From Haloglycomyces albus DSM 45210 (GTDB taxonomy: Bacteria; Actinomycetota; Actinomycetes; Mycobacteriales; Micromonosporaceae), in contig NZ_AZUQ01000001.1 of the NCBI RefSeq assembly GCF_000527155.1, forward strand, positions 1,857,615 to 1,921,614: 64,000 nucleotides of DNA. The letters run 5' to 3'. The translations under genes and the position numbers were made by a program. Under the pieces are notes generated by a model that was not told the DNA's origin, ran no database searches, and saw only the letters and a program-made list of their open reading frames with translations. Shown piece after piece: positions 1 to 64,000 of this stretch (positions are counted from its first letter, which is position 1; every line of letters begins with the position of its first letter).

Positions 1-1
1 T

Positions 2-37
2 TAATGGTATACCACTAAAAATAATGGTATACCATTA
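2..37. promoter_or_regulatory. Two GntR-type operator palindromes upstream of the regulator gene
   Basis: Positions 22-37 form a perfect 16-bp palindrome (TAATGGTATACCATTA). Positions 2-17 carry the same sequence with one mismatch in the right arm. The two centres are 20 bp apart, about two helical turns, so both dimers would sit on the same DNA face. The core TGGT(AT)ACCA is the type bound by GntR/FadR-like repressors. The sites lie 44 bp before the GntR gene start, so autoregulation is the natural reading. The window begins here, so a divergent gene to the left could share the sites. Confidence 0.8.
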
Positions 38-80
38 ATGGACTGTCAAATGAGGCGTGCATCGGACACGAGGTGAAGTC

Positions 81-749
81 ATGACCAGTAGACGCTCCAC
101 GGCCGTGGAGGAGATCACAGGACGTATTATGCGGCTGGAATACCGCCCCGGGCAGCGTCTTGTGGAGAGAGATCTTGCCGCCGACCTGGGGCTATCGCGA
201 GTGCCCGTGAGAGAGGCACTGCATCGCCTGGAAGTCGACGGCCTGGTCATCAGCGTTCCACGTCAGGGCACCATAGTGAGCACTTGGAGTCGGACTGATA
301 TTACCGACCTGTTCGAGATTCGCGCCGCCTTGGAACCCATGGCGGCGGAGTTCGCCGCGCACAGGCGTACCGACGTTCAGTTGCGTCGGCTGGAGGAGAC
401 CACTCGCCTGAAGCCTGAATCCGGAGTCGTAGAACAGACCGAGTACAACGCCGAGTTCCATCGTCGCTTGGTCGAAGCGGCCAATAGTCCGCAGCTGCGG
501 GACGCGATGCGTCCGATGTACGCGCGGATGCGGTGGCTTTTTCATCTCACCCGGGAGCGCGGTCCGCTGCATCAGGGTACCGAGCATGTCCGCATTGCCG
601 CGGCGATACGTGACGGCGACGCGGACCGGGCGCGGCGGTTGACCGCACAGCACGTCCTCGACGGATTGCGTCCGACCTTGGCGGCCCTGGCGGACTGGGG
701 TGAGGAGCGCGCCGATCCGGTCGCCGCTACGAAATCGCGTCGCAGGTGA
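81..749 (+). CDS. GntR family transcriptional regulator, FCD type
   Basis: A 222-residue regulator. The N-terminal 70 residues form a winged helix-turn-helix with the GntR signature (RPGQRLVERDLAADLG, then SRVPVREALHRLEVDGLV). The rest is an all-helical FCD-like ligand domain (EIRAALEPMAAEFAA, later EFHRRLVEAANSPQLRDA, and a late HVRIAAAIRDGDADRA). FCD regulators usually bind small organic acids; the ligand cannot be read from the sequence. The start at 81 is chosen because GAGGTGA lies at 70-76. A longer reading from 57 has no ribosome site. The palindromes at 2-37 are the likely operators. No target gene is visible downstream on the same strand. Confidence 0.88.
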   Translation: MTSRRSTAVEEITGRIMRLEYRPGQRLVERDLAADLGLSRVPVREALHRLEVDGLVISVPRQGTIVSTWSRTDITDLFEIRAALEPMAAEFAAHRRTDVQLRRLEETTRLKPESGVVEQTEYNAEFHRRLVEAANSPQLRDAMRPMYARMRWLFHLTRERGPLHQGTEHVRIAAAIRDGDADRARRLTAQHVLDGLRPTLAALADWGEERADPVAATKSRRR

Positions 750-776
750 CACCGTCGGGCGCCGGTCCATTGCCGG

Positions 777-1589
777 TCATTTCCCGATACGAGCCCGGTC
801 GTGGGCGTTGAATTCGTGTAAGAGCAGCACGTCGCGATCGTGGAAAGTGGTCTGTAGCAGGGCGTCCACAGCGGCGTCGTAGTGTTCGGTGCCCGATTCG
901 GGGATGGAGGCCATGCCCGAGAACACGGCGTCGTCTTCCAACTCCACGAGAAGCAGGGCCACGTCCTCGTAGTCGTCCTCGGTGCAGTCGCCGCCGTCGT
1001 CCCAGCTGATGGTGGTGGTGGCCAGCGCGGCGGGATAGCCGTCGACGCGGGAATACGTGACGTCGATCGGGGAGTACTGCGGATTAACCGTGCAGGCGAA
1101 GGGGTTGCCGTGGGTCCAGGTTTCAAGGGCCGTATCCGCGGCTTCTTCGATGTCTGCGATATCGGCGTCCAGACTGAATTGGGAGAACTGGCCGACCGAA
1201 AAGTAGGAGATCCAGTTTCCGGTGTGTTGGACGCGAACCGAGTGAGAGTCGGTGGAGAATTCATCGGTCGCCCCCGGCCCGCGGTCATTGGTCCAAGGGC
1301 CCTTGGGGCGCGGGGTGAGGGCTCCGATGCTGGCCACGCCGAGGTGGTCGTCGGGGATCTCGAAATCACCGAGGCCGGGCTCGACGTCTTCGGTGCAGCC
1401 CTCTGCGTCCAGGCAGTTGTCGGCGCGATGGTCGTCGGGGCTCGGTTCCGAGGTGGTACAGGCGGCAAGAAAAGCGGTGGCGAGCAGGGCCGCCACTACG
1501 GTGGCCCGTTTCCCGCTTCGTTCGGGCAGGGGGAGGTTCCCGCTCGGCTTCGTTTGCGCGGAGGGTGAGTGGCGGGAGCGAACAAACAT
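777..1589 (-). CDS. Secreted acidic lipoprotein of unknown function
   Basis: 270 residues. The first 30 are an unusually long polar, basic n-region, followed by a hydrophobic stretch ending in the lipobox LAAC (Cys about residue 44), so the protein is probably lipid-anchored outside the membrane. The mature part is acidic with several Cys (NCLDAEGC, FACTVNPQY, GDCTEDDYED) that could form disulfides. A region of alternating strands and helices ends in LLQTTFHDRDVLLLHEFN. I do not recognise the family. Its overall look recalls actinobacterial DUF3558/sensor-like lipoproteins, but this is a guess. The start is preceded by TACGAT, six bases, then ATG, suggesting a leaderless transcript, although GGAG also lies close by. 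Confidence 0.75.
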   Translation of the reverse strand: MFVRSRHSPSAQTKPSGNLPLPERSGKRATVVAALLATAFLAACTTSEPSPDDHRADNCLDAEGCTEDVEPGLGDFEIPDDHLGVASIGALTPRPKGPWTNDRGPGATDEFSTDSHSVRVQHTGNWISYFSVGQFSQFSLDADIADIEEAADTALETWTHGNPFACTVNPQYSPIDVTYSRVDGYPAALATTTISWDDGGDCTEDDYEDVALLLVELEDDAVFSGMASIPESGTEHYDAAVDALLQTTFHDRDVLLLHEFNAHDRARIGK

Positions 1590-1827
1590 GACTCCATCGT
1601 AATGAGAGCCGTCATCGTATCGGTAGTGGTGGGGAGGATTGTGTTTGTTTGGAGATTTCCTGCCTTTTCACGGCGGGGAAATACAGGTGTGAGGGCCTAT
1701 GAAGTCACCGAAACGGGAGACGCTCGGCGCCATTGACACGGATCGGGCAATACGGGGAGAAACGGTCCAGGACTGCTCAATGCAATGAGGTCGTGCCTAT
1801 CTGTCGGACCATCCGCTGCGTGTACTG

Positions 1828-1864
1828 ATTGGGCCCGGGACCAAAGCGTGGTCCCGGGCCCAAT
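1828..1864 (-). terminator. Strong GC-rich hairpin after the symporter gene
   Basis: A perfect 16-bp stem (ATTGGGCCCGGGACCA and its complement) around a 5-base loop, 22 bp beyond the stop codon of the AlsT-like symporter. There is no clear U-tract on the minus strand, as is common for actinobacterial terminators. The 1590-1827 stretch to its left shows no convincing gene. Confidence 0.75.
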
Positions 1865-1885
1865 TTCAGCGCTTTTCAGCTGGGA

Positions 1886-3370
1886 TTACGAGCCTGCGGA
1901 TGTTTTCGGGCGGTCATCGTCAGCATCGGGGTCCCAACAGGGGACCTCTCCCGCGCCGTCGATGGAATCGCGTGTGAACACCGGGTCTTTCCCGTCCTTC
2001 AGCTGTCGACTGTAATCGTTGAGCAGCTTGAGAGCGACAGGCGCCAGCATGAGGATGGCGATCAGGTTGACGGTGGCCATGGCTCCCATGGTTACGTCGG
2101 CGAAGCCCCATACCGTGTCGAGCGACGCTACACCGCCGATGATGACCATTGCCAGAATCCAGAAACGGTATCCGGTGAATACGGTGTTGCTCTTGCTGAG
2201 GAATCGGATGTTGGATTCACCGTAGTAGTAGTTACCGAGGCAAGAGGTGAAGGCGAGGAACAACAGCACGATCGTAATGACGTGTACGGACCATCCGCCG
2301 AGACTGTCGCCGACGGCGATTTGTACCAGCTGTCCTTCGATATCGGAATTGCCGAGGTCCGGCTGCGACACCATGATGATCATGGCGGTGATCGTGCAGA
2401 CGATCATGGTATCGAAGTAGACACCGGCCGCCTGAGTCAGACCCTGCTTGGCGGGGTGGCTGACCGAAGCGGTCGCACCGGCCACCGGGGAGGAACCCAT
2501 ACCGGCTTCGTTGGAGAACATACCGCGTTGGAAACCAACCACGATGGCAGTACCGATACCGCCGCCTACGAATTCGCGAACCCCGAACGCACCTTCGAAG
2601 ATTGCGCTGAACGCGGGGCCGATTTGGTCGATGTTGATTGCCACCATGACAATCCCGACGATGAGGTACAGCAGTGCCATGGCCGGAACCATCAGCTGAG
2701 CAACGTGTGCAATGCGGCGGAGACCGCCGAAGATAATGAGGGCAATGATGGCCGCAAGAATGATGCTCACGGTGAGGAGACCGATATTGCCGATGTCGAA
2801 GCCGAACTCCTCTGCCGAGGAATTGACAGCGTCGGTGATGGTGTTGGATTGAACCATCAAGAATACGGTCGGGAACGTGATGATCAGAACGACGGCGAAC
2901 AGTTTCGCCATCCACGCTTTGCCCAAGCCGTATTTGATGTAATTGGCGGGGCCGCCGACGAATGTATCCCCTTCGCGGGTTTTGTAAAGCTGCGCGAGAG
3001 CCGATTCGATGAATCCGACGGAGGCGACCATGATACCCATGGTCCACATCCAAAATACGGCACCGGGGCCGCCGGTTGAGATGGCGACGGAAACACCGAT
3101 AACGTTCCCTGTACCGACGCGGGCGGCTGCCGACACCGAAAATGCCTGATAGGCCGAGATGCCTTTCTTGCCGTTGCTCTCAATTCCCGCCGGTTCGAAA
3201 AGGCTTTTGACCATTTTCGGGAAAAGGCGGAATTGTACGCCCATGGTGCGAATCGTGAAATATACGGCCGCGAATCCAATCAGGGGCACGAGGACCCACG
3301 TCCAATATTCGCCGCTGGCGGTCATGATCGCATCGACGATTCCATTCAAAAATTCATTTATGGCATCCAA
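1886..3370 (-). CDS. Sodium:alanine/glycine symporter, AGCS (AlsT) family
   Basis: 494 residues with about ten hydrophobic segments, the usual size for the AGCS family (TC 2.A.25), which imports alanine, glycine or glutamine with Na+. Typical family stretches are visible: VGTGNVIGVSVAISTGGPGA near residue 90, then MGSSPVAGATASVSHPAKQG (residues ~290-310) and YYYGESNIRFL near residue 385. The start is TTG at 3370, preceded at a suitable distance by AAGGGG; no upstream ATG fits better. The C-terminal 60 residues are polar and acidic, probably cytoplasmic. The gene stands alone, ending at the hairpin at 1828-1864. The exact amino acid cannot be decided from sequence. Confidence 0.9.
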   Translation of the reverse strand: MDAINEFLNGIVDAIMTASGEYWTWVLVPLIGFAAVYFTIRTMGVQFRLFPKMVKSLFEPAGIESNGKKGISAYQAFSVSAAARVGTGNVIGVSVAISTGGPGAVFWMWTMGIMVASVGFIESALAQLYKTREGDTFVGGPANYIKYGLGKAWMAKLFAVVLIITFPTVFLMVQSNTITDAVNSSAEEFGFDIGNIGLLTVSIILAAIIALIIFGGLRRIAHVAQLMVPAMALLYLIVGIVMVAINIDQIGPAFSAIFEGAFGVREFVGGGIGTAIVVGFQRGMFSNEAGMGSSPVAGATASVSHPAKQGLTQAAGVYFDTMIVCTITAMIIMVSQPDLGNSDIEGQLVQIAVGDSLGGWSVHVITIVLLFLAFTSCLGNYYYGESNIRFLSKSNTVFTGYRFWILAMVIIGGVASLDTVWGFADVTMGAMATVNLIAILMLAPVALKLLNDYSRQLKDGKDPVFTRDSIDGAGEVPCWDPDADDDRPKTSAGS

Positions 3371-3736
3371 AATTTATCCCCTTATTGTGATTTCCGGGTG
3401 CGGACACCCCAGGGAAGTTACCAGTGGAATCGCAGAATATGAGACGTTCTTATCGAATGGTTATGTATTGAGACGTCGTCGTGACCCATTTAGGTCGGTT
3501 AATATCAAGTGTTGTTGCAGGTAATTGGCGACTGACTGGCAGGGTGGCGGATCCGGAACCGAAACCGTGTGGGCGGGGATACAGTTCTCTGCCCATCATG
3601 CCGTCAAGAGCCGTCGGAACCCCCCAGGACTGACGGTAGTCAGTGTCCCGGCAATCCGGAACGCTTCCAATAAGCCACGACAATGGGACAATGAAGTTGC
3701 CAATCCAATGGCAACAGTCGTGGCGAGGTGAGGATC
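3371..3736. other. Divergent intergenic region between symporter and DUF2784 gene
   Basis: About 365 bp that must hold the promoters of both divergent genes. I looked for a glycine riboswitch on the minus strand, because this class often precedes AGCS symporters, but did not find its conserved core. Short inverted repeats are present (for example GGTTCCGG near 3550-3560 and CCGGAAC near 3655), but no convincing regulatory RNA or small gene. Confidence 0.4.
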
Positions 3737-4123
3737 GTGGATGCGGCGTTGGCGGCTGACCTAGTGATGTACGCGCACTTCGCGTTCCTGGTGTACCTGG
3801 TTCTAGGCGGCTTTCTAGCCTGGAAATGGCCCTTGGCATGGTTTCCACACGCGGCCATATCCATGTACGCGCTGGCGATCATCACCTGGAACTTCACCTG
3901 CCCGCTGACACCCTGGGAGGACAACCTACGTCGCCAAGCCGGGCAAGAGGGCCTGGAGAGCGGTGGATTTCTCGGAACCTACATCGAAGGGGTGATCTAC
4001 CCGGCGGAATACATCACCCCGATACGGTTCGCGGTAGCGGGAGTCATCGCCGTGTCCTGGCTGGGAGCGGCAATACTGATACATCGTCGACGTGCTCGGA
4101 AACGGGCGTTGAGCGCCTCATGA
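3737..4123 (+). CDS. DUF2784 family small membrane protein
   Basis: About 128 residues with three to four hydrophobic segments. The pattern of an N-terminal helix (MYAHFAFLVYLVLGGF), the central FTCPLTPWEDNLRRQAG and the following GGFLGTYIEGVIYP is the signature of DUF2784, a family of unknown function common in bacteria. The GTG at 3737 is chosen over the GTG at 3728 because GAGGTGAGG lies immediately upstream at the right spacing. The last six bases overlap the 3' end of the convergent GNAT gene. Confidence 0.8.
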   Translation: MDAALAADLVMYAHFAFLVYLVLGGFLAWKWPLAWFPHAAISMYALAIITWNFTCPLTPWEDNLRRQAGQEGLESGGFLGTYIEGVIYPAEYITPIRFAVAGVIAVSWLGAAILIHRRRARKRALSAS

Positions 4124-4645
4124 ACCCTGATACGTGAAACGGTGCTGGTAATAGATCTGGCCGCGTAGCCGAAGTTCGGATTCGCCCCCGTCGAAGGCAA
4201 AGCCGTTCTTCCGGTAAAACGCCTTACCGACCTCGTTCTTATCAACCACCCACAAGCGAATCGGCTGGTAATCGTGCTCATGGAGCCATTCCATACCCGC
4301 TTGAAGCAATAGCTTTCCCACCCCGGTTCGCCAGTGGTCAGGATCGGCATAAATCGCCCAGATCTCTCCTCCCAGATCCGGACGTAGTTCCATCCCATCG
4401 TCCCCGTGCTCCCGCCACGGACCAACGGTGATGAAGCCGGTCAGATGCCCGTCCTCGAAACTGACGAACGTATCGCGATCCGTCACCTCGTCCTTGAGCC
4501 CGTGCAGGAACGAATCGTTCGGACGGGTCGGAAGCACATTGAGGACTCGATCGGAGATGATGCCGCTGTATACCACCCGCCATGACCGATTGCGGATTCG
4601 ATAGATTTCCTCAGCATCGTCGACGGTGGCGCGGCGCAATTCCAT
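4118..4645 (-). CDS. GNAT family N-acetyltransferase
   Basis: 175 residues. It starts MELRRATVDDAEEIYRIR, the classic first strand and helix of GNAT enzymes. The acetyl-CoA binding motif A is seen as EIWAIYADPDHWRTGVGKLL, followed by a long helix and the late strand RLWVVDKNEVGKAFYRKNGF with the conserved Tyr. The substrate is unknown. A longer upstream reading (to 4705) is possible, but the family starts at this Met. It converges on and overlaps the DUF2784 gene. Confidence 0.85.
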   Translation of the reverse strand: MELRRATVDDAEEIYRIRNRSWRVVYSGIISDRVLNVLPTRPNDSFLHGLKDEVTDRDTFVSFEDGHLTGFITVGPWREHGDDGMELRPDLGGEIWAIYADPDHWRTGVGKLLLQAGMEWLHEHDYQPIRLWVVDKNEVGKAFYRKNGFAFDGGESELRLRGQIYYQHRFTYQGS

Positions 4646-4707
4646 ACCGCGAGTATCGCACTCCACGACTACGGAGAACAAACGAATTCCCCTCCGCAAC
4701 AACAATC

Positions 4708-4733
4708 GTGGCCGGGCACCATTACCCGACCAC
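4708..4733 (-). terminator. Hairpin after arsO-like gene
   Basis: A 9-bp stem with one G:U pair (GTGGTCGGG against CCCGGCCAC) around an 8-base loop, about 60 bp beyond the flavoprotein stop codon and before the GNAT gene. It is a plausible terminator without a U-run. Confidence 0.5.
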
Positions 4734-4790
4734 GACTTCTACCAGTGGGGCGAAACGACCATCATCCCCGGTCAAGCCACTTCTGCGAGG

Positions 4791-6212
4791 TCAACTGCAG
4801 CAGGAGTCCCGACTTTTCTCCGCCTCAGGCGACTCACTCTGTTCGTCACCTTCACGACCGTGAATCACTCCAGTGGCCAATCCACGGGACGGAGGTGCGA
4901 CATCGCAGGACGTGCCACAGCCGTCATCGTCACCCGCTGCCTCATCCGCCGCGTCGGTAGAACACACTCCGGTCTCGGGCAGCTGTAGCTCGACCCTGTC
5001 CGCCGCCTCGCGGTCCCCCGCCAAAGCGGCGACAATAGAGCGAACCTGCTCGTACCCGGTGGCCAGCAAGAACGTCGGCGCGCGGCCATAGGACTTCATC
5101 CCGGCAAGATAGAAGTTCGCGTCAGGGTGCGCCAACTCGCGCTCGCCATGCGGCGGAACCGTTCCACACGAATGGAAGTTCGGATCGATAAACTCCCCGA
5201 GACGAGCCGGGGCCTCTACCACCGGGTCCAGGTCGAGGCGGATCTCACGCAGCATGTCGAGCCCGGGGCGGAATCCGGTCGCGGCGGCGATCCAGTCGAC
5301 GGTGAGGGCGATCGGTTTCCCTCCACCGGTAGCCTCCACTTGGAGGCGATCGTCCTTTCTCTGAAATGACTCGATACGGAATTCCTTATGCAGCGTGACC
5401 TTCCCCGATGCGACGGCCTCCTTCAGCCGGGAACCGAGGCGGCCGCGCTCGGGCAGGGCATCGTCGTCCCCGCCGCCGTAGACCTTTCGGGCGCTGGAGG
5501 AACGAATGGCCCACGATATCTTCGTGCTCGGAGAGTCGTCAGCCAATTCGACCAGAGCGAGGATCGTGTTGGCGGCCGAGTGGCCCGCTCCCACGACGAG
5601 GGTGTGCTTGCCCGCGAACCGCTCCCGGTCCGTGCCTGTCACATCGGGAAGCGGCCCGGCCAAGTGCGCGTCGATCGTTTCCTCTCCCGGGACCGCCAAA
5701 CCGCCGGTTCCCAGCGGATTGGCGTGGTCCCATGTGCCAGAGGCATCGATGACCGCGTCGGCGACGACGTCCTCGTAGCCGCCGTTGATACGTGCTCGGA
5801 TCAGGTAGGGCGTTCCTTCGCGACCCAGTGTTCGGGTCTTGTCGATCCCTTGGCGAGTAACGGCGACGACCTCGGCCTGGTAGCGAATATGTTCCTTGAT
5901 CCCAGGCAACGTGGCCAGCGGACTCAGGTAGTTCTCGGCGAGTTCGTTACCGGTGGGGTGTTCGTCCGGTTCGGGCTCACTCCATCCCGCTCGATCAAGC
6001 AGTTCGTGTGCGGCGGAGTCGATATTGAACTTCCAAGGTGAGAAGAGACGTACTTGACCCCATGCACGCACCGCTGCGGCAGGGCCGTCACCTTTCTCCA
6101 AGACGATCGGGGTGATTCCGCGTTTGACGAGATGCGCGGCCGCTGCGAGGCCGACGGGCCCGGCACCGATGACGGCGACGGTTCGGGCGGGGTGATTGTT
6201 CGGTTGTTCCAT
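4791..6212 (-). CDS. arsO: Flavin-dependent oxidoreductase of the arsenic locus (ArsO-like)
   Basis: 473 residues. It begins with a dinucleotide-binding fold (VAVIGAGPVGLAAAAHL, residues ~12-28). A second Rossmann motif, VVGAGHSAANTI, lies about residue 203, and a late ATGF motif (AAATGFRPGLD) at about residue 310, as in class B flavin monooxygenases. Such a gene, called arsO, sits in actinobacterial arsenic clusters, and here it is divergent from arsR. Its in vivo reaction is not settled. An odd feature is the acidic C-terminal tail carrying DDGCGTSCD and a final SCCS, five Cys in about 50 residues, which may bind arsenite. AAGGAG lies ahead of the ATG at 6212. Confidence 0.82.
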   Translation of the reverse strand: MEQPNNHPARTVAVIGAGPVGLAAAAHLVKRGITPIVLEKGDGPAAAVRAWGQVRLFSPWKFNIDSAAHELLDRAGWSEPEPDEHPTGNELAENYLSPLATLPGIKEHIRYQAEVVAVTRQGIDKTRTLGREGTPYLIRARINGGYEDVVADAVIDASGTWDHANPLGTGGLAVPGEETIDAHLAGPLPDVTGTDRERFAGKHTLVVGAGHSAANTILALVELADDSPSTKISWAIRSSSARKVYGGGDDDALPERGRLGSRLKEAVASGKVTLHKEFRIESFQRKDDRLQVEATGGGKPIALTVDWIAAATGFRPGLDMLREIRLDLDPVVEAPARLGEFIDPNFHSCGTVPPHGERELAHPDANFYLAGMKSYGRAPTFLLATGYEQVRSIVAALAGDREAADRVELQLPETGVCSTDAADEAAGDDDGCGTSCDVAPPSRGLATGVIHGREGDEQSESPEAEKSRDSCCS

Positions 6213-6303
6213 GGCGGAACTCCTTCACAGTCAATTTTTAATTGCAATCTCTATTATTAGCAGTGAATGCTGTTGTAAACAAGTCTTATGACATAATTTC
6301 CTC
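6213..6303. promoter_or_regulatory. Divergent arsO / arsR1 promoter region
   Basis: A short, very A/T-rich spacer. For arsR1 the hexamer CATAAT at 6292-6297 is followed by exactly six bases and the ATG at 6304, which suggests a leaderless transcript. Short inverted elements (ATTGC at 6241-6245 and GCAGTGAATGC) could be repressor contacts, but I cannot define the operator. Confidence 0.5.
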
Positions 6304-6699
6304 ATGACCCGCCATGAAGTTCCACTGAGCGTCACCCACAGCGACGAGACAATCCTGCGGCGGTCCAAAGACGCCGCGCCCCTGTTCAAAGCTCTGGCCG
6401 ATGAAAATCGCCTCATGCTCGTCCTGCTGCTGGCTGAACGCTCCCGCACCGTCCGCGAACTCAGCGACGCCACCGGCCTTTCCCAGACGCTCGTCAGCCA
6501 CCACCTCAAGCCCTTGCGCGAACTGAACCTGGTGGAAGTGACCCCGAAAGGACGCTCCAACGTTTATTCGGTCTGCTGCGCACCCTTCTCCGACCCGTTG
6601 AAAACCCTGGCCGGAATTGCAACCGCGCAGGACAGAATTGACCAACTGTCAGAGGCAACGTTGTTGACGCGTGAATCGCCACCGCAGTGGGGCAGATAA
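6304..6699 (+). CDS. ArsR-family repressor 1 (non-canonical cysteine position)
   Basis: 131 residues with the ArsR/SmtB winged helix (APLFKALADENRLMLVLLLAE, then VRELSDATGLSQTLVSHHLKPLRELNLV). It lacks the CxC motif of classical arsenite sensors before the recognition helix. Instead it has an adjacent Cys pair at residues 91-92 (YSVCCAPF), just after the wing, so metalloid sensing would be at a different site, or another ligand is sensed. It is divergent from the ArsO-like gene and in line with the second arsR. No ribosome site precedes the ATG; see the promoter entry. Confidence 0.85.
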   Translation: MTRHEVPLSVTHSDETILRRSKDAAPLFKALADENRLMLVLLLAERSRTVRELSDATGLSQTLVSHHLKPLRELNLVEVTPKGRSNVYSVCCAPFSDPLKTLAGIATAQDRIDQLSEATLLTRESPPQWGR

Positions 6700-6711
6700 C
6701 CACCCCCGGGG

Positions 6712-6746
6712 TTGGCGGCTGATTTGAAATCAATCAAACTAGACGC
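6712..6746 (+). promoter_or_regulatory. arsR2-acr3 promoter with overlapping ArsR operator
   Basis: TTGGCG (6712-6717), 17 bases, CAAACT (6735-6740), six bases, then ATG at 6747: a leaderless promoter layout. An inverted repeat TTTGA-N6-TCAAA at 6723-6738 lies between the -35 and -10 elements and overlaps the -10. Bound repressor would block polymerase. This fits derepression by arsenite. Confidence 0.65.
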
Positions 6747-7109
6747 ATGTCGAAGCAACTCACGGACGGTTCAGACCTGTCCGATTGCCGCATCCCCCTA
6801 GTGAAGGAACCGCTGCTCCCAGATCAAGCAGAACGCCTCGCCCCCTCCTTCAAAGCCTTGGGCGACCCGGTGCGGCTACGCCTCCTGTCACTCATCGCCT
6901 CCCACGAAGGCGGTCAGGTATGCGTATGCGACCTGACCGAATCATTCGACCTGGCCGCGCCCACGATCTCCCACCACCTCAAAGTACTCAAAGACTACGG
7001 CCTGGTCACCTCGCAACGACGAGGCACATGGATCTACTACACCGCCACCGCCGCAACCCTCGACCTTCTGTCCACAGTCCTTTCCACCCGTGAGGTAACC
7101 ACTGCATGA
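6747..7109 (+). CDS. arsR: ArsR-family arsenite-responsive repressor 2
   Basis: 120 residues. The ArsR fold is clear (LAPSFKALGDPVRLRLLSLIA, then APTISHHLKVLKDYGLVTSQRRG). The motif QVCVCDLTE near residue 53 is the Cys-x-Cys of the classical arsenite sensor, located at the start of the DNA-binding helices, so binding of As(III) should release DNA. Another Cys is at about residue 15. The stop codon overlaps the acr3 start (ATGA), so the two are translationally coupled. Expression is probably autoregulated through the operator at 6723-6738. Confidence 0.93.
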   Translation: MSKQLTDGSDLSDCRIPLVKEPLLPDQAERLAPSFKALGDPVRLRLLSLIASHEGGQVCVCDLTESFDLAAPTISHHLKVLKDYGLVTSQRRGTWIYYTATAATLDLLSTVLSTREVTTA

Positions 7110-8194
7110 GCACGGACGTCGAAACACCCCAAACAAACAAAACGGGTGGACAACTCTCCACCCTCGACAAATACCTACCCGTCTGGATCGGCGCGGCCAT
7201 GCTCGCCGGCCTCGCTCTGGGACGCTGGGTACCCGGAATCGAAAGCGCCCTGGAATCGGTGGAAATCGGAGGCATCTCCATGCCCATCGCCGCCGGGCTC
7301 CTCCTGATGATGTACCCCGTCCTCGCCAAAGTCCGCTACGACCGGCTGGACACCGTCACCGGCGACAGAAAACTGCTGATCTCGTCGCTGATCCTCAACT
7401 GGCTGGTCGGCCCCGCCGTCATGTTCGCGCTCGCCTGGACCTTCTTGGCGGATCTACCGGAGTTCCGCACCGGACTGATCATTGTCGGATTGGCCCGTTG
7501 CATCGCCATGGTCATCATCTGGAATGACCTCGCCTGTGGGGACCGCGAAGCCGCTACCGTCCTCATCGCCCTGAACTCGATTTTTCAGGTACTCGCTTTC
7601 GGATTCCTCGGTTGGCTGTACCTGTCGGCCCTGCCGAACTGGTTGGGTCTCGAAGGTGCCGGTCTTGACGTCTCTGGATTCGAAATCGCTCTGAATACCG
7701 CTGTTTTCTTGGGAATTCCGCTGGCCGCCGGATATCTCACGCGGAAATTCGGGGAGCGATCCCGGGGCCGCGAATGGTATGAAGACAACTTCATTCCCAA
7801 GATCGGACCGTTTGCCCTCTACGGGCTACTGTTCACCATCGTGATTCTCTTTGCCCTCCAAGGCGAGGCCATCACGACTCGCCCAGGCGACGTCGCCCGT
7901 ATTGCCCTACCGTTGTTGGTGTACTTCGCCGCAATGTGGGCCGGGTCGTTCCTACTCGGCAGGGCGATCGGTTTGCCGTACGATCGCACGGCGACCCTTG
8001 CCTTCACCGCCGCCGGTAACAATTTCGAACTGGCCATCGCAGTGGCCATTGCGACCTTCGGCGTCACCTCTGGGCAAGCACTGGCCGGTGTCGTTGGTCC
8101 CTTGATCGAAGTGCCGGTATTGGTCGCCTTGGTATACGTCAGCCTGTGGGCACGTAAGTTCTTCCGCAATCCAGACGACGCCCTGCGGGCATGA
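7106..8194 (+). CDS. acr3: Arsenite efflux permease Acr3
   Basis: 362 residues with ten hydrophobic segments, the usual size of the Acr3 (ArsB2) branch of the BASS superfamily. The family stretches MYPVLAKVRYDRL (residues ~71-83) and the cysteine in LARCIAMVIIWNDLACGD are present; that Cys is required for arsenite transport in studied Acr3 proteins. A late AAGNNFELAIAVAIATFG segment corresponds to the conserved helix break. The protein expels As(III) across the membrane. It is coupled to arsR2 by an ATGA overlap and followed by arsC. Confidence 0.95.
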   Translation: MSTDVETPQTNKTGGQLSTLDKYLPVWIGAAMLAGLALGRWVPGIESALESVEIGGISMPIAAGLLLMMYPVLAKVRYDRLDTVTGDRKLLISSLILNWLVGPAVMFALAWTFLADLPEFRTGLIIVGLARCIAMVIIWNDLACGDREAATVLIALNSIFQVLAFGFLGWLYLSALPNWLGLEGAGLDVSGFEIALNTAVFLGIPLAAGYLTRKFGERSRGREWYEDNFIPKIGPFALYGLLFTIVILFALQGEAITTRPGDVARIALPLLVYFAAMWAGSFLLGRAIGLPYDRTATLAFTAAGNNFELAIAVAIATFGVTSGQALAGVVGPLIEVPVLVALVYVSLWARKFFRNPDDALRA

Positions 8195-8303
8195 TGTGGT
8201 GCTCTATGGACTCTTCGGTTACGGTCGCATCGATCAAGACGAGCCGTCTATCGCTGGGCATTGAAAATTGGCCCTCGACACAACCAAGCAAAGGATGACT
8301 AGC

Positions 8304-8717
8304 ATGTCCGAGATACCGTCCGTGCTGTTCGTGTGCGTCCACAATGCGGGCCGGTCACAGATGGCCGCCGGTTGGCTGAGGCATCTGGCCGGTAACCGTG
8401 TCGAGGTTCGCTCGGCTGGATCGGATCCGGCCGATGCGGTCAATCCGGCTGCCGTCGAAGCGATGGCGGAAGTCGGCATCGACATCACCCAGCAGGAGCC
8501 CAAGATCCTCACTACCGACGCGGTGGAAGCCTCTGACGTCTGCATAACCATGGGCTGCGGTGACGCCTGCCCGGTGTTTCCCGGTAAGCGTTACCTCGAT
8601 TGGGATCTTGCGGACCCCGCCGGGCAAGGAGTCGAAGCGGTTCGTCCGATCCGGGACGACATCAGGGCTCGGGTGGAGGAGTTGTTGACGGAACTGCTAC
8701 CGGAACAGGAAAGATGA
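8304..8717 (+). CDS. arsC: Arsenate reductase, low-molecular-weight phosphatase type
   Basis: 137 residues of the LMW-PTP-like ArsC family. The catalytic P-loop CVHNAGRS is at residues ~11-18. The two redox cysteines are seen in MGCGDACPVFPGKRYLDWDL, and the catalytic Asp in DWDLADPAG. It reduces arsenate to arsenite with thioredoxin, or in actinobacteria mycothiol/mycoredoxin, supplying electrons; the product is exported by Acr3. The ATG at 8304 is chosen because AAAGGA lies at 8290-8295. Two upstream in-frame starts (8268, 8295) are less likely. No thioredoxin reductase gene follows. Confidence 0.93.
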   Translation: MSEIPSVLFVCVHNAGRSQMAAGWLRHLAGNRVEVRSAGSDPADAVNPAAVEAMAEVGIDITQQEPKILTTDAVEASDVCITMGCGDACPVFPGKRYLDWDLADPAGQGVEAVRPIRDDIRARVEELLTELLPEQER

Positions 8718-8760
8718 GTTCGTTGGGGCTGGGCCTACGGGCGTGTCTCAATTCAATGAA

Positions 8761-9120
8761 CTACCAAGCAAGTCCATAGGTATCCAGTTGGTCTATACGA
8801 TCCGGCGAGATCCCGGACGCCTCGATGAGATCAGAGGCATTATCTCCACATCGGTTCAGCAGCGCCAAACTGGTGATGATGAACCCTTCCTGCAAGAGGC
8901 CGCCGACATCATGTCTGTACAGGCCAGAGTCGATCAGTGTTGATAGGAAGGACCGCAAAACGGGTGGGTCAATCTTGCACTCATCGGAAGTAATGTTACT
9001 GATACCAGAATCGAGATTGTGGTCCGTTTCCAAAGCTGATTTGATCGCGACAAATAGACGGCCCGGTCCATTTGAGGGATTCCAGATTGTTGTGTCCCCA
9101 ACGTCAAACATAATGCTCAT
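8761..9120 (-). CDS. Small protein resembling the DUF6086 family
   Basis: 119 residues, cytoplasmic, acidic and more A/T-rich than its neighbours. The opening MFDVGDTTIWNPSNGPGRLF, followed by DECKIDPPVLRSFLSTL and a Leu-rich helical end, recalls actinobacterial DUF6086 proteins, which I believe are of unknown function. The assignment is from memory, not a search. It sits alone at the edge of the mobile region. An upstream extension to 9156 is possible, but the chosen Met matches the family start. A role as an immunity or antitoxin-type orphan is only speculation. Confidence 0.6.
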   Translation of the reverse strand: MSIMFDVGDTTIWNPSNGPGRLFVAIKSALETDHNLDSGISNITSDECKIDPPVLRSFLSTLIDSGLYRHDVGGLLQEGFIITSLALLNRCGDNASDLIEASGISPDRIDQLDTYGLAW

Positions 9121-9324
9121 ATTTCTCGATCCAATGTATTGTTCATGTTTAATCAATTGGGCTGTAAAGTATCACGACATCGACACGACTGGACATCGAT
9201 TTTTGTGGGCGGCTTTGGTGCTGCCGCTTGGGCTCAGGCGAATCCGGCTGTGCCTTGCTTCGCCGTGAGGTGACGATGGTGCTCTGATGTATAGCGCGAT
9301 AAGCAGAGTGACGTGGATTAGCCG

Positions 9325-10696
9325 TTAGTACTCTAGCCGTAGTTTGTGTTTTAGCGGTGGGAGGTGGTCGTCTCGTCGCTTGTAGTGGCATTCTTTTGCT
9401 GTTCGTGCGTGTCTTCGTTTTCTGTCTGACCAGGCTATAACCTGTTGTACGGTGGCGCGCATGGATAGGCAGAACACGGCAATCAAGTGAGCGGTGTGGG
9501 GCAGGCTGATCGGGTCGACGTCTTGTGACTGGTTGGTGGTTCTGAACTGGAGCGTGGCGATCAGATGGATGAGAAACGCCGTGATGACGAATGTCAGGTG
9601 TCGGTAGGTGGACGTCCAGGTCCGTACCTGATGGTGGTCGAGTCCGTGGCAGCTTTTGGCGTGTTGGAAGGCCTCTTCGATCGACCAGCGTGATCCGGCA
9701 ACGTGGATCAGTTGGGCCAGTCCGGCCGGTGTGGGCCACCAGGCGTGGTAGAACGCTCGTTCACCGGTGGAGCGGTTTTCGCGAACCAGCAGGTAACGGT
9801 ATCCGTCCGCGTGGTCGGGGTCGTCGAAGGTGACCATCGCCCACCGGTAGGTGCGCCTTCCTTTGGCGCCCTGTCCGATCGCTCGGGTCTGCCAGGAGTC
9901 GTCCGGGAGCCAATCGGTGACCCGTCCGGCTGGTTCGGCTCGCCGTCGGGGGGCGGGTGCGGATCCGGGTGGTGGCCTTGACGGCGAGAACGAACGGGAT
10001 CTGTTGCTTCCAGAGTTCGTCCTTGAGGTCAGGGGATTGCCCGTAGACGGCGTTACCGGTGGCCGCACTGATCGCTTCTGACCCGATCCGGTCGGCCCAC
10101 GTAGCGGTCATGGCCGCCGCCATCTGACCCTTGGTAGCGAATTCGACGTCCTCGTCGATGCCTGCTGCCGCGCGGCGGCCGGAATCGGCGCACCAGGATT
10201 GGGGAAGATAGACGGCCACATCTAGTGGAGCGAAACCCCGATCGGTCTTCCAGGCGGCCCAGACGTGGACTTGTGCGTTTTCGGTCCGACCGGCCGTCCC
10301 GGTATATTGGCGCTGAACCCCCAGCGTGTGGGTGCCTTTCTTGACGTGTCCGGTCTCGTCAAACACCAGAATGCCACCGGTCCCGAGAACGTCTGTGGTG
10401 ATCTCGCCGAGCGTGGAACGGACGGCCGCCTCGTCCCAGCATGCGCGTTCCAACAAGTATTGCAGCCGGTCGGGAGTCGCGTGCCCGGCCCATTCGCTGA
10501 TCGTCCAGGCGTTTTTCGACGCCAGCTCGCTCATCAGTCCCTGCGTATAGGTCTGGGCATTCCAGAACGTCTCCGGTCGTTTGAATTGTGATGAGAGGGC
10601 GGAGAACACCCGGTCGGAAGCGTCCTCGTGAACGTCGGTGATTATGCTGGCTTGAGCGGCCGCTGCTTTATTTTCTTCTGTCACAAGAGAAAACAC
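9325..10696 (-). pseudogene. IS701-family transposase, split by a frameshift
   Basis: The N-terminal part (from 10696) has the IS701 features RPETFWNAQTYTQGLMSE, the first catalytic Asp in GILVFDETGHVKKG, and VYGQSPDLKDELWKQQIPFV. The C-terminal part is in another frame and carries WRxxRN-type and SRWSIEEAFQHAKSCHGLDHH sequence with the catalytic Glu. Coding passes from one frame to the other at a run of six C on the minus strand (plus 9948-9953), a shift equal to +1. This is most simply a one-base expansion of the run. The stop codon TAA (9325-9327) lies in the target duplication, not in the element. Confidence 0.88.
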
Positions 10697-10793
10697 AGGC
10701 AGCGGCCGTCTCTGGTTTCACCAACTTGTCCAGCGCCACACCAACCTAAGGGCTCAAAACTCCCTAAAACACAAACTACGGCTGGAGTATTAG
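9325..10793 (-). mobile_element. IS701-family insertion sequence with TTAG target duplication
   Basis: The element proper is 9329-10789 (1461 bp). Its 26-bp terminal inverted repeats differ at one position; the shared outer part reads TACTC then (T/C)AGCCGTAGTTTG. Both ends are flanked by TTAG (9325-9328 and 10790-10793), a 4-bp target duplication of the YTAR type expected for IS701 elements. A second, truncated copy of a related element lies at 12640-13098. The intact ends imply a recent insertion, although the transposase is frameshifted. Confidence 0.92.
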
Positions 10794-10863
10794 GCTTCCT
10801 CGATTACGGCCATTTAATCCAAGATCTGGCGGACGATGATATCCCTGTCCGTGGCCATTTGAT

Positions 10864-11090
10864 TCCCGGGCAGAATGATAGCTCAAGGGTTGGACACCCT
10901 TGCCTGTGGTGGCTTCAATAAGGCGGTATGAGTCACCAGTGGTGACGATGACGTGGGCATGGTGCAGCAACCTGTCGACAGTGGCCGAAGCCAGGGTCTT
11001 CGGCATGATCTCGTCAAACCCATCTGGGGGTGGAGGTTGGACGACCCGCCAAAGGATCGTTTCTCGTAGGCGGCAACGACCAGGCGGTAA
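10864..11090 (-). pseudogene. Remnant of an IS21-family istB gene
   Basis: On the minus strand, YEKRSFGGSSNLHP can be read, and after a frame change GFDEIMPKTLASATVDRLLH, AHVIVTTGDSYRL and EATTGKGV. This is the C-terminal third of actinobacterial IstB-like ATP-binding helper proteins of IS21 elements. The P-loop part is missing and the frame is broken near 11030, so it is a dead fragment. It borders the right end of the IS701 copy. Confidence 0.7.
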
Positions 11091-11340
11091 AATCCTTCGG
11101 CGGGCGGTGTGTTCGTTCGTTACCAAGTTCGACCGTTGGCTGGTGCCCGTGGGATCGTCGGTTTAGGACAGATCGCAGTCCTTGCTTTATCTTGAGGTAT
11201 TTACGATTCTATATTTAGGGGTTATTTGTGACCAGATTGGATACTAGTGGTGTCACCTACTTGACTCTAGTTCCCAAGTCTCGTAACGTGAAATATGGTT
11301 ACGATCCGTGACCGTCCCTTCAAGATAGGAACCATTCCCA
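11091..11340. other. Promoter region of the halocin-like gene
   Basis: 250 bp of relatively A/T-rich DNA between the istB remnant and the secreted-protein gene at 11341. No coding sequence is seen. AGGAAC about nine bases before the ATG is the ribosome site. I could not settle on one promoter. Confidence 0.35.
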
Positions 11341-12111
11341 ATGCATACGAAGATCCGTAGATCCAAGATCTCCGGAAAAATCCGTGCAGCAGTGGTTGTG
11401 TCTGCTGGACTTACAGCAGCCATCGCATGTCAACAATCCGTCTCAGCGTCTCCGGCTCACAGTGAGAACGCCCCCTCACCGGCCGAATCCTCCGAACAGG
11501 CATACACGACTGACGCTGAATGCACCACCGACTCAACCACGTACGAGCCGGTAGAGCTAATGGAGGACCCGAGCGAATGGGCGGACCTCACCCGCGAGGG
11601 AGTCAACAACGGGAGCATCCCTCTTGTGAATATCGGCGAAACAGACCTCCAATGGGACGGCGTTAAAGCCATCCCAAACCCGGACGACGGAAGAACCGCT
11701 GTCGTTGTCCCCGCCCACAAGTACGCCACTGACTCGTCAGGGCTGATTCTTGAATACTCCGCGTCGCAGGAACTCCTCCAGACTCGGGAGAACCACTTCG
11801 AGCGGATCGGCAGCCACGAGATCGAGTTCACCAACTCGGTAGACGGTGCCACCGTGACCACCGAAAAAATCCAGGAACCTGAGGTCTCCATCCAGGGGTT
11901 CAGCTGGAGCACGTTCAAGAAGTGCGCAAGCAGTCTGGGTGTTCCGAACTGGGCGGTCGGGATCGTCGTCGCGGCCTGCTTCGCTGGACCCGCAATCGCC
12001 GCCTGTATCGCCGGATCGGCCGTTTTCGGCGCCAGCAGGCTTGCACAGTGCGCTGATAGGGCGCAAGGACTCCCTATGGCCCTGAGCAACGAGAGCAACA
12101 TGGTTGCGTAA
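11341..12111 (+). CDS. Secreted precursor with halocin-C8-like Cys-containing C-terminus
   Basis: 256 residues. Residues 1-37 are a signal peptide (basic start, AAVVVSAGLTAAIA core, cleavage probably in SVSA-SPA). Residues ~38-185 are a soluble acidic domain that I do not recognise. From about 187 the chain changes: FSWSTFKKCASSLGVPNWAV, GIVVAACFAGPAIAACIAG, then SRLAQCADRA, with four Cys (195, 213, 222, 237) spaced in a hydrophobic Gly/Ala-rich tail. This resembles the C-terminal peptide of halocin C8-type bacteriocin precursors, in which a large N-terminal part acts as immunity protein. The likeness is by eye only. A small membrane protein follows after a hairpin. Confidence 0.6.
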   Translation: MHTKIRRSKISGKIRAAVVVSAGLTAAIACQQSVSASPAHSENAPSPAESSEQAYTTDAECTTDSTTYEPVELMEDPSEWADLTREGVNNGSIPLVNIGETDLQWDGVKAIPNPDDGRTAVVVPAHKYATDSSGLILEYSASQELLQTRENHFERIGSHEIEFTNSVDGATVTTEKIQEPEVSIQGFSWSTFKKCASSLGVPNWAVGIVVAACFAGPAIAACIAGSAVFGASRLAQCADRAQGLPMALSNESNMVA

Positions 12112-12153
12112 CATTGATGAAGGTTTCGCGGTACTGAAACTACCGGAATCATA

Positions 12154-12199
12154 GACGGTGGTTGCTGAAGCCCAATTTCCGGCCTCAGCAACCACCGTC
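12154..12199 (+). terminator. Hairpin between precursor gene and small membrane protein gene
   Basis: A perfect 15-bp stem (GACGGTGGTTGCTGA and complement) with a 16-base loop, 43 bp after the stop of the 11341 gene and 27 bp before the start of the next. With no U-run it may only partly stop transcription, giving more precursor than downstream message. Confidence 0.65.
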
Positions 12200-12225
12200 G
12201 TCTAGAAGAGAATCTATGAGGCAAC

Positions 12226-12426
12226 ATGAGTAAAGAAAGAATCTGGGGCCTAGGGTACATCGTCTTTATTGCTGTCTGGGCGTACACGCTCGGGCAAAGT
12301 TGGTTCGACGGATGGTGGCCTGTTATTTCTTGGGGCATCTTTTTCGTCGTGAGCATAACCTTTTTCATTTTTATTCCCTCAGGATCCACAGAAGACACGG
12401 ACGGTTCCACTACGGATCAGTCATAA
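12226..12426 (+). CDS. Small two-helix membrane protein (possible immunity partner)
   Basis: 66 residues with two hydrophobic helices (GLGYIVFIAVWAYTLGQSW, then VISWGIFFVVSITFFIFI) and an acidic, Thr/Ser-rich tail (EDTDGSTTDQ). Trp and Phe are abundant. No family is recognised. The location directly after the halocin-like precursor gene, on the same strand, is the reason to think of an immunity or export-helper role. GAGG lies just before the ATG. Confidence 0.6.
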   Translation: MSKERIWGLGYIVFIAVWAYTLGQSWFDGWWPVISWGIFFVVSITFFIFIPSGSTEDTDGSTTDQS

Positions 12427-12640
12427 CCACTCTGGCAGCCCTGGCTTGCCGAGAGAACTCCACGGCATAAACACGAGTTCGCGTCATGGGCGCACCAAAC
12501 CCGCCAGGTCTTGAACGCTGCCACGAAAGAAGCCCGGGCAGGGCGGCCTTCACACGCTAGATCACTTGACGGCGTGCGCAGGTAGTCGTCCCGGTAGTAT
12601 CTCGCCAGAATCCAACAGTTTGACGTAAGCGATCGTCGAT
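12427..12640. other. Unidentified junction DNA next to the truncated IS
   Basis: About 210 bp between the small membrane protein gene and the IS701 break point. It holds an open minus-strand frame fused to the transposase fragment, but the translated sequence (YYRDDYLRTPSSDLACEG and onwards) is not recognised. Probably leftovers of another element. Confidence 0.35.
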
Positions 12641-13098
12641 TCTTGACATGTCCGGTCTCATCGAATGCCAGAATACCGGCGGTGCCAAGAGCCTCGACGG
12701 CCATGGGGCCAAGGGTCGTGCGAACGGCCGACTCGTCCCACCGGGCACGTTCCAACAAATATTGCAGCCGGTCAGGACTAGAGTGTCCAGCCCACTCGCT
12801 GATCGTCCAGGCGTTCTTCGATTCCAGATGGGACATCAAGCCCTGAGTGTAGGTCTGGGCGTTCCAGAACGTCTCCGGTCGTTTGAAGTGTGACGAGAGG
12901 GCGGAGAACACCCGGTCGGAAGCTTCCTCATGAGCGTTGGTCATTACACTGGCCTGAGCGGTCGCTGTTTGATTTTCTTGTGTCACAACTAGAAACACAA
13001 CCAGCGTCCGTCTCTGGTTTCATCAACTTGTCCAACATCACAAGTCCCCTGCCACCTCCCGAAACTCCCTAAAACACAAACTACGGCTGTAGTATTAG
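12640..13098 (-). mobile_element. Truncated second IS701-family copy
   Basis: The inverted repeat end at 13069-13094 closely matches that of the first copy and is again followed by TTAG (13095-13098). The transposase N-terminus is read from 12998 (RPETFWNAQTYTQGLMSH, NAWTISEWAGHSSPDRL) down to FDETGHVK near 12641, where the similarity stops abruptly. The other two thirds and the left end are missing. It lies in the same orientation as the intact copy, so the two flank the halocin-like genes as direct repeats. Confidence 0.85.
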
Positions 13099-13115
13099 TC
13101 GGAGGTCCATACGCT

Positions 13116-13682
13116 ATGGGTATGGGCAGATACACGAAATTTATGCTGGCGGAGCCCGGTCGCGAAAGCTCGAAACTAGCTCCAACGCTGCTCGGCCTCC
13201 GGGTTTTTCTTAGTATTTATATGGTTTTGGCAGCATTGTTTTTCGCGCCGATATTGTTTGCTGTTATTGGAATCAGCGTGATGGTCACCGAAGATGAGGC
13301 AAAAATACTGGGCTATGCCATGGGGGTCGTCGTCCTAATTGTTCCCGCCCTGTGCCTCTCAGCTATCACTCTAGGACTGCTGTGGAAGTACCCACCTGCC
13401 GCCCGAGGGTGGCTGGGACTAGCAGCGATATTTGTCATGATGCAAGGTGCGTTCGTGGGGATAGTCGCGTTCGAGGTTCCTCTGTTCCTGGTTGTGTCAC
13501 TGCCTTGTCTAGGCGGACCGATTTGGTTCTTGATCGTGGCTTCGCGGGACAGTATCTGGGATCGAGAGAATTACGGTAAACACCCTGGTGTCTGGGTCCT
13601 GGTGCTTGCAGCGGTTATTCCGCTGGGGATTTCTTTTGCCATCGTCGGCACCGCACTATATGTGGGTTGGCATGGTCTTTGA
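13116..13682 (+). CDS. Integral membrane protein, paralogue of the next gene
   Basis: 188 residues with five likely transmembrane segments. The section CLSAITLGLLWKYPPAARGWLG matches VLSAVSVGLLWAYPPSGRGW in the following gene, and the overall layout is the same, so the two are paralogues. I do not recognise the family. GGAGG at 13101-13105 supports the ATG at 13116. The truncated IS701 end stops only about 20 bp upstream, so the original promoter may have been replaced by one in the IS end. Confidence 0.65.
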   Translation: MGMGRYTKFMLAEPGRESSKLAPTLLGLRVFLSIYMVLAALFFAPILFAVIGISVMVTEDEAKILGYAMGVVVLIVPALCLSAITLGLLWKYPPAARGWLGLAAIFVMMQGAFVGIVAFEVPLFLVVSLPCLGGPIWFLIVASRDSIWDRENYGKHPGVWVLVLAAVIPLGISFAIVGTALYVGWHGL

Positions 13683-13795
13683 CCTGGAGTGAAAGTGATT
13701 GCACTGGTGCGCTCGGTGTTGGATGAGAGATAACCCGTTTTCGGGGTAATTACGTGCTGAAACGATGCGTGGACGATATTCCATATTATGGATTT

Positions 13796-14368
13796 ATGAG
13801 TGAAACTACTGATTCGGAATCGACTGCCCTTGAACGCCCTAAGTTTCGATCATCACCAATTTTTATTGGAGCGCAGTCTGTTGTGTCGGGTTATATCCTA
13901 ATAATGGGCTTCCTTTCTGTATTTTCCCTGGTTTTCGCCAATGCCTTGACAGCGATGACGTCGGACGAAGATAAAACCGCTTCTCAGCTGATGCTCGGGG
14001 TAGTCATGTATTTTGTGCCGCCCCTGGTGCTTAGCGCTGTTTCAGTTGGTCTATTGTGGGCGTATCCTCCCTCAGGAAGAGGCTGGTTGTTTGCATTGGC
14101 TATGTACGTATTCCTTCAGGGGCTCGTGCTTATTGTCCTAGGCTCGAAACTTCCACCTCTCCGAGAGATGTCAGTAACCCCAATTGTGACGTTGTGGAGT
14201 GTGGCGACCTACCTATTCGTCATCGTTGGGCGAGGTCGTAATTGGGCGCGTGCGGAATTTGGGCCTACTCCAGATAGCGGTCGACTAGTTGTTGCCGCAG
14301 TTGTTCCCACCGTTGTGGTGTTGGCACTGGTTGCCGGCGGCGTAATGGCAATCCAGTTTGCTCTTTAA
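13796..14368 (+). CDS. Integral membrane protein, paralogue of the preceding gene
   Basis: 190 residues: a short polar N-terminus (SETTDSESTALERPKF) and about five transmembrane segments, with the shared core VGLLWAYPPSGRGW. The function is unknown. The start at 13796 is favoured over an extension to 13754 because TATTAT (13784-13789) is followed by six bases and ATG with no ribosome site, the leaderless layout seen elsewhere here. Codon use is less GC-biased than in the housekeeping part of the window. Confidence 0.65.
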   Translation: MSETTDSESTALERPKFRSSPIFIGAQSVVSGYILIMGFLSVFSLVFANALTAMTSDEDKTASQLMLGVVMYFVPPLVLSAVSVGLLWAYPPSGRGWLFALAMYVFLQGLVLIVLGSKLPPLREMSVTPIVTLWSVATYLFVIVGRGRNWARAEFGPTPDSGRLVVAAVVPTVVVLALVAGGVMAIQFAL

Positions 14369-14521
14369 ACAAGGGTAGTGGACCGATTGTCGAGCTTCCG
14401 GACTATTCCATGCAAGATTCGTGCTATTGGCCCTTGTCTGTTGCACAACGTTATCCGGCCATGTCGTAAGTTGCTGATACGTTTCCTGCGAAAGGGAATG
14501 ACGGGAGGAGGAACCGCTGTC

Positions 14522-14992
14522 GTGACTGTAGAACTGCGACCGGTCGAGGATGTCGATCTCGACGCGCTGTTCGACCTCATGCGTGATCCGGAGTCGGTGC
14601 GGATGGCCGCCTTCACCGCACAGGATCCCAACGACCGGGAAGTATTCGACGCACGCATGGCAAGGTTGCGAGCCGCTCCGGACGTCACCATTCGCGCGAT
14701 CATCCGCGACGGTCGGCTCGTCGGCAGCATCGCCAGCTTTGTCATCGACGGCGACACCGAGGTCACCTACTGGGTTGACCGTTCGGTCTGGGGCCAGGGC
14801 GTGGCAACCCAAGCTCTCACACGTTTCCTAGAGATTCTCGACACCCGACCCGTATACGCCCGCGCGGCCAGTGACAACGCCGCTTCGCTTAAAGTGCTGC
14901 GGAAGGCGGGATTTCAAGCGATAGGCACTGAGGTCGCCTATGCCCCCGGGCGAAACACCGAGCTGGAAGAAACCATTCTCCGTCTCTACTAA
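14522..14992 (+). CDS. GNAT family N-acetyltransferase (RimJ/RimL-like)
   Basis: 156 residues. VELRPVEDVDLDALFDLMRD is the first strand and helix. VTYWVDRSVWGQGVATQALT is the acetyl-CoA binding motif A with the Q/RxxGxA pattern. YARAASDNAASLKVLRKAGF is the typical late strand-helix of the RimJ/RimL branch, which acetylates protein N-termini or small molecules. The start is taken as GTG 14522 because GGGAGGAGG lies about 11 bases upstream. ATG 14498 is an alternative, but its ribosome site is too close. The substrate is unknown. Confidence 0.8.
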   Translation: MTVELRPVEDVDLDALFDLMRDPESVRMAAFTAQDPNDREVFDARMARLRAAPDVTIRAIIRDGRLVGSIASFVIDGDTEVTYWVDRSVWGQGVATQALTRFLEILDTRPVYARAASDNAASLKVLRKAGFQAIGTEVAYAPGRNTELEETILRLY

Positions 14993-15134
14993 GCCGTTGC
15001 CTGTCAGGCCAATCCCCGACATCGCAGTCTGTTGGACTCTGGTGCCCATGGAGTGCGGCTATGGGAGAGCCACAGCACGATGCCCTGTTCGTCTAAAACA
15101 GATATGTCTGCGTGCCTAGACACGCATAATCGGG

Positions 15135-15542
15135 TCAGCCGTCCAAAGTGATATCTATGGAAGTGGTTTCTCCACGTGTCGCTGTGACCGTTTCAGTTGC
15201 TCTGTTGCTGCCGTCCGGCATTGTCACGGTGAAAACGTAGGTGCTGGGCGAAACGGTCCATGTGAAATGCCCTTGAGCGTCGGTGGCAATGACCTCCTCA
15301 CTGCTGTCTCCGGTCTCTCCCTCCGCCGGTGTACGGCTGACAGTCGCTCCTTCGATCGGTTGCCCATCCTCGTCCAACACGGTGCCTTCGACAACCGCCT
15401 CATCCTGTGTTACAGCGTCTTTGGTAGGCGACGGGTCATCTGATGAGTCAAGTACTTCGTTCTGGGACACGTACCATGACCCTGCGGCCAAGGTGATGAT
15501 GGCGGCAGTGGCTCCGATGACCAGTGCAATCCGATGCTTCAT
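15135..15542 (-). CDS. Membrane-anchored or secreted protein with carboxypeptidase-regulatory-like domain
   Basis: 135 residues. An N-terminal hydrophobic segment (KHRIALVIGATAAIITLAAG) acts as signal anchor. A low-complexity Asp/Ser-rich linker follows, and then one beta-sandwich repeat starting EAVVEGTVLDEDGQPIEGATV and ending in the TETVTATRGETTSIDITL strands. This is the CarboxypepD_reg (peptidase-associated) fold found as a single outer module in many exported proteins. No catalytic domain is attached. The short length suggests a cell-surface accessory protein. The next gene on the same strand upstream is the secreted protease. Confidence 0.72.
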   Translation of the reverse strand: MKHRIALVIGATAAIITLAAGSWYVSQNEVLDSSDDPSPTKDAVTQDEAVVEGTVLDEDGQPIEGATVSRTPAEGETGDSSEEVIATDAQGHFTWTVSPSTYVFTVTMPDGSNRATETVTATRGETTSIDITLDG

Positions 15543-15651
15543 CGATTCCCTAAGCAAACGTTGAGTGTGTTGTGGCAGGTGTTTGAAATTGAGACGAATG
15601 ACAGCCCGGCCGCGTTCCCGGTTTGTTCCAACAGGTGCGGCCGAGCCGATT

Positions 15652-16602
15652 TCATAACTTCAGCGACTGAATGGCGTCAAACGCCGCTTCGGTGATCCGC
15701 CGACCATGGTTGTATTCCCCGTGCGGACCGTCAGCGCCGGATGCGACTCCGTTGGTGTGGACGGCAAAGGCCGCCCAGCCGTACTCGCTGTGATTGCGGT
15801 ACACCGGACTTCCCGACTGGCCGCCTTCAGTGTCGTTTCGGTAGAACACTTGGTTCGTCGTGGACTCCTCGACCGTCTGGTTCGCATGCGTCATCTGTAG
15901 CCGGGCGAACCCCGGGTACCCGGTCACAGTCGTTGATTCTCCATCAAGGCTGGCAGATTGCCACCAGTATCCGAACCACCCCGTCTGATTGCCGACCGTG
16001 CAGTCCAGGTCGATCAAACCGAAGTCGTACTCTTCGTCGCCGTTGTTCGTCCAACCGTTGAACGCGTACAGCGTGTTGGCTCCGCAGGTGCCGTACGGAT
16101 CGACGCCGTCGTTACGGGCCGGTGCGATTTCGTATGAACCGACGTCGTTCCATTCATCAGAACCGTTATGTACGCAATGTCCGGCGGTGACAAGCAGATC
16201 CGCGTCCACCATCCAGCCGGTGCACGCGGAGCCGTTTCCGGCGGCATTGGTGAATTCCATTGCCACAACCGCACGATGCGGGAACGTTGTCGTTGGATCG
16301 ACGCGGGTGCGGTCGTCGGTACCGATAATGCTGTCGGTACCGAAGTCGCCTTCAGCGTCCGTTTGGGAATTGGTGGACGGGCTGAGAGTGCCGGTACCGG
16401 AGTAGGACGAAGAGCCCGTCGCGTCTGACTTGGTGACGTCATCGACGTCGACCGACGTGCCCTTGGACGATTCAAGAGTGAACTTGTCGGTGGGCGTCGG
16501 ATCGACTTGTGCTGCTGCTGGAAGAGCGGTGAAGAGAGAGATTATGGAAAAGCCTGCTGTAGCGGCTATGGCGGTAAGCCGTATTCGCTTGGAGTGAGTC
16601 AC
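15652..16602 (-). CDS. Secreted trypsin/V8-like serine protease
   Basis: About 316 residues. The start is GTG 16602 with AAAGGA in front. A signal peptide (RIRLTAIAATAGFSIISLFTALPAAAQ) is followed by a Ser/Thr-rich propeptide-like stretch of about 70 residues. The peptidase domain shows the triad: His in LLVTAGHCVH, Asp in YDFGLIDLDC, Ser in GGQSGSPVYRN. The layout resembles glutamyl endopeptidases of the S1B group. The enzyme would be exported and activated outside the cell. Cys pairs (GSACTGW...HCV and PYGTC) suggest disulfides. The Asp-rich surface fits the other exported proteins here. Confidence 0.88.
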   Translation of the reverse strand: MTHSKRIRLTAIAATAGFSIISLFTALPAAAQVDPTPTDKFTLESSKGTSVDVDDVTKSDATGSSSYSGTGTLSPSTNSQTDAEGDFGTDSIIGTDDRTRVDPTTTFPHRAVVAMEFTNAAGNGSACTGWMVDADLLVTAGHCVHNGSDEWNDVGSYEIAPARNDGVDPYGTCGANTLYAFNGWTNNGDEEYDFGLIDLDCTVGNQTGWFGYWWQSASLDGESTTVTGYPGFARLQMTHANQTVEESTTNQVFYRNDTEGGQSGSPVYRNHSEYGWAAFAVHTNGVASGADGPHGEYNHGRRITEAAFDAIQSLKL

Positions 16603-16641
16603 CGTTGAGTTCCTTTCGGTGGGAGACAGTGACATGCACAA

Positions 16642-17021
16642 TCGTATGCGAAATGAACACGTACGGCTATTATCTATTCATAATTGTCTATAATATGACA
16701 CACGGATGTCTACTGCATCGGCAAGGTCAGAGAGCTCCAGAATGGGCCTGTGATTCGCAATGGCTTTTATGGCTTGGATGGGATACAACGCCGAGAGCGC
16801 CTGTCGAACACGGCGTTTAAGCGATCCTCAGTTCATTCTGTTCCAAATTCATCGAAGGAGACGAACAACGATGGATTGACCCCTTATGAACGGCGGCTCG
16901 TAAAACACAGGCAGAAAAAGCGGGTTGACCACGCACATGGACGACATGTGGACGGCAGCCCACTCATAAAATAAAACCGCGGGATAGATAGCGTTGCTGT
17001 AGATTACTGCTGTAGAAACGA
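16642..17021. other. Intergenic region upstream of the protease, no clear gene
   Basis: About 400 bp. The left part is very A/T-rich, with a TATAAT-like element near 16690. A plus-strand frame (16750-16974) contains a basic stretch (YERRLVKHRQKKRVDHAHG) but no good start or family, so I do not call it a gene. Confidence 0.35.
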
Positions 17022-17060
17022 TTCAGGGCCGGATTTCCTCATTGGGAAACCGGCCCTGAA
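17022..17060 (-). terminator. tRNA-Ala terminator hairpin
   Basis: An 11-bp perfect stem (TTCAGGGCCGG and complement) just 6 bp beyond the tRNA 3' end on the minus strand. The loop carries a further short pairing (TTTCC/GGAAA). Confidence 0.7.
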
Positions 17061-17066
17061 CTGCTG

Positions 17067-17139
17067 TGGAGCTGAGGGGAATCGAACCCCTGACCTTCTC
17101 ATTGCGAACGAGACGCGCTACCTACTGCGCTACAGCCCC
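17067..17139 (-). tRNA. tRNA-Ala (anticodon CGC)
   Basis: 73 nt cloverleaf. The acceptor stem GGGGCTG pairs with CAGCTCC and contains the G3:U70 pair that is the identity mark for alanyl-tRNA synthetase. The anticodon loop TTCGCAA is closed by a 5-bp stem (TCTCG/TGAGA), giving anticodon CGC for GCG codons. The T-arm GGTTCGATTCC is standard. CCA is not encoded. Confidence 0.95.
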
Positions 17140-17286
17140 AACTGCCTTTGACAGCGACTCTTACTTTAGCACGGCTCGAATCACTGTTGTCACCCGTGGG
17201 GTCTGGTGCCAGAGAGACCACATCAGTATGTTTCGGCCGCCGTGCGGGCCGCGTCCCGGCTGTTCAACATCCTCGTGCTGTATCTG

Positions 17287-18780
17287 CTAAATCCAGCGGT
17301 CACTCAACCAAATACGACTGTGCCAATCGTCATAGTTCATCGGCTCCCCGGTATAGAGCGGCCAGAAATAGGCGAAGCAGAGTACGACCGCAGCGACGTA
17401 GGCCCCGACGATCAGGGCACCGATCAAGCGTCGTTCCGATGACGAACCGGCCGGACCGAGAATCAAGCCCAGCATCCACACCACGGCGATGATAAAGAAC
17501 GGGACCACTGGAGCGATGTAGAAGAAGAACATGGTGCGGTCCGGGTAGAACAGCCACGGAAGTATTCCGGCGGTCACCACGACGACCACCAGGCCCGCGC
17601 GCCAGTCCTTACGCGCAATTCCCCACAGAGCCATGGCCAGAAGGGCCGGAATAAACAACCACCACAACAGGGGAGTTCCCAGGAGCAGAACCTCGGCGGC
17701 GCACTTATCGGCTCCGCAGGACACGTCGCTGCTCCAGTAGAAGACGACCGGACGTAGATTGAACAGCCACTCCAGCGGGGTGGATTGGTAGGAGTGCTCT
17801 GCCGACAATTGGGCGTGGAAGTTGTAGATGTCCAGGTGATATTGGAACCAATTGGCCACATCGGTGACGACGGGAATATAGGTCGACCCTTGCTCTTCGA
17901 GTTGGCGACGCCCGTACGCCTCTGAATTCGCGAACCAACCCCACCAGCTCGCCAGGTATACTCCGACGCTCACCGCCCCGGGCAGGAGGACGCTGGGAAG
18001 CGCCCGCCACCACGGTCGGCGGCGTTTGACCGCCGTATTGCGACAGGCGTCCCACACGACGACGAGCAGCAAGGCGGCAAGAATGAACCACAACGCGGAC
18101 CATTTGATGCCCATCGCGAGTCCGAACGCCGCTCCACAGGCGATACGCCACCGATGACGCACAAGAAACGCCGTTCGCTTGCCCCACAGCTCGTGGTCAT
18201 GCGTCTGGCGATCCCTCACCAGACAGTAAAAGCCAAGCAATACGAAGAAGGCGAGAAACACGTCGAGAAGCGCGACTCGCGACAGCACGACGTGCGAACC
18301 CTCCAAGGCAAGCAGGAGTCCCCCGAGTGCCGAGAGTGTCATAGACCCGGTCATACGCAGGAGCAATCGGATCAGAACGAACACCGTCAAGACGCCGACG
18401 GTCGCTGAAGCGATACGCCAGCCGGTTTCGTTGTATCCGAAGGTCAGCTGGCCGAGTCCGATGAGCCATTTGCCGAACGGGGGATGTGCCACGAAGGCGG
18501 CCGTATCGCTTGCCAGGTCCCATTCCACCCCGTGTTGTAGCAGGGTTCGGGCGTCTTGAGCGTAATAGACCTCGTCGAAGATCAACCCGGACGGGTGACT
18601 CAATCCGACCAGCCGCACGATGGCCGCGACGGCGGTGACGAGGAGGGTCGCCGTCCAAGCGTGGTTCTTTTCCGGATGGTGGAAGCGTCGGCGCAGCCAG
18701 GGGGTCGGTCCCGGCGGTCGCTTGGGATGCCATCCGGGCGGCATGTCGGGGGGTGTGGGGAGTCCGGTCGTGGTGGTCAC
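17287..18780 (-). CDS. Polyprenyl-phosphate-mannose protein O-mannosyltransferase
   Basis: 497 residues with about ten membrane helices, GT39 family (Pmt). The first outer loop carries the catalytic acidic pair in GLIFDEVYYAQDARTLL near residue 70. PPFGKWLIGLGQLTFGYNETGWR follows the second segment, and PVVFYWSSDVSCGADKCAAEVLLL lies in the large extracellular loop. In actinobacteria it transfers mannose from a polyprenyl phosphate to Ser/Thr of exported proteins during Sec secretion. The Ser/Thr-rich lipoproteins and protease nearby are possible substrates. Start is GTG 18780. It is transcribed alone. Confidence 0.92.
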   Translation of the reverse strand: MTTTTGLPTPPDMPPGWHPKRPPGPTPWLRRRFHHPEKNHAWTATLLVTAVAAIVRLVGLSHPSGLIFDEVYYAQDARTLLQHGVEWDLASDTAAFVAHPPFGKWLIGLGQLTFGYNETGWRIASATVGVLTVFVLIRLLLRMTGSMTLSALGGLLLALEGSHVVLSRVALLDVFLAFFVLLGFYCLVRDRQTHDHELWGKRTAFLVRHRWRIACGAAFGLAMGIKWSALWFILAALLLVVVWDACRNTAVKRRRPWWRALPSVLLPGAVSVGVYLASWWGWFANSEAYGRRQLEEQGSTYIPVVTDVANWFQYHLDIYNFHAQLSAEHSYQSTPLEWLFNLRPVVFYWSSDVSCGADKCAAEVLLLGTPLLWWLFIPALLAMALWGIARKDWRAGLVVVVVTAGILPWLFYPDRTMFFFYIAPVVPFFIIAVVWMLGLILGPAGSSSERRLIGALIVGAYVAAVVLCFAYFWPLYTGEPMNYDDWHSRIWLSDRWI

Positions 18781-18894
18781 GGCTTAGTCCGTTGGATCGG
18801 ATTGTGCTGGCATGAGCGTATTTTAACCGGCGGGGCGTGGGGGTCGACCGTGCCCTATTCAAGCCTCGTGGTCCTGAATAGGGCCGTCGTCCGT

Positions 18895-19308
18895 TTAGTT
18901 GAACCAGAGGTCGATTTCACGCTTGGCCGATTCGGGTGAATCGGAGGCGTGAATGAGGTTCCTCTGTTGGGAGAGTGAGTAGTCGCCTCGGATGGTTCCC
19001 GCTTCGGCCTTGCGACCGTCGGTGGCTCCGGCAATTGTCCGCACGGCGGGAATGGCCTCGTCGCCGGTGGCGATGAGCGCGACGAGCGGCCGGGAGGTCA
19101 TGAACGCCTTCAGATCGGGGTAGAAGGGCTTTTCAACGTGTTCGGCGTAGTGAGCGTCGGCGAGTTCACTCGTCATGGTGCGCATTTCCATCTTTTCGAT
19201 GGTGAGGCCCTTGTTTTCGAGACGGTTGAGGACGGTACCGATGAGTCCGCGCTCGACCGCGTCGGGTTTGATCAAAATAAGTGTGCTTTGTTCTGCCATG
19301 CCGTCCAT
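18895..19308 (-). CDS. ndk: Nucleoside diphosphate kinase
   Basis: 137 residues, normal length. TLILIKPDAVERGLIGTVLNRLE opens the ferredoxin-like fold. The catalytic His lies in QQRNLIHASDSPESAKREI, preceded by GTIRGDYS. It moves the gamma-phosphate between NTPs and NDPs. The ATG at 19308 is chosen because AAGGACA precedes it. The internal Met at 19299 is the usual family start but has no ribosome site. In related actinobacteria ndk follows folC and DUF4233; here it has been separated by the fusion gene below. Confidence 0.94.
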   Translation of the reverse strand: MDGMAEQSTLILIKPDAVERGLIGTVLNRLENKGLTIEKMEMRTMTSELADAHYAEHVEKPFYPDLKAFMTSRPLVALIATGDEAIPAVRTIAGATDGRKAEAGTIRGDYSLSQQRNLIHASDSPESAKREIDLWFN

Positions 19309-19499
19309 GATAAGTGTCCTTGTGCTTGTGGTCGGTGGCACGTAGCCTGGTTGGGAGGTGTTGTTCATCAACGTTGCGGCAGCGGCGTGTCGGTTGCTTC
19401 CCGGCTCCGGAAGGTTCCGGTTTCGCAGGCGAGACGCCGAGATGAGCGATATCGATAGAGCTGGTTGTCAGGCGTCTTGAATCGGTGAGGTGTGTACTT

Positions 19500-20708
19500 A
19501 TGGCTCGTGGTGGCGGCGGTGGCGGTGCGTCTAAACCCTCGGCCCGTCCGACGCCGAAACCGTCCCGTGGCGGCGCGAAGGCCGGCGCCAAGGTCGGTGG
19601 TGCGAAGCCCGGTGGTGCCAAACCACGCCAACCGGTCAAGAAAGCGGCCCCGAACGGCCAGGCGAGAAAAGCGCAGCCACCGACCTTCAGTGGAAAAGAC
19701 GCGGCCCGTTTGCAGATGGAGCGGTCCTGGTGGGCGGAACATTCGGACGCCAAAGATCACCTGGCGTCGACCCAGGGGCACGCCATGAAGTCCGAAGCCG
19801 TTGGCACGATTCTCAATGGGGACCGTCGGCTGCGTTGGCGGACCTCGCATGCGACCGGAGCGATTTTCTTCCTGTTGTTGGCCCTGTTTACCACGGCGAT
19901 GGCGGTCGGGTCGCAGAACCTGATCGTGGCGATCATGGCGTTCGTCTGTGTGGCCTTTGCTCTGGTTTTCGTGACCATTGAATTCGCGGCACGGCGGTTC
20001 CCCGACCCCGTCCCCCGTCCGCATTCGATCAATCAGACGCGGGTGGAGGACCTGCTGCTGGTCGACGACATTCCCGGCCCGCGTCAACCGTCCGAGCCTG
20101 GTGGTCGCCTGGACGACCTGTTCACCCCCGAGACGCCGCCTGCGCCGGCGTCGGGTCCCGGTGCGTCGATCGGGGTCAAGGTGCCGCAGGTCGACCTTCC
20201 GAAACAGGAGGAAGAGGAGAAGGACCCGATCCGCCTGACGGGGGAGTCCGAGCGGCGGGAGAAACCGCGCCCCGTGCGTTTGCCGGACAATCTGACTGAA
20301 TTGATGACCTCGGGCAAGGAAGTCGACATCGGCGAGGTGACCGGTACGTCTACGACGCTGGTGGTGGAGGATCTGGATCGGTCGCTTGATTTCTATACGC
20401 GTTGCCTGGGGCTCGACACCGTCGACCGGACCTCGGAGGCGGCCGTGGTGGAAGCGGGCTTTGGCAACATTCTCCTGTGGCAACGTCCGGACGCTCCGTC
20501 CGAGGCGGTCGGCGTCATGCATCTGACCTTCGAGGTCAATGACGTGCAGGCCGCCTTCGACCGTATGAACGAGGCCGGAGTGTCGTTCCTGCATCGTCCG
20601 CGAACCGCATTGCTGGGTGAACACTACGAACTCAAGGCCGCCGGTTTTCGTGACCCCGACGGCCACGGCCTGGCCATTACGGAGCACCGGCGTAAGTGCG
20701 AGGCGTAA
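19500..20708 (+). CDS. Membrane protein fused to a VOC (glyoxalase-like) domain
   Basis: 402 residues in three parts. Residues 1-60 are Gly/Lys/Pro/Ala-rich and disordered (RGGAKAGAKVGGAKPGGAKP). Residues ~115-165 hold two hydrophobic helices (GAIFFLLLALFTTAMAVGSQ, then IVAIMAFVCVAFALVFVTIE), with a polar linker to about 280. The last 110 residues form a VOC domain (TTLVVEDLDRSLDFYTRCLG, DPDGHGLAITEH). VOC metal positions are only partly kept (Glu in MHLTFEV, late Glu in ITEH), so enzymatic activity is unsure. I know of no characterised protein with this layout. The start at 19500 has GGTGAGG ahead of it. Confidence 0.8.
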   Translation: MARGGGGGGASKPSARPTPKPSRGGAKAGAKVGGAKPGGAKPRQPVKKAAPNGQARKAQPPTFSGKDAARLQMERSWWAEHSDAKDHLASTQGHAMKSEAVGTILNGDRRLRWRTSHATGAIFFLLLALFTTAMAVGSQNLIVAIMAFVCVAFALVFVTIEFAARRFPDPVPRPHSINQTRVEDLLLVDDIPGPRQPSEPGGRLDDLFTPETPPAPASGPGASIGVKVPQVDLPKQEEEEKDPIRLTGESERREKPRPVRLPDNLTELMTSGKEVDIGEVTGTSTTLVVEDLDRSLDFYTRCLGLDTVDRTSEAAVVEAGFGNILLWQRPDAPSEAVGVMHLTFEVNDVQAAFDRMNEAGVSFLHRPRTALLGEHYELKAAGFRDPDGHGLAITEHRRKCEA

Positions 20709-20914
20709 GGGGCCGAACGGCGTTCGTGACATCGATGTTCCGATAAAATCCGCGCTGTCGCGTCAGGTATGGGGCGTTTGTCGTGATTTCGAGCCGAATT
20801 CGAGCCCAGAAGATTTGCTAATTATTTGATCGATTTTGATGCCGGGGTAAAATGAGGTATCCAGTCAGCCTTCCGACAATGGAACCGTGACAAATGGTTC
20901 CAAAAGGAGGAAAG

Positions 20915-21097
20915 ATGGCCTCGCTTCTGGTATTGCTGGCGTTGATCGCCTTGGTCACTCTACTACGGATTATTTTGACTCCGACTGGTTCGTGGGGTGG
21001 GAACCCGTATCGCGCGCTGGGCCATCATGTTCGTCATTTCCGTCGGAAACGGTGGTTCAATCATCCTGACCGGGAACGCGAGACCGCCGACGACTAG
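20915..21097 (+). CDS. Small single-pass membrane protein
   Basis: 60 residues: one N-terminal membrane helix (ASLLVLLALIALVTLLRIIL) and a basic tail (HHVRHFRRKRWFNHPDRER). AAAGGAGGAAAG directly before the ATG is one of the strongest ribosome sites in the window, so it is very likely translated. A short inverted repeat GGAACC/GGTTCC lies just upstream. The function is unknown. Its end overlaps the convergent DUF4233 gene by 41 bp. Confidence 0.7.
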   Translation: MASLLVLLALIALVTLLRIILTPTGSWGGNPYRALGHHVRHFRRKRWFNHPDRERETADD

Positions 21098-21494
21098 GAA
21101 CGTCGACCTGCGGTCGCCGGGGCGGCCGCAGCAGCTCATTGCGAACCTTCCAACAGTAGCCCCATACGGCCGCGCTGATGACACCGGCGATGCCGAGTGC
21201 CGGATGTACTGTCCAGGAAGCGACCAATACGACCTGTAGTCCCATACCGGCGGGCCATATCCAGCCGTGTCTGGAGAATCCCAGCAGGACGAGGCAGCCG
21301 AGGGCGAGCGCGCCCAGAATCACCAATGCCCAGGTCGGATCGGGCAGGACCATGTTCATCGGTGCCATTCCCAGGAGCAATGAAATCGACTCCAGGATGA
21401 GGGCGGCTGTGGCCAGGCCGCGTGCCGCCGCCGGGGGATTCTTCAAACCCGACCGTGATTCATCCGTGGGCGGGTTCGTATCGCTGTCTGACAT
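21057..21494 (-). CDS. DUF4233 membrane protein
   Basis: 145 residues with four membrane segments. It begins, after a polar head, with AAARGLATAALILESISLLL and continues WALVILGALALGCLVLLG, as in DUF4233 proteins that follow folC in most actinobacteria. The function is unknown. It starts 11 bp after the folC stop and is surely co-transcribed with it. The last 41 bases overlap the small convergent gene. Confidence 0.82.
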   Translation of the reverse strand: MSDSDTNPPTDESRSGLKNPPAAARGLATAALILESISLLLGMAPMNMVLPDPTWALVILGALALGCLVLLGFSRHGWIWPAGMGLQVVLVASWTVHPALGIAGVISAAVWGYCWKVRNELLRPPRRPQVDVPSRRRSRVPGQDD

Positions 21495-21505
21495 GCCGCT
21501 TGCCT

Positions 21506-22858
21506 CTATTCGCGCACCAGAAGGCGGCGTGCGTCGCTGACGGTGAAGACCGATCCGGTCACGAGTACCCCGCCACCGGCCTCGTAGGCGTCGTCGTCGT
21601 TTTCCGCTTCCTGCATCGCCGTGGAGATCGCCTCGTCCAGTCGGGATACGACGGTGACCCGTTCGGGACCGAACACGTCGTTCGCCTTCTCCCCGAGTGT
21701 GGCGGCGGGCATGGCCCGGTCACTGGTGGGACGGGTAATGACCACCTCGTCCAGTACCGGCTCCAGCAATTCCAGCATGTAGTCCGCTTCCTTGTCGGCG
21801 AGAATACCGACGACCCCGATGAGCTTGCGGAAGGTGAATTCCGAGTCCACCGCGCGTACGGTGGCGTCCATGCCCGCTGGGTTGTGTGCCGCGTCCAGAA
21901 TGACCGTGGGGCTGGTACGCACGACCTCCAGACGTCCGGGGGTGGAGAATTGGCCGAAGGCCTCTTCGAGCACCTCCCGGTCCAGCTCTTTCTGCTCTCC
22001 GTTCCCCAACAGCGTCTCCACCGCCGCTACGGCGGTGGCGGCATTGTGTGCTTGGTGTTCGCCGTGAACCGGGAGGAACAGGTCATCGTAACGAGCGGCC
22101 TTGGTTTCAATGCTGACCATTTGCCCGCCGACGGCCAGCTCTCGGCTGACCACCTGGTAGGAGCGACCTTCCGCTACCAGCCCCGAGCCCGTGTCCCGAG
22201 CGCGACGCAGCAGCGCGGCCATCGCCTCGGTCGGCTGTTCGGCGGTCACCAGGGTCGAACCGGGGTGGACGATCCCGGCCTTGACGGAAGCAATTTCAGC
22301 GAACGTCTCGCCCAGGTATCGCGTGTGGTCCAGTGCGATCGGCGTGATGACGGCTACCTCGGAGCCCAGCACGTTCGTCGAATCGGTGGCTCCGCCGATC
22401 CCCACTTCGACGACGCCGACGTCCACCGGAGCGTCGGCGAAGGCGGCGAAGGCGAGTGCCACGTTCACGTCGAAATACGTCAGCGATTCGGTGAACTTCT
22501 CGTCGACCATGTCCACCATCGGCGCGATTTCCGAGTACACCTCGGCGAGGCGTTGCGGGTCGATCGGTTCGCCGTTCAGGCTGATGCGCTCGGTGACGTC
22601 GTGCAGGTGCGGGGAGGTGAACCGTCCGGTCTTGAGGCCGTGAGCCTGTAGTAGTTGGTCGATGAACCGTGAGGTCGAGGTTTTCCCGTTCGTACCGGTG
22701 ATGTGAATGGAGCGGAAGGTCTTTTGGGGATCTCCCAGCAGGTGCAGGAGCATTTCGATGCGTTCCATGGTGAATTCCCACCGGGCGAAGCCGCGGGCTT
22801 CCAAGGTCGCTTCGACCGCTGCGAGTACGGCCTGTTGTTCGCTCGTGTAACGAGGCAT
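21506..22858 (-). CDS. folC: Dihydrofolate synthase / folylpolyglutamate synthase
   Basis: 450 residues, a Mur-ligase-like ATP enzyme that adds glutamate to dihydropteroate and folates. The P-loop is ITGTNGKTSTSRFIDQLLQ (residues ~50-68). TSPHLHDVTERISLNG and VEVGIGGATDSTNV are family blocks, and ILDAAHNPAGMDATV marks the C-terminal domain. GGTGGGGAAG precedes the ATG at 22858; a longer frame upstream has no support. It is followed closely by the DUF4233 gene. Confidence 0.95.
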   Translation of the reverse strand: MPRYTSEQQAVLAAVEATLEARGFARWEFTMERIEMLLHLLGDPQKTFRSIHITGTNGKTSTSRFIDQLLQAHGLKTGRFTSPHLHDVTERISLNGEPIDPQRLAEVYSEIAPMVDMVDEKFTESLTYFDVNVALAFAAFADAPVDVGVVEVGIGGATDSTNVLGSEVAVITPIALDHTRYLGETFAEIASVKAGIVHPGSTLVTAEQPTEAMAALLRRARDTGSGLVAEGRSYQVVSRELAVGGQMVSIETKAARYDDLFLPVHGEHQAHNAATAVAAVETLLGNGEQKELDREVLEEAFGQFSTPGRLEVVRTSPTVILDAAHNPAGMDATVRAVDSEFTFRKLIGVVGILADKEADYMLELLEPVLDEVVITRPTSDRAMPAATLGEKANDVFGPERVTVVSRLDEAISTAMQEAENDDDAYEAGGGVLVTGSVFTVSDARRLLVRE

Positions 22859-22991
22859 GACTTCCCCACCTTTGTTGTGCCCGGTCGCGGTGACCGTCGT
22901 TAACCTGTCAGTTCTGTTGACGTCTTGGCAGACATTGACCGGTCCACACCACAGAGGGCAGGGACCGGTCATTCGACGATAGCCGACGGGA

Positions 22992-23035
22992 GGGCGGGCT
23001 GGAAGGCTATTGAGGTCTATCTTGCAGGCCCGCCC
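22992..23035 (-). terminator. Possible hairpin between valS and folC
   Basis: GGGCGGGC pairs with GCCCGCCC across a 28-base loop, just after the valS stop. No U-run is present. It may be a weak terminator, so folC could be partly read from the valS promoter. Confidence 0.4.
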
Positions 23036-23040
23036 ACCTC

Positions 23041-25650
23041 TTATTTCAAGCGTTCTAGCTGGGCGTTGACACGTTCGATGTCGTTCTCCGCCGCAGTCTT
23101 TCGGGACTTGATCTTCTCTACGACCTCAGCGGGTGCTTTGGCGAGGAAGTTCTCGTTGGCGAGTTTCGCCTCGCACCCGTCGAGTTCCTTCTGGGCGGCA
23201 CGCAACGCCTTGTCGAGGCGGGTGCGTTCGGCGGCGACGTCGATGCTGCCGGAGGTGTCGATCTCCACGTTCAAGGTGTCGGTGACGGCCAGGGTTCCGG
23301 TGGCTGCGAACTCGTCTCCGGGCTCGTCGAGGCGGGCCAGGTTGCGAATGAGCGGTTCGAGGTCGGCGAGCCCGGCGGTGTCGAGGCCGACCAACCGTGC
23401 CGCCACCTTCTGCGAGGGCTTGATGCCCTGTTCGCTGCGGAAGGAGCGGATTTCGGTGACGAGGTTCTGCAGGCTCGCGACGGTCGTTCCGGCGGAGTCG
23501 TCGCGAGCGTCGATCTGCGGCCAGGCCGCGACGGTCAATGAAGCGTCGTCGTTGACCAGAGTGGTCCAGAGTTCCTCGGTAATGAACGGCATGACCGGGT
23601 GGAACAGTCGGAGGAGCTGATCGAAGACGTAGCCGAGCACCCGTCGGGTGGTTGCGGCGCGTTCGCCGCCGGCGGCGAGGACGGGTTTGGTGAGTTCCAG
23701 GTACCAGTCGAATACGTCGTCCCAGGCGAAGTGGTACAGGTCGTACATGGCCTTGGCGTACTCGTACTTTTCCCAGTACCGGTCGACGGCGGCGACGGTT
23801 TCTGTCAGGCGCGACAGAATCCATCGGTCGATGACGCCCAGGTCGTCGGGTAGTGCACCGTCGACGTGTGCCCCGCTCATGAGCGCGAAGCGGGTACCGT
23901 TCCACAGTTTGTTCCCGAAATTGCGGGCAATCTCGGCGAGTTCTTCGGAGGCGACGATGTCGGATCCGGGCTCGACGTCGCGTACCAGCATGAACCGTAG
24001 GGCGTCGGCTCCGTAGCGGTCGATCACGTCCAAGGGATCGATACCGTTTCCGGAGGACTTCGACATTTTCTTGCCGTGTTTGTCACGGATGAGGCCGTGC
24101 AGGAAAACCTCGGTGAACGGGGCACGGCCCATGGCGTAGGTCCCGAACATCATCATCCGCACCACCCAGAAGAAGATGATGTCTTGACCGGTGATGAGAC
24201 TGGCGGTCGGGTAGAACTTGCGCAGGGCGGCAGTGTCGTCGGGCCATCCGAGGGTGGAGAACGGCCAGAGCCCGGAGGAGAACCAGGTGTCGAGGACGTC
24301 GGGATCCTGTCGGTAGCCTTCCGGTGGCACTTCGTCGGGCCCGAGGCAGATTTCCTCCCCGTCGGGTCCGTACCAGATCGGTATGCGGTGTCCCCACCAC
24401 AGTTGACGAGAGATGCACCAGTCTTGCAGGTTGTCCACCCAGGAGAAGAATTGTTTTTCCTGTTCCGGCGGGTGGATGGTGGTTTCGCCGCTGCGCACGG
24501 CGTCTCCGGCGGCGCGAGCGAGTGGTTCCACGTTGACGAACCATTGCAGGCTCAGACGCGGTTCCACGACCGTGTCGCACCTGTCGCAGTGGCCGACGGC
24601 GTGGGTGTACGGGCGTTTCTCCTCTACGATGCGGCCTTCGGCGCGCAGGGAGGAGGCGATCGCGGACCGGGCCTCGAAGCGGTCGAGGCCCTCGAACGGA
24701 CCGCTGGCGGTGATGACGCCGCGCTCGTCCATGATCAGGGGCATGTCGAGGTTGTGGCGTTGCCCGACGGCGAAGTCATTGGGGTCGTGCCCGGGAGTGA
24801 TCTTCACGGCCCCGGAGCCGAACTCGGGGTCGACGTATTCGTCGGCGATGATCGGGATATGGCGTCCGGTGAAGGGCAGCTCGACGGTCCGGCCCACCAG
24901 GTGCCGGTACCGTTCGTCGTCGGGGTGGACGGCGACGGCGGTGTCGCCCAGCATGGTTTCCAGACGGGTCGTGGCCACCACAATGGAATCGTCGCCGTCT
25001 CCGTATCGCATGGACACCAGTTCACCGGCGTCGTCGGAGTGTTCCACCTCGATGTCCGACAGTGCCGTCATACAACGTGGGCACCAGTTGATAATGCGTT
25101 CGGCACGATAGATCAAACCGTCGTCGTAGAGATTCTTGAAGATGGTGAGCACCGCGCGGGACAGGCCGTCGTCTAGGGTGAAGCGCTCGCGGTTCCAGTC
25201 CACGCCGTCACCGATTCGCTCCATCTGGGTGGAAATCCGGTCGTGGTAGGAGTCCTTCCATTCCCAGACCTTGTTGATGAACGCTTCGCGGCCCATGTCG
25301 TGTCGTGACAGGCCCTCTTGGTCGGCGATTTTGCGTTCCACGACGTTCTGCGTTGCGATTCCGGCGTGGTCGGTTCCCGGCAGGAAGAGAGCCTCTTTAC
25401 CGCGCATGCGTTCCCGACGCACGTGCGCGTCGATGACGGCGTGGTTGAGGGCATGTCCCAGGTGCAGTTGTCCGGTCACGTTCGGAGGTGGGATGACAAT
25501 GCAGTAGGGGTCGCGGTCCGACGTGTCGGAGGCAGCGAAACGCCCGTCTACTACCCATTTCGCATAACGCCGACCTTCTACTTCGGTGGGCGCGAAATTC
25601 TTTGCGAGTCGGGTCGTCGGGCTCTGGGTTTGTTTCGCTGAATCAGTCAC
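23041..25650 (-). CDS. valS: Valyl-tRNA synthetase
   Basis: 869 residues, the normal bacterial length. The HIGH-type motif is in PPPNVTGQLHLGHALNH (about residues 54-70), the KMSKS motif in KHGKKMSKSSGNGIDPLD (about 525), and the editing domain lies between. The C-terminal 65 residues form the coiled arm (ERTRLDKALRAAQKELDGCE). It charges tRNA-Val. The start is GTG 25650. There is no ribosome site, but TTGAGG, 18 bases, TATCAT, six bases, GTG forms a convincing leaderless promoter. Confidence 0.97.
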   Translation of the reverse strand: MTDSAKQTQSPTTRLAKNFAPTEVEGRRYAKWVVDGRFAASDTSDRDPYCIVIPPPNVTGQLHLGHALNHAVIDAHVRRERMRGKEALFLPGTDHAGIATQNVVERKIADQEGLSRHDMGREAFINKVWEWKDSYHDRISTQMERIGDGVDWNRERFTLDDGLSRAVLTIFKNLYDDGLIYRAERIINWCPRCMTALSDIEVEHSDDAGELVSMRYGDGDDSIVVATTRLETMLGDTAVAVHPDDERYRHLVGRTVELPFTGRHIPIIADEYVDPEFGSGAVKITPGHDPNDFAVGQRHNLDMPLIMDERGVITASGPFEGLDRFEARSAIASSLRAEGRIVEEKRPYTHAVGHCDRCDTVVEPRLSLQWFVNVEPLARAAGDAVRSGETTIHPPEQEKQFFSWVDNLQDWCISRQLWWGHRIPIWYGPDGEEICLGPDEVPPEGYRQDPDVLDTWFSSGLWPFSTLGWPDDTAALRKFYPTASLITGQDIIFFWVVRMMMFGTYAMGRAPFTEVFLHGLIRDKHGKKMSKSSGNGIDPLDVIDRYGADALRFMLVRDVEPGSDIVASEELAEIARNFGNKLWNGTRFALMSGAHVDGALPDDLGVIDRWILSRLTETVAAVDRYWEKYEYAKAMYDLYHFAWDDVFDWYLELTKPVLAAGGERAATTRRVLGYVFDQLLRLFHPVMPFITEELWTTLVNDDASLTVAAWPQIDARDDSAGTTVASLQNLVTEIRSFRSEQGIKPSQKVAARLVGLDTAGLADLEPLIRNLARLDEPGDEFAATGTLAVTDTLNVEIDTSGSIDVAAERTRLDKALRAAQKELDGCEAKLANENFLAKAPAEVVEKIKSRKTAAENDIERVNAQLERLK

Positions 25651-25686
25651 CCGTCAATGATAGCGACCTCAATAAACGTGCCTCAA
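25651..25686 (-). promoter_or_regulatory. Leaderless valS promoter
   Basis: On the minus strand TTGAGG (plus 25681-25686) and TATCAT (plus 25657-25662) are 18 bp apart, and the GTG start codon begins exactly six bases after the -10. Transcription would begin at or within a base of the start codon. Confidence 0.7.
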
Positions 25687-25726
25687 GCGACTTTCCGGCG
25701 AGTGCGGTCAAGCAACCCGGTCGGGC

Positions 25727-27664
25727 CTATTGAGCGACCGTCTCGTTGGGCTTCTTTTTCTTCTTGTTGCCCCCGCCGCTTGAATTACTGTTTTTAGTCT
25801 TCTTGGCCGAGCCGCCGTCGTCCGCGTCGTCCTTGGCGCCGACCTCTTCGCGGGCCTGCTCAAGAATCTTGTCCGCCTCGGCGCGCGCCTCTTCCTTGAC
25901 GGATTCGGCCTGAGCTTTCGCGGTGGCCAGCATGGCCTCCACGTCGCGCCGTCCGGTCGAGTTGGCGGACTGCTTGATCTCATCGGCGCGCGCTTGTGCG
26001 CGTTCGATCTTCTTCTCGGTGTCGGCCAGACGCGTTTGTGCGTCTCGGACGGTCTCCTCGGCTTCGGTGCGGGCGTCGGCGATCAACGTGTCGGCCTTGG
26101 CCTGCGCGTCATCCTGTTGTTTCTGGGACTTGGAGGTGGCTTCGGCCAGAATGTCGTCGACTTCCCGTTCGGTGTCGGCGACGATGGTGGCGGCCTTGTC
26201 CTGTGCCTCGGTGAGCTCACGTTGAGCCCGTTCCCGCGCGTCGGCCAGTTCCTTCTGCGCGGTGTCTTCGGCCTCCGACAATTCCTTTCGGGCGGTCTCC
26301 CTCGCCTCTGCCAGTTCCTTTTCGGCGGCCTCACGTGCGTCGGCAAGCTCTTTCTCCGCGTTCTGAGTCGCGTCGGCGAGCTCTTTTTGCGCCTGATTGC
26401 GGTCGGCACGGGCCTTTTCCGCTTCGCTGTGGGCGGCTTCGTACTCGGAATTGGTTTCAGTGGTGAGGCGTTCGGCCTCCTCGCGTGCCTCCCGGCTCAA
26501 CGTCTCCCGTTCGTCCTTCGACTCATTGTCGAGGCGTGCCCGTTCGGTCTCGGCCTCCGCGTTCAGTCGTTCGATCTCCTCTTCGACGGCCGACAGCTTC
26601 CGCTGCGATTCGGCTTGGACCTCCGCCAGGGTCTCGTCACGTTTGCGTTCGGCTTCCGCTTGAGCTCGCTCCGCCTCAGAACGGAGGCGTTTGGCCTCGT
26701 CGGTCGCCTCGGTCCGCATGAGAGTAGCGGCGTCGGCCGCCTCCGCACGAAGCCGAGTGGCCTCGACATCGGCTTCGGAGAGCTTCTGCTGTGCGACCGC
26801 TTCGGTGTCGCGCTTGTACTTCTCCATTTTCTCCACCGCTTCGGTGTGGAGATCGCGCAGTTCGTTCTCCGTCTCGAGATGGCGACGTTCGGCCTGTTTA
26901 TCGGCTTCCGCTACGATCTTTTCGGCCCGATCGCGAGCCTCGGCGACGGTTCGTTCCGACTCCTGGGCGGCGTCTTCCCTGAGCTGAGTGGCCTCTTCGC
27001 GGAGCCGTTCCACATGGGCGACCAATTGCCGGGCCTGCTCGTCGGCGGCGGCGCGCTTGTTCTCCGCCTCCTGTTCGGCCTCGGCGATCAGATTCGCCGC
27101 CTTGGTTTCGGCCTCCTCCACCGCTTCCTGGGCTTTGCGTGCCTGCTTGTTGATTTCGGCATCGATGATGGCGCGACGGTCGGCTTCGGCCTTATCGGCG
27201 GCTTGACGGCGGTTCTGCAGGCTGACTTCGAAATCGTGTTTCGCCTTGGCGATTTCCTGTTCGGCCTCGGTGCGCAAACGGTCGACTTCGGCGCGTCTGG
27301 CGTCAACGTCCCGCAGGGCCTTTTGTTTGATGTCGTCGGCCTGCTCTTCCGCCAAGGTCAACATGTCTTCGATCCGTACGCCCAGGTGTCGATAGGACAC
27401 GTTCTCGCCGGACGCCGACCGCCGACGGAGATCTTGAATCTGCGCTTGAAGCTGCTGAACCTGCACAACGAGGCGATCGATTTGAGCGAGAGCCTCGGCG
27501 CGTTCCCCGGCAAGCGTGTCGAGCTGCAGTTGCATGGCTGAGAAGTGCCGGTTGACCTGAGCTCGATCGTAACCGAACATCGCAGTCTCGAACTCGCGTT
27601 CGACGGTGTCGGATTCGAAATCGACGATGAGACTCTCGTCTTTGCCGTTATCCTTGCGCGCCAT
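25727..27664 (-). CDS. Long DivIVA-like coiled-coil protein (FilP/Scy type)
   Basis: 645 residues. The N-terminal ~60 residues hold a DivIVA-like start (EFETAMFGYDRAQVNRHFSAM). A short Gln/Arg-rich coiled coil and then VSYRHLGVRIEDMLTLAEEQADDI follow. From about 120 to 600 there is an almost unbroken charged coiled coil with repeating AEAERxRDE/AREEAERL units, and the end is Lys-rich (GNKKKKKPNE). In Streptomyces such proteins (FilP, Scy) organise the growing tip. The gene order here (this gene, a second coiled-coil gene, mce, thiolase, meaB) matches that locus. It probably assembles into filaments at the cell pole; this is inference from synteny. Confidence 0.85.
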   Translation of the reverse strand: MARKDNGKDESLIVDFESDTVEREFETAMFGYDRAQVNRHFSAMQLQLDTLAGERAEALAQIDRLVVQVQQLQAQIQDLRRRSASGENVSYRHLGVRIEDMLTLAEEQADDIKQKALRDVDARRAEVDRLRTEAEQEIAKAKHDFEVSLQNRRQAADKAEADRRAIIDAEINKQARKAQEAVEEAETKAANLIAEAEQEAENKRAAADEQARQLVAHVERLREEATQLREDAAQESERTVAEARDRAEKIVAEADKQAERRHLETENELRDLHTEAVEKMEKYKRDTEAVAQQKLSEADVEATRLRAEAADAATLMRTEATDEAKRLRSEAERAQAEAERKRDETLAEVQAESQRKLSAVEEEIERLNAEAETERARLDNESKDERETLSREAREEAERLTTETNSEYEAAHSEAEKARADRNQAQKELADATQNAEKELADAREAAEKELAEARETARKELSEAEDTAQKELADARERAQRELTEAQDKAATIVADTEREVDDILAEATSKSQKQQDDAQAKADTLIADARTEAEETVRDAQTRLADTEKKIERAQARADEIKQSANSTGRRDVEAMLATAKAQAESVKEEARAEADKILEQAREEVGAKDDADDGGSAKKTKNSNSSGGGNKKKKKPNETVAQ

Positions 27665-28182
27665 CGTTATCTTAACCTCACTTGCCTGCCGTGCCGTCTG
27701 GATCTGACTTTAAATGACAGTTATTCGACCTAAGTTCACATAGGGCACTCTACCGAGTAGCGGGGTAGTGCGCGGAGCATAATCCTGAATTTAACCCCGC
27801 ACTGAACTATTTTCGCAGACTCCCTTGTTCCAGGCTAGTCCGTGCCCATGATCGAAGAAACAATCGGCAGGATCCATTGTTAATAATCTTATTCCCGGAC
27901 CCTACTCAATACGGTCGATTCGGCGCGTCGAAACCGAGTCGGACCTCTATAAAACATGTCCGGTGGAGTGTCGAGGGGGAGCGGTGGGTAACTCCGGTCC
28001 GCCAATGCCGTGGGGGCGACCGCATGAGCGGCGTCCCTCACTCCTCGCCTCCTGCCTCGCTTCGCGCACCATGGCCCGTGACGTGCAGGGAAGTATGAGG
28101 ATCCGGAAAAGAGTGGCGGTCGGCCAAGGCGCTGTGCAAGCCTGGTGCCTCAACCGACCGCCGCGGTCACTGATCGATCGAT
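27665..28182. other. Long spacer between the two coiled-coil genes
   Basis: 518 bp. Besides the terminator at 28115-28162, I see no gene. The half nearest the 27664 start is more A/T-rich and must hold that gene's promoter (GAGG about ten bases before the start). The middle (27960-28080) is GC-rich with short repeats of GGCGAGG/GAGGCAG type on the minus strand. No known riboswitch core was found. Confidence 0.4.
28107..28162 (-). terminator. Terminator of the second coiled-coil gene
   Basis: A 9-bp stem (GGCGGTCGG and complement, 28115-28162) with a structured loop containing further pairing (AGGC/GCCT), followed on the minus strand by CTCTTTTCC. It lies about 20 bp beyond the stop codon. 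Confidence 0.7.
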
Positions 28183-29373
28183 TTACTCGTCGTCTTTGGA
28201 ACCGCCCATCATGCCGGTGAGCTGTTGGGTCATGTTCCGCAGAGTTCCTTGAATCTCGTCGCGCTGCTTGGTGAGTTCGTCCACCTTGTTCTGAGCGGTC
28301 GTGGTGATTTCTTCCGCGTCGCTCTTGGCGTCGGACAACAGCCGCTCGGCTTCCTTCTTGGCATCCGAGACGGCTTTTTCGGCGTCCTTTTTGGCCTTGC
28401 TGGTGGTTTCTTCGGCGTACTGCTCCGCATCCGCCCGCTTCTGCTCGGCCTTGGTTTCGGCCTGACGAGCGCGTTCTTCGGCTTCCCCGGCGCGTCCTTC
28501 GGCATCGCTGACCAGCTTCTGGGTCTCGGCGACCGCCTTCGAGTGGCGTTCGGATTCGTCGCGCTCGGCTTTTTCCTTGCGCTCGGCCAGTTCCAAGTCC
28601 AGGGCCTGCAAGTCCTTGTCGCGCTTTTCTTTGGCTTCGGCGAACAATTTGGCGGCTTCGGCCCGCTTTTCCTCGGCCTCACGAGCGGCTTTGGCTCGCA
28701 ACTGGGTGATTTCCCGGTCGGCCGTCGCCCGCAGAGTCGCCACTTCCCGTTCCACACTGGCTTTCAGTTCAGCAACTTCATGCCCGGTCGACGTCCGCAG
28801 CTGCTTGGTCTCGCGTTCCGCGTCGGCCCGCAAGGTCTCGCATTCCCGGCGCGCGTTGGTGCGCAGCTCGGCGACTTCACGTTCCACTTGAGTGCGGAGC
28901 GAGGTGGCTTCCCGCTCGGCGTTCTGCTTGAGATTGTCCGACTCATTGCGTGCCGCATCGGTGATTTCGCGGGCCTCTAGGCGAGCTGCCGACAGAATGC
29001 CCTCGGTTTCGCGTTTAGCTTCAGCCCTATGCTCATTGGCCTGTTCCTCAGCCAACCGAAGAATCTGTTCCACACGAGTGCCCAGCCCTGACAGGGTGGG
29101 TTTGGAATTCTCTTCCAGCTGTTTGTTCTGCTCGGCCAAACGCTGTTCCAAGCCTTGAATGCGCTGCTCGGCCTGGCGCAGGCGACGCTGCGCTTCCGAC
29201 ATGCGCTGTTCTACCTCAGTGCGCTGTTGCTGCGCCTGGGACAGCTTGGTGAGATTCTTCTGGATGAAGTCATCCACCTGGTGCCGGTCGTATCCACGCA
29301 ATTGAACGGGAAAATCCGGAACCGACGATTCATTGTCAAAAAATGTGTTATTGGAGGGCTGTTGCTGCGACAT
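28183..29373 (-). CDS. DivIVA-like coiled-coil protein, Scy-position paralogue
   Basis: 396 residues. The N-terminus has a DivIVA-like motif (VQLRGYDRHQVDDFIQKNLTK, residues ~22-42, with GYDRxQV as in the neighbour). A first coiled coil follows, then LSGLGTRVEQILRLAEEQANEHRAE, which aligns with the same block in the 25727-27664 protein. A long charged coiled coil ends in QGTLRNMTQQLTGMMGG. The two genes are clearly paralogues. In Streptomyces the gene beside mce is scy, a much longer scaffold, so this may be a short relative. It likely interacts with DivIVA at the tip (inference). Confidence 0.85.
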   Translation of the reverse strand: MSQQQPSNNTFFDNESSVPDFPVQLRGYDRHQVDDFIQKNLTKLSQAQQQRTEVEQRMSEAQRRLRQAEQRIQGLEQRLAEQNKQLEENSKPTLSGLGTRVEQILRLAEEQANEHRAEAKRETEGILSAARLEAREITDAARNESDNLKQNAEREATSLRTQVEREVAELRTNARRECETLRADAERETKQLRTSTGHEVAELKASVEREVATLRATADREITQLRAKAAREAEEKRAEAAKLFAEAKEKRDKDLQALDLELAERKEKAERDESERHSKAVAETQKLVSDAEGRAGEAEERARQAETKAEQKRADAEQYAEETTSKAKKDAEKAVSDAKKEAERLLSDAKSDAEEITTTAQNKVDELTKQRDEIQGTLRNMTQQLTGMMGGSKDDE

Positions 29374-29545
29374 TGCCCTATAGTTGCAGATTAATTTTCA
29401 GTTATCAACACCAAGGTAGGTACTTTGTGCGGTGTTTTTCATTTGTGGCACCACTGTTGAGATACAGTGCGAACGATGGTTACCGACCACAGTGGTGCCA
29501 CCCGGTCGTTACATATCGACATCGCGTCGGTGACGCGGATGACGA

Positions 29546-29980
29546 CTACCGCTTGGCGGGTTCCACCAATTCCAAAAGCACCCCTTCGGCGTCACGCGGG
29601 TGCACGAAATTGATTCTGCTGTCTGCGGTGCCGTGACGCGGCCGCTCGTACAGTAGCTCCACCCCTTGTTCGGTCAACCCGGCGCACACCGCGTCGATGT
29701 CGTCGACCGTCAGCGCCATCTGCTGTAGGCCCGGACCGCGCTTGTCCAAGAATTTTCCGATCGGGGAGTCGTCGCGCAGCGGAGCGAGAACCTGCAATTG
29801 CGTATCGCCGTCCGGCCAGGACACCATGGCCTCGATGACGCCTTGTTCCTCGTTCTCCTCGCGGTGCACGCATTCGCCGCCAAAGAACCCCTCATAGCGT
29901 TCCAGGGCTTTGTCGAGGTCGGCGACGGCGACGCCGACGTGGTCCACCCGCCGAATGTGAAAGCTCGTTTCAAAGGACAT
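29546..29980 (-). CDS. mce: Methylmalonyl-CoA epimerase
   Basis: 144 residues in two VOC half-repeats. IRRVDHVGVAVADLDKALERYE opens the first with the metal His, QQMALTVDDIDAVCAGL the second, and INFVHPRDAEGVLLELVEPA the end with the metal Glu; His in NFVHP is also present. It interconverts (2S)- and (2R)-methylmalonyl-CoA in propionate and branched-chain catabolism. The start at 29980 is the family start. TAATCT lies seven bases before the ATG, so the message may be leaderless. meaB is nearby, but the mutase is not in the window. Confidence 0.93.
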   Translation of the reverse strand: MSFETSFHIRRVDHVGVAVADLDKALERYEGFFGGECVHREENEEQGVIEAMVSWPDGDTQLQVLAPLRDDSPIGKFLDKRGPGLQQMALTVDDIDAVCAGLTEQGVELLYERPRHGTADSRINFVHPRDAEGVLLELVEPAKR

Positions 29981-30187
29981 ATCATAGAGATTACCGGCAG
30001 TGTATCGAGCGCTAGACTGCGGTTGGCGCGCCGTACGGGCGACGCCCGCGCACCTGCGCTCTACTGACATTGTTCAGCGAGTCTGCCGTGGTCGGAGGTC
30101 GGCGGACCCCGTCGGGTAGCGTAACGGCTCCCGGACGGATCGCCGGTCGCGAAACCGGCCTCAGCAACGACGATTTTGGAGGACACC

Positions 30188-31351
30188 GTGGTCAACGACG
30201 ACACAACCGTCATTCTTGCCGCCGCCCGCACACCCATTGGGCGGTTCACTGGGGGCCTCGCCGACTTCAGCGCACCCGCGCTGGGAGGAGTCGCGATCAA
30301 GGCCGCCCTGGAACGTTCCAACGTCCAGCCCGACCAGGTCGGACAGGTGATCTTGGGACACGTACTACCGGCAGGCAGCGGGCAGAATCCCGCCCGACAG
30401 GCCGCGGTGGCCGGGGGCATCCCCATGTCGGTGCCCAGCCTATCGGTCAACAAGGTCTGCCTCTCGGGGATGACCGCGATCGGCATCGCCGACCGGTTCC
30501 TGCGCTCGGGAGACGACGACTTCATCGTGGTGGGCGGAATGGAGTCTATGACCCAGGCCCCGCACATGCTGCCGAAATCCCGTCGGGGATACAAGTACGG
30601 TGACGTCACCATGCTGGACCACCTGGCCTTCGACGGACTGACCGACGCCTACGACGGCATTTCCATGGGCGAATCCACCGAACGTCACGTGCAGAAGACC
30701 GGAATCAGCCGTCAGGACCAGGACGGCTACGCCGCCGAAAGCCAGCAGCGCGCCGCGAAGGCGGCCTCGGCCCGTGCGGAGGAAATCGTTCCGGTCGAGA
30801 CCCGAAAGGGGACGGTCGACGCCGACGAATCACCGCGTGGCGACACCACGGCCGAGGGACTGGCCGGATTGCGGCCCGCCTTCGCCAAAGACGGGACCAT
30901 CACTCCGGGAACCTCCTCTCCGATGAACGACGGAGCGGTGGCGCTGGTGCTGACCACCAAATCGAAGGCCGAGGAACTCGGCCTGGAATGGGAATCGGAG
31001 ATTCTCTCCTACTCGACGGTCGCGGGCCCCGACAACTCTCTTCTACGGCAGCCGTCCAACGCCATCAAGGCCGCGCTGCGGGACACCGGATACGGTGCCG
31101 ACGACCTGGAGGCCGTCGAAATCAACGAGGCGTTCGCCGCGGTGGCGCTGGCCTCCATCGACGATCTCGGTGTCGACCCCGCACACGTCAACCGCGACGG
31201 GGGCGCGATCGCTCTGGGGCACCCGTTGGGAGCCAGCGGGGCACGCCTGGTACAGACGCTGTCACGTCAACTCTCCAGCGGAGCGGTCGGCGCCGCCGGA
31301 CTGTGCGGCGGTGGCGGACAGGGCGACGGAATTATCCTGCGCGCCAAGTAA
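30188..31351 (+). CDS. Acetyl-CoA acetyltransferase (thiolase)
   Basis: 387 residues, normal for degradative/biosynthetic thiolases. The nucleophile Cys90 lies in SLSVNKVCLSGMTAI, the second catalytic block is EAVEINEAFAAVAL, and His in GGAIALGHPLGASGARL and Cys in GLCGGGGQGDG complete the active site. It condenses or cleaves acetoacetyl-CoA and related substrates. Start is GTG 30188 with GGAGGACACC ahead. It is divergent from mce; the shared region keeps both near the same promoter zone. The Streptomyces scy region has the same gene. Confidence 0.93.
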   Translation: MVNDDTTVILAAARTPIGRFTGGLADFSAPALGGVAIKAALERSNVQPDQVGQVILGHVLPAGSGQNPARQAAVAGGIPMSVPSLSVNKVCLSGMTAIGIADRFLRSGDDDFIVVGGMESMTQAPHMLPKSRRGYKYGDVTMLDHLAFDGLTDAYDGISMGESTERHVQKTGISRQDQDGYAAESQQRAAKAASARAEEIVPVETRKGTVDADESPRGDTTAEGLAGLRPAFAKDGTITPGTSSPMNDGAVALVLTTKSKAEELGLEWESEILSYSTVAGPDNSLLRQPSNAIKAALRDTGYGADDLEAVEINEAFAAVALASIDDLGVDPAHVNRDGGAIALGHPLGASGARLVQTLSRQLSSGAVGAAGLCGGGGQGDGIILRAK

Positions 31352-31436
31352 GTTCAAGTCATACTCTCCTGGCACCGCGGACCGGCCCACCCTAAGCCGA
31401 CGCGGTGCCGCAGCGAACACAGCGAATAGGGCCGGA

Positions 31437-32363
31437 ATGTCGAAGAAGATTGACGTTGACAAACAGGTGGCCGAGGCCCGAGCCGGTTCTCGTCGCGCCA
31501 CCGCGCGGCTCCTGACGGCATTGGAATCCGATTCCGAGCAGGTACCGCACATCACCGCCGCTACGGCCGGAGGAAACGCCAAGGTCATTGGACTCACTGG
31601 TTCACCGGGAGTCGGAAAGTCCACCCTGACGTCAGCGCTTATTTCCGCGTGGCGGGCGCAGGGCCTGCGGGTGGCGGTTCTGGCGGTCGACCCCTCGAGC
31701 CCCTTCAGCGGCGGGGCCATCCTGGGCGATCGGGTCCGCATGGCCGACCACGCTCTGGACGACGGCGTCTACATCCGTTCGGTGGCCACTCGCGGACACC
31801 TGGGCGGCCTGGCCGCCACCACCGGTGCGTCGGTGCGCCTGCTCGAAGGCCTCGGATTCGACGTGGTCATCGTCGAGACCGTCGGCGTCGGACAGGCGGA
31901 GGTGGAGATCGCCTCGCTGGCCGACACCACCTTGCTGCTGTTGGCCCCCGGTATGGGCGACGCGATTCAAGCGGTGAAGGCCGGAGTCGTGGAAATCGCC
32001 GACGTATACGTGGTCAACAAGGCCGACCGTCCCGGTGCCGACGCCACCGTGCGCGACATGCGCGCCATGATGAGTCTGGTCCGGCGGGAGGCCGGCGAAT
32101 GGCGCCAACCGATCGTCAAAACCCAGGCCGAGGACGCCGGTGGGATCGACGAACTGACCGCTGAAATCGACAACCATCGTGAATGGCTGATCAAACACGA
32201 CCGACTCGCCGCGATGCGTCGGCACCGGGCGTGGGCGGAGATCCGCGCGGCCGTCGACGACCGCTTGCGCCACCACTACCGGGTAGGAGACGACCTGGCG
32301 GCCCAACTGGCCGACGGAGACATCGACGTCTACGCGGCAGTGCGGAAGGTACTTGACGATTGA
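31437..32363 (+). CDS. meaB: Methylmalonyl-CoA mutase chaperone GTPase
   Basis: 308 residues of the G3E/ArgK group. The Walker A box GSPGVGKST is at residues 55-63. VDPSSPFSGGAILGDRVRM and SVATRGHLGGLAATT are family signatures, ETVGVGQAEVEI carries switch II, and VVNKADRPGAD is the NKxD base-recognition site. MeaB protects and reloads adenosylcobalamin-dependent methylmalonyl-CoA mutase. It probably forms one transcript with the thiolase, 86 bp upstream. A terminator follows. Confidence 0.95.
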   Translation: MSKKIDVDKQVAEARAGSRRATARLLTALESDSEQVPHITAATAGGNAKVIGLTGSPGVGKSTLTSALISAWRAQGLRVAVLAVDPSSPFSGGAILGDRVRMADHALDDGVYIRSVATRGHLGGLAATTGASVRLLEGLGFDVVIVETVGVGQAEVEIASLADTTLLLLAPGMGDAIQAVKAGVVEIADVYVVNKADRPGADATVRDMRAMMSLVRREAGEWRQPIVKTQAEDAGGIDELTAEIDNHREWLIKHDRLAAMRRHRAWAEIRAAVDDRLRHHYRVGDDLAAQLADGDIDVYAAVRKVLDD

Positions 32364-32374
32364 GCGCCTCCTCG

Positions 32375-32411
32375 CCACTTGTGCCCGGAGGAAATCTCCG
32401 GGCACAAGTGG
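32375..32411 (+). terminator. Terminator after meaB
   Basis: A perfect 16-bp stem (CCACTTGTGCCCGGAG and complement) with loop GAAAT, 12 bp after the meaB stop. There is no U-run. Confidence 0.8.
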
Positions 32412-32778
32412 CCGGTACGGTGCCGCCGCGGACACCGCCGGTTCGCGTCACGTAGGCCATCGCTGTCGCCCGCGCGTGGCCGACCGGTGTCGTACGGGTG
32501 CATCGTGCCCCGGTCACGACGACCGCTGCGCGGAGTCACGACGGGTTCATCGCCGCTGCAACTGGTACGCTCAGGGGCCGAGCCGGGGCCCGACCTCGCG
32601 CCACCCTCTCACACCACGAATCGCACTCAATACATTACCTAGGGCAATTCCCTTGGCGTGACCAGTAACTCGTGTAAATTTGCGCGACCACACCTCAACA
32701 ATGAGAGGGAAACTTGATAGCCTCACATTTGGGATAAAACCTACTACTCGGTCAGAACGCTCAAAAGGGAGGTGACAC
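32412..32778. other. Spacer before the pseudokinase gene
   Basis: About 365 bp. The left half is GC-rich with no recognisable gene. The right half is A/T-rich and should carry the promoter of the 32779 gene; GGGAGGTGA at 32768-32776 is its ribosome site. No RNA element was recognised. Confidence 0.4.
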
Positions 32779-34089
32779 TTGACTTCCGCAAACGCCGTTG
32801 GCGCCGCCACGATCGACCGTTTACTGCATCGCGACCCGGTTGCCAGCGTATTCAGTGGAAATCATAGTGACGATCCCGCCTCCCCCGTCACCATCACCGT
32901 CGGACACGAACGCGTCGACGGCTCCCGACGCGAGGTGTTCCTGGAATGGGCCTCTCGTCTCGCCGGTGCGACCACGCACCCGCATCTCAGCAACTGCGCC
33001 ACCGCAGGACTCACCGAATCCGGGCGGCCCTACATGGCCTTCCAGACCACCCGACGCACCCTGACCGACCTGCTGTTGGAAGGCGGGCCGCTACCGACGG
33101 GGCAAGTACGAGCCGTCGGTGTCGCCCTTGCCGACGCGCTCGCCCATTACCATCACCACGGCCTCATTCACGGTGCCGTACAACCCAGCTTCATCCTGGT
33201 CGGACGCAATAAAATCCTCCAGCTTACCGGCTACGACAATACCGCCCCCGTCCTTGCCCGGCCCTTGCCCGCGAGCGTCTACACCGCCCCCGAACACCTC
33301 GACGCCGCCATCGCCGGTGAAGTGGCGGCCTCCCCGGCTTCCGACGTCTACGCACTCGGGTCCGTTCTCTATACGGCTCTCGGCGGCGTCCTTCCATGGG
33401 CGCGTCCGGAAAGCGCCAGTATCACCGATCCATTGACCCGCGCCGCGCCGGTCGGCCCCATCCCCGGGGTCAGCCGGACCATCAGCGAACTTCTCGCCGC
33501 CTGCCTGTCGTCGGAACCGCAGCAGCGACCCAGCGCCTCGGACCTGGCCTCCTCCCTGTCGGAGGTCGATATAGCCTCGATCCCCGTGCAGCGAATGGCC
33601 CCCGTCAACATCCCCAACACTCAACTGCCGCAGACGGGTCTTCGTCCGGTCACGGTCAATACGTCCACCGAACTCGAGATCAGCTCCCGGAAACGTGAAC
33701 CCGACGGTTTTCGCCGTCGTCTGCGCAAGGTGACGACCGGTACGGCCGGACTCGCACTGACCGGTGCACTGTTGGGCGGCGTGGCGCTGGCGACCTACGC
33801 GGCCACCAATACCGAAGAGCCGCCGCTCTGTCCTGATGAGACCGAACTGAGCAAATTGGTCGACAATACCTATCCCGACGGAGAGGTCGTCGACCGCGAC
33901 TGCGGTTCGTCGGGTTTCATTACCGCCTATGTGGAGACCACGGGCGGCAGCGGGGGCGGAGAAGAGACCGAATCGGCGGCCGTTCCCATCGCCTGGCAGG
34001 TACGTAATGATCGTCTCGAACGGATTCGGGACTGCACGGCGGCAACCGTGCCCGAAGAAGTGAAGGTTCACCTGGAATGCGCGGATTGA
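32779..34089 (+). CDS. Transmembrane Ser/Thr kinase-like protein, probable pseudokinase
   Basis: 436 residues. Residues ~20-275 have a protein-kinase fold: YMAFQTTRRTLTDLLLEGG as hinge, ALAHYHHHGLIHGAVQPSFI in the catalytic-loop place, YTAPEHLDAAIAGE and DVYALGSVLYTALGGVLPW as the APE and DxxxLG blocks. The key residues are missing. The catalytic Asp of HxD is replaced (HGAVQPS), the DFG is TGYDN, and no clear beta-3 Lys is seen. One helix (GLALTGALLGGVALATYAA) leads to a short outer domain with three Cys. It is probably a signalling scaffold. TTG start with strong ribosome site. Confidence 0.82.
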   Translation: MTSANAVGAATIDRLLHRDPVASVFSGNHSDDPASPVTITVGHERVDGSRREVFLEWASRLAGATTHPHLSNCATAGLTESGRPYMAFQTTRRTLTDLLLEGGPLPTGQVRAVGVALADALAHYHHHGLIHGAVQPSFILVGRNKILQLTGYDNTAPVLARPLPASVYTAPEHLDAAIAGEVAASPASDVYALGSVLYTALGGVLPWARPESASITDPLTRAAPVGPIPGVSRTISELLAACLSSEPQQRPSASDLASSLSEVDIASIPVQRMAPVNIPNTQLPQTGLRPVTVNTSTELEISSRKREPDGFRRRLRKVTTGTAGLALTGALLGGVALATYAATNTEEPPLCPDETELSKLVDNTYPDGEVVDRDCGSSGFITAYVETTGGSGGGEETESAAVPIAWQVRNDRLERIRDCTAATVPEEVKVHLECAD

Positions 34090-34193
34090 GCGAATGAGGT
34101 CCGTCCGAGCTCCGTTCGATCGGCTGACCATCGGCGGCACAAGGCGGCAGCGCTGCCAAACCCATGACACGAATGTTGACGTACCCTGATTTG

Positions 34194-35339
34194 ATGCATC
34201 CTTCGGACTCCCATCGGCATTACTCACTCGACATCGACCCCGGTCAATCTCCGGAACCTTCGCCGTACACCGGGCCGCCTCCGCCCGTGCCGCAGCAGCA
34301 CCGGAGACGCCGTTGGAAAGCGGCGGCCGTAGTTCTGAGCCTGCTGCTTGCCTTTACGTTCGGTTCGCTCGCCACGTACCTGTATCTCGACGGCGAACTG
34401 CACGAAGACACCGCCGTCCCCGGCGTCGACGCCGAGGCGGAGACCGACGATTTTCCCGACGATCACCGTCTGCCAGGTCCGCAAGGGACGGACACGACGA
34501 TCCGCGTGATCGCCGATCCTCCGGAGTCCTACTTCGACGGCCTTATGGCGGATTACTGGACCAGTGCGCTCAAGCGGAGCGGCTGGAACGTCGAGTTGGT
34601 CGAGATCGACGCCCTCGAATCGGACGCGATTGACTCCGCTTTTCGCAAAGGCACGGCCGATGTGCACCTGAGCGCCTTCTTTCCCAGTCGAATACAGAGC
34701 TCAATCGAGGATGTTCGTTATGACGACTACGGGGCCTGGAATGAGAACGTCGGGCTACACATCGCTCTACCCGATGAGATGGAAGGGAGGGTGGAGTCCC
34801 TGCGTGACCTGCAAGGTAAGGCCGAGGAGTTCGGTGGAACCCTCTTGGTGCCGAGATTCTGGGAGGCGGAGGGGAAGCGTTTTATCGAAGACGTTTTCCC
34901 CTACTACGGCATTGAGGGATTCGACATGGAGGTAATGGAGGAAGCCGAGGTGGACCCCGAGTTTCGATCCATGCGTGAGGACGGCGAGACTCCGCTGGCC
35001 CTGGTGTTCATACCGATGATGTCCACGATGACGTCCCACTCGATCGTGGTTCCCGACCCCGATGATCGAGGATCGTATGGCTCCAACATGCGTATTTTGA
35101 CCAGGGACGGGTTCAAGTTGGATCACCCGGAACTCGCCGAGGCCTTCGCGTCGTTCAATATGGACACCATACACCTGCTGGAGATGCAGAGTACCGCGGC
35201 CGTCTATACTGATCTGTCGGTGGATTCCCGGAACTTTTCCGAGTGGATCATGGATAATCCGATCGGGGATTTCCTGGACGACGAACCTCGGGAGATCACC
35301 TCCGGTGGAATCGGTGACACTGAAGAGAACGACGAGTGA
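34194..35339 (+). CDS. Membrane-anchored OpuAC-like binding protein, copy 1
   Basis: 381 residues. A Pro-rich cytoplasmic head (SPYTGPPPPVPQQHRRRRW), one membrane helix (AAAVVLSLLLAFTFGSLATY) and an acidic linker lead to an outer domain from about 100. TTIRVIADPPESYFDG, WTSALKRSGWNVELVEID and FRKGTADVHLSAFFPSR resemble the glycine-betaine/choline binding domain (OpuAC). There is no permease or ATPase nearby and the domain is tethered as a type II protein, so a sensor role is possible. TACCCT, six bases, ATG suggests a leaderless start. About four-fifths identical to the next copy. Confidence 0.75.
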   Translation: MHPSDSHRHYSLDIDPGQSPEPSPYTGPPPPVPQQHRRRRWKAAAVVLSLLLAFTFGSLATYLYLDGELHEDTAVPGVDAEAETDDFPDDHRLPGPQGTDTTIRVIADPPESYFDGLMADYWTSALKRSGWNVELVEIDALESDAIDSAFRKGTADVHLSAFFPSRIQSSIEDVRYDDYGAWNENVGLHIALPDEMEGRVESLRDLQGKAEEFGGTLLVPRFWEAEGKRFIEDVFPYYGIEGFDMEVMEEAEVDPEFRSMREDGETPLALVFIPMMSTMTSHSIVVPDPDDRGSYGSNMRILTRDGFKLDHPELAEAFASFNMDTIHLLEMQSTAAVYTDLSVDSRNFSEWIMDNPIGDFLDDEPREITSGGIGDTEENDE

Positions 35340-35360
35340 GTTCCCCGGTGTTCGCCTGTA

Positions 35361-35517
35361 CTATTGCGGTTTGGGTGGGAAGCCGCCGTAGACGGCGACG
35401 GTCTGGTTCTTATAGGCGGAGGTTTCGCCTTTTTCCATGGGATCGTTCCAGGTTGTCGGCAGAGGAGAACGGCGTGGTGTCACCCGCGCCACGATCCCGT
35501 CCCAGTATCGTCTCCGT
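35361..35517 (-). pseudogene. Copied 3' fragment of the downstream hydrolase gene
   Basis: On the minus strand an open frame reads IVARVTPRRSPLPTTW, PMEKGETSAYKNQTVAVYGG and FPPKPQ-stop. This matches IVARVAPRRSPLPTTW, PMEKGDTSAYKNQTVAAYGG and FLPKPE at the end of the alpha/beta hydrolase at 36791. It holds only the last ~50 codons and no start. It marks the edge of the segment that was duplicated together with the binding-protein gene. Confidence 0.9.
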
Positions 35518-35587
35518 TTGACTTTCGGTGGCACTAGGCGTCAACGCTGCCGTTTCCATCACACGGATACTGACGTATCCTGATTTG

Positions 35588-36766
35588 ATGTATCCTTCGC
35601 ATTCCCATCAGCATTACTCACTTGATCCTGGCCCCGGTCAAGCTCCGCCGCCTCCGCCACCACCGTATTCCGCGCCGCCTCCACCTGTGCCGCAGCCACC
35701 CCGGAGACGTCCCTGGAAAGCTGTGGCGGTGGTTCTGAGTCTGCTGCTTGCCTTTACGTTCGGTTCGCTCTCCACTTACCTGTATCTCGACGACGAACCA
35801 CGCGAGTACGCCGCCGTCGCCGGCGTCGATGCCGAGACGGAGAGCGACGACGAGGAAGAGAGCGGCGACTTTCCCGACGACCACCGTCTGCCGAGTCCGC
35901 AAGGGACGAACACGACCATCCGTGTGATCACCGATCCACCCGAATCGTTCTTCGACGGCCCTACGGCGGAGTACTGGACCAGTGCTCTCAAACGGAGCGG
36001 CTGGAACGTCGAGTTGGTCGAGATCGACTCCCTTGATTCGGATGCGGTTGACACCGCATTTCGCAATGGTACGGCCGATGTGCATCTCAGCGCCATCTTC
36101 CCCAGTCGAGTACGCAGCTCAATCGAGGACGTTCGTTATGACGACTACGGGGCCTGGAACGAGAATGTCGGAATCCACATCGCTCTACCCGATGAGATGG
36201 AAGGTACGGTGGACTCACTGCGTGACCTGCAAGGAAAGGCCGAGGAGTTCGGCGAAACCCTCCTGGTTCCGCAATCCTGGGAGGCGGAAGGGGAACACTT
36301 TATCGAAGAGGTTTTCCCCTACTACGACATTGAGGGATTCGACATGGAGGTATTGGACGACACCGAGGTGGCCATCGAGTTTCAGTCCATGCGTGAGGAC
36401 GGCGAGACTCCGCTGGCCTTGGTGATCATACCGTTGTTGTCCACGATGATGTCCCATTCCATCATGGCCAGTGACCCCGACGATCAGGGGTCGTACGGTT
36501 CCAACATGCGTATTCTGTCCAGGGACGGGTTCAAGTTGGATCACCCGGAGCTCGCCGAGGCCTTCGCGTCGTTCAGTATGGACACCACGCATCTGCTGGA
36601 GATGCAGAGTACCGCGGCCGACTTCTCCGATCTGTCGGTGAATTCCCGCAATCTCTCCGAGTGGATCATGGACAATCCGATCGGAGATTTCCTGGACGAC
36701 GAACCACGGGAGATCACCTCCGGTGGAATCGGTGACACTGAAGAGGGCGACGCCGAGGAAGACTAG
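35588..36766 (+). CDS. Membrane-anchored OpuAC-like binding protein, copy 2
   Basis: 392 residues, same layout as copy 1: Pro-rich head (QAPPPPPPPYSAPPPPVPQP), helix AVAVVLSLLLAFTFGSLSTY, acidic linker and binding domain (TTIRVITDPPESFFDG, SALKRSGWNVELVEID). Differences cluster in the linker, which has an extra DDEEESGD stretch, and at scattered surface sites. The upstream 40 bp are also conserved, including TATCCT, six bases, ATG at 35588. It ends facing the hydrolase gene 24 bp away. The ligand is unknown. Confidence 0.75.
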   Translation: MYPSHSHQHYSLDPGPGQAPPPPPPPYSAPPPPVPQPPRRRPWKAVAVVLSLLLAFTFGSLSTYLYLDDEPREYAAVAGVDAETESDDEEESGDFPDDHRLPSPQGTNTTIRVITDPPESFFDGPTAEYWTSALKRSGWNVELVEIDSLDSDAVDTAFRNGTADVHLSAIFPSRVRSSIEDVRYDDYGAWNENVGIHIALPDEMEGTVDSLRDLQGKAEEFGETLLVPQSWEAEGEHFIEEVFPYYDIEGFDMEVLDDTEVAIEFQSMREDGETPLALVIIPLLSTMMSHSIMASDPDDQGSYGSNMRILSRDGFKLDHPELAEAFASFSMDTTHLLEMQSTAADFSDLSVNSRNLSEWIMDNPIGDFLDDEPREITSGGIGDTEEGDAEED

Positions 36767-36790
36767 CGAGTTCCCCGGCGTTCGACGGTG

Positions 36791-37600
36791 TTATTCCGGT
36801 TTGGGGAGAAAGCCGCCGTAGGCGGCGACGGTCTGGTTCTTATAGGCGGAGGTATCGCCTTTTTCCATGGGACCGTCCCAGGTTGTCGGCAGCGGTGAAC
36901 GACGTGGTGCCACTCGCGCCACGATCTCGTCCAGCACCGTCTCAGCCTGACCGACCCAGAGATGTTTACCGTTGTCCACCGGAACGACCTCGGCATGCGG
37001 AACGGCGGCGAACCGTTCCTTCGCCTCCGGCGGCTGCAGATAGTCGTCGTGCTCGGGAATCAGCGCCACGACCGAGCGGTCTTCCTCGGCCCACGCTCGC
37101 AGTTCGTCCTCCGTGGTGTATCGCAGGGGAGGAGACAGGAGAATGACGCCTTCGACTCCGGGCTCGCGGCCGTATTTCAGAGCCAGATCGGTACCGAAGG
37201 ACCAACCCACGATCCACACGTTCGGTAGATCGCGGAATTCGGCGAATTCAACGGCCGCGGCGACGTCGAAGCGCTCGGCGACGGCGTCGTCGAATTCGCC
37301 CTCGCTTTTACCCTGCTGAGATTCCGTGCCGCGTGTGTTGAAGCGCAGTACCGCGATATTGGCCAAGGCCGGTAGACGCCACGCGGCCTTACGGTAGACG
37401 TGCGAATCCATCATCCCGCCGTGGGTGGGCAGGGGATGCAGCAGAATAAGGGTGGCTTCGGGTTCGGAGTCGGCCGGTAGAGCCAACTCTCCGACCAGAT
37501 CGAAACCGTCCGCCGTGGTCAGGGTGATGGCCTCGCGTTTGGCGGGCAATCGACTCGAAGAACGTATAACAGACACGTCCCAATGGTAACGCCCCGACAT
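36791..37600 (-). CDS. Alpha/beta hydrolase
   Basis: About 269 residues. LILLHPLPTHGGMMDSHVYR and LRFNTRGTESQQGKSEGEFD give the oxyanion strand, and VWIVGWSFGTDLALKYGRE is the nucleophile elbow (GWSFG). Late Asp (IPEHDDYLQPPE) and His (VDNGKHLWVGQ) complete the triad. It resembles small serine hydrolases of the CocE/dienelactone type acting on short acyl esters. The start is uncertain: ATG 37600 or GTG 37576. Its last 50 codons are present a second time at 35361-35517. Confidence 0.85.
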   Translation of the reverse strand: MSGRYHWDVSVIRSSSRLPAKREAITLTTADGFDLVGELALPADSEPEATLILLHPLPTHGGMMDSHVYRKAAWRLPALANIAVLRFNTRGTESQQGKSEGEFDDAVAERFDVAAAVEFAEFRDLPNVWIVGWSFGTDLALKYGREPGVEGVILLSPPLRYTTEDELRAWAEEDRSVVALIPEHDDYLQPPEAKERFAAVPHAEVVPVDNGKHLWVGQAETVLDEIVARVAPRRSPLPTTWDGPMEKGDTSAYKNQTVAAYGGFLPKPE

Positions 37601-37643
37601 GCACGACCGCTGTGTCAGCGGACACGTGCAGACCCGTACGCCG

Positions 37644-37922
37644 TTATTTAAAGCCCGGCGAACGCCGTTTCCGAGCGTTCCAGCAGCCCTTGTGCCAATG
37701 GCGGCGGTCGTCGCCGTCGCCATCGTCGTCCCAGGCCACGATATGCGCGTGGCCAACCTGGATGAGGTGGTCGCAACCGGGGCAGCGGTAGAGCTTCTCG
37801 GCCTTCTGCGAGGTGATGTGCCTGATCTGCCAGCGCTGATCGCCGTCGTTCACGACGCGGCGTTCCATGCTCGCACGCAGCGGTGGCGGATTGTTGGGTT
37901 GCCGTCGATTTCGCCGTGGCAT
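37644..37922 (-). CDS. Small Zn-ribbon-like protein, conserved in actinobacteria
   Basis: 92 residues. It begins MPRRNRRQPNNPPPL and contains YRCPGCDHLIQVGHAHIVAW, followed by RRHWHKGCW. The two CxxC/HxxC-type pairs suggest one zinc site. Similar proteins in Streptomyces are often labelled ATP/GTP-binding without evidence; I would call it a putative zinc-ribbon protein of unknown role. It overlaps upstream spacing with the small membrane gene at 37924 (adjacent, same strand), so they are probably one transcript. Confidence 0.7.
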   Translation of the reverse strand: MPRRNRRQPNNPPPLRASMERRVVNDGDQRWQIRHITSQKAEKLYRCPGCDHLIQVGHAHIVAWDDDGDGDDRRHWHKGCWNARKRRSPGFK

Positions 37923-37923
37923 G

Positions 37924-38151
37924 CTACTTCGCGGCGCTGGGACCGGCTTCGTCGTCACCGGCGTCGCGGTGCGCCGCGTCGGCCTCGGTCTGCAGCCGAG
38001 TGTTGAGGCGGCGTATGTGCTTGTTCATGCCGCGGATCAAAAAGATCACCACGACGATGAGGAAAAGGGTCAAAAACAGGCCGAACGGCCCGGCCAGCGC
38101 CGGTGCGCGGTCGGGGCCGAAATCCTGTGCCATCAGTGCGAGCTCATCCAC
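37924..38151 (-). CDS. Small single-pass membrane protein
   Basis: 75 residues: an acidic head, one strongly hydrophobic helix (GPFGLFLTLFLIVVVIFLI), then an Arg/Lys-rich and finally acidic tail (KHIRRLNTRLQTEADAAHRD). GGAAGTG precedes the ATG. The stop is two bases before the next start, so it is coupled to the Zn-ribbon gene. Function unknown. Confidence 0.65.
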   Translation of the reverse strand: MDELALMAQDFGPDRAPALAGPFGLFLTLFLIVVVIFLIRGMNKHIRRLNTRLQTEADAAHRDAGDDEAGPSAAK

Positions 38152-38176
38152 ACTTCCAGATTAGAGCACGGAAACG

Positions 38177-38863
38177 TTACTCCGCCAGTGGCGGCAGCTC
38201 CCAGTGAACTGGCTCCGCCCCCTGCTCTTTCAGCAGTTCATTGGCGCGGGAAAACGGCTTGGAACCGAAGAATCCGCTCCGTGCGCTCAGAGGAGACGGG
38301 TGCGGCGACTCGATCGCGGGAATCGGCTTCAGCATGGGCGCCAGATTACGGGCGTCCCGACCCCACAGAACGGCCACCGCCGGTTTATCCCGAGCGGCCA
38401 AGGCCCGGATGGCCTGTTCAGTGATCGCCTCCCAGCCCTTGCCGCGATGCGATGCGGCCTGACCCGGTGCCACGGTGAGCGACCGGTTGAGAAGCAGTAC
38501 GCCTTCGGTGGCCCACGGACTGAGGTCGCCGTTGGCGGGGAGCGGGTGGCCGAGGTCGTCGCGGTACTCGTTGAAGATGTTGACCAGGCTGCGCGGTAGT
38601 GGACGCACGTCGGCGGCTACGGCAAAGGACAGCCCGATGGCATGGCCGGGTGTGGGGTAGGGGTCTTGCCCCACGATGATGACCTTGACGTCGTCGAACG
38701 GTTGCTGGAACGCACGCAGAATATGTTCGCCTGCCGGGAGGTACTGACGTCCGGATTCGACTTCGGACCGGAGGAATTCGCCCATGTCGGCGATCTGATC
38801 TCGAACGGGCTCGAGTGCTTTGGCCCAACCCGGATCGAGTAGTTCGGTGAGATCTTTAGGCAT
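38177..38863 (-). CDS. ung: Uracil-DNA glycosylase, family 1
   Basis: 228 residues. The water-activating motif is [18 protein letters not shown] (His of GQDPYH is Pro here, with the usual TPG next), the middle block is [11 protein letters not shown], and the His-containing DNA loop is [25 protein letters not shown] supplies the uracil pocket strand. It removes uracil from DNA. The family start [13 protein letters not shown] is used; a Met six codons upstream is possible. Confidence 0.93.
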
Positions 38864-38965
38864 CGTATTCGGAAATCCCATGTGTGTTTTGTCTGGTTGC
38901 ACGTTAAACGAGGATATTGGCGGGGTGTGACAAAAGTGGACACACCCCGCCAATACTCCTGTCCA

Positions 38966-40168
38966 TTATGCGTGACTGACGTGATAGTCGTGCGCTCGGA
39001 GGGTGTCGGCGACGTCCCGGGCGTGGTCGGGGCCCCGGGTTTCGATGGAGATGTCGATGGAGACCTCGCCGATTCCCAAGCTCGGATCACTGCGCATATG
39101 GGCGACGTCGACGACGTTCCCACCGTGTTCCCCGATGACTTGGAGGATATGACCGAGGTTTCCGGGGCGGTCGGGGCAGCGTACGTTGATGCGCAAAAAG
39201 CGCCCGGTGGCGCTGAGGCCGTGTTCGATCAGACGCATCAGCAGCAGTGGGTCGATGTTTCCGCCGGACAGTACGGCCGCAGTTGGTCCCAGCGGATCAA
39301 TCGCTCCACTGTGTATGGCGGCGTAGGCGGTCGCTCCGGCCGGTTCCACAACGAGCTTGTTGCGTTCCAACAGCGACAGAAGAGCACGGGTGATGTCCTC
39401 CTCGCTGACGGTGATGACCTCGTCGACGTATTGACTGACGTATTCGAAGGGGACGGCTCCAGGGCGTCCCACGGCGATTCCGTCGGCGATGGTGTGCATG
39501 TCACCGACCGGAGTGGGTTGTCCCGCTTTGAGGCTTTCGGGCCATGCGGCCGCCTCGGAGGCCTGGACCCCCACAATCTTCACGTCCGGCTTCATGGCCT
39601 TGGCGGCGATGGCGATCCCCGCCAGTAGACCGCCGCCGCCGAGCGACACGACGATGGTCTGCACATCCGGGAGGTCATGGAGAATTTCCAGGCCGCACGT
39701 ACCCTGACCGGCCACGATATCGGGGTGGTCAAAGGGGTGGATCAGTTCGGCACCGGTTTCGGAGGCGAAACGATGGGCGGAGACGAGTGCCTCGTCGACC
39801 GAGTGTCCGGTCAGGACGACCTCGGCGCCGTACCCCTTGGTCGCCGCTACCTTCGGAAGCGGTGCCGCCTCGGGCATGAATACGGTCGCCTTGGTGCCCA
39901 GCTTCTCCGCCGCCAGCGCCACTCCCTGGGCGTGGTTACCGGCGGACGCGGCGACGACTCCTCGTTTCTTCTGTTCAGCGCTGAGGTTCGCAATGCGGTT
40001 ATAGGCCCCTCTGATCTTGAAGGACCCCGCTCTCTGAACGTTTTCGCATTTCAGAAAGACATTGGACACGCCCGGGTCCCGGGCCGGTTCCAAGGGCGTG
40101 TGTCGAACGATGGCGCTTACGAGATCCGCGGCGCTGCGGATCTCGGCGACGTTTACGGTTTCACTCAC
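38966..40168 (-). CDS. ilvA: Threonine ammonia-lyase with ACT domain
   Basis: 400 residues. The PLP Lys lies in RAGSFKIRGAYNRI (about residue 55), SAGNHAQGVALAA binds the substrate, and SLGGGGLLAGIAIA holds the phosphate. The C-terminal 75 residues (RINVRCPDRPGNLGHILQVI) are a single ACT domain, the short form seen in many actinobacteria and close to the catabolic type. It makes 2-oxobutyrate from threonine for isoleucine. GTG start; TAGCAT, six bases, GTG indicates a leaderless start, though the six bases AAGGAC could also bind ribosomes. Confidence 0.92.
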   Translation of the reverse strand: MSETVNVAEIRSAADLVSAIVRHTPLEPARDPGVSNVFLKCENVQRAGSFKIRGAYNRIANLSAEQKKRGVVAASAGNHAQGVALAAEKLGTKATVFMPEAAPLPKVAATKGYGAEVVLTGHSVDEALVSAHRFASETGAELIHPFDHPDIVAGQGTCGLEILHDLPDVQTIVVSLGGGGLLAGIAIAAKAMKPDVKIVGVQASEAAAWPESLKAGQPTPVGDMHTIADGIAVGRPGAVPFEYVSQYVDEVITVSEEDITRALLSLLERNKLVVEPAGATAYAAIHSGAIDPLGPTAAVLSGGNIDPLLLMRLIEHGLSATGRFLRINVRCPDRPGNLGHILQVIGEHGGNVVDVAHMRSDPSLGIGEVSIDISIETRGPDHARDVADTLRAHDYHVSHA

Positions 40169-40241
40169 GTCCTTATGCTAACTTTCCGCGGCGGCGGCAC
40201 CGACCGGCAGGAGCTGCGACTCGAGTAGCTCACCGCACACG

Positions 40242-40270
40242 AAAAAATCCCGGCACTCGAATGCCGGGAT
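40242..40270 (-). terminator. Rho-independent terminator of greA
   Basis: Hairpin ATCCCGGCA / TGCCGGGAT (40247-40270) with a 6-base loop, followed on the minus strand by six U. One of few classical U-run terminators in the window. Confidence 0.85.
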
Positions 40271-40349
40271 GAAGCCGTCACGGATGACGAACTCCGCGCG
40301 CCTGATACAAGTTCATTCCTTGGCGCGGAACCCGATCCGGGCGGTGGCG

Positions 40350-40847
40350 TTATCCTTCGAAAGGTTCGATGTTCAAAATTTTGACCGACAGCTCGGCGCC
40401 GTTGGGGGCCTGGTAGGTGACGGTGTCATTGACCTTGTGTCCCACCAGTGCGGATCCCAGGTCGGATTCGGCGCTGTAGACGTCGATATCGGTGGTCGCT
40501 CCGATTTCGCGGGACCCCAGCAGGAACCGTTCGGTGTCGTCGGGGTCGCCGTCGAAGGCGATGGTGATGACGGAACCAATGGCGACTTCGTCGGTGGTGG
40601 ATATTTCGCCGACCTTGGCGTTGCGCAACAGGTCTTCGAGTTGACGAATTCGGCCTTCTTGTTTGCCCTGCTCTTCCTTCGCCGCGTGGTAACCGCCGTT
40701 TTCCCGCAGATCGCCCTCTTCTCGACGTTCGTTGATCTCGGCGGCCATAACGGGACGGTTGGCAATGAGTTCGTCAAGCTCGTTCTTCAGCCGGTCGTAG
40801 GCGTCCTGGGTCAGCCAGGTGGCTTTGTTGGCGTCGGTCGTCGTCAT
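40350..40847 (-). CDS. greA: Transcription elongation factor GreA
   Basis: 165 residues. The coiled-coil hairpin (TQDAYDRLKNELDELIANRP, then INERREEGDLRENGGYHAAK) carries the conserved acidic tip EGDLRENGGYHAAKEEQ. The C-terminal FKBP-like domain ends VSVKILNIEPF-like. It stimulates RNA cleavage by backtracked RNA polymerase. GGGAGGT precedes the ATG. It lies 8 bp after the DUF4307 stop. A U-run terminator follows. Confidence 0.96.
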   Translation of the reverse strand: MTTTDANKATWLTQDAYDRLKNELDELIANRPVMAAEINERREEGDLRENGGYHAAKEEQGKQEGRIRQLEDLLRNAKVGEISTTDEVAIGSVITIAFDGDPDDTERFLLGSREIGATTDIDVYSAESDLGSALVGHKVNDTVTYQAPNGAELSVKILNIEPFEG

Positions 40848-40854
40848 TGGTTAA

Positions 40855-41355
40855 TTACCTCCCACTTAAGATACGTATAAATAAAGCCGCCGAGTCGAAA
40901 TGACCGGCGGCGGCTTTAACAAGTAACGTTAATTCCGTCGGCCAACATCGTTGGACTTCGCCGGTATTGGGTGTTCCCTCAACGGTCAGTTTGTAGGTCA
41001 CCTGAGTGCGTCGGGCTTCTGACGCGGGGATCTCAACCTCGGCATGACCGATTTCCGCACCGGCCACATCTCGGGATCTCACCCGGCAGGTAGCGCCTTC
41101 ACCTGCTGGTTTATTAACCACAAACGTCACCTCGACGTATCCTTCCTCACTGCTGAACGCCAAAACATCGGCGCTGTATTCCGAACCATACAGGTATTCC
41201 ATCCGAAGGGCCACCACAATTCCAATGGCCACGACTGCACCGGTAAGGCCGACGGCGATCCACTTGCGCGACTTTCGGGGCTCGCGGCGACGTCCGTACC
41301 GTCCGGGCGGAAAGGATGGCGCAGAATCCCTTCGCCGTTCGGATGTAGCAGTCAT
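40855..41355 (-). CDS. DUF4307 membrane protein
   Basis: 166 residues: Arg-rich head (PGRYGRRREPRKSRK), one membrane helix (WIAVGLTGAVVAIGIVVAL), and an outer beta domain (VEVTFVVNKPAGEGATCRVR) as in DUF4307, which sits between greA and mca in many actinobacteria. The frame runs through a hairpin (40882-40917) and is longer at the C-terminus than I expect for the family. The chosen start has AAAG in front. Confidence 0.8.
   Translation of the reverse strand: MTATSERRRDSAPSFPPGRYGRRREPRKSRKWIAVGLTGAVVAIGIVVALRMEYLYGSEYSADVLAFSSEEGYVEVTFVVNKPAGEGATCRVRSRDVAGAEIGHAEVEIPASEARRTQVTYKLTVEGTPNTGEVQRCWPTELTLLVKAAAGHFDSAALFIRILSGR
40882..40917 (-). terminator. Hairpin inside the end of the DUF4307 gene
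   Basis: AAAGCCGCCG pairs with CGGCGGCTTT, with A and T runs on both sides, the form of an intrinsic terminator. It lies within the last codons of DUF4307 and before greA, so it could reduce read-through into greA. Confidence 0.55.
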
Positions 41356-41690
41356 CACACTACTTTCTAACACATGGCTGCATGTTCCGGGAAGAATCAG
41401 TTAACGGGTATCGTTGCACAGAATGCGTGACCTGACAAGTCGCATCAGACCTAGTCAGTCCCCAGTCACATAATGAGATTTCTTCGTATCTCGCTCATTG
41501 CGACAATATCACTACGGTTGACCACTGTCGTGACGTGCGGATCGTCGGAGAGCTCTGAGAGTAGCCGAACCGTGGGCTCGGTTCGAACGACCGCTCGTGT
41601 CACGCTGGTAGGTCGCCGTTCTGCGGTGGTCGCCATAGGGGCAAGAGCGTCGCCGAATCCGGCCCATTGATAAGCGACGAGGACCCAACC

Positions 41691-42563
41691 ATGCCTGAAA
41701 AGCTCAAAGCCATGTTCGTCCACGCCCATCCCGACGACGAATCCTCCAAGGGGGCCGCCACCATGGCGCGTTACGTCGATGAGGGCATTGAGGTGCTTGT
41801 CGTCACCTGTACGGGAGGCGAACGCGGCTCGGTCTTGAACGAGAAAATGGATCGTCCCGAGGTTTGGGAGAACATCACCTCCATCCGAGCGGCGGAAATG
41901 GCGACGGCACGGGAGGTTCTCGGTGTGCGGCAGTCGTGGCTCGGCTTTACCGACTCCGGTTTGCCGGAGGGCTGGACCAGGGATTCCGATGTAGAACTCC
42001 CGGAGGACTCCTTCTATCGGGTTCCCACCGACAAGGCCGCCGCTCCGCTCGTAGAGCTCATCCGTGACTTCAAGCCGCAGGTCATGGTGACCTACGACGA
42101 AGACGGCGGGTATCCGCACCCCGACCACATCAAAACCCATGAAATCAGTGTGGCGGCGTTCGAGGCCGCCGGTGATCCGGAGGCCTACCCCGACCGTGGA
42201 GAGCCCTGGCAGCCGTCCAAGCTCTACTACGACGTGGCCTTCACCGTCGACAAGCTGCGAGCCTTGCACAATGCCATGCTGGATGCGGGCCTGGAGTCTC
42301 CGTACGCCAACTGGATCGAACGCCGTTCCAAGATGCCCGACAAGAGCGCCCGCATCACCACCAAAGTCGAGTGCGCGCAACATTTTGCGGTGCGCGACGA
42401 GGCGCTCAAAGCACACGCCACCCAGGTCGATCCCGACGGCTTCTGGTTCGCGGTACCGCTGGACCTGCAGCAGAAGACGTGGCCGTGGGAGACTTATCAG
42501 CTTGTGAAGTCGACCGTGGAAACCGATCAACCGGAAAACGACCTGTTCGCCGGCTTGCGCTAG
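41691..42563 (+). CDS. mca: Mycothiol S-conjugate amidase
   Basis: 290 residues of the LmbE/PIG-L metal-dependent deacetylase family. FVHAHPDDESSKGAATMARY has the zinc His-x-Asp-Asp, YPHPDHIKTHE the third ligand, and TCTGGERGSVLN is a family block. Length and the AQHFAVRDEALKAHATQVDP end fit Mca rather than MshB. It cleaves mycothiol-drug conjugates, so the organism uses mycothiol. GAGGA lies eight bases before the ATG at 41691. Confidence 0.93.
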   Translation: MPEKLKAMFVHAHPDDESSKGAATMARYVDEGIEVLVVTCTGGERGSVLNEKMDRPEVWENITSIRAAEMATAREVLGVRQSWLGFTDSGLPEGWTRDSDVELPEDSFYRVPTDKAAAPLVELIRDFKPQVMVTYDEDGGYPHPDHIKTHEISVAAFEAAGDPEAYPDRGEPWQPSKLYYDVAFTVDKLRALHNAMLDAGLESPYANWIERRSKMPDKSARITTKVECAQHFAVRDEALKAHATQVDPDGFWFAVPLDLQQKTWPWETYQLVKSTVETDQPENDLFAGLR

Positions 42564-42582
42564 TCGGCTGAGAGGCCTCCAT

Positions 42583-42612
42583 CGGCTTGGGGCGGGGGCT
42601 CCAAGCCGTTTC
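42583..42612 (+). terminator. Terminator after mca
   Basis: CGGCTTGG pairs with CCAAGCCG over a 10-base loop, followed by TTTCTG. It lies 20 bp after the stop. Confidence 0.7.
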
Positions 42613-42740
42613 TGTATGTCCCGTAATAGTCTAGATCCCGACACAAGAGTGTTATTCGGAAAAAAGTGCGGGAATGTGGGTGCATAGCTTTTTAACACGC
42701 TACCGTGCGTAAAACGGTTATCTGCCTGGAGGTGAACGCC

Positions 42741-43331
42741 ATGATCACCAACACCAACAGTACCCGCCCCGTCATTCGCGACTCCTACGTCGGTTCGCTC
42801 CTCGTCGCGACTCCCATCGTCAAGGACCCGAACTTCGATCGAACCGTTGTGATGGCCGTAGGGCAGGAGGACGACGGGGTGCTCGGGTTGGTGCTCAACC
42901 GGGCGACCGAACTACCGGTCATGGAGGTTCTCGGAGATTGGGGCGAATTGGCAGGTGACCCTGCCGTCATGTTCGAAGGCGGTCCCGTGCAACCCGACGC
43001 CGCGATCGCCCTGGGGTGGCGCAAGGAGTCCGCGCCCAGTTCGACGGTGTTTCGCCCCGTCACCGGGCGTTTGGGGACGCTCGATCTGTCACAGGGCCCG
43101 GAGTACTTCCACGATCAGCTGGACGGAATGCGGGTCTTCGCCGGATACGCGGGGTGGGAGACCGGGCAGCTGCAGGCAGAGATCAATGCGGGCGCTTGGA
43201 TGGTGTTCGACGCACTTCCCACCGATCCGTTCTTCGGTGCGCCCGACGATCTTTGGTCGACAATATGGAAACGCCAAGGCGGTATGTTGGCGGCCATGGC
43301 CAACTATCCGCCGGAAGCCGAGTACAACTAG
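42741..43331 (+). CDS. UPF0301 / YqgE (AlgH) family protein
   Basis: 196 residues. VGSLLVATPIVKDPNFDRTVV, GVLGLVLNRATELPV and FEGGPVQPDAAIAL are the family signatures, and RVFAGYAGWETGQLQAEI follows. It is a cytoplasmic protein of unknown biochemical function, common near regulatory genes. GGAGGTGA precedes the ATG. Confidence 0.9.
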   Translation: MITNTNSTRPVIRDSYVGSLLVATPIVKDPNFDRTVVMAVGQEDDGVLGLVLNRATELPVMEVLGDWGELAGDPAVMFEGGPVQPDAAIALGWRKESAPSSTVFRPVTGRLGTLDLSQGPEYFHDQLDGMRVFAGYAGWETGQLQAEINAGAWMVFDALPTDPFFGAPDDLWSTIWKRQGGMLAAMANYPPEAEYN

Positions 43332-43340
43332 ACCACCGGA

Positions 43341-43784
43341 TTACGGCTGCCATGTCATGAGGATGATGACGGCGCTGTACAGGGCGATGTTGGCCCAGGC
43401 GAATCCGGCCAGACGTCCGCTTCTGCGTTCGATCTTCTCCACGTCCAGATCCGCCGCGCCGTCAGCCAAGGCGCTGGCAGCATTGGCCATCAGCGGTGGA
43501 AGAAGCACCAACCCGTTGATGAGCGCCAAAACATAGAGAGTGGCCGAGATGACCATCCATACCTCGGCGAAGACGTTCTCATCGGCGGTCAAGGCTGCCA
43601 AGATACCTAGCACCGCCGCTACCAGTGTCAATCCATTGAAAAGCAGAGTGCGGCGACCGGCCAGGGACACGCGCTCAGCGTCATGGGCGTGCAGGGCGGG
43701 AATGGCGGTGAACGGCAAGAGCATCGCCGGTCCTACCACTACCACGACCGCAAGTATGTGAATGATCACCAATAGTGTATTCAT
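43341..43784 (-). CDS. DUF2269-like membrane protein
   Basis: 147 residues with four membrane segments. The N-terminus NTLLVIIHILAVVVVVGPAM with its membrane His, and the LALINGLVLLPPLM segment, resemble DUF2269 integral proteins. The function is unknown. TAGCAT, six bases (AAGGGA), ATG precedes it, almost the same as the ilvA start region. It ends facing the UPF0301 gene. Confidence 0.72.
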   Translation of the reverse strand: MNTLLVIIHILAVVVVVGPAMLLPFTAIPALHAHDAERVSLAGRRTLLFNGLTLVAAVLGILAALTADENVFAEVWMVISATLYVLALINGLVLLPPLMANAASALADGAADLDVEKIERRSGRLAGFAWANIALYSAVIILMTWQP

Positions 43785-43969
43785 TCCCTTATGCTAAGAG
43801 TTTCTCGCCGTTCGCGTGGGACTTGACCACCATTCGGTCCAGAACGGGACGCGTGCTCCGCAGCGGTAGGGAGCACCTGGGGTGGGGCCAATGCCGACTG
43901 ACGGAGATGTCACCGGGTGAAACGGCCAGACCTGCGATAACAGACACAATTCGGGCTGAGGAAATCCGT

Positions 43970-43999
43970 TTGAGAACACTGTGGCCGGTAGGATAGGAT
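43970..43999 (+). promoter_or_regulatory. Likely tmRNA promoter
   Basis: TTGAGA (43970-43975), 18 bp, TAGGAT (43994-43999). Transcription from about 44006 would give a 33-nt leader that RNase P removes at 44039. Confidence 0.55.
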
Positions 44000-44038
44000 G
44001 GATACATAATCGAATAGGGGAGCTTACTCCCTCAACCA

Positions 44039-44406
44039 GGGGCTGATCGGTTTCGACTCTGTATGTTGAGGTGAGGGAAGCGGGCCGAGGAAGCCAACGC
44101 TGTCTCGTTAACCAACGTTGGAAACCAATAAGTGCCAACGCAAAACGCACTGACTTCGCCCTCGCTGCTTAAGCGATAGCGAAGTTGTCGCACCGGATAA
44201 GCATCCGTTCCGGATTCGCGGCATCATTAAGGATGCTAGGTTGACATCTTCGTCGCTGGGGTGTTGACGACACAAACGGCGACTAGAGCCCGTCACACCG
44301 ACTTGTCCGCGTGATCAGTGGGGCTCAATAAAAGACACAGCGGACTGCGCCCGGAGAAGTCTCACTGAGGCAACGGAGGACCTGGGTTCAATTCCCAGCA
44401 GCTCCA
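44039..44406 (+). ncRNA. ssrA: Transfer-messenger RNA
   Basis: 368 nt. The 5' end GGGGCTGATCGGTTTCGACT and the 3' end with T-arm GGTTCAATTCC and CAGCTCC form the tRNA-Ala-like part with the G3:U70 pair. The tag frame at 44134-44172 encodes ANAKRTDFALAA before TAA, a typical actinobacterial degradation tag. CCA is not encoded. It rescues stalled ribosomes with SmpB. Confidence 0.97.
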
Positions 44407-44442
44407 CGAAAACCTGGTTTACCAGGTAAAATGCCGAGCATA

Positions 44443-44499
44443 CAAAAGGCGTCCTCGGCTCGTCCATCGTTTACACGGACGAGCCGAGGACGCCTTTTG
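44443..44499 (+). terminator. tmRNA terminator
   Basis: A perfect 23-bp inverted repeat (44443-44465 and 44477-44499) ending in GCCTTTTG. By symmetry it may act in both directions. Confidence 0.9.
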
Positions 44500-44699
44500 T
44501 GTACGAATTTATGGACGAAGCGAATCCCGCTATGCGACGCCGATGAGTCCGTCGAACCCCGTACACGGCGGAGCCGCCACCTGGTTCCGAACGTCGTCGT
44601 CGGACTCGTGGCAGCGGACCGAACGCCTTTGCTCACGGCGGTTACTTTGGATACGAGGACGTGTGATGTCCGGTCGACCCCTCTCAGGAAGGTACCGCG

Positions 44700-45710
44700 A
44701 TGCAAATCGATTCGGAGACAACATCGGACCCGGTGGAACCCACCAGACGACAACGTATCGTTCGCCTCCTCTGCTGGGCGGCGTCAGTCGGGGCCGGGAT
44801 CTTTCTGTTCCTGCGTTTGTTCGGTCTCGAGTTCGGATACCCACTGATCGGGCTCATTGCCTACACGCCATGGGTTGCGGCCGCCCTCTTGATAGTGGCC
44901 GTGGGGCAGTTGCTGCTTCGGGCACGTCTTCCCGCTCTCTGCAGTGCGATCGCGGGCGTGGTGCTGCTGTCGCTTCTTGTCCCTCGTATGGTGCCCAGCG
45001 ACCAGCGCGAGGTCACGGGTGCCGAAGTGACGATTATGAGCGTCAACGCCTATGTGGGTTCGGCCGACATGGACGCCGTGTTTACGCTCGTGGAGCGGCA
45101 TCAACCCGATGTTCTGTGCGTTCAAGAGCTCACCAACGAGGTTCACCGAGTGGTCAACACCCGAGACGATTGGGACTTCGAGCACGGCTTCGTCGCCCCC
45201 AACGACACCAACGCGGCGGGAGCGGGCTGTTATTCACAGTTGAGCGCGACGGAGACGAACGCCTTCGACGGCGACAGCCTGTTCCATCAGAACGAGTTCG
45301 AAGTACGGATCGACGACGACGTGGCCTTCCGGTTCGCCAATATTCATACGGCCGCCCCGGTCAGCTCCGAGCGAGTGAGTATGTGGCGTGACGATTTCGC
45401 GGGTATTCCCCGTCCCGAGGGCGACGTGCCGTGGATTCTTGCGGGAGATTTCAACGCCACCGTAGACCACGGAGTCCTTCGCGGGCTTCTCGACGACGGA
45501 TACCAGGACGCGGCCTCGCTCATGGGTGATGGGCTCACCGCGACCTGGCGAATGCCCGGGTATTTTGACGGCAACCTGCGTGCTCCGGGGCTGGTTTTGG
45601 ACCATGTCCTTGTCGACGAATCGATACGGGTGGAGGACTTCCAAGTATTGAACGACGTCGGTTCGGATCACCGACCGATCCTGGCAACGCTGACCGTGCC
45701 GTCTACATGA
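44700..45710 (+). CDS. Membrane-bound endonuclease/exonuclease/phosphatase-family protein
   Basis: 336 residues. Three membrane helices in the first 100 residues are followed by an EEP domain facing outside: IMSVNAYVGSADMDAVFTLV, HQPDVLCVQELTNE (metal Glu), FRFANIHTAAP, WILAGDFNATVDH (Asn/Asp) and NDVGSDHRPILATL (catalytic Asp-His). Such proteins in actinobacteria are exported phosphodiesterases or nucleases; the substrate is unknown. AGGAAGG precedes the ATG. Confidence 0.86.
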   Translation: MQIDSETTSDPVEPTRRQRIVRLLCWAASVGAGIFLFLRLFGLEFGYPLIGLIAYTPWVAAALLIVAVGQLLLRARLPALCSAIAGVVLLSLLVPRMVPSDQREVTGAEVTIMSVNAYVGSADMDAVFTLVERHQPDVLCVQELTNEVHRVVNTRDDWDFEHGFVAPNDTNAAGAGCYSQLSATETNAFDGDSLFHQNEFEVRIDDDVAFRFANIHTAAPVSSERVSMWRDDFAGIPRPEGDVPWILAGDFNATVDHGVLRGLLDDGYQDAASLMGDGLTATWRMPGYFDGNLRAPGLVLDHVLVDESIRVEDFQVLNDVGSDHRPILATLTVPST

Positions 45711-46283
45711 TTTTCCTGCAACCGGTGAAGCTTCGGAGTGCAAATGTATATGGGAGGGCACTTTAGGTGAACGAAACAGACCCGCATGGATCTTGTGGAA
45801 TCATAGATGTGGTGGTAGAGCACGTCTTTAGCATTCGTGACAATATGTGGATTGCGTATTTCGCTTACAGCAATGCGTAGGTGTTCGACATGCATATGAA
45901 CGGAACGCCAAGGTAAAGCCCCTCACCGAGGGGCACTCACAGTTGCCGGGGCGGCCGTCGCATCAAGCGTCGCTTCCGCAACCAGTGTCAGCGCGGCCCA
46001 AACCAGGATGACCGCATGAAACCTCACACACCACGGTTACCGCTCAGTCGGAAGTGACCTCCACAGGCTAATCTGCCAGGCTATTGCATATACCATCCCG
46101 AGTGCGACTATGAACGTAAAAAGGTGGGGATTCCGGATACTCCACAAACGACTGCATTCTGGACTTGAACGGCTGGTACTTCACTTTCTAGTAAAGCGTA
46201 TTGAGGTGCATATTGTTACCATGGCAACGGTGGGTTCGCCTATGGCCGCGACATTCATGGAGTCAGGAGTCATGGCTGAGGCT
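45711..46283. other. Gene-poor border of the A/T-rich island
   Basis: 570 bp with several stop-riddled frames. Short open frames (minus 45668-45895, plus 46110-46361) have no recognisable family. A hairpin GCCCCTC/GAGGGGC lies near 45917-45933. It probably holds remnants from insertion of the island that follows. Confidence 0.4.
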
Positions 46284-47840
46284 CTAATTGTCACCTCGAG
46301 GGCCAAGAAACTTTCCATTGATAGGAATGTCCAACATTTCAGGCCATTGTTCGGTGATTAGACTGATGAATGCTTGACCGCTGAGCCGATCTTCTTCTGG
46401 CACTGACAGTAGTTTCTCGAATATGAATCGCGAATTTACTAGGGTGAATGTATCATATGCAACGTCGCTTTCAGTGAGATGAGCATTAAGCCATACGCCG
46501 CACCGGTGCTCCCAGTAGAAGAGGTCGAATGGGTTGCAAAACCGCTGTCCAACGTTGAAATCTGTCGTATCAATATACTCTTCGAACGATTTGACGAGCT
46601 TCTCATCATCGGATTTGCGACCAGTTAGCATCTTGGTCATTTCAAGAGCATCAATCTTGTCCATGTATGGACGTTTGGCCCGGAAAAATGCACGCCCGAC
46701 TTCATATAGGTTGGATCGGATGTGTAGCCCATTGGGAAATCCAGCATCCCGATGGGCGGGCCCGATTCCCGGATAACTGGACCTGGCAGAGTTATCACGC
46801 ATAATGGAATTCAACGGCTCAGCCGGAAAGCGTGATGGAAGTTCGATCAGCGTGTGAGACAGATTGAATCGCTGCGCGATTTGCTGAGAAACTTCGACGT
46901 CCCTAGCTTCGGACGCTTGTGTTGCATTCTTCGCGCCACGGGAAACATACGTGAAGTACTGCGCCTTCTGTGAGATTTCCCGTGTCATGGCTAGGGTGGT
47001 TCTACTATCAAGACCTGCGGTTACCGATACGATAAGTGGTGTTCGAGCAGCAAGATGACGCAATTGATTGGTCATGAGTGATCCAACGGTCTCAACGACG
47101 TCTTTAAGCGAGTTTTGTTCCAATTCGCGTCGAGGGTATATACGTCGTACCGATCCATCAAGAATATTCAGCTCGGTGTTTGGGGTGAGTGTATATACAC
47201 CTGTAAACGCAGTCGCGCGACCCGGTAGGGCATATGCGTTGAATTCAGATTTCAGGGCTTGGGGATCACGGAAGTGAGCGTCATATGCGGCTCCCACGTA
47301 GCTGGCAACAAGATGCGCGTGGGACCCAACGCACGCCCCATTCGGGCGTTCAGAATAGAATATAGCTCGCATTCCAGCGGCATCACCCTGGATATGGAAC
47401 GTATCCTCATCCCCATCAATTACTACATACCGGCCAGACAGCATGTCCAATCGCCGGTTGAAGTTTTCTCGACCCTCTGTGCGGCTGTTGAGTAGCAACT
47501 GAGCGATCTCACGTTCAGTGGACGCCCATGTTTCCAGGTCTACCGCAATTCCTAGGATGATGACGAATGTGCCTCGTCGTTCAGCCAACGCGAATGGGAG
47601 GCGAGGATCGTATGTAAAGTGATAGTTGCCTAGAGCTATCTGTCTCCAATGCCGCACCGGCTTGGCTGCTGATTCGTGGGTAAGTAGATATCCACGTGCA
47701 TACCGTAGTGAACTCTTGTCACCGTCATCCCGAATTTTGGATTCAGCTAGAGGCTTTGACACCGAAATGTTGTCCGCATTCCTGGGAGATAGGATATCTG
47801 CTATTTTTTGACGAAATCGAAGGATTGGTGAGATGGACAT
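46284..47840 (-). CDS. Asparagine-synthetase-like ATP-dependent ligase lacking the glutaminase Cys
   Basis: 518 residues. The N-terminal ~200 residues resemble a class II amidotransferase fold (LDMLSGRYVVIDGDED, FHIQGDAAGMRAIFYS), but the protein starts Met-Ser, without the nucleophile Cys2. The C-terminal synthetase domain has the pyrophosphate loop TPLIVSVTAGLDSRTTLAMT and later RSNLYEVGRAF and WEHRCGVWLNAHL. Cys-less relatives include beta-lactam and lasso-peptide synthetases. No lasso precursor or protease is nearby, and the next genes act on glycans, so it may amidate a surface sugar using ammonia. Start 47840 with GGAAA in front. A/T-rich. Confidence 0.8.
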   Translation of the reverse strand: MSISPILRFRQKIADILSPRNADNISVSKPLAESKIRDDGDKSSLRYARGYLLTHESAAKPVRHWRQIALGNYHFTYDPRLPFALAERRGTFVIILGIAVDLETWASTEREIAQLLLNSRTEGRENFNRRLDMLSGRYVVIDGDEDTFHIQGDAAGMRAIFYSERPNGACVGSHAHLVASYVGAAYDAHFRDPQALKSEFNAYALPGRATAFTGVYTLTPNTELNILDGSVRRIYPRRELEQNSLKDVVETVGSLMTNQLRHLAARTPLIVSVTAGLDSRTTLAMTREISQKAQYFTYVSRGAKNATQASEARDVEVSQQIAQRFNLSHTLIELPSRFPAEPLNSIMRDNSARSSYPGIGPAHRDAGFPNGLHIRSNLYEVGRAFFRAKRPYMDKIDALEMTKMLTGRKSDDEKLVKSFEEYIDTTDFNVGQRFCNPFDLFYWEHRCGVWLNAHLTESDVAYDTFTLVNSRFIFEKLLSVPEEDRLSGQAFISLITEQWPEMLDIPINGKFLGPRGDN

Positions 47841-48135
47841 TGATTGATTTCCTAACTTCCAGGGTGGCAAGGGTAGATCACGTCAATAATATATCGTTTC
47901 GATTACGTGTGCTCAATGTGGTTCGTCGGTAGTGCCCTTCAGGTATTGGTGAGCTTGCCCCTATAGAGCCAGGTGAAGGGAGTGCTGGGTTTGCGTTCTT
48001 AACGCTGAGAGCGTTTGAGCCCACCCTGGGCACGACCCTTGGGTGCTAGGCACCTAATCAATGTAAAATTCGAATCGTAAAGCCCGTACATTGATTGCCT
48101 TTGGCTTCAGTCGCCCCCGATTGAAAGGTCTCCCC
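47841..48135. other. Divergent spacer with small hairpins
   Basis: About 295 bp between two divergent genes. A hairpin AACGCT-GAG-AGCGTT lies at 48001-48015 and a GTGC/GCAC pair nearby. I looked on both strands for a small precursor peptide next to the Asn-synthetase-like gene and saw none. Confidence 0.4.
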
Positions 48136-48582
48136 ATGAGGATTCGTGGACTTTCCCGCTTTTCGGTTAGACAACTTCAAATTCTAGCCGCGGTCGCGCT
48201 GTGCGGGGTAGTTGGATTTGCTGCCCTACTACTCGGGTACGCGACTGTGGCTTGGGTTGCGGTATTCGCTGTGTGCTCTTTGCTTATTGCGATCGTGTTG
48301 ATTGTTAAAAACCGGATTGAGCACCAAATTCAACAACAAAACACGTTTATTTTCGAAGTTACCGAACGTCTTCGGTCGATTGACAATAAGGTATCTAAGG
48401 ATGTATCGGCTGCGACCCCAGAACACAATGAGTTTTCCTTGCGTCGGATTCTTGCTGCGGTAGAGAACGAACGTTTCGAAAATGCGGTGCGCCATCACGA
48501 AGTCAAGCAGTGTATATTGATGGGCTCGGCTGGCGATCAGCCTGATATCCCCGCTCCCCGCAAGGCAACGGATAGGCGTTGA
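48136..48582 (+). CDS. Two-helix membrane protein with cytoplasmic coiled coil
   Basis: 148 residues: a basic head (RIRGLSRFSVRQLQ), two membrane helices (ILAAVALCGVVGFAALLLGY, TVAWVAVFAVCSLLIAIVLI), then a coiled coil (NRIEHQIQQQNTFIFEVTERL) and a short end. The head-helix-helix-coil plan is seen in small proteins placed beside glycan glycosyltransferase genes, possibly as partners. It ends in a low-complexity DQPDIPAPRKATDRR, which may be a truncated version of a longer protein. AAAGG precedes the ATG. Confidence 0.6.
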   Translation: MRIRGLSRFSVRQLQILAAVALCGVVGFAALLLGYATVAWVAVFAVCSLLIAIVLIVKNRIEHQIQQQNTFIFEVTERLRSIDNKVSKDVSAATPEHNEFSLRRILAAVENERFENAVRHHEVKQCILMGSAGDQPDIPAPRKATDRR

Positions 48583-48722
48583 GACCATAGTCTGGGGTTG
48601 GTGCAGGCGGGATCTACTGGGATCGATTGTGTCGTGGTTTTGACCGACACCCTATAATGTGCTTAACGACGGTACAACCGTATTTAAATCTGACACCCCA
48701 TTATTGATTGCAGAGGTCGGTT

Positions 48723-49307
48723 ATGAGAAGGTCCGTTTCAAGCGTCATTCTGGCGGCAGTGGTCGTACTTGCGGCTGCTTGTGGGGATTCCGGTAAGGAC
48801 TCAGAATCTACAGACTCTGAAGGAACATCGGACGTCCCTGACGCGAAGCCGGTTACCGCCCCCAGCGGTGTACCTTCGTTCAGCCCGCCTGACGGTACGG
48901 CCGAGATCGAAGACGAAGTGAACGATTTCACTCTAGATCTTCCCAGTTCTGGTACGACGTACGGTTTTAATGACGATGAAATCGCAGAAACCAATCGCTT
49001 CTTCTTGACTCGTTATGAAATCGAAGATGATGATGATTTTTCAACTCATGAATCATTGCAGGAACTTGTAGCTGAATTCGATAAGTTGGTAAATAACTCA
49101 GCGAAAGAGTTCAGTATATACCGCAGTCAAGTTGGTGGGCATCCGGCTATTTCCCGCTATACTCGGCTGGGCGATGGTATTCAGCAACAGAACTACTTCA
49201 TTCCTGCTGAATCAGAATTGATTCATGTCAGTTGTCAATGGGACGGTGCGAGAGAAGATGTTCTGGCTGGTTGCGAGGAGCTGCTTTCTAGCGCTACTTG
49301 GTCCTAG
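48723..49307 (+). CDS. Acidic secreted lipoprotein
   Basis: 194 residues. Signal RRSVSSVILAAVVVLAAAC ends in a lipobox (Cys about 20). An Asp/Ser/Pro-rich linker follows, and then an alpha/beta domain (FTLDLPSSGTTYGFND, FSIYRSQVGGHPAISRYTRL, ELIHVSCQWDG). It looks like the DUF1795/LpqN-like group of small actinobacterial lipoproteins, but this is uncertain. AGAGG lies before the ATG at 48723. Confidence 0.7.
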   Translation: MRRSVSSVILAAVVVLAAACGDSGKDSESTDSEGTSDVPDAKPVTAPSGVPSFSPPDGTAEIEDEVNDFTLDLPSSGTTYGFNDDEIAETNRFFLTRYEIEDDDDFSTHESLQELVAEFDKLVNNSAKEFSIYRSQVGGHPAISRYTRLGDGIQQQNYFIPAESELIHVSCQWDGAREDVLAGCEELLSSATWS

Positions 49308-49424
49308 TGCTAATGGCCTATGCAGAGGAATACCAGAATCGTATTACTCGGCGAAGAACCTGGAATTTGAGGAAGAAGGGGTAAGCCTCCCATGCGTTAA
49401 AAGTAAAGACTCACCCCCTTCTAT

Positions 49425-51932
49425 TCAGTACTTTTTTTCCAGTAGTTCAAGCCTCTCCACATGGCTCTCATGGCTGAATGTGTTCCGTACATGCTCTATG
49501 GCTCGCTCAGTGAGCTCACGATAGCGATTAAAGTCTGAGTATATTTCTCGCACTGTCGGAATAACGTCTTCTTCAACGCAGTACACGGCCGCATCACCAA
49601 AGGTTGGTTCGAAATGTGGTGGCAGAATGACAAGACATCCGGATGTGATGGCTTCCAAAATTGCTCGGCCAAATGATTCGATACGGATGTCATGGTGGAA
49701 GTACACCCAAAAGTCGAGTTGATAGAGGAACGACTGTATCGCCATCTCATCGTATTCAAACGAGACCCAGTTGGCAGGAATGGTGTCCCTCTCAAGTACA
49801 CGACGTGCGGATTTGGTTCCTCCCATACTTCGAATATCGAATTCAGGTGAATCCGGGTAAACATTCAGCAACTGCTCTTTAGTCCCGGGCCATTTGGTGT
49901 GGTTGTCACGTGAGTGACGGCCGATAACCGGGATGTCGTTTCGGAATCGGCTCCTGGGAAGATACCATTCCGAGATGTTCAGGATGCTGGGAAGGTCTAT
50001 GTCGGCGATTCGATCCGATGGAATCGTGCCGTCGTCGAGAAGTGCCTGCCGAGTCATTGGTCCTTGCGGGACCCATACTGCTTCAGTCCCAAACATCCGT
50101 TTGGCGTTGTCAGCACAATGCCGGCCCACGTAGCGGAGGTCGCTTCCATCTAGTTCTCGAGGTGGTTGATTCGCCAAGAGAAATACTCGATCGGCAGTCA
50201 CGTTACATGGACGAGATCTTTGAAATTGCAGTACTGGTGGGTATCGAACGACTAGAGTTCGAATCTGGGCCTCTTCAGCCGGAAGAACTCGTTCGACTGT
50301 CCCGTCGTCTATTAGCCGTTGAATTTCCTTGCATAGTGGTTTTACATGCAAGGAAGCGAATCGATAGGCGTCGAGCTGCATGATTCCCAGTCGCTTACCG
50401 GACTCTGCCAAGGTTCGTATTTCCTCTAGCATCGATTTAGCAGGGCCGCCAAGGTATCTCCATTCCCCGGCCCATACATAGTCGTATTTGGGTGTCGCAC
50501 CTTTCTCCGCTCCACGATTGGACCGCAAATACGACGTAGCGCGAACCTGCTCTGGTTCCTTTCCCCGGGGGAGGTACGGTGAATCGTCGTTATTGCTGAT
50601 ACGACTGTGCCATGAGGAATAAGAAAAGCGGTAGGCTTCTCGAGCAGGGTGTATCCATCCACCGGGGCCGAAGTCGGAACGGGAAAGGGAGCCGTCACCT
50701 TGCCTCATAATGACGAGACAGTTATTGGAATCAAATCGGACGGAACCATCCCCATAATACGCTTCAATCCTACGAATAAATTCACCGTCAGCTGACTTCC
50801 TAAGTTCATGAAAGTAGCCGATATCGGATTGGATCTCCGATTTGCGGAACATCATGCTGGGAAAGCAGGAATCCCGTTTAGGGCGCTCGAGGCGCTTATA
50901 TAGGAGGTTGCCTTGCAACTTCAATGCGTAGACCGCAATCAGCTTGAGGTTGTCGCTTTTCTTTAGCTGCGACACCTGGACGGCGATACGTTCCGGATGT
51001 GACCAATCATCGGAGTCCTGAAATGTGACATAAGTTCCCTGTGCTTTATCAAGACCTAGATTGCGGGCGGCATACGTGCCACGGTTCTCTGCCTGCCGTA
51101 TAAGTCGAACCCGCGTGTCGAGGTCAGCGCACTCATTTAGGATACCGTCGTACTCATTTCCGGATCCATCGTCGATCAGAAGAACTTCCAATCTTGTCCA
51201 TGATTGCCGTAGGATCGACCGAACTGACGTAAGGAGTTGCCGGTTAGGCTGATAACAGGTGACGATAACAGTAATCAGTTCGTCACTGTTGATATCACTT
51301 CTAGGCTCCGCGGTAAGCCGATCGAGATTCTCTCCTTCAACGGTAAGGTCGAGATTATATGTGGTAGCCGGCATAATCTTGGCAAATGAATGAGTCCAGT
51401 CAGACCAATCGTCCGTCTTTTGGACGATTGGGTGTAGTAGGTTCATTTTAAGTACCGTCTTGGCTGAGGAGTGGACTCCCTGGTAGGTCTTAAGAAGATC
51501 GTGCAATCTCTGGTAATCGGCCTGAAAATTGGCAACTTCGCAGTGGAGAGTTTGGTATCTCGAGGGGATCGAGCGTGGACCGTACCGTGAAAGTACCAAT
51601 TCGAAGAGGTCAGAGCCAATATTGAGGTCGTCGTCTTCAATTTGTTGCGCGACCAGAACACGGGCTAGTTCAAGTGCCGGCTCGATAAGGAGTTTGCACG
51701 AACGAAGCATTCGTTTCCGACGTTTGTCACCGTAATGGGCGGCTTTGAGGTCGGCGACAAGGCCAGTTTGTCCTGTTGCATAATATTCGAGCAGTTCTCG
51801 TGCATCAAGCGAGCGATGGCGAATCGCTGTACTTCCCAACCGGGTAAGCTTGTGTCCCCTCCGAAAGGCTGCTACATAATCATGTAGCAGCTGGGAGGGG
51901 TGAAATTGATGGTATCCGGGCTCAATTGACAC
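49425..51932 (-). CDS. Double glycosyltransferase (GT2 domain plus GT4 domain)
   Basis: 835 residues. The first ~220 residues are helical and not recognised. Residues ~230-480 form a GT-A domain: ELITVIVTCYQPNRQLLTSV, VLLIDDGSG and TYVTFQDSDDWSHPERI with the DxD-like motif. Residues ~540-835 form a GT-B domain ending in RIESFGRAILEAITSGCLVI, the E-x7-E motif of GT4. Such two-headed enzymes build alternating sugar chains of teichoic-like or capsular polymers at the inner membrane face. GTG 51932 is preferred because GGAAGG precedes it. Visibly A/T-richer than the core genes. Confidence 0.83.
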   Translation of the reverse strand: MSIEPGYHQFHPSQLLHDYVAAFRRGHKLTRLGSTAIRHRSLDARELLEYYATGQTGLVADLKAAHYGDKRRKRMLRSCKLLIEPALELARVLVAQQIEDDDLNIGSDLFELVLSRYGPRSIPSRYQTLHCEVANFQADYQRLHDLLKTYQGVHSSAKTVLKMNLLHPIVQKTDDWSDWTHSFAKIMPATTYNLDLTVEGENLDRLTAEPRSDINSDELITVIVTCYQPNRQLLTSVRSILRQSWTRLEVLLIDDGSGNEYDGILNECADLDTRVRLIRQAENRGTYAARNLGLDKAQGTYVTFQDSDDWSHPERIAVQVSQLKKSDNLKLIAVYALKLQGNLLYKRLERPKRDSCFPSMMFRKSEIQSDIGYFHELRKSADGEFIRRIEAYYGDGSVRFDSNNCLVIMRQGDGSLSRSDFGPGGWIHPAREAYRFSYSSWHSRISNNDDSPYLPRGKEPEQVRATSYLRSNRGAEKGATPKYDYVWAGEWRYLGGPAKSMLEEIRTLAESGKRLGIMQLDAYRFASLHVKPLCKEIQRLIDDGTVERVLPAEEAQIRTLVVRYPPVLQFQRSRPCNVTADRVFLLANQPPRELDGSDLRYVGRHCADNAKRMFGTEAVWVPQGPMTRQALLDDGTIPSDRIADIDLPSILNISEWYLPRSRFRNDIPVIGRHSRDNHTKWPGTKEQLLNVYPDSPEFDIRSMGGTKSARRVLERDTIPANWVSFEYDEMAIQSFLYQLDFWVYFHHDIRIESFGRAILEAITSGCLVILPPHFEPTFGDAAVYCVEEDVIPTVREIYSDFNRYRELTERAIEHVRNTFSHESHVERLELLEKKY

Positions 51933-52081
51933 GGGAATCCTTCCAGGCACGTCGGGGGTACTACCCAATATTCTTCAGCTAGATTAACACCGGAGTCAGA
52001 AGCGAAGAACTGACTATATGGGGTTGATATCCAACTGGAGATTAATTGTGTTAGCCGGCAACATAGATAACCTAAGGTAAG

Positions 52082-54481
52082 TTAGTTCAAGTCAGGCAAC
52101 TCAGATTCAAGTAGATCGGTGAGGGTCAGTACGAATGGAACACTCATGTGGTGCGCATCTCGATAAACTAGCAGGTTGTCCGCTATTACAGGACAGATTT
52201 CATTGGTGCAAAGCCATTCAGAAGTGTCAATTGCCTTACCATCTGCGTTGCTAAAAAGTTCTGCGGTGTACTGACGCCTGTCTTCCATTCGTAGAACTTC
52301 TGAGCGTTCGCCATTACAGTCTGCGACGTTGTCGTTTTGTGCGATGCAGTCGGGTACACGGCTAGGGAAGAATGGGGTATCTTGGATATAGACCAACTTG
52401 GAAGTATGATTCTTGACCTCGGATATTGTCGAGCGCCACCCTTCGAGCCATTCAGTTGTCGCCGTTCCGTCGACGCCGACAACCTGATTGGTTTCCGTGC
52501 TGCCAAATATGATCATATCGGGTTTAGTATCCGCTACTTCATCAAAGATGTTTTGGCGCCACTTAAGGCATTCGTCATATGGTCGTTCTTGGACGGCAAG
52601 GTACGAATCAAGGTTAGACGGTGTACATGAGCTCTTAGTACGGTTTACTAGTTTCCATTCGGAGGAATCAGCTATATTGTTCAAAGCTGGAAACCATTGA
52701 GCAGCGTGGGAGTCGCCTATAAGGTACATAACCTTCTCAGAATCTGTGTCTCCGTAGGCACATCCACTGGGTAGCTGAGTGTCGTCGAACCCTAGATGAC
52801 AATCATCGTCATAGATAATGGGCTTATCGTCTGTGACGGTGGCCAATGAAGGCGTGAGGTTATCGGGAACCTCTGTGATGGAGAGTGCCTCTTCAATGCG
52901 CTTTTGCGATTCGTTCTCATCAACGGCTGAATCTGCGTGCTCGAGGTTGGAAGTGTCGTCGCCGGTAGGTATGACAACAATGAATACGACCAAAGTGGCC
53001 ACACTTGCCATCGTGACGCTAACCCCGACAAGGAGTCCGTACATTTGACTTTCTCGCCACCGTTTTGGACTTCTGAGCGGTTGTTCAACGTAATGGTAAG
53101 AAAGATGGCTCAGGGCAAAGGCCACGATCAATAGAGTGAGATTCAGAGCCAATCCTGCGGGAACTCCAACGGCGAAGGGCAAAATGATCAAGACCGGCCA
53201 ATGCCACAGATAGAGACTATAGGAGATTTTTCCGACGTACTGCATAGGTGGCAGCTTGAGAAGATACCCTGCCGTGGTTGAAGCGGTCCGAGCGCCGGCC
53301 GCAATAACAAGGGCAGTGCCGAAGACCGGTAGAAGTGCGTGATATCCAGGGAAAGCGGTCGATTCGGTGAATCTGACAGCGCTGTAGATTACTGCAGCCA
53401 AACCGACGGGAGCCATAATATGTGCTAGGACGATGGGTATTCTGGTCCACCACCGCAGTGTCAGAGCGAGAAAGGCACCAACGAGCAACTCCCAGATTCG
53501 GGTGTGAGTCCCGAAGTAGGCGAACGGTTCCGAAGTGTTCGTCTGCACCACACTGTAGGACAGGGAGAATAGGAAGAGCAACATTAGCGCGGCGAGCGTC
53601 GGATACAGCGGTGCTACCTCGAGTTTTCGAGCTAGTGCCAGCATTCCTAGAAGTAGCAACGGCCAGAAGAGGTAGAATTGCTCTTCCACCGCCAACGACC
53701 AATACTGTTGAAACGGTGAGGGCAAGGCGTCCGCGTTGAGGTACTCCACGCTTTCCGCGGCGAATCGATAATTGACAAAATAGGCTACCGCGGTAAAGGC
53801 GTCCTTCAAGACACTGTTGATTTGCGTAATGGGAAACCAGAGCCACGACGCTATCAGCGTGGTGATGAGAACAACGCCCGATACCGGCAGAATTCGGCGA
53901 GCGCGCCGAGAGAAGAAGCCGGATAGAGAGATGGAGCCGGTTTTGGTGTATTCCTTGAACAACAGTGACGTGATGAGGAATCCCGATATGACGAAGAATA
54001 CGTCGACACCGATATAACCACCGGCAAAGTAGGGTATCCCGGCGTGCGCGGCGAGAACCAGGAGAACGGCGACTGCTCGCAGTCCTTGTATATCGGTTCT
54101 GTGGCCTAGAGAGGGATAGTTCGGCATCTGCTGCCTGCGTTGGTGTGGGGCCGTACTGGGGCGAAAGTTGCCCTGGGGAGGTGGTGGCTGGAATTGTGTC
54201 GCGTTCCCGGGCATGTGTCCCTGTACTCGTGCCTCCGGGGGAAACGGGCGCGGAGGAGCTTGGCGAGTAGGCGAATTATGGTTGTTTCCCGTGGGACGCA
54301 GGCGGTACGTTCCATCGGATTCAACCTCGTTGGTTGAATGAGGCTGTTGGTAACCTGACATATTATGCGACTCTGAGTCCCCACGCGTGATGGTTGGAAG
54401 CGATTCCGTTTCTCCCTCGATAGAAGTTGGTTCTGGTGGTCCGGAACTCGCCTCAGGATTCGCAGGATTGGAGGCTGTCAT
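52082..54481 (-). CDS. OafA-like acyltransferase 3 with C-terminal SGNH domain
   Basis: 799 residues. A long disordered Pro/Gln/Asn-rich head (~120 residues) precedes the membrane acyltransferase: TDIQGLRAVAVLLVLAAHAG (catalytic His of the R/H motif), GGYIGVDVFFVISGFLIT and FQQYWSLAVEEQFYLFWPLL. Ten helices end near 520. The outer SGNH part has VMYLIGDSHAAQWFPAL (Ser), IIFGSTETN and YRDAHHMSVPF (Asp-His). It O-acetylates a surface glycan, probably the product of the adjacent glycosyltransferase. GGAGAG lies before the ATG at 54481. Confidence 0.9.
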   Translation of the reverse strand: MTASNPANPEASSGPPEPTSIEGETESLPTITRGDSESHNMSGYQQPHSTNEVESDGTYRLRPTGNNHNSPTRQAPPRPFPPEARVQGHMPGNATQFQPPPPQGNFRPSTAPHQRRQQMPNYPSLGHRTDIQGLRAVAVLLVLAAHAGIPYFAGGYIGVDVFFVISGFLITSLLFKEYTKTGSISLSGFFSRRARRILPVSGVVLITTLIASWLWFPITQINSVLKDAFTAVAYFVNYRFAAESVEYLNADALPSPFQQYWSLAVEEQFYLFWPLLLLGMLALARKLEVAPLYPTLAALMLLFLFSLSYSVVQTNTSEPFAYFGTHTRIWELLVGAFLALTLRWWTRIPIVLAHIMAPVGLAAVIYSAVRFTESTAFPGYHALLPVFGTALVIAAGARTASTTAGYLLKLPPMQYVGKISYSLYLWHWPVLIILPFAVGVPAGLALNLTLLIVAFALSHLSYHYVEQPLRSPKRWRESQMYGLLVGVSVTMASVATLVVFIVVIPTGDDTSNLEHADSAVDENESQKRIEEALSITEVPDNLTPSLATVTDDKPIIYDDDCHLGFDDTQLPSGCAYGDTDSEKVMYLIGDSHAAQWFPALNNIADSSEWKLVNRTKSSCTPSNLDSYLAVQERPYDECLKWRQNIFDEVADTKPDMIIFGSTETNQVVGVDGTATTEWLEGWRSTISEVKNHTSKLVYIQDTPFFPSRVPDCIAQNDNVADCNGERSEVLRMEDRRQYTAELFSNADGKAIDTSEWLCTNEICPVIADNLLVYRDAHHMSVPFVLTLTDLLESELPDLN

Positions 54482-54664
54482 ATCGTGGTTCTCTCCATAC
54501 GTCGGGGGACGACCGATGTTGTTGAGGTGGCAGACTGGAAAATTCTTCTTGATCCTATGGTAACCAATCCGGGCGAGTAATACGTGGGAGCACTGAATGG
54601 GATGCGCGCCATGGAAGATTAGCGAATCAGGCAAATTCGGGGGCCAGGGGAAGGTCTACTGAGT

Positions 54665-54696
54665 GTCCACTTGGGGTGTTGATGACCCAAGTGGAC
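54665..54696 (-). terminator. Hairpin after the OYE gene
   Basis: An 11-bp perfect stem (GTCCACTTGGG and complement) with a 10-base loop, about 85 bp after the flavin-oxidoreductase stop codon. The rest of 54482-54780 holds the acyltransferase promoter and no gene. Confidence 0.65.
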
Positions 54697-54780
54697 GGTT
54701 CCTTGCTGTAATGGTCCGATGTTATTCGGTGTCAAGGTCGTGGACGTATAGATGATCCGAATGGAAGATGGCCCGTTTTG

Positions 54781-55902
54781 TCAGTACAGTGTTTTAACCG
54801 CGTCGGGATGGTATTCGGTCAGTTCGCCGAAGCGTCCCTGCAGTACTTTGCCTGCCCACGTCGGATCTCCCAGCAAGGCACGGCCTACGGCGGCCAAATC
54901 GAACTCGTTGTTCTCCATACGGTCGAGGAGGCGCGAGATATTGGTGGCTTCAGCGACTTCCCCGGCAAACGAATCGGTCATGCGTTTGTCGAGTCCAATC
55001 GATCCGACACTGATCGCAGGTTTTCCGGTGAGTTGACGGGTCCATCCGGCCAGATTGAGATCGGAGTCGGCGAACTCCGGCTCCCAGAATCGTCGGGTGG
55101 ACGCGTGGAACACGTCGACGCCTGCCTCTGACAACGGTTCCAGGATCGTTGCCAGTTCGGAAGGACTGTCGGCGATTGTGGCGTGGAAGTCGGACATCTT
55201 CCACTGCGAGTAGCGAAGAATAACGGGGAAATCCGGAGAAACCGCTCCTCGGACCGCAGCTACGATGTCGGAGGCGAACTTGACGCGCTCCTTGACACTG
55301 CCACCGTAATCATCGGTACGGGTGTTGGTTCGTCCCCAAAGGAATTGATCGATCAGGTAACCGTGCGCGCCGTGCAGTTCCACCGCGTCGAATCCAACGG
55401 CTTCCGCTTGGCGAGCACCTTCGGCGAAGGACTCGACGATCGCGTCGATGTCCCGCAAGGAGAGCGGATCACCTGTCTGCCGCCCATCGGGGCGTCGACC
55501 GGACGGCCCCACCGGCGGCGCCTCTGGGAACGGTGGTTGGCCCGGTTCGCGAACCATACCCACGTGCCAAAGTTGGGGAGCGATTTTTCCGCCTTCCGCG
55601 TGGACGGCGTCAACGACCCTCTGCCAACCTGCCAGCGACTTCTCCCCGTAGATACGGGGTACGCTGTCTCGTTCGGAAGCGGAAGGGTGACTGATATGCG
55701 TCCCTTCGGTGATGATGAGACCGACATCGGCGGCGGCTCGACGAGCGTAATAGGCGGCCACGTCGTCTCCTGGAATGCCGTCGGGTGAAAAATCGCGTGT
55801 CATCGGAGCCATGACGATGCGGTTGTTCAATTTGAGGTTTCCGACGCCGAAGGGGCGCTGTAGCAGTCGTTGGATACGTTCGATTTCGGCAGAGGCGTTC
55901 AT
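54781..55902 (-). CDS. NADH:flavin oxidoreductase, Old Yellow Enzyme family
   Basis: 373 residues, TIM barrel. LKLNNRIVMAPMTRDFSPDG binds FMN at the N-terminus, LIITEGTHISHPSASERDSV and KIAPQLWHVGM follow, and AVELHGAHGYLIDQFLWGRTN has the substrate-binding HGAHGYL. FPVILRYSQWK and NEFDLAAVGRALLGDPTW complete the FMN phosphate site. It reduces activated C=C bonds with NAD(P)H. GGAAAGGAAACC precedes the ATG at 55902. Confidence 0.93.
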   Translation of the reverse strand: MNASAEIERIQRLLQRPFGVGNLKLNNRIVMAPMTRDFSPDGIPGDDVAAYYARRAAADVGLIITEGTHISHPSASERDSVPRIYGEKSLAGWQRVVDAVHAEGGKIAPQLWHVGMVREPGQPPFPEAPPVGPSGRRPDGRQTGDPLSLRDIDAIVESFAEGARQAEAVGFDAVELHGAHGYLIDQFLWGRTNTRTDDYGGSVKERVKFASDIVAAVRGAVSPDFPVILRYSQWKMSDFHATIADSPSELATILEPLSEAGVDVFHASTRRFWEPEFADSDLNLAGWTRQLTGKPAISVGSIGLDKRMTDSFAGEVAEATNISRLLDRMENNEFDLAAVGRALLGDPTWAGKVLQGRFGELTEYHPDAVKTLY

Positions 55903-56206
55903 CGGTTTCCTTTCCTTGTCGCTGTCTGCCTTGAACGTGCGGGGAACGAACACTATTCCCCAGCCTGGACGACCCGTCTGCTGCGTGACTGTTGGAATTT
56001 GACCTCCTCCCCACGGCTAAAGCCAGGGCCCTGCGCACTACGAATCTCCGATCACAAATCGGCTCAAGGGAATCGGGGGCGCAAATGTGGCGCTTTGACC
56101 GCCGCTGGAGTGGCGGTAGGGGAAGGTGGGTGAGAGATTGAGGGGTTAAGAGGTGGATTCATCGGGCCTTTCGGCGGAGAGGACGTCGCCGACTGCACGA
56201 TACGGT
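55903..56206. other. Spacer between OYE gene and ESX/YbaB operon
   Basis: About 300 bp that must carry the OYE promoter and the end of the ESX operon. No gene, and no clear terminator was found. Confidence 0.35.
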
Positions 56207-56548
56207 TCAGCCGCCTCCGCGCATGAATCCGGGGCGTATGTTCTGCGTTTGGGTCGAATGCTGATTCTGAGCCTGTTCGATCGTCTGCGTAACGATGCGC
56301 CCCAGCGACTCCCGCATTTTCAACCCCGTCGGAGTGATGACGATGTCGTCGATCTCGCCTCGCCCGGACACCGTGACCGTGACGGCACCGGAATCGTCGG
56401 TGATACTGGTTTTAGTGCTGGTGAGCTCGGCTTTGGCGGCCTCGAGGTCGTCCAGCCGCTGCCGCATCTTGGTCTGCATCGATTCCAATTTGTCCAGTGT
56501 CGCCTGGGGATCACGCATGGCGTCACTGCCGCCGCTTGTATCGCTCAC
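56207..56548 (-). CDS. YbaB/EbfC-family protein of the ESX-like operon
   Basis: 113 residues. A helix (ATLDKLESMQTKMRQRLDDL), a short beta hairpin (GAVTVTVSGRGEIDDIVITP) and a final helix (ESLGRIVTQTIEQAQNQH) form the YbaB fold. The family is known as nucleoid-associated DNA-binding proteins, but actinobacterial paralogues often lie in type VII secretion operons and their role there is unclear. Last gene of the operon, 33 bp after the previous stop. Confidence 0.8.
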   Translation of the reverse strand: MSDTSGGSDAMRDPQATLDKLESMQTKMRQRLDDLEAAKAELTSTKTSITDDSGAVTVTVSGRGEIDDIVITPTGLKMRESLGRIVTQTIEQAQNQHSTQTQNIRPGFMRGGG

Positions 56549-56581
56549 GTACTCTCCTCGTCGTGAATCGTGTCGTTCCGA

Positions 56582-56839
56582 CTAACCGCGCATCCGACGA
56601 ACATGCTCACTGAGTTCGTTCTCGGATTGCTTGTTCGCCTGCTTGATCATGGTGAGTGTCAACTCGCTCAGTTCCTCTGAACCGAGACGAAAGGCGCGTT
56701 GTGAATAATTCACCTCGCGGACCTTGAATCCCGGTTTCACCGTGGCCGAAACCGAGTGGTCGTCCGAGGTCGCGGTCGCCTCGGTCTCCTCCGCAAGGCG
56801 CCGAACCTCATCGAGATCGAACGTGGAATCCTCGGTCAT
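56582..56839 (-). CDS. Small YbaB-like protein
   Basis: 85 residues. It lacks most of the first YbaB helix but keeps the strand-turn-strand (HSVSATVKPGFKVREVNY) and the last helix (LGSEELSELTLTMIKQANKQ). It probably pairs with the downstream YbaB protein. Gene spacing is 17 bp from the large ESX protein and 33 bp to the next gene, so co-transcribed. Confidence 0.65.
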   Translation of the reverse strand: MTEDSTFDLDEVRRLAEETEATATSDDHSVSATVKPGFKVREVNYSQRAFRLGSEELSELTLTMIKQANKQSENELSEHVRRMRG

Positions 56840-56856
56840 CAGCAGCCTCCTTCTCT

Positions 56857-57867
56857 CTAAACTTGAACGGGTCCATTGCCTGTTCCCGGACTGGTCCCGG
56901 GGCTATTGGGTAGAGGCTTGACTTCTATCCCGTCTTCGACGGTATGTGGAACATTGGAAAGGAAATCCAATATCTCCGAGGTGCTTTCGAACGATTCTTC
57001 CAACTGTGAGCACAATTGGCTCCCGGAGAGGAAGATTCGGGCCGCCTGCATCACAATGCCAAGTAGATCGAGGAAAAGGCGGGTCAGCAGAATAGCCAGG
57101 TCGATACCCACCGGAACAACCGCGACCCAGCCGTACTTCGCGATGTCTTCGGCCGCTCCGATGACGGCGCCGGCGACTTCGGCGAGGGTCTGTTTGGCAC
57201 GGTCTTGCAGTCGGCCGGCAAAGTCGGCAAAGAGCGCCACGAGGTCGGAAAGATGGTTCGCCGACGTGGTCGCGACGTTGATGGCCTGCAAAAATTCATT
57301 ACTCCGCACGATCGCGGCGTCAAAGGCGTCGCCTTCCCAGTTGGGGACGATGTTGTTGTTCGCCTCGTCGCTGTAGGCCTGCGCCAGCTTCTCCGTGGAT
57401 TGGGCGACCTGTGTCCACATGTCACTGGTCGTTTCCAAACGTTCGGGATTACCGGTCACCATTCCCACAAGGTCCTGAATCGGTTGGAGCGAATCCCAAA
57501 TCCAGTCCAGCCCCGCCTTGATGGCGGCTCCGGCGATAAACCCGATGTCGGGTCCGTCGATATTGGCTTGAACGGCATCGACCAGATCCAGAATCTGTCG
57601 CGAAATGTCGACGATCATTTGACCGATGGCCAACAGGTCGTCCATGGTGGCCTCGCCGTCGAACAATCGATTGACGGCACCGGTATTGTTTTCGATATCT
57701 TCGGCGATATTGGTGGCCTGAGCGATGACCGGCACGTTCCCCACTACCGCGCTCTTGGCGTTCCCCAACGGATCGTTGATGATGCCACCGTCTTGATTGA
57801 CGCCGAATTGCTGCTGTCGTGGTGCTTCGGATAGGTCGACGACAGTGCCTTCGTTGTTGTCGGTCAT
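56857..57867 (-). CDS. WXG100-like type VII secretion substrate/partner
   Basis: 336 residues. The central helical hairpin (SDMWTQVAQSTEKLAQAYSD, then a W-x-G turn in NIVPNWEGDAFDAAIVRSNE) is the WXG100 fold of ESX substrates. A further long helix and a hydrophobic stretch (YGWVAVVPVGIDLAILLTRLFLDLLG) follow. The end is Pro/Gly-rich with no toxin domain. It would be exported or membrane-inserted with the EspC-like partner. ATG 57867 is four bases after the upstream stop with GGGAG in front. Confidence 0.75.
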   Translation of the reverse strand: MTDNNEGTVVDLSEAPRQQQFGVNQDGGIINDPLGNAKSAVVGNVPVIAQATNIAEDIENNTGAVNRLFDGEATMDDLLAIGQMIVDISRQILDLVDAVQANIDGPDIGFIAGAAIKAGLDWIWDSLQPIQDLVGMVTGNPERLETTSDMWTQVAQSTEKLAQAYSDEANNNIVPNWEGDAFDAAIVRSNEFLQAINVATTSANHLSDLVALFADFAGRLQDRAKQTLAEVAGAVIGAAEDIAKYGWVAVVPVGIDLAILLTRLFLDLLGIVMQAARIFLSGSQLCSQLEESFESTSEILDFLSNVPHTVEDGIEVKPLPNSPGTSPGTGNGPVQV

Positions 57868-57871
57868 ATTC

Positions 57872-58186
57872 TTAGATCTCCCTGGCCTGACGCAGCGCCT
57901 GAGCGGACTTCTCGTCGGCGTTTTCGTAACGGGTGCAACTATTGTCAATGAGTCGGCCCAAGCCGGCGCCGGCCGATTCCAACTTCTCCATGAGCGACTG
58001 CACGGAGTCGGCACACTGGTAATACTGTGTGGCCAGAGGTGTACCGATGACTCCGAAGACCGTGACGTCGCCTTCTTCGTCGTTGGCGTAGTCGGCGACC
58101 ATACCGAAATCCGAACTCATAGAATTGAAATTTTGTGCCGCACTACGACACTCCTCGACCTCCATGCGGAAACCCTGATTAGACAT
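57872..58186 (-). CDS. EspC/WXG100-like small ESX protein
   Basis: 104 residues, all helical. It begins NQGFRMEVEECRSAAQNFNS and ends TRYENADEKSAQALRQARE. The YxxxD/E export signal of ESX proteins is seen as YENADE near the C-terminus. It lacks WxG itself, like EspC-type partners, which form heterodimers. First gene of the four-gene operon. Confidence 0.75.
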   Translation of the reverse strand: MSNQGFRMEVEECRSAAQNFNSMSSDFGMVADYANDEEGDVTVFGVIGTPLATQYYQCADSVQSLMEKLESAGAGLGRLIDNSCTRYENADEKSAQALRQAREI

Positions 58187-58331
58187 CGCTTCCCTTTTCG
58201 CGGATTGTGAATGTAAGTCTTACTATTCTAGGTTAGCCGTGCGAGGCGACGCATCATCTTTGTCGCGGTCGCGAGTGCGACGCACGAGTCGTTACGATTG
58301 ACCGTAGGCCTACTCAAGGGGAGGAATGGGG

Positions 58332-58544
58332 ATGTCACAACCACCACCCGCACATGATCCGCGATATCAGGACGGTCACGGCTATCCATCGCAGTCTCGG
58401 CAACCTCCTTGGCAGCCCAATGTGAAGAAGATAATCAAATTCAAAATAGCCACATTGGTGCTGTTGGTCCTCTTCTACGGGACGGCCATTGGTGTCGTCA
58501 TTGCTTCTGCCGCGACGAACTTATCAGACATTTGTAGCGCGTAG
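58332..58544 (+). CDS. Small membrane protein, Pro/Gln-rich head
   Basis: 70 residues: a polar head (PPPAHDPRYQDGHGYPSQSR) and one C-terminal membrane helix (KIATLVLLVLFYGTAIGVVI), with a final Cys. Start 58332 is preferred over 58326 because GGGGAGG (58317-58323) is then at good distance. It is divergent from the ESX operon; function unknown. Confidence 0.6.
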   Translation: MSQPPPAHDPRYQDGHGYPSQSRQPPWQPNVKKIIKFKIATLVLLVLFYGTAIGVVIASAATNLSDICSA

Positions 58545-58590
58545 CCCCCGCATGAGCCGTGGGGAAGACGTTAGTGAAACGGGGATCTCC

Positions 58591-58821
58591 ATGTACCACG
58601 GTCCACATCACGATTACCGTGATCCCAGCGACCCGCCGCCGCACCAGCCGTCCGCGCCACTACCTAAATGGCCCGGACGCCCGCGGGACTGGCGGCCGTT
58701 CATGAACGCCCGTCAGTGGCGTCTGTTCCTGTTCCTGCATTGGGCAGGTTGGGGCGTCATGGGGGTGGGAACGATCGTATTGCTGGTTCTGCTTATCGTG
58801 CTCGACGTTCCCCTGGATTAG
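58591..58821 (+). CDS. Small membrane protein of unknown function
   Basis: 76 residues: His/Pro-rich head (YHGPHHDYRDPSDPPPHQPS) and one membrane helix (FLHWAGWGVMGVGTIVLLVL) ending near the C-terminus. GGGGATC precedes the ATG. Same plan as the preceding gene, so the two may act together. Confidence 0.55.
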   Translation: MYHGPHHDYRDPSDPPPHQPSAPLPKWPGRPRDWRPFMNARQWRLFLFLHWAGWGVMGVGTIVLLVLLIVLDVPLD

Positions 58822-58914
58822 GCGTCTCGACGATTGAGTGACCTCGCTGCTCCCCAAGAGGAGTGCTGAGTTTGTGAGGGTTGTCTTCACGGTCAACGAC
58901 TCTAAACTCGGAAC

Positions 58915-59145
58915 ATGGATCTTACACAATCACCCTCTGACCTGGATTCCTGTGGCAGTGTGCTGGGTCTGGCGTGCCTTATCCTGATTGTTTATCTCAT
59001 TGTCAAGGCAGTCGACAAGGGCGGCAGCGGTTCCACGGGAGGTCGTTACGGCGGCGAGTCGGGAGGCGGCGGTTACAGTGAGGGTAGCTCCGGCGGCGAC
59101 GGTGGCGGTGATGGAGGTGGAGGCGATGGTGGTGGAGGCTCCTAG
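58915..59145 (+). CDS. Small membrane protein with Gly/Asp-rich tail
   Basis: 76 residues: one helix (SVLGLACLILIVYLIVKAV) and a tail of Gly-Ser-Asp repeats (GGDGGGDGGGGDGGGGS). TTGTCT (58881), 16 bp, TAAACT (58903-58908), six bases, ATG is a clear leaderless promoter. Function unknown. Confidence 0.65.
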   Translation: MDLTQSPSDLDSCGSVLGLACLILIVYLIVKAVDKGGSGSTGGRYGGESGGGGYSEGSSGGDGGGDGGGGDGGGGS

Positions 59146-59286
59146 GAACCGGCATTAATCCCGCCAACGGCACCACTGCGCCCCTAGCCCCAGGTCACTC
59201 CCTTTCCGGTTTCTCACACATGTGTTCTGTCTCGTCGTGGACACCTGTCTTGCTCGGTGGGGCGGCCATAGTGACACTATCGAGGC

Positions 59287-59862
59287 GTGCATGTGCGTCA
59301 GCGACCGTTCCGGGTACTGCGTGCGACGGTGTTCGCCGCCGTATGCGTCACCGTGTCCGCGATCCTGCACATTCTGGCCGGGGGGATGCCACTGAGCCCG
59401 AGCGCCATCGCCTATACGGCGGTGGGCCTCAGCGGTGTCTCCTATGCGTTGACCGCTCACGAGCGTGGGGCGATTCCGGTCTTCCTGTGGTGCGCCGGTG
59501 TACAGACGGCCCTGCACGTTCTGTTCACCCAATCGTTCATGTGGGCGTCGAGCGCGTCGCATCTCTCCCACGCCGGCGATCACCTCAGTCCAGGAATGGT
59601 CGTCGTGCACGCCTTGGCGGCGGTCTTGTCGGCCGCTTGGCTGTGCCGCTGGGAATCGGCCTTGGCGCGGTTTCTGGGGCTGGCAACGGCGGCCTTGGCG
59701 GACCTGGTGTGCCTTCGTGTCGTTCCGGGGCGATCGTCGTTTACCGTCCGTACGGTCTCCTCCGTCGGGCCACGAACTGCTCCGGGGCGTCCGACCGTCG
59801 CGGTGCTGGCGGTGAGTCGTCGTCTACGAGGTCCTCCGAGTCGATCAATTCATTTCAACTGA
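59287..59862 (+). CDS. Membrane protein of the copper/DyP operon
   Basis: 191 residues with four to five helices (VFAAVCVTVSAILHILAGGM, and a His/Met-rich loop FMWASSASHLSHAGDHLSPGM). His and Met at helix ends suggest metal handling. It lies 40 bp before a PCuAC copper chaperone, so a link with copper is likely. The start is GTG 59287 six bases after CACTAT. An overlapping longer frame (59220) is a shadow. Confidence 0.65.
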   Translation: MHVRQRPFRVLRATVFAAVCVTVSAILHILAGGMPLSPSAIAYTAVGLSGVSYALTAHERGAIPVFLWCAGVQTALHVLFTQSFMWASSASHLSHAGDHLSPGMVVVHALAAVLSAAWLCRWESALARFLGLATAALADLVCLRVVPGRSSFTVRTVSSVGPRTAPGRPTVAVLAVSRRLRGPPSRSIHFN

Positions 59863-59902
59863 ACGAATCATGAATTAATCGACCTTTGCAAAGGAGACCT
59901 CT

Positions 59903-60445
59903 ATGTCATTTCCTCGTTTCCCCCTGCCCGATTGGCGGCGTAGTGGGGCCGTCGTAGGCGCGGTGAGCCTCGTATTGGGCGTGTCCGCGTGCGGTGGTGA
60001 CGATCATTCCGACCACTCCCACGACGACCATTCGGTGAGCGTCGACGACGCCTGGGTCAAGGCCACCGGAGCGAACATGTCGGCGGTGTTCGGCACGATC
60101 ACCAATGACACCGATGCCGAGGTGGTCATCGAGTCGGTGGAAAGCTCGGTCACCGACTCGGTGGAACTCCATGAGGCGGCCACGGACGGCGATCAGTCGG
60201 TCATGCGGCCTATGGAAGAGCCCCTGACGATCGCGTCCGAAGAGAGCCACACTCTGGAAGCCGGCGGTGATCACATTATGCTGCTGGCCCTGGACGAGCC
60301 CATTGAAACCGGTCAGGAAGTCGTTCTCACTCTCAATCTGGCCGAGGGCGACGACCTCGAATTCACGGCCGTGGCCAAAGAGTTCGCCGGGGCGGACGAA
60401 GAGTACGACCCGGGACATGCGGACGATCACGGTGACGGTGATTAG
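59903..60445 (+). CDS. Periplasmic-type copper chaperone PCu(A)C, lipoprotein
   Basis: 180 residues. The signal ends in the lipobox VSAC. A His/Asp-rich stretch (DDHSDHSHDDHSV) is followed by the PCuAC domain: VDDAWVKATGANMSAVFGTI, VELHEAATDGDQSVMRPMEE and HTLEAGGDHIMLLALDEPIE, which hold the His/Met copper ligands. It delivers Cu(I) outside the cell, for instance to oxidases. AAAGGAGACC precedes the ATG. The peroxidase gene starts two bases after its stop. Confidence 0.9.
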   Translation: MSFPRFPLPDWRRSGAVVGAVSLVLGVSACGGDDHSDHSHDDHSVSVDDAWVKATGANMSAVFGTITNDTDAEVVIESVESSVTDSVELHEAATDGDQSVMRPMEEPLTIASEESHTLEAGGDHIMLLALDEPIETGQEVVLTLNLAEGDDLEFTAVAKEFAGADEEYDPGHADDHGDGD

Positions 60446-60447
60446 CC

Positions 60448-61650
60448 TTGTCACCTCACGAAAACGGTTTTAGTCGGCGTCGCTTGTTCACCACGGGTGC
60501 GGCGGCCGCTGTGGGCGGAGCCGCCGTGGGGGCGGCCGGTTCATATTGGGTGTCGGGTGAGGAGGGCGACCGTTCCGCCGCCGACCTCGGCGCGCGGACC
60601 GTCCCCTTCCACGGCCGCCACCAGGCCGGGATCGACACCCCGCCACAGGCACACGGTCTGTTTCTGGGGCTCGATCTCAGAGAGGGCATTGACCTGGAAC
60701 GGTGGGCCGGGGTGATGCGGATCTTGACCGATGACGCCGCTCGGCTGACACAAGGACGGCCGCCGTTGGCCGATACCGAACCGCAGTTGGCGCAGCTGCC
60801 CGCGAATCTCACCGTCACCTTCGGGTTCGGTCCGGGGCTGTTCCACAAACTGGGAGTGGCCGAGGCGATGCCGGACAACTTCGCGAGCCTGCCGTCGTAT
60901 GAGATCGACGAGCTTGATCCGGCATGGAGCGGGGGTGATCTCTTGGTGCAAATCTGCTCGGACGATCTTCTGGCTCTCACCCACGCCCAGCGGATGCTGG
61001 TGAAGGACTCCCGTGCGATTCTATGGGTGGTGTGGGCACAGCGTGGTTACCGCAATGCGAGTGGGGTGAGCGACGAGCGTACTCAGCGCAATGTGATGGG
61101 CCAGCTCGACGGGACGGCCAACCCCGTTCCCGACGGCGGGGAGTTCGACGAAACGGTCTGGGCGGCGGGCTCCGGCTGGTTTTCCGGCGGGACCACGCTG
61201 GCACTGCGCCGGATTCGTGTCGCGATGGAGACCTGGGATCGCCTGGACGACGGCTCCAAGGAAATGCACATCGGCCGCACACTGGACAACGGTGCTCCAC
61301 TGACCGGGGAACGGGAGTCGGACGCCCCTGATTTGGACGCGACCGAGGGCGGTATTCCGGTGATTCACCGCAACGCCCATATTCGTCGTGCCACCCCGGC
61401 GGACGGTCGCCGTATTCTGCGGCGATCGTATAACTACGATTCCGGTCCGACGGCGGACGGTGACTCCGACACCGGGTTGCTGTTCGCGTCCTATCAGGCC
61501 GATCTGTCCCAATTCACCGCTATACAGGACCGACTGGCAGAGTCGGACCTGTTGAACGCCTACACGACTCCGGTCGGTTCGGCCGTATTCGCCATACCGC
61601 CCGGTTGCGAGGAGGGCGGCTGGATCGGTGAGGGTCTGGTGGATCTCTAA
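60448..61650 (+). CDS. Tat-exported DyP-type heme peroxidase
   Basis: 400 residues. The twin-Arg signal is FSRRRLFTTGAAAAVGGAAV. GQLDGTANP has the distal Asp (GxxDG), INRNAHIRRATP-like sequence (RNAHIRRATP) the proximal His, and ILRRSYNYD the distal Arg. This is the EfeB class. The TTG start lies two bases after the copper-chaperone stop, so it is translationally coupled. It oxidises dyes or phenolics, or releases iron from heme as proposed for EfeB. Confidence 0.92.
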   Translation: MSPHENGFSRRRLFTTGAAAAVGGAAVGAAGSYWVSGEEGDRSAADLGARTVPFHGRHQAGIDTPPQAHGLFLGLDLREGIDLERWAGVMRILTDDAARLTQGRPPLADTEPQLAQLPANLTVTFGFGPGLFHKLGVAEAMPDNFASLPSYEIDELDPAWSGGDLLVQICSDDLLALTHAQRMLVKDSRAILWVVWAQRGYRNASGVSDERTQRNVMGQLDGTANPVPDGGEFDETVWAAGSGWFSGGTTLALRRIRVAMETWDRLDDGSKEMHIGRTLDNGAPLTGERESDAPDLDATEGGIPVIHRNAHIRRATPADGRRILRRSYNYDSGPTADGDSDTGLLFASYQADLSQFTAIQDRLAESDLLNAYTTPVGSAVFAIPPGCEEGGWIGEGLVDL

Positions 61651-61655
61651 TCCTT

Positions 61656-61685
61656 GGTGGGGCCCTAGCCACAGAGGGCCCCACC
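61656..61685 (+). terminator. Terminator of the copper/DyP operon
   Basis: An 11-bp perfect stem (GGTGGGGCCCT and complement) with an 8-base loop, 5 bp after the peroxidase stop codon. Confidence 0.8.
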
Positions 61686-61790
61686 GATATCGGGTTGACG
61701 TTGATGTCGTTCGGGCCGTATAACCTAGCAGGGCACGAAACACAACCATCCCGAGTGGAACGCACTCGGGACTTTTTGACGGAGTAGGTC

Positions 61791-63566
61791 ATGACGACAG
61801 ACAATGGCGACGCCCCCGACGGAGTCGTCGCACGAGCACCCATCGGCCGCCTGTGGTTTTACGCCCGCCAGCATCTGTCCCTGCTGTTGATCGGGGGAGC
61901 GATCAGCTTCGGCGGCGGGATTATCGGGCTGGTGCAACCGGTCATCGCGATGAACATCATCGAGGCTCTCGGTCGCGGTGACTCTCTCCGCAACCTGTTG
62001 ATCATCCTGGGAGCGGCGGTGGTTCTCGGTACCGCTCTCGACGCGGTGGGCCCGTACCTGATGCAGCGTGCGGGGCAGAACATCATTCTCACCGTGCGGC
62101 GCCGCCTGGTGTCGCATCTGATTCATTTGAAGGTCGGTGAAGTCGACCGCCTGCGCCCCGGCGATCTGGTATCCCGACTGACCTCCGATACCAATCTCCT
62201 GCGCACGGTCGCCAGTACCACCGTCATCGGCGGCGTCACCGCGCTGATCATGCTGCTCGGCGGTCTGGCCATCATGGCCTGGATCGACATTGTTCTTTTC
62301 GGCATCACCGTCGCCATGGCCGTCGTCGTGACACTCGTTCTGGTCTTTGTCATGCCCCGCATCGGTCGCGCCGCCGTGGCCTCTCAGACGGCATTGGGGG
62401 AAATGGGCTCGATTCTGGAACGTATCTTCGGCGCCTTTCGCACCATCAAGGCCTCTGGGGCCGAAGACGCCGAAATCGAACGGCTCGACAAAGCGGCGGT
62501 GACGGCACGTGACAAGGGCGTGCACGCGGCGGTGTGGGAGGCCTTGGCCGGAGTGACCGCGTTCCTCCCGGTCAACATCGCCTTTATGGTGGTACTGGGA
62601 GTGGGAGGTGCCCGCGTTGCCTCCGACACCATGACCATCGGCGCGCTGATCGGTTTCCTCCTCATGCTGTTTTACCTGATGGGGCCGATCAACTCCCTCG
62701 TCCAGGCCCTATCGCAATTGCAGACGGGGCTAGCGGCGGTCAAGCGCGTCGAAGAAGTGTCCCAACTGGATGAAGAGCGACCTGAAGTCGATTCTGAGCT
62801 GGAGGGAAACGGCCGCGCCGCCGCCGTCGAATTCACGGACGTGTCGTTCCGTTATGCCGAGGACTTGGAGTACGTCCACCACGGTGTCAGCTTCACCGCC
62901 TCCGGGCGTGGGCTCACGGCTCTCGTCGGGCCGTCCGGAGCAGGCAAGACCACGATCTTTTCCCTGATCGAACACTTCTACCCCGCGACCTCGGGCCGAG
63001 TCGTCGTGGACGGTCGGGACGTCAACGACTGGCCCTTGCACAGTCTGCGGTCGATCATCGGTTACGTGGAACAGGACGCCCCGGTCATGCACGGGACTTT
63101 GCGGGACAACCTGATCATGGCCGCGCCTGAGGCTTCGGAGGATGAGATTCAGGAAGTGGTACGCCTGGCGCGTCTGTCGGACCTGACGCGGCGACTACCC
63201 GACGGTCTGGATTCGGTGGTCGGCTACCGTGGTCTGACGCTGTCGGGCGGGGAACGGCAGCGGGTGGCCATCGCGCGAGCGCTGCTGCGACGTCCGCGTC
63301 TGCTGCTTCTGGATGAGGCGACGTCTCAGTTGGACGCTACGAACGAGGCGGCTCTCCGGCAGGTCATGTTGGAGGCGGCCGGGCGGACGAACGTTCTCGT
63401 CGTGGCACACCGGCTGTCGACGGTCACCAGTGCCGACCAGATCGTGGTCTTGGACGCGGGGGTGGTGCGTGCCAGCGGAACTCATGAGGAACTGGTCAGG
63501 TCGGACAGCCTGTATCGCGATCTCGCGGCGGAACAGTTGCTGACGCCCGAGGAGAACTCCGACTGA
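61791..63566 (+). CDS. ABC exporter, fused membrane and ATPase domains
   Basis: 591 residues. Six membrane helices (residues ~20-300) precede the ATPase: Walker A LVGPSGAGKTTIFSLIEHFY (about 385), Q-loop IGYVEQDAPVMHGTLRDNL, signature LSGGERQRVAIARALLRRP and Walker B LLLLDEATSQLDA. This is an MsbA/LmrA-type half transporter acting as homodimer. The substrate is unknown. A short hairpin of GAGTGGAACGCACTC form lies just before the gene (61752-61768). Confidence 0.92.
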   Translation: MTTDNGDAPDGVVARAPIGRLWFYARQHLSLLLIGGAISFGGGIIGLVQPVIAMNIIEALGRGDSLRNLLIILGAAVVLGTALDAVGPYLMQRAGQNIILTVRRRLVSHLIHLKVGEVDRLRPGDLVSRLTSDTNLLRTVASTTVIGGVTALIMLLGGLAIMAWIDIVLFGITVAMAVVVTLVLVFVMPRIGRAAVASQTALGEMGSILERIFGAFRTIKASGAEDAEIERLDKAAVTARDKGVHAAVWEALAGVTAFLPVNIAFMVVLGVGGARVASDTMTIGALIGFLLMLFYLMGPINSLVQALSQLQTGLAAVKRVEEVSQLDEERPEVDSELEGNGRAAAVEFTDVSFRYAEDLEYVHHGVSFTASGRGLTALVGPSGAGKTTIFSLIEHFYPATSGRVVVDGRDVNDWPLHSLRSIIGYVEQDAPVMHGTLRDNLIMAAPEASEDEIQEVVRLARLSDLTRRLPDGLDSVVGYRGLTLSGGERQRVAIARALLRRPRLLLLDEATSQLDATNEAALRQVMLEAAGRTNVLVVAHRLSTVTSADQIVVLDAGVVRASGTHEELVRSDSLYRDLAAEQLLTPEENSD

Positions 63567-63645
63567 GTGCCTTGTAGCGACGGTGCGATAACGGTAAAGT
63601 AATCGAACCATTCATTGATGGAGCGATGACGATGAGGAGATTATC

Positions 63646-64000
63646 GTGGCCACTGGCACCTATCCCACCCGTCCCGCGCCGCGCCTGCGGCGCGATGATG
63701 CCGAAGCTGTGGAGGTCGCTCGCGCCTTTCACGACACCATGAGTCAACGCCGTTCGGTCCGCGACTTCGCCGATACCCCGGTCCCTGCCGAGGTGCTCCG
63801 GGAGGCGGTCGCTACTGCCGCGACAGCTCCTTCCGGGGCGAATCTGGAGCCGTGGCGTTTCGTCGTCGTGCGCGATCCGGAACTGAAGCGGCGTGTGCGG
63901 GAGGGCGCAGAGGAGGAGGAACGGGAGTTCTACCACCGCCGGGCCTCGGAGGAGTGGCTGGACGCCCTGGCGCCGTTGAACACCGATGAACACAAGCCGT
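63646..64000 (+). CDS. Nitroreductase-family protein, cut by the window end
   Basis: 118 residues visible. FHDTMSQRRSVRDFADTPVP and EAVATAATAPSGANLEPWRF are the FMN-binding start of nitroreductases, followed by VVVRDPELKRRVREGAEEEE. The GTG at 63646 has GAGGAG in front. The rest lies beyond the window. It might be BluB- or iodotyrosine-deiodinase-like. Confidence 0.88.
   Translation, partial: MATGTYPTRPAPRLRRDDAEAVEVARAFHDTMSQRRSVRDFADTPVPAEVLREAVATAATAPSGANLEPWRFVVVRDPELKRRVREGAEEEEREFYHRRASEEWLDALAPLNTDEHKP

What the first reader, a model, noticed from the sequence alone, without database searches (positions are those of the whole stretch)
11341..12426. Candidate secreted bacteriocin of halocin-C8 type with a small membrane partner
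The protein at 11341-12111 has a signal peptide, a large acidic domain, and a distinct hydrophobic tail with four Cys from about residue 187. The same plan is known for halocin C8 precursors, where the long N-terminal part is the immunity protein and the tail the antimicrobial peptide. A 66-residue two-helix membrane protein follows on the same strand after a partial terminator hairpin. The pair lies between two IS701 copies, as expected for a mobile competition module. Similarity is by eye, not by search.
Basis: partly seen in the sequence, partly recalled or inferred. Interest (0 to 1): 0.66.

Follow-up and report, generated by a model that had tools for sequence, protein, structure and literature searches.

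The report
Bacteriocin-like precursor with tiny membrane partner
An actinobacterium carries a divergent gene for a secreted, cysteine-tailed protein that looks like a bacteriocin precursor, next to a tiny two-helix membrane protein; a similar tiny neighbour sits beside most of its relatives in Bacillus phages, plasmids and even haloarchaea, which suggests that it is the protein that protects the producer.

Summary
Window 11341-12111 encodes a 256-aa protein with a signal peptide, an acidic domain and a 4-Cys hydrophobic tail; a 66-aa two-helix membrane protein follows. The protein is not a halocin C8 by any curated profile. Its tail does belong to a Gram-positive group with the same plan, found here on a Streptomyces plasmid, Bacillus and Terribacillus plasmids and SPbeta-like phages (phrog_33667; weakly NCBIfam TIGR04450, 'putative immunity/bacteriocin fusion'). 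All intact tails have an even number of Cys (4, 6, 8 or 10); the window copy lacks one Cys pair together with a six-residue deletion. The main result is the partner. A 45-95 aa protein with two predicted membrane helices lies within 150 bp of 7 of 9 representative precursors, in differing orientations, against 4 of 141 background genes. In one B. velezensis plasmid the precursor has decayed while the partner is intact and under purifying selection, as expected of a retained immunity gene. Best explanation: a secreted, proteolytically released, disulfide-bonded membrane-active bacteriocin plus a dedicated two-helix immunity protein. The IS701-like copies are damaged and about 81% alike, so they are not evidence of a live mobile module. 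No activity could be tested.

The parts
11341..12111 (+). secreted bacteriocin-like precursor, 256 aa (P0001)
   Evidence: homology of tail region
11341..11448 (+). predicted signal peptide, residues 1-36 (VSA|SP); C30 leaves a weak lipobox possible
   Evidence: sequence inspection; not run through a signal predictor
11449..11886 (+). acidic domain, residues 37-182; one helix then about five strands in a low-confidence model
   Evidence: composition; AlphaFold2 mean pLDDT 39; not independently alignable
11887..12108 (+). hydrophobic C-terminal tail, residues 183-256, Cys 195, 213, 222, 237; putative active peptide
   Evidence: hhalign tail score 51.3 against shuffles max 20.9; alignments
12154..12199 (+). 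strong hairpin without T-run between the two genes; possible U-less terminator or attenuator
   Evidence: (z = -5.5)
12226..12426 (+). 66-aa two-helix membrane protein, putative immunity protein
   Evidence: linkage in relatives
9326..10792 (-). IS701-like element, transposase frameshifted, 29-bp inverted ends
12640..13098 (-). IS701-like remnant, about 81% identical to the first, left half missing

Best explanation
The locus is a two-gene bacteriocin module. The 256-aa precursor is exported, and a protease (own or environmental) releases the C-terminal 60-75 residues. That tail folds into several short helices tied by disulfides and acts on the membrane of competing Gram-positive cells; the acidic N-domain keeps it soluble or inactive until cleavage. 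The 66-aa two-helix membrane protein sits in the producer's membrane and blocks the peptide there (immunity). Shown by computation: tail homology to the Gram-positive halocin-C8-like group, even Cys counts in intact tails, and linkage to tiny two-helix proteins across distant relatives. Inferred: export, cleavage, killing and immunity. The window copy is divergent (4 tail Cys instead of 6-8) and might have a changed target or be losing function.
For: Tail search against plasmids gave the Streptomyces sp. BHT-5-2 protein with the same plan and length, 248 aa (BLASTP pair E = 3e-10 for a single comparison). Its relatives lie on Terribacillus and Bacillus plasmids and in SPbeta-like phages. phrog_33667 matches the Streptomyces and B. 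pumilus members (E 2e-12 and 1e-5). hhalign of that group against P0001: probability 95.4%, residues 78-240; score 60.4 against block-shuffle max 26.7, tail alone 51.3 against max 20.9. Tail Cys counts are even in all intact members: 4 here, 6 (Streptomyces, B. pumilus), 8 (SPbeta, Terribacillus, G011, G251), 10 (Halobacterium). Tiny two-helix neighbour in 7 of 9 representatives against 4 of 141 background genes, Fisher p = 4e-8. In 21 SPbeta-type viral loci it overlaps the precursor by 4 bases, with pN/pS 0.12 (tail) and 0.27 (partner). Orphan case: precursor decayed, partner intact with ratio about 0.2. SPbeta already arms lysogens with sublancin plus the immunity protein SunI (PMC8270828), so a second weapon on such phages fits.
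Against: No member of this Gram-positive group has been tested, as far as I could find. P0001 matches no curated family. If the Streptomyces relative is left out, the profile match is weak (full score 34.6; tail 26.0 against shuffle max 24.4). The N-domain is not alignable alone (score 14.0 against shuffle max 19.7). The window and SPbeta partners share no sequence similarity, and the window partner has an acidic end where several others are basic. Two of nine loci lack a typical partner (G251: a 36-aa single-helix ORF; Haloferax lucentense: a 230-aa protein). AlphaFold models are poor (pLDDT 39 and 48) and fold searches gave nothing.
Confidence: 0.66

Rival explanations
1. The N-terminal domain is the immunity part, as reported for HalI in halocin C8, and the small membrane protein helps export or processing instead.
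For: In halocin C8 one gene gives both HalI and the peptide (PMC11509114; Sun et al. 2005 as cited in PMC12893001). NCBIfam names the Gram-positive group an immunity/bacteriocin fusion.
Against: The N-domain is the least conserved part. In the decayed B. velezensis locus the membrane gene survives without an intact precursor, which suits immunity better than export. A cis-fused immunity part would not explain the partner's repeated presence.
Confidence: 0.2
2. The tail is a plain membrane anchor of a surface protein and the neighbour is an unrelated small gene.
For: Residues 205-232 are hydrophobic enough for a membrane helix. C30 could be a lipid attachment site.
Against: The tail keeps W and Cys positions and an even number of Cys across phyla; both models give four short helices instead of one long one, at low confidence. 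Neighbour linkage is 7 of 9 against 4 of 141.
Confidence: 0.1
3. The window locus is a decaying remnant: a former bacteriocin pair caught between IS elements and no longer active. This could hold together with the best explanation for the group.
For: One Cys pair lost with a six-residue deletion; about 19 residues after the last Cys, longer than in relatives; both IS copies broken; no close relative in the genomes searched with the protein or its tail.
Against: Both frames are intact with ribosome sites. GC3 of the precursor is normal. The Cys loss is a pair, leaving an even number, unlike the decayed copy in L069.
Confidence: 0.2

Closest known systems
Gram-positive halocin-C8-like proteins (NCBIfam TIGR04450 'putative immunity/bacteriocin fusion bifunctional protein'; phrog_33667 members of SPbeta-like phages)
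   Same: Signal peptide, about 250 aa, middle domain, C-terminal hydrophobic Cys tail with shared W and Cys positions; adjacent two-helix small protein
   Different: P0001 itself does not reach either profile; 4 tail Cys instead of 6-8, six-residue deletion, longer end after the last Cys; the partner is 114 bp downstream behind a hairpin, not overlapping
Halocin C8 (NCBIfam TIGR04449, NF040679; Pfam PF22862 Hac8_like_N)
   Same: Overall plan: exported precursor with long N-part and Cys-rich hydrophobic tail. Halobacterium and Haloferax larsenii loci also have tiny two-helix neighbours
   Different: No profile match; tail pattern differs (10 Cys in Halobacterium, 4 here); no Hac8_like_N domain
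SdpC/YitM toxins with SdpI/YitQ immunity (Bacillus subtilis)
   Same: Exported precursor whose hydrophobic C-terminal region gives the toxin, with a separate immunity gene (PMC6818787)
   Different: No SdpA/SdpB-like genes seen beside the pair; no family match
Sublancin 168 with SunI (SPbeta)
   Same: Prophage-borne bacteriocin with a separate small immunity protein (PMC8270828)
   Different: Sublancin is a glycopeptide with its own transporter and glycosyltransferase; not homologous

Membership tests
Halocin C8 (TIGR04449 / NF040679) | Match to the curated C-terminal domain profile | tested here: not met
   No hit at E up to 1 or for the tail alone at E up to 10; no TIGR04449 hit in the own genome
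Halocin C8 (TIGR04449 / NF040679) | Hac8_like_N domain in the N-part | tested here: not met
   No Pfam hit; the profile is in the library, as the Halobacterium protein matches it
Halocin C8 (TIGR04449 / NF040679) | Tail with 8-10 Cys | tested here: not met
   4 Cys
Gpos_C8_like (TIGR04450) / phrog_33667 group | Match to the curated profile | tested here: not met
   No hit for P0001; its Streptomyces relative is weak for TIGR04450 (E 0.05) and strong for phrog_33667
Gpos_C8_like (TIGR04450) / phrog_33667 group | Homology of the tail by profile comparison with members | tested here: met
   hhalign probability 95.4%, tail score 51.3 against shuffle max 20.9; weaker without the Streptomyces relative
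Gpos_C8_like (TIGR04450) / phrog_33667 group | Signal peptide, middle domain and C-terminal Cys tail in about 250 aa | tested here: met
   (signal peptides by eye)
Gpos_C8_like (TIGR04450) / phrog_33667 group | Homology of the middle domain | tested here: inconclusive
   Collinear in the full alignment, but score 14.0 alone against shuffles mean 11.7, max 19.7
Bacteriocin with dedicated immunity gene | Killing by the peptide and protection by the partner | not testable with these tools
   needs bench work
Composite transposon with IS701 ends | Two intact, near-identical IS copies around the cargo | tested here: not met
   about 81% identical, one frameshifted, one truncated

The most novel reading that the evidence does not exclude
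Halocin-C8-like and Gram-positive C8-like bacteriocins are generally two-gene systems. Besides the precursor, each locus recruits its own tiny two-helix membrane immunity protein. The partners are mostly unrelated in sequence and placed upstream, downstream or divergently. The accepted picture of one gene giving both peptide and immunity would then be incomplete, from haloarchaea to actinobacteria and SPbeta-like phages.
Probability: 0.5. Interest if true: 0.7.

Novelty: new variant of a known kind. Interest (0 to 1): 0.55.

Why it matters
If right, a large, almost untested group of secreted antimicrobial proteins gains a specific, simple handle: a tiny adjacent membrane protein that should confer resistance. 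It predicts a new accessory weapon of SPbeta-like phages in easily handled Bacillus subtilis lysogens. It offers a rule (Cys tail plus two-helix neighbour) for finding divergent members that profiles miss, such as this one. It also makes the single-gene immunity model of halocin C8 directly testable.

Tried and rejected
Single-sequence searches of 61, 399 and 296 genomes with P0001 and 201 with its tail gave only chance hits, checked by reading the aligned frames. Genome-contig scans with both proteins gave nothing. TIGR04450 rang in none of 296 genomes of the phylum, and in no control either, so that result is uninformative. The Streptomyces relative found no match in 131 genomes of a genus I took to be Streptomyces. 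The profile A3 found only the own copy plus one chance hit in 208 genomes. Fold searches with low-confidence models gave nothing. Viral scans with the B. pumilus, Streptomyces, Terribacillus and halocin-C8-like queries were empty. Rejected: composite transposon, because of the IS divergence.

Full report
WHAT IS THERE. ORF 11341-12111 encodes 256 aa with a signal-like start, an acidic stretch (29 D+E, 7 K+R in residues 41-182) and a hydrophobic tail with Cys 195, 213, 222 and 237. A 66-aa ORF follows 114 bp downstream; it has a good ribosome site and two hydrophobic segments. Between them lies a hairpin far stronger than shuffles (z = -5.5) and without a T-run. The window lies in a 3.5-Mb complete genome.

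NOT A CURATED FAMILY. P0001 matches nothing in Pfam, NCBIfam, PHROGs or PDB sequences, and neither do the tail alone or the 66-aa protein above cut-off. Searches of several hundred genomes gave chance hits only.

THE LINK. A tail-only translated search of plasmids returned one weak hit (E 0.8) on Streptomyces sp. BHT-5-2 plasmid p1. Read in frame, it is the C-terminus of a 248-aa protein with signal peptide, middle domain and a tail that aligns over about 70 residues: PEVSIQGFSWSTFKKCASSLGVPNWAV... against PQISTFGFSWGKLNDCLSGAGISSWAL.... Its own relatives are clear: Terribacillus and B. velezensis plasmids, B. pumilus pBP6000, three SPbeta-like phages and 21 further viral contigs. PHROG 33667 (unknown function) covers SPbeta, Streptomyces and B. 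pumilus members, and TIGR04450 touches the Streptomyces one. A profile of this group finds P0001 over residues 78-240 with probability 95.4%. Score 60.4 compares with block-shuffle max 26.7, and for the tail alone 51.3 with max 20.9. Without the Streptomyces protein the match falls to 34.6 (full) and 26.0 (tail; shuffle max 24.4), so the link leans on that one relative. The middle domain is not significant alone. Features not used to find the relatives agree with homology: length, C-terminal position of the tail, signal peptide and the neighbour.

CYSTEINES. Intact tails have 4 (window), 6 (Streptomyces, B. pumilus), 8 (SPbeta, Terribacillus, and the actinobacterial halocin-C8-like L032 and L033) or 10 (Halobacterium) Cys; always even. 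In P0001 the two middle Cys of the six-Cys pattern are gone together with six residues. That suggests they paired with each other; this is inference.

THE PARTNER. I asked whether a tiny two-helix protein is always adjacent. SPbeta phages and B. velezensis: 54 aa, overlapping by 4 bases. Terribacillus: 55 aa, 10 bp downstream. B. pumilus: 59 aa, divergent, 92 bp upstream. Streptomyces: 86 aa, or 54 from an inner ATG, 60 bp upstream on the same strand. G011, an actinobacterium of the same family with a true halocin-C8-type domain: 86 or about 51 aa, directly downstream. Halobacterium and Haloferax larsenii halocin-C8-like loci: 68 aa downstream and another 75 aa divergent upstream. G251 has only a 36-aa single-helix ORF and Haloferax lucentense a 230-aa protein. 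With one rule (45-95 aa, exactly two segments, within 150 bp) the score is 7 of 9 precursors against 4 of 141 other genes from the window, an SPbeta phage, a Terribacillus plasmid and a Halobacterium plasmid; Fisher p = 4e-8. An earlier count with slightly different rules gave 3 of 351 background genes. No partner reaches the cut-off of any Pfam or NCBIfam family, and window and SPbeta partners share no detectable similarity.

SELECTION AND AN ORPHAN. Among SPbeta-type alleles pN/pS is 0.12 for the tail and 0.27 for the partner. On B. velezensis pDMB05-1 the precursor is reduced to a damaged 58-codon tail, while the 54-aa partner is intact with a ratio of about 0.2 to intact-system copies. Keeping the small gene after losing the big one is what an immunity gene would do. 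It is a single case.

MECHANISM. Most likely: export, protease release of the tail, disulfide-bonded short-helix peptide acting on membranes, immunity by the two-helix protein. Export and the membrane location of the partner are predicted from sequence; cleavage, killing and immunity are inferred by analogy to halocin C8 (PMC11509114), to SdpC/YitM (PMC6818787) and to a protease-activated haloarchaeal precursor (PMC12893001). AlphaFold models of P0001 and an SPbeta relative are poor (pLDDT 39 and 48), but both show helix, strands, then four short tail helices in the same order. Their confidence is too low to prove a fold.

MOBILITY. Both flanking transposases are DDE_5 (IS701-like by my knowledge). 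They are 80-81% identical, one frameshifted, one truncated. That shows past IS activity, not a working composite transposon. The better sign of mobility is that the relatives sit on plasmids and temperate phages.

NOVELTY. The precursor is a divergent member of a known but almost untested kind. The recurrent two-helix partner did not turn up in the papers I could search; subscription papers on HalI were not held, so it may be known there for haloarchaea.

Noticed in passing
L069:2498-2835 (B. velezensis pDMB05-1): Decayed bacteriocin-like precursor (58-codon tail remnant) with an intact, conserved 54-aa two-helix gene: an orphan-immunity pattern.
   Followed up: partly
L070:2884-3803 and L071-L091: SPbeta-like phages carry a hypothetical, bacteriocin-like precursor overlapping a 54-aa two-helix gene near yorP/yorR; a possible second phage-borne weapon besides sublancin. 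Whether these phages also keep sublancin was not checked.
   Followed up: partly
L103:1389-2150 (Halobacterium NRC-1 pNRC200): The halocin-C8-like gene is cut short beside an IS4 element, and the downstream small gene is missing while the divergent upstream two-helix ORF remains.
   Followed up: no
L101:1033-1260 and 2304-2510; L102:1026-1253 and 2299-2505: Haloarchaeal halocin-C8-like genes are flanked by two different small two-helix proteins, which does not sit easily with single-gene immunity.
   Followed up: partly
window 13116-13682 and 13754-14368: Two tandem membrane proteins of 188 and 204 aa, paralogous (26% identity, E 3e-18 for the pair), no Pfam family.
   Followed up: partly
window 12154-12199: Very strong hairpin without a T-run between two same-strand genes; possible U-less terminator separating precursor and partner transcripts.
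   Followed up: partly
window 44039-44407: tmRNA gene with tag ANAKRTDFALAA.
   Followed up: no
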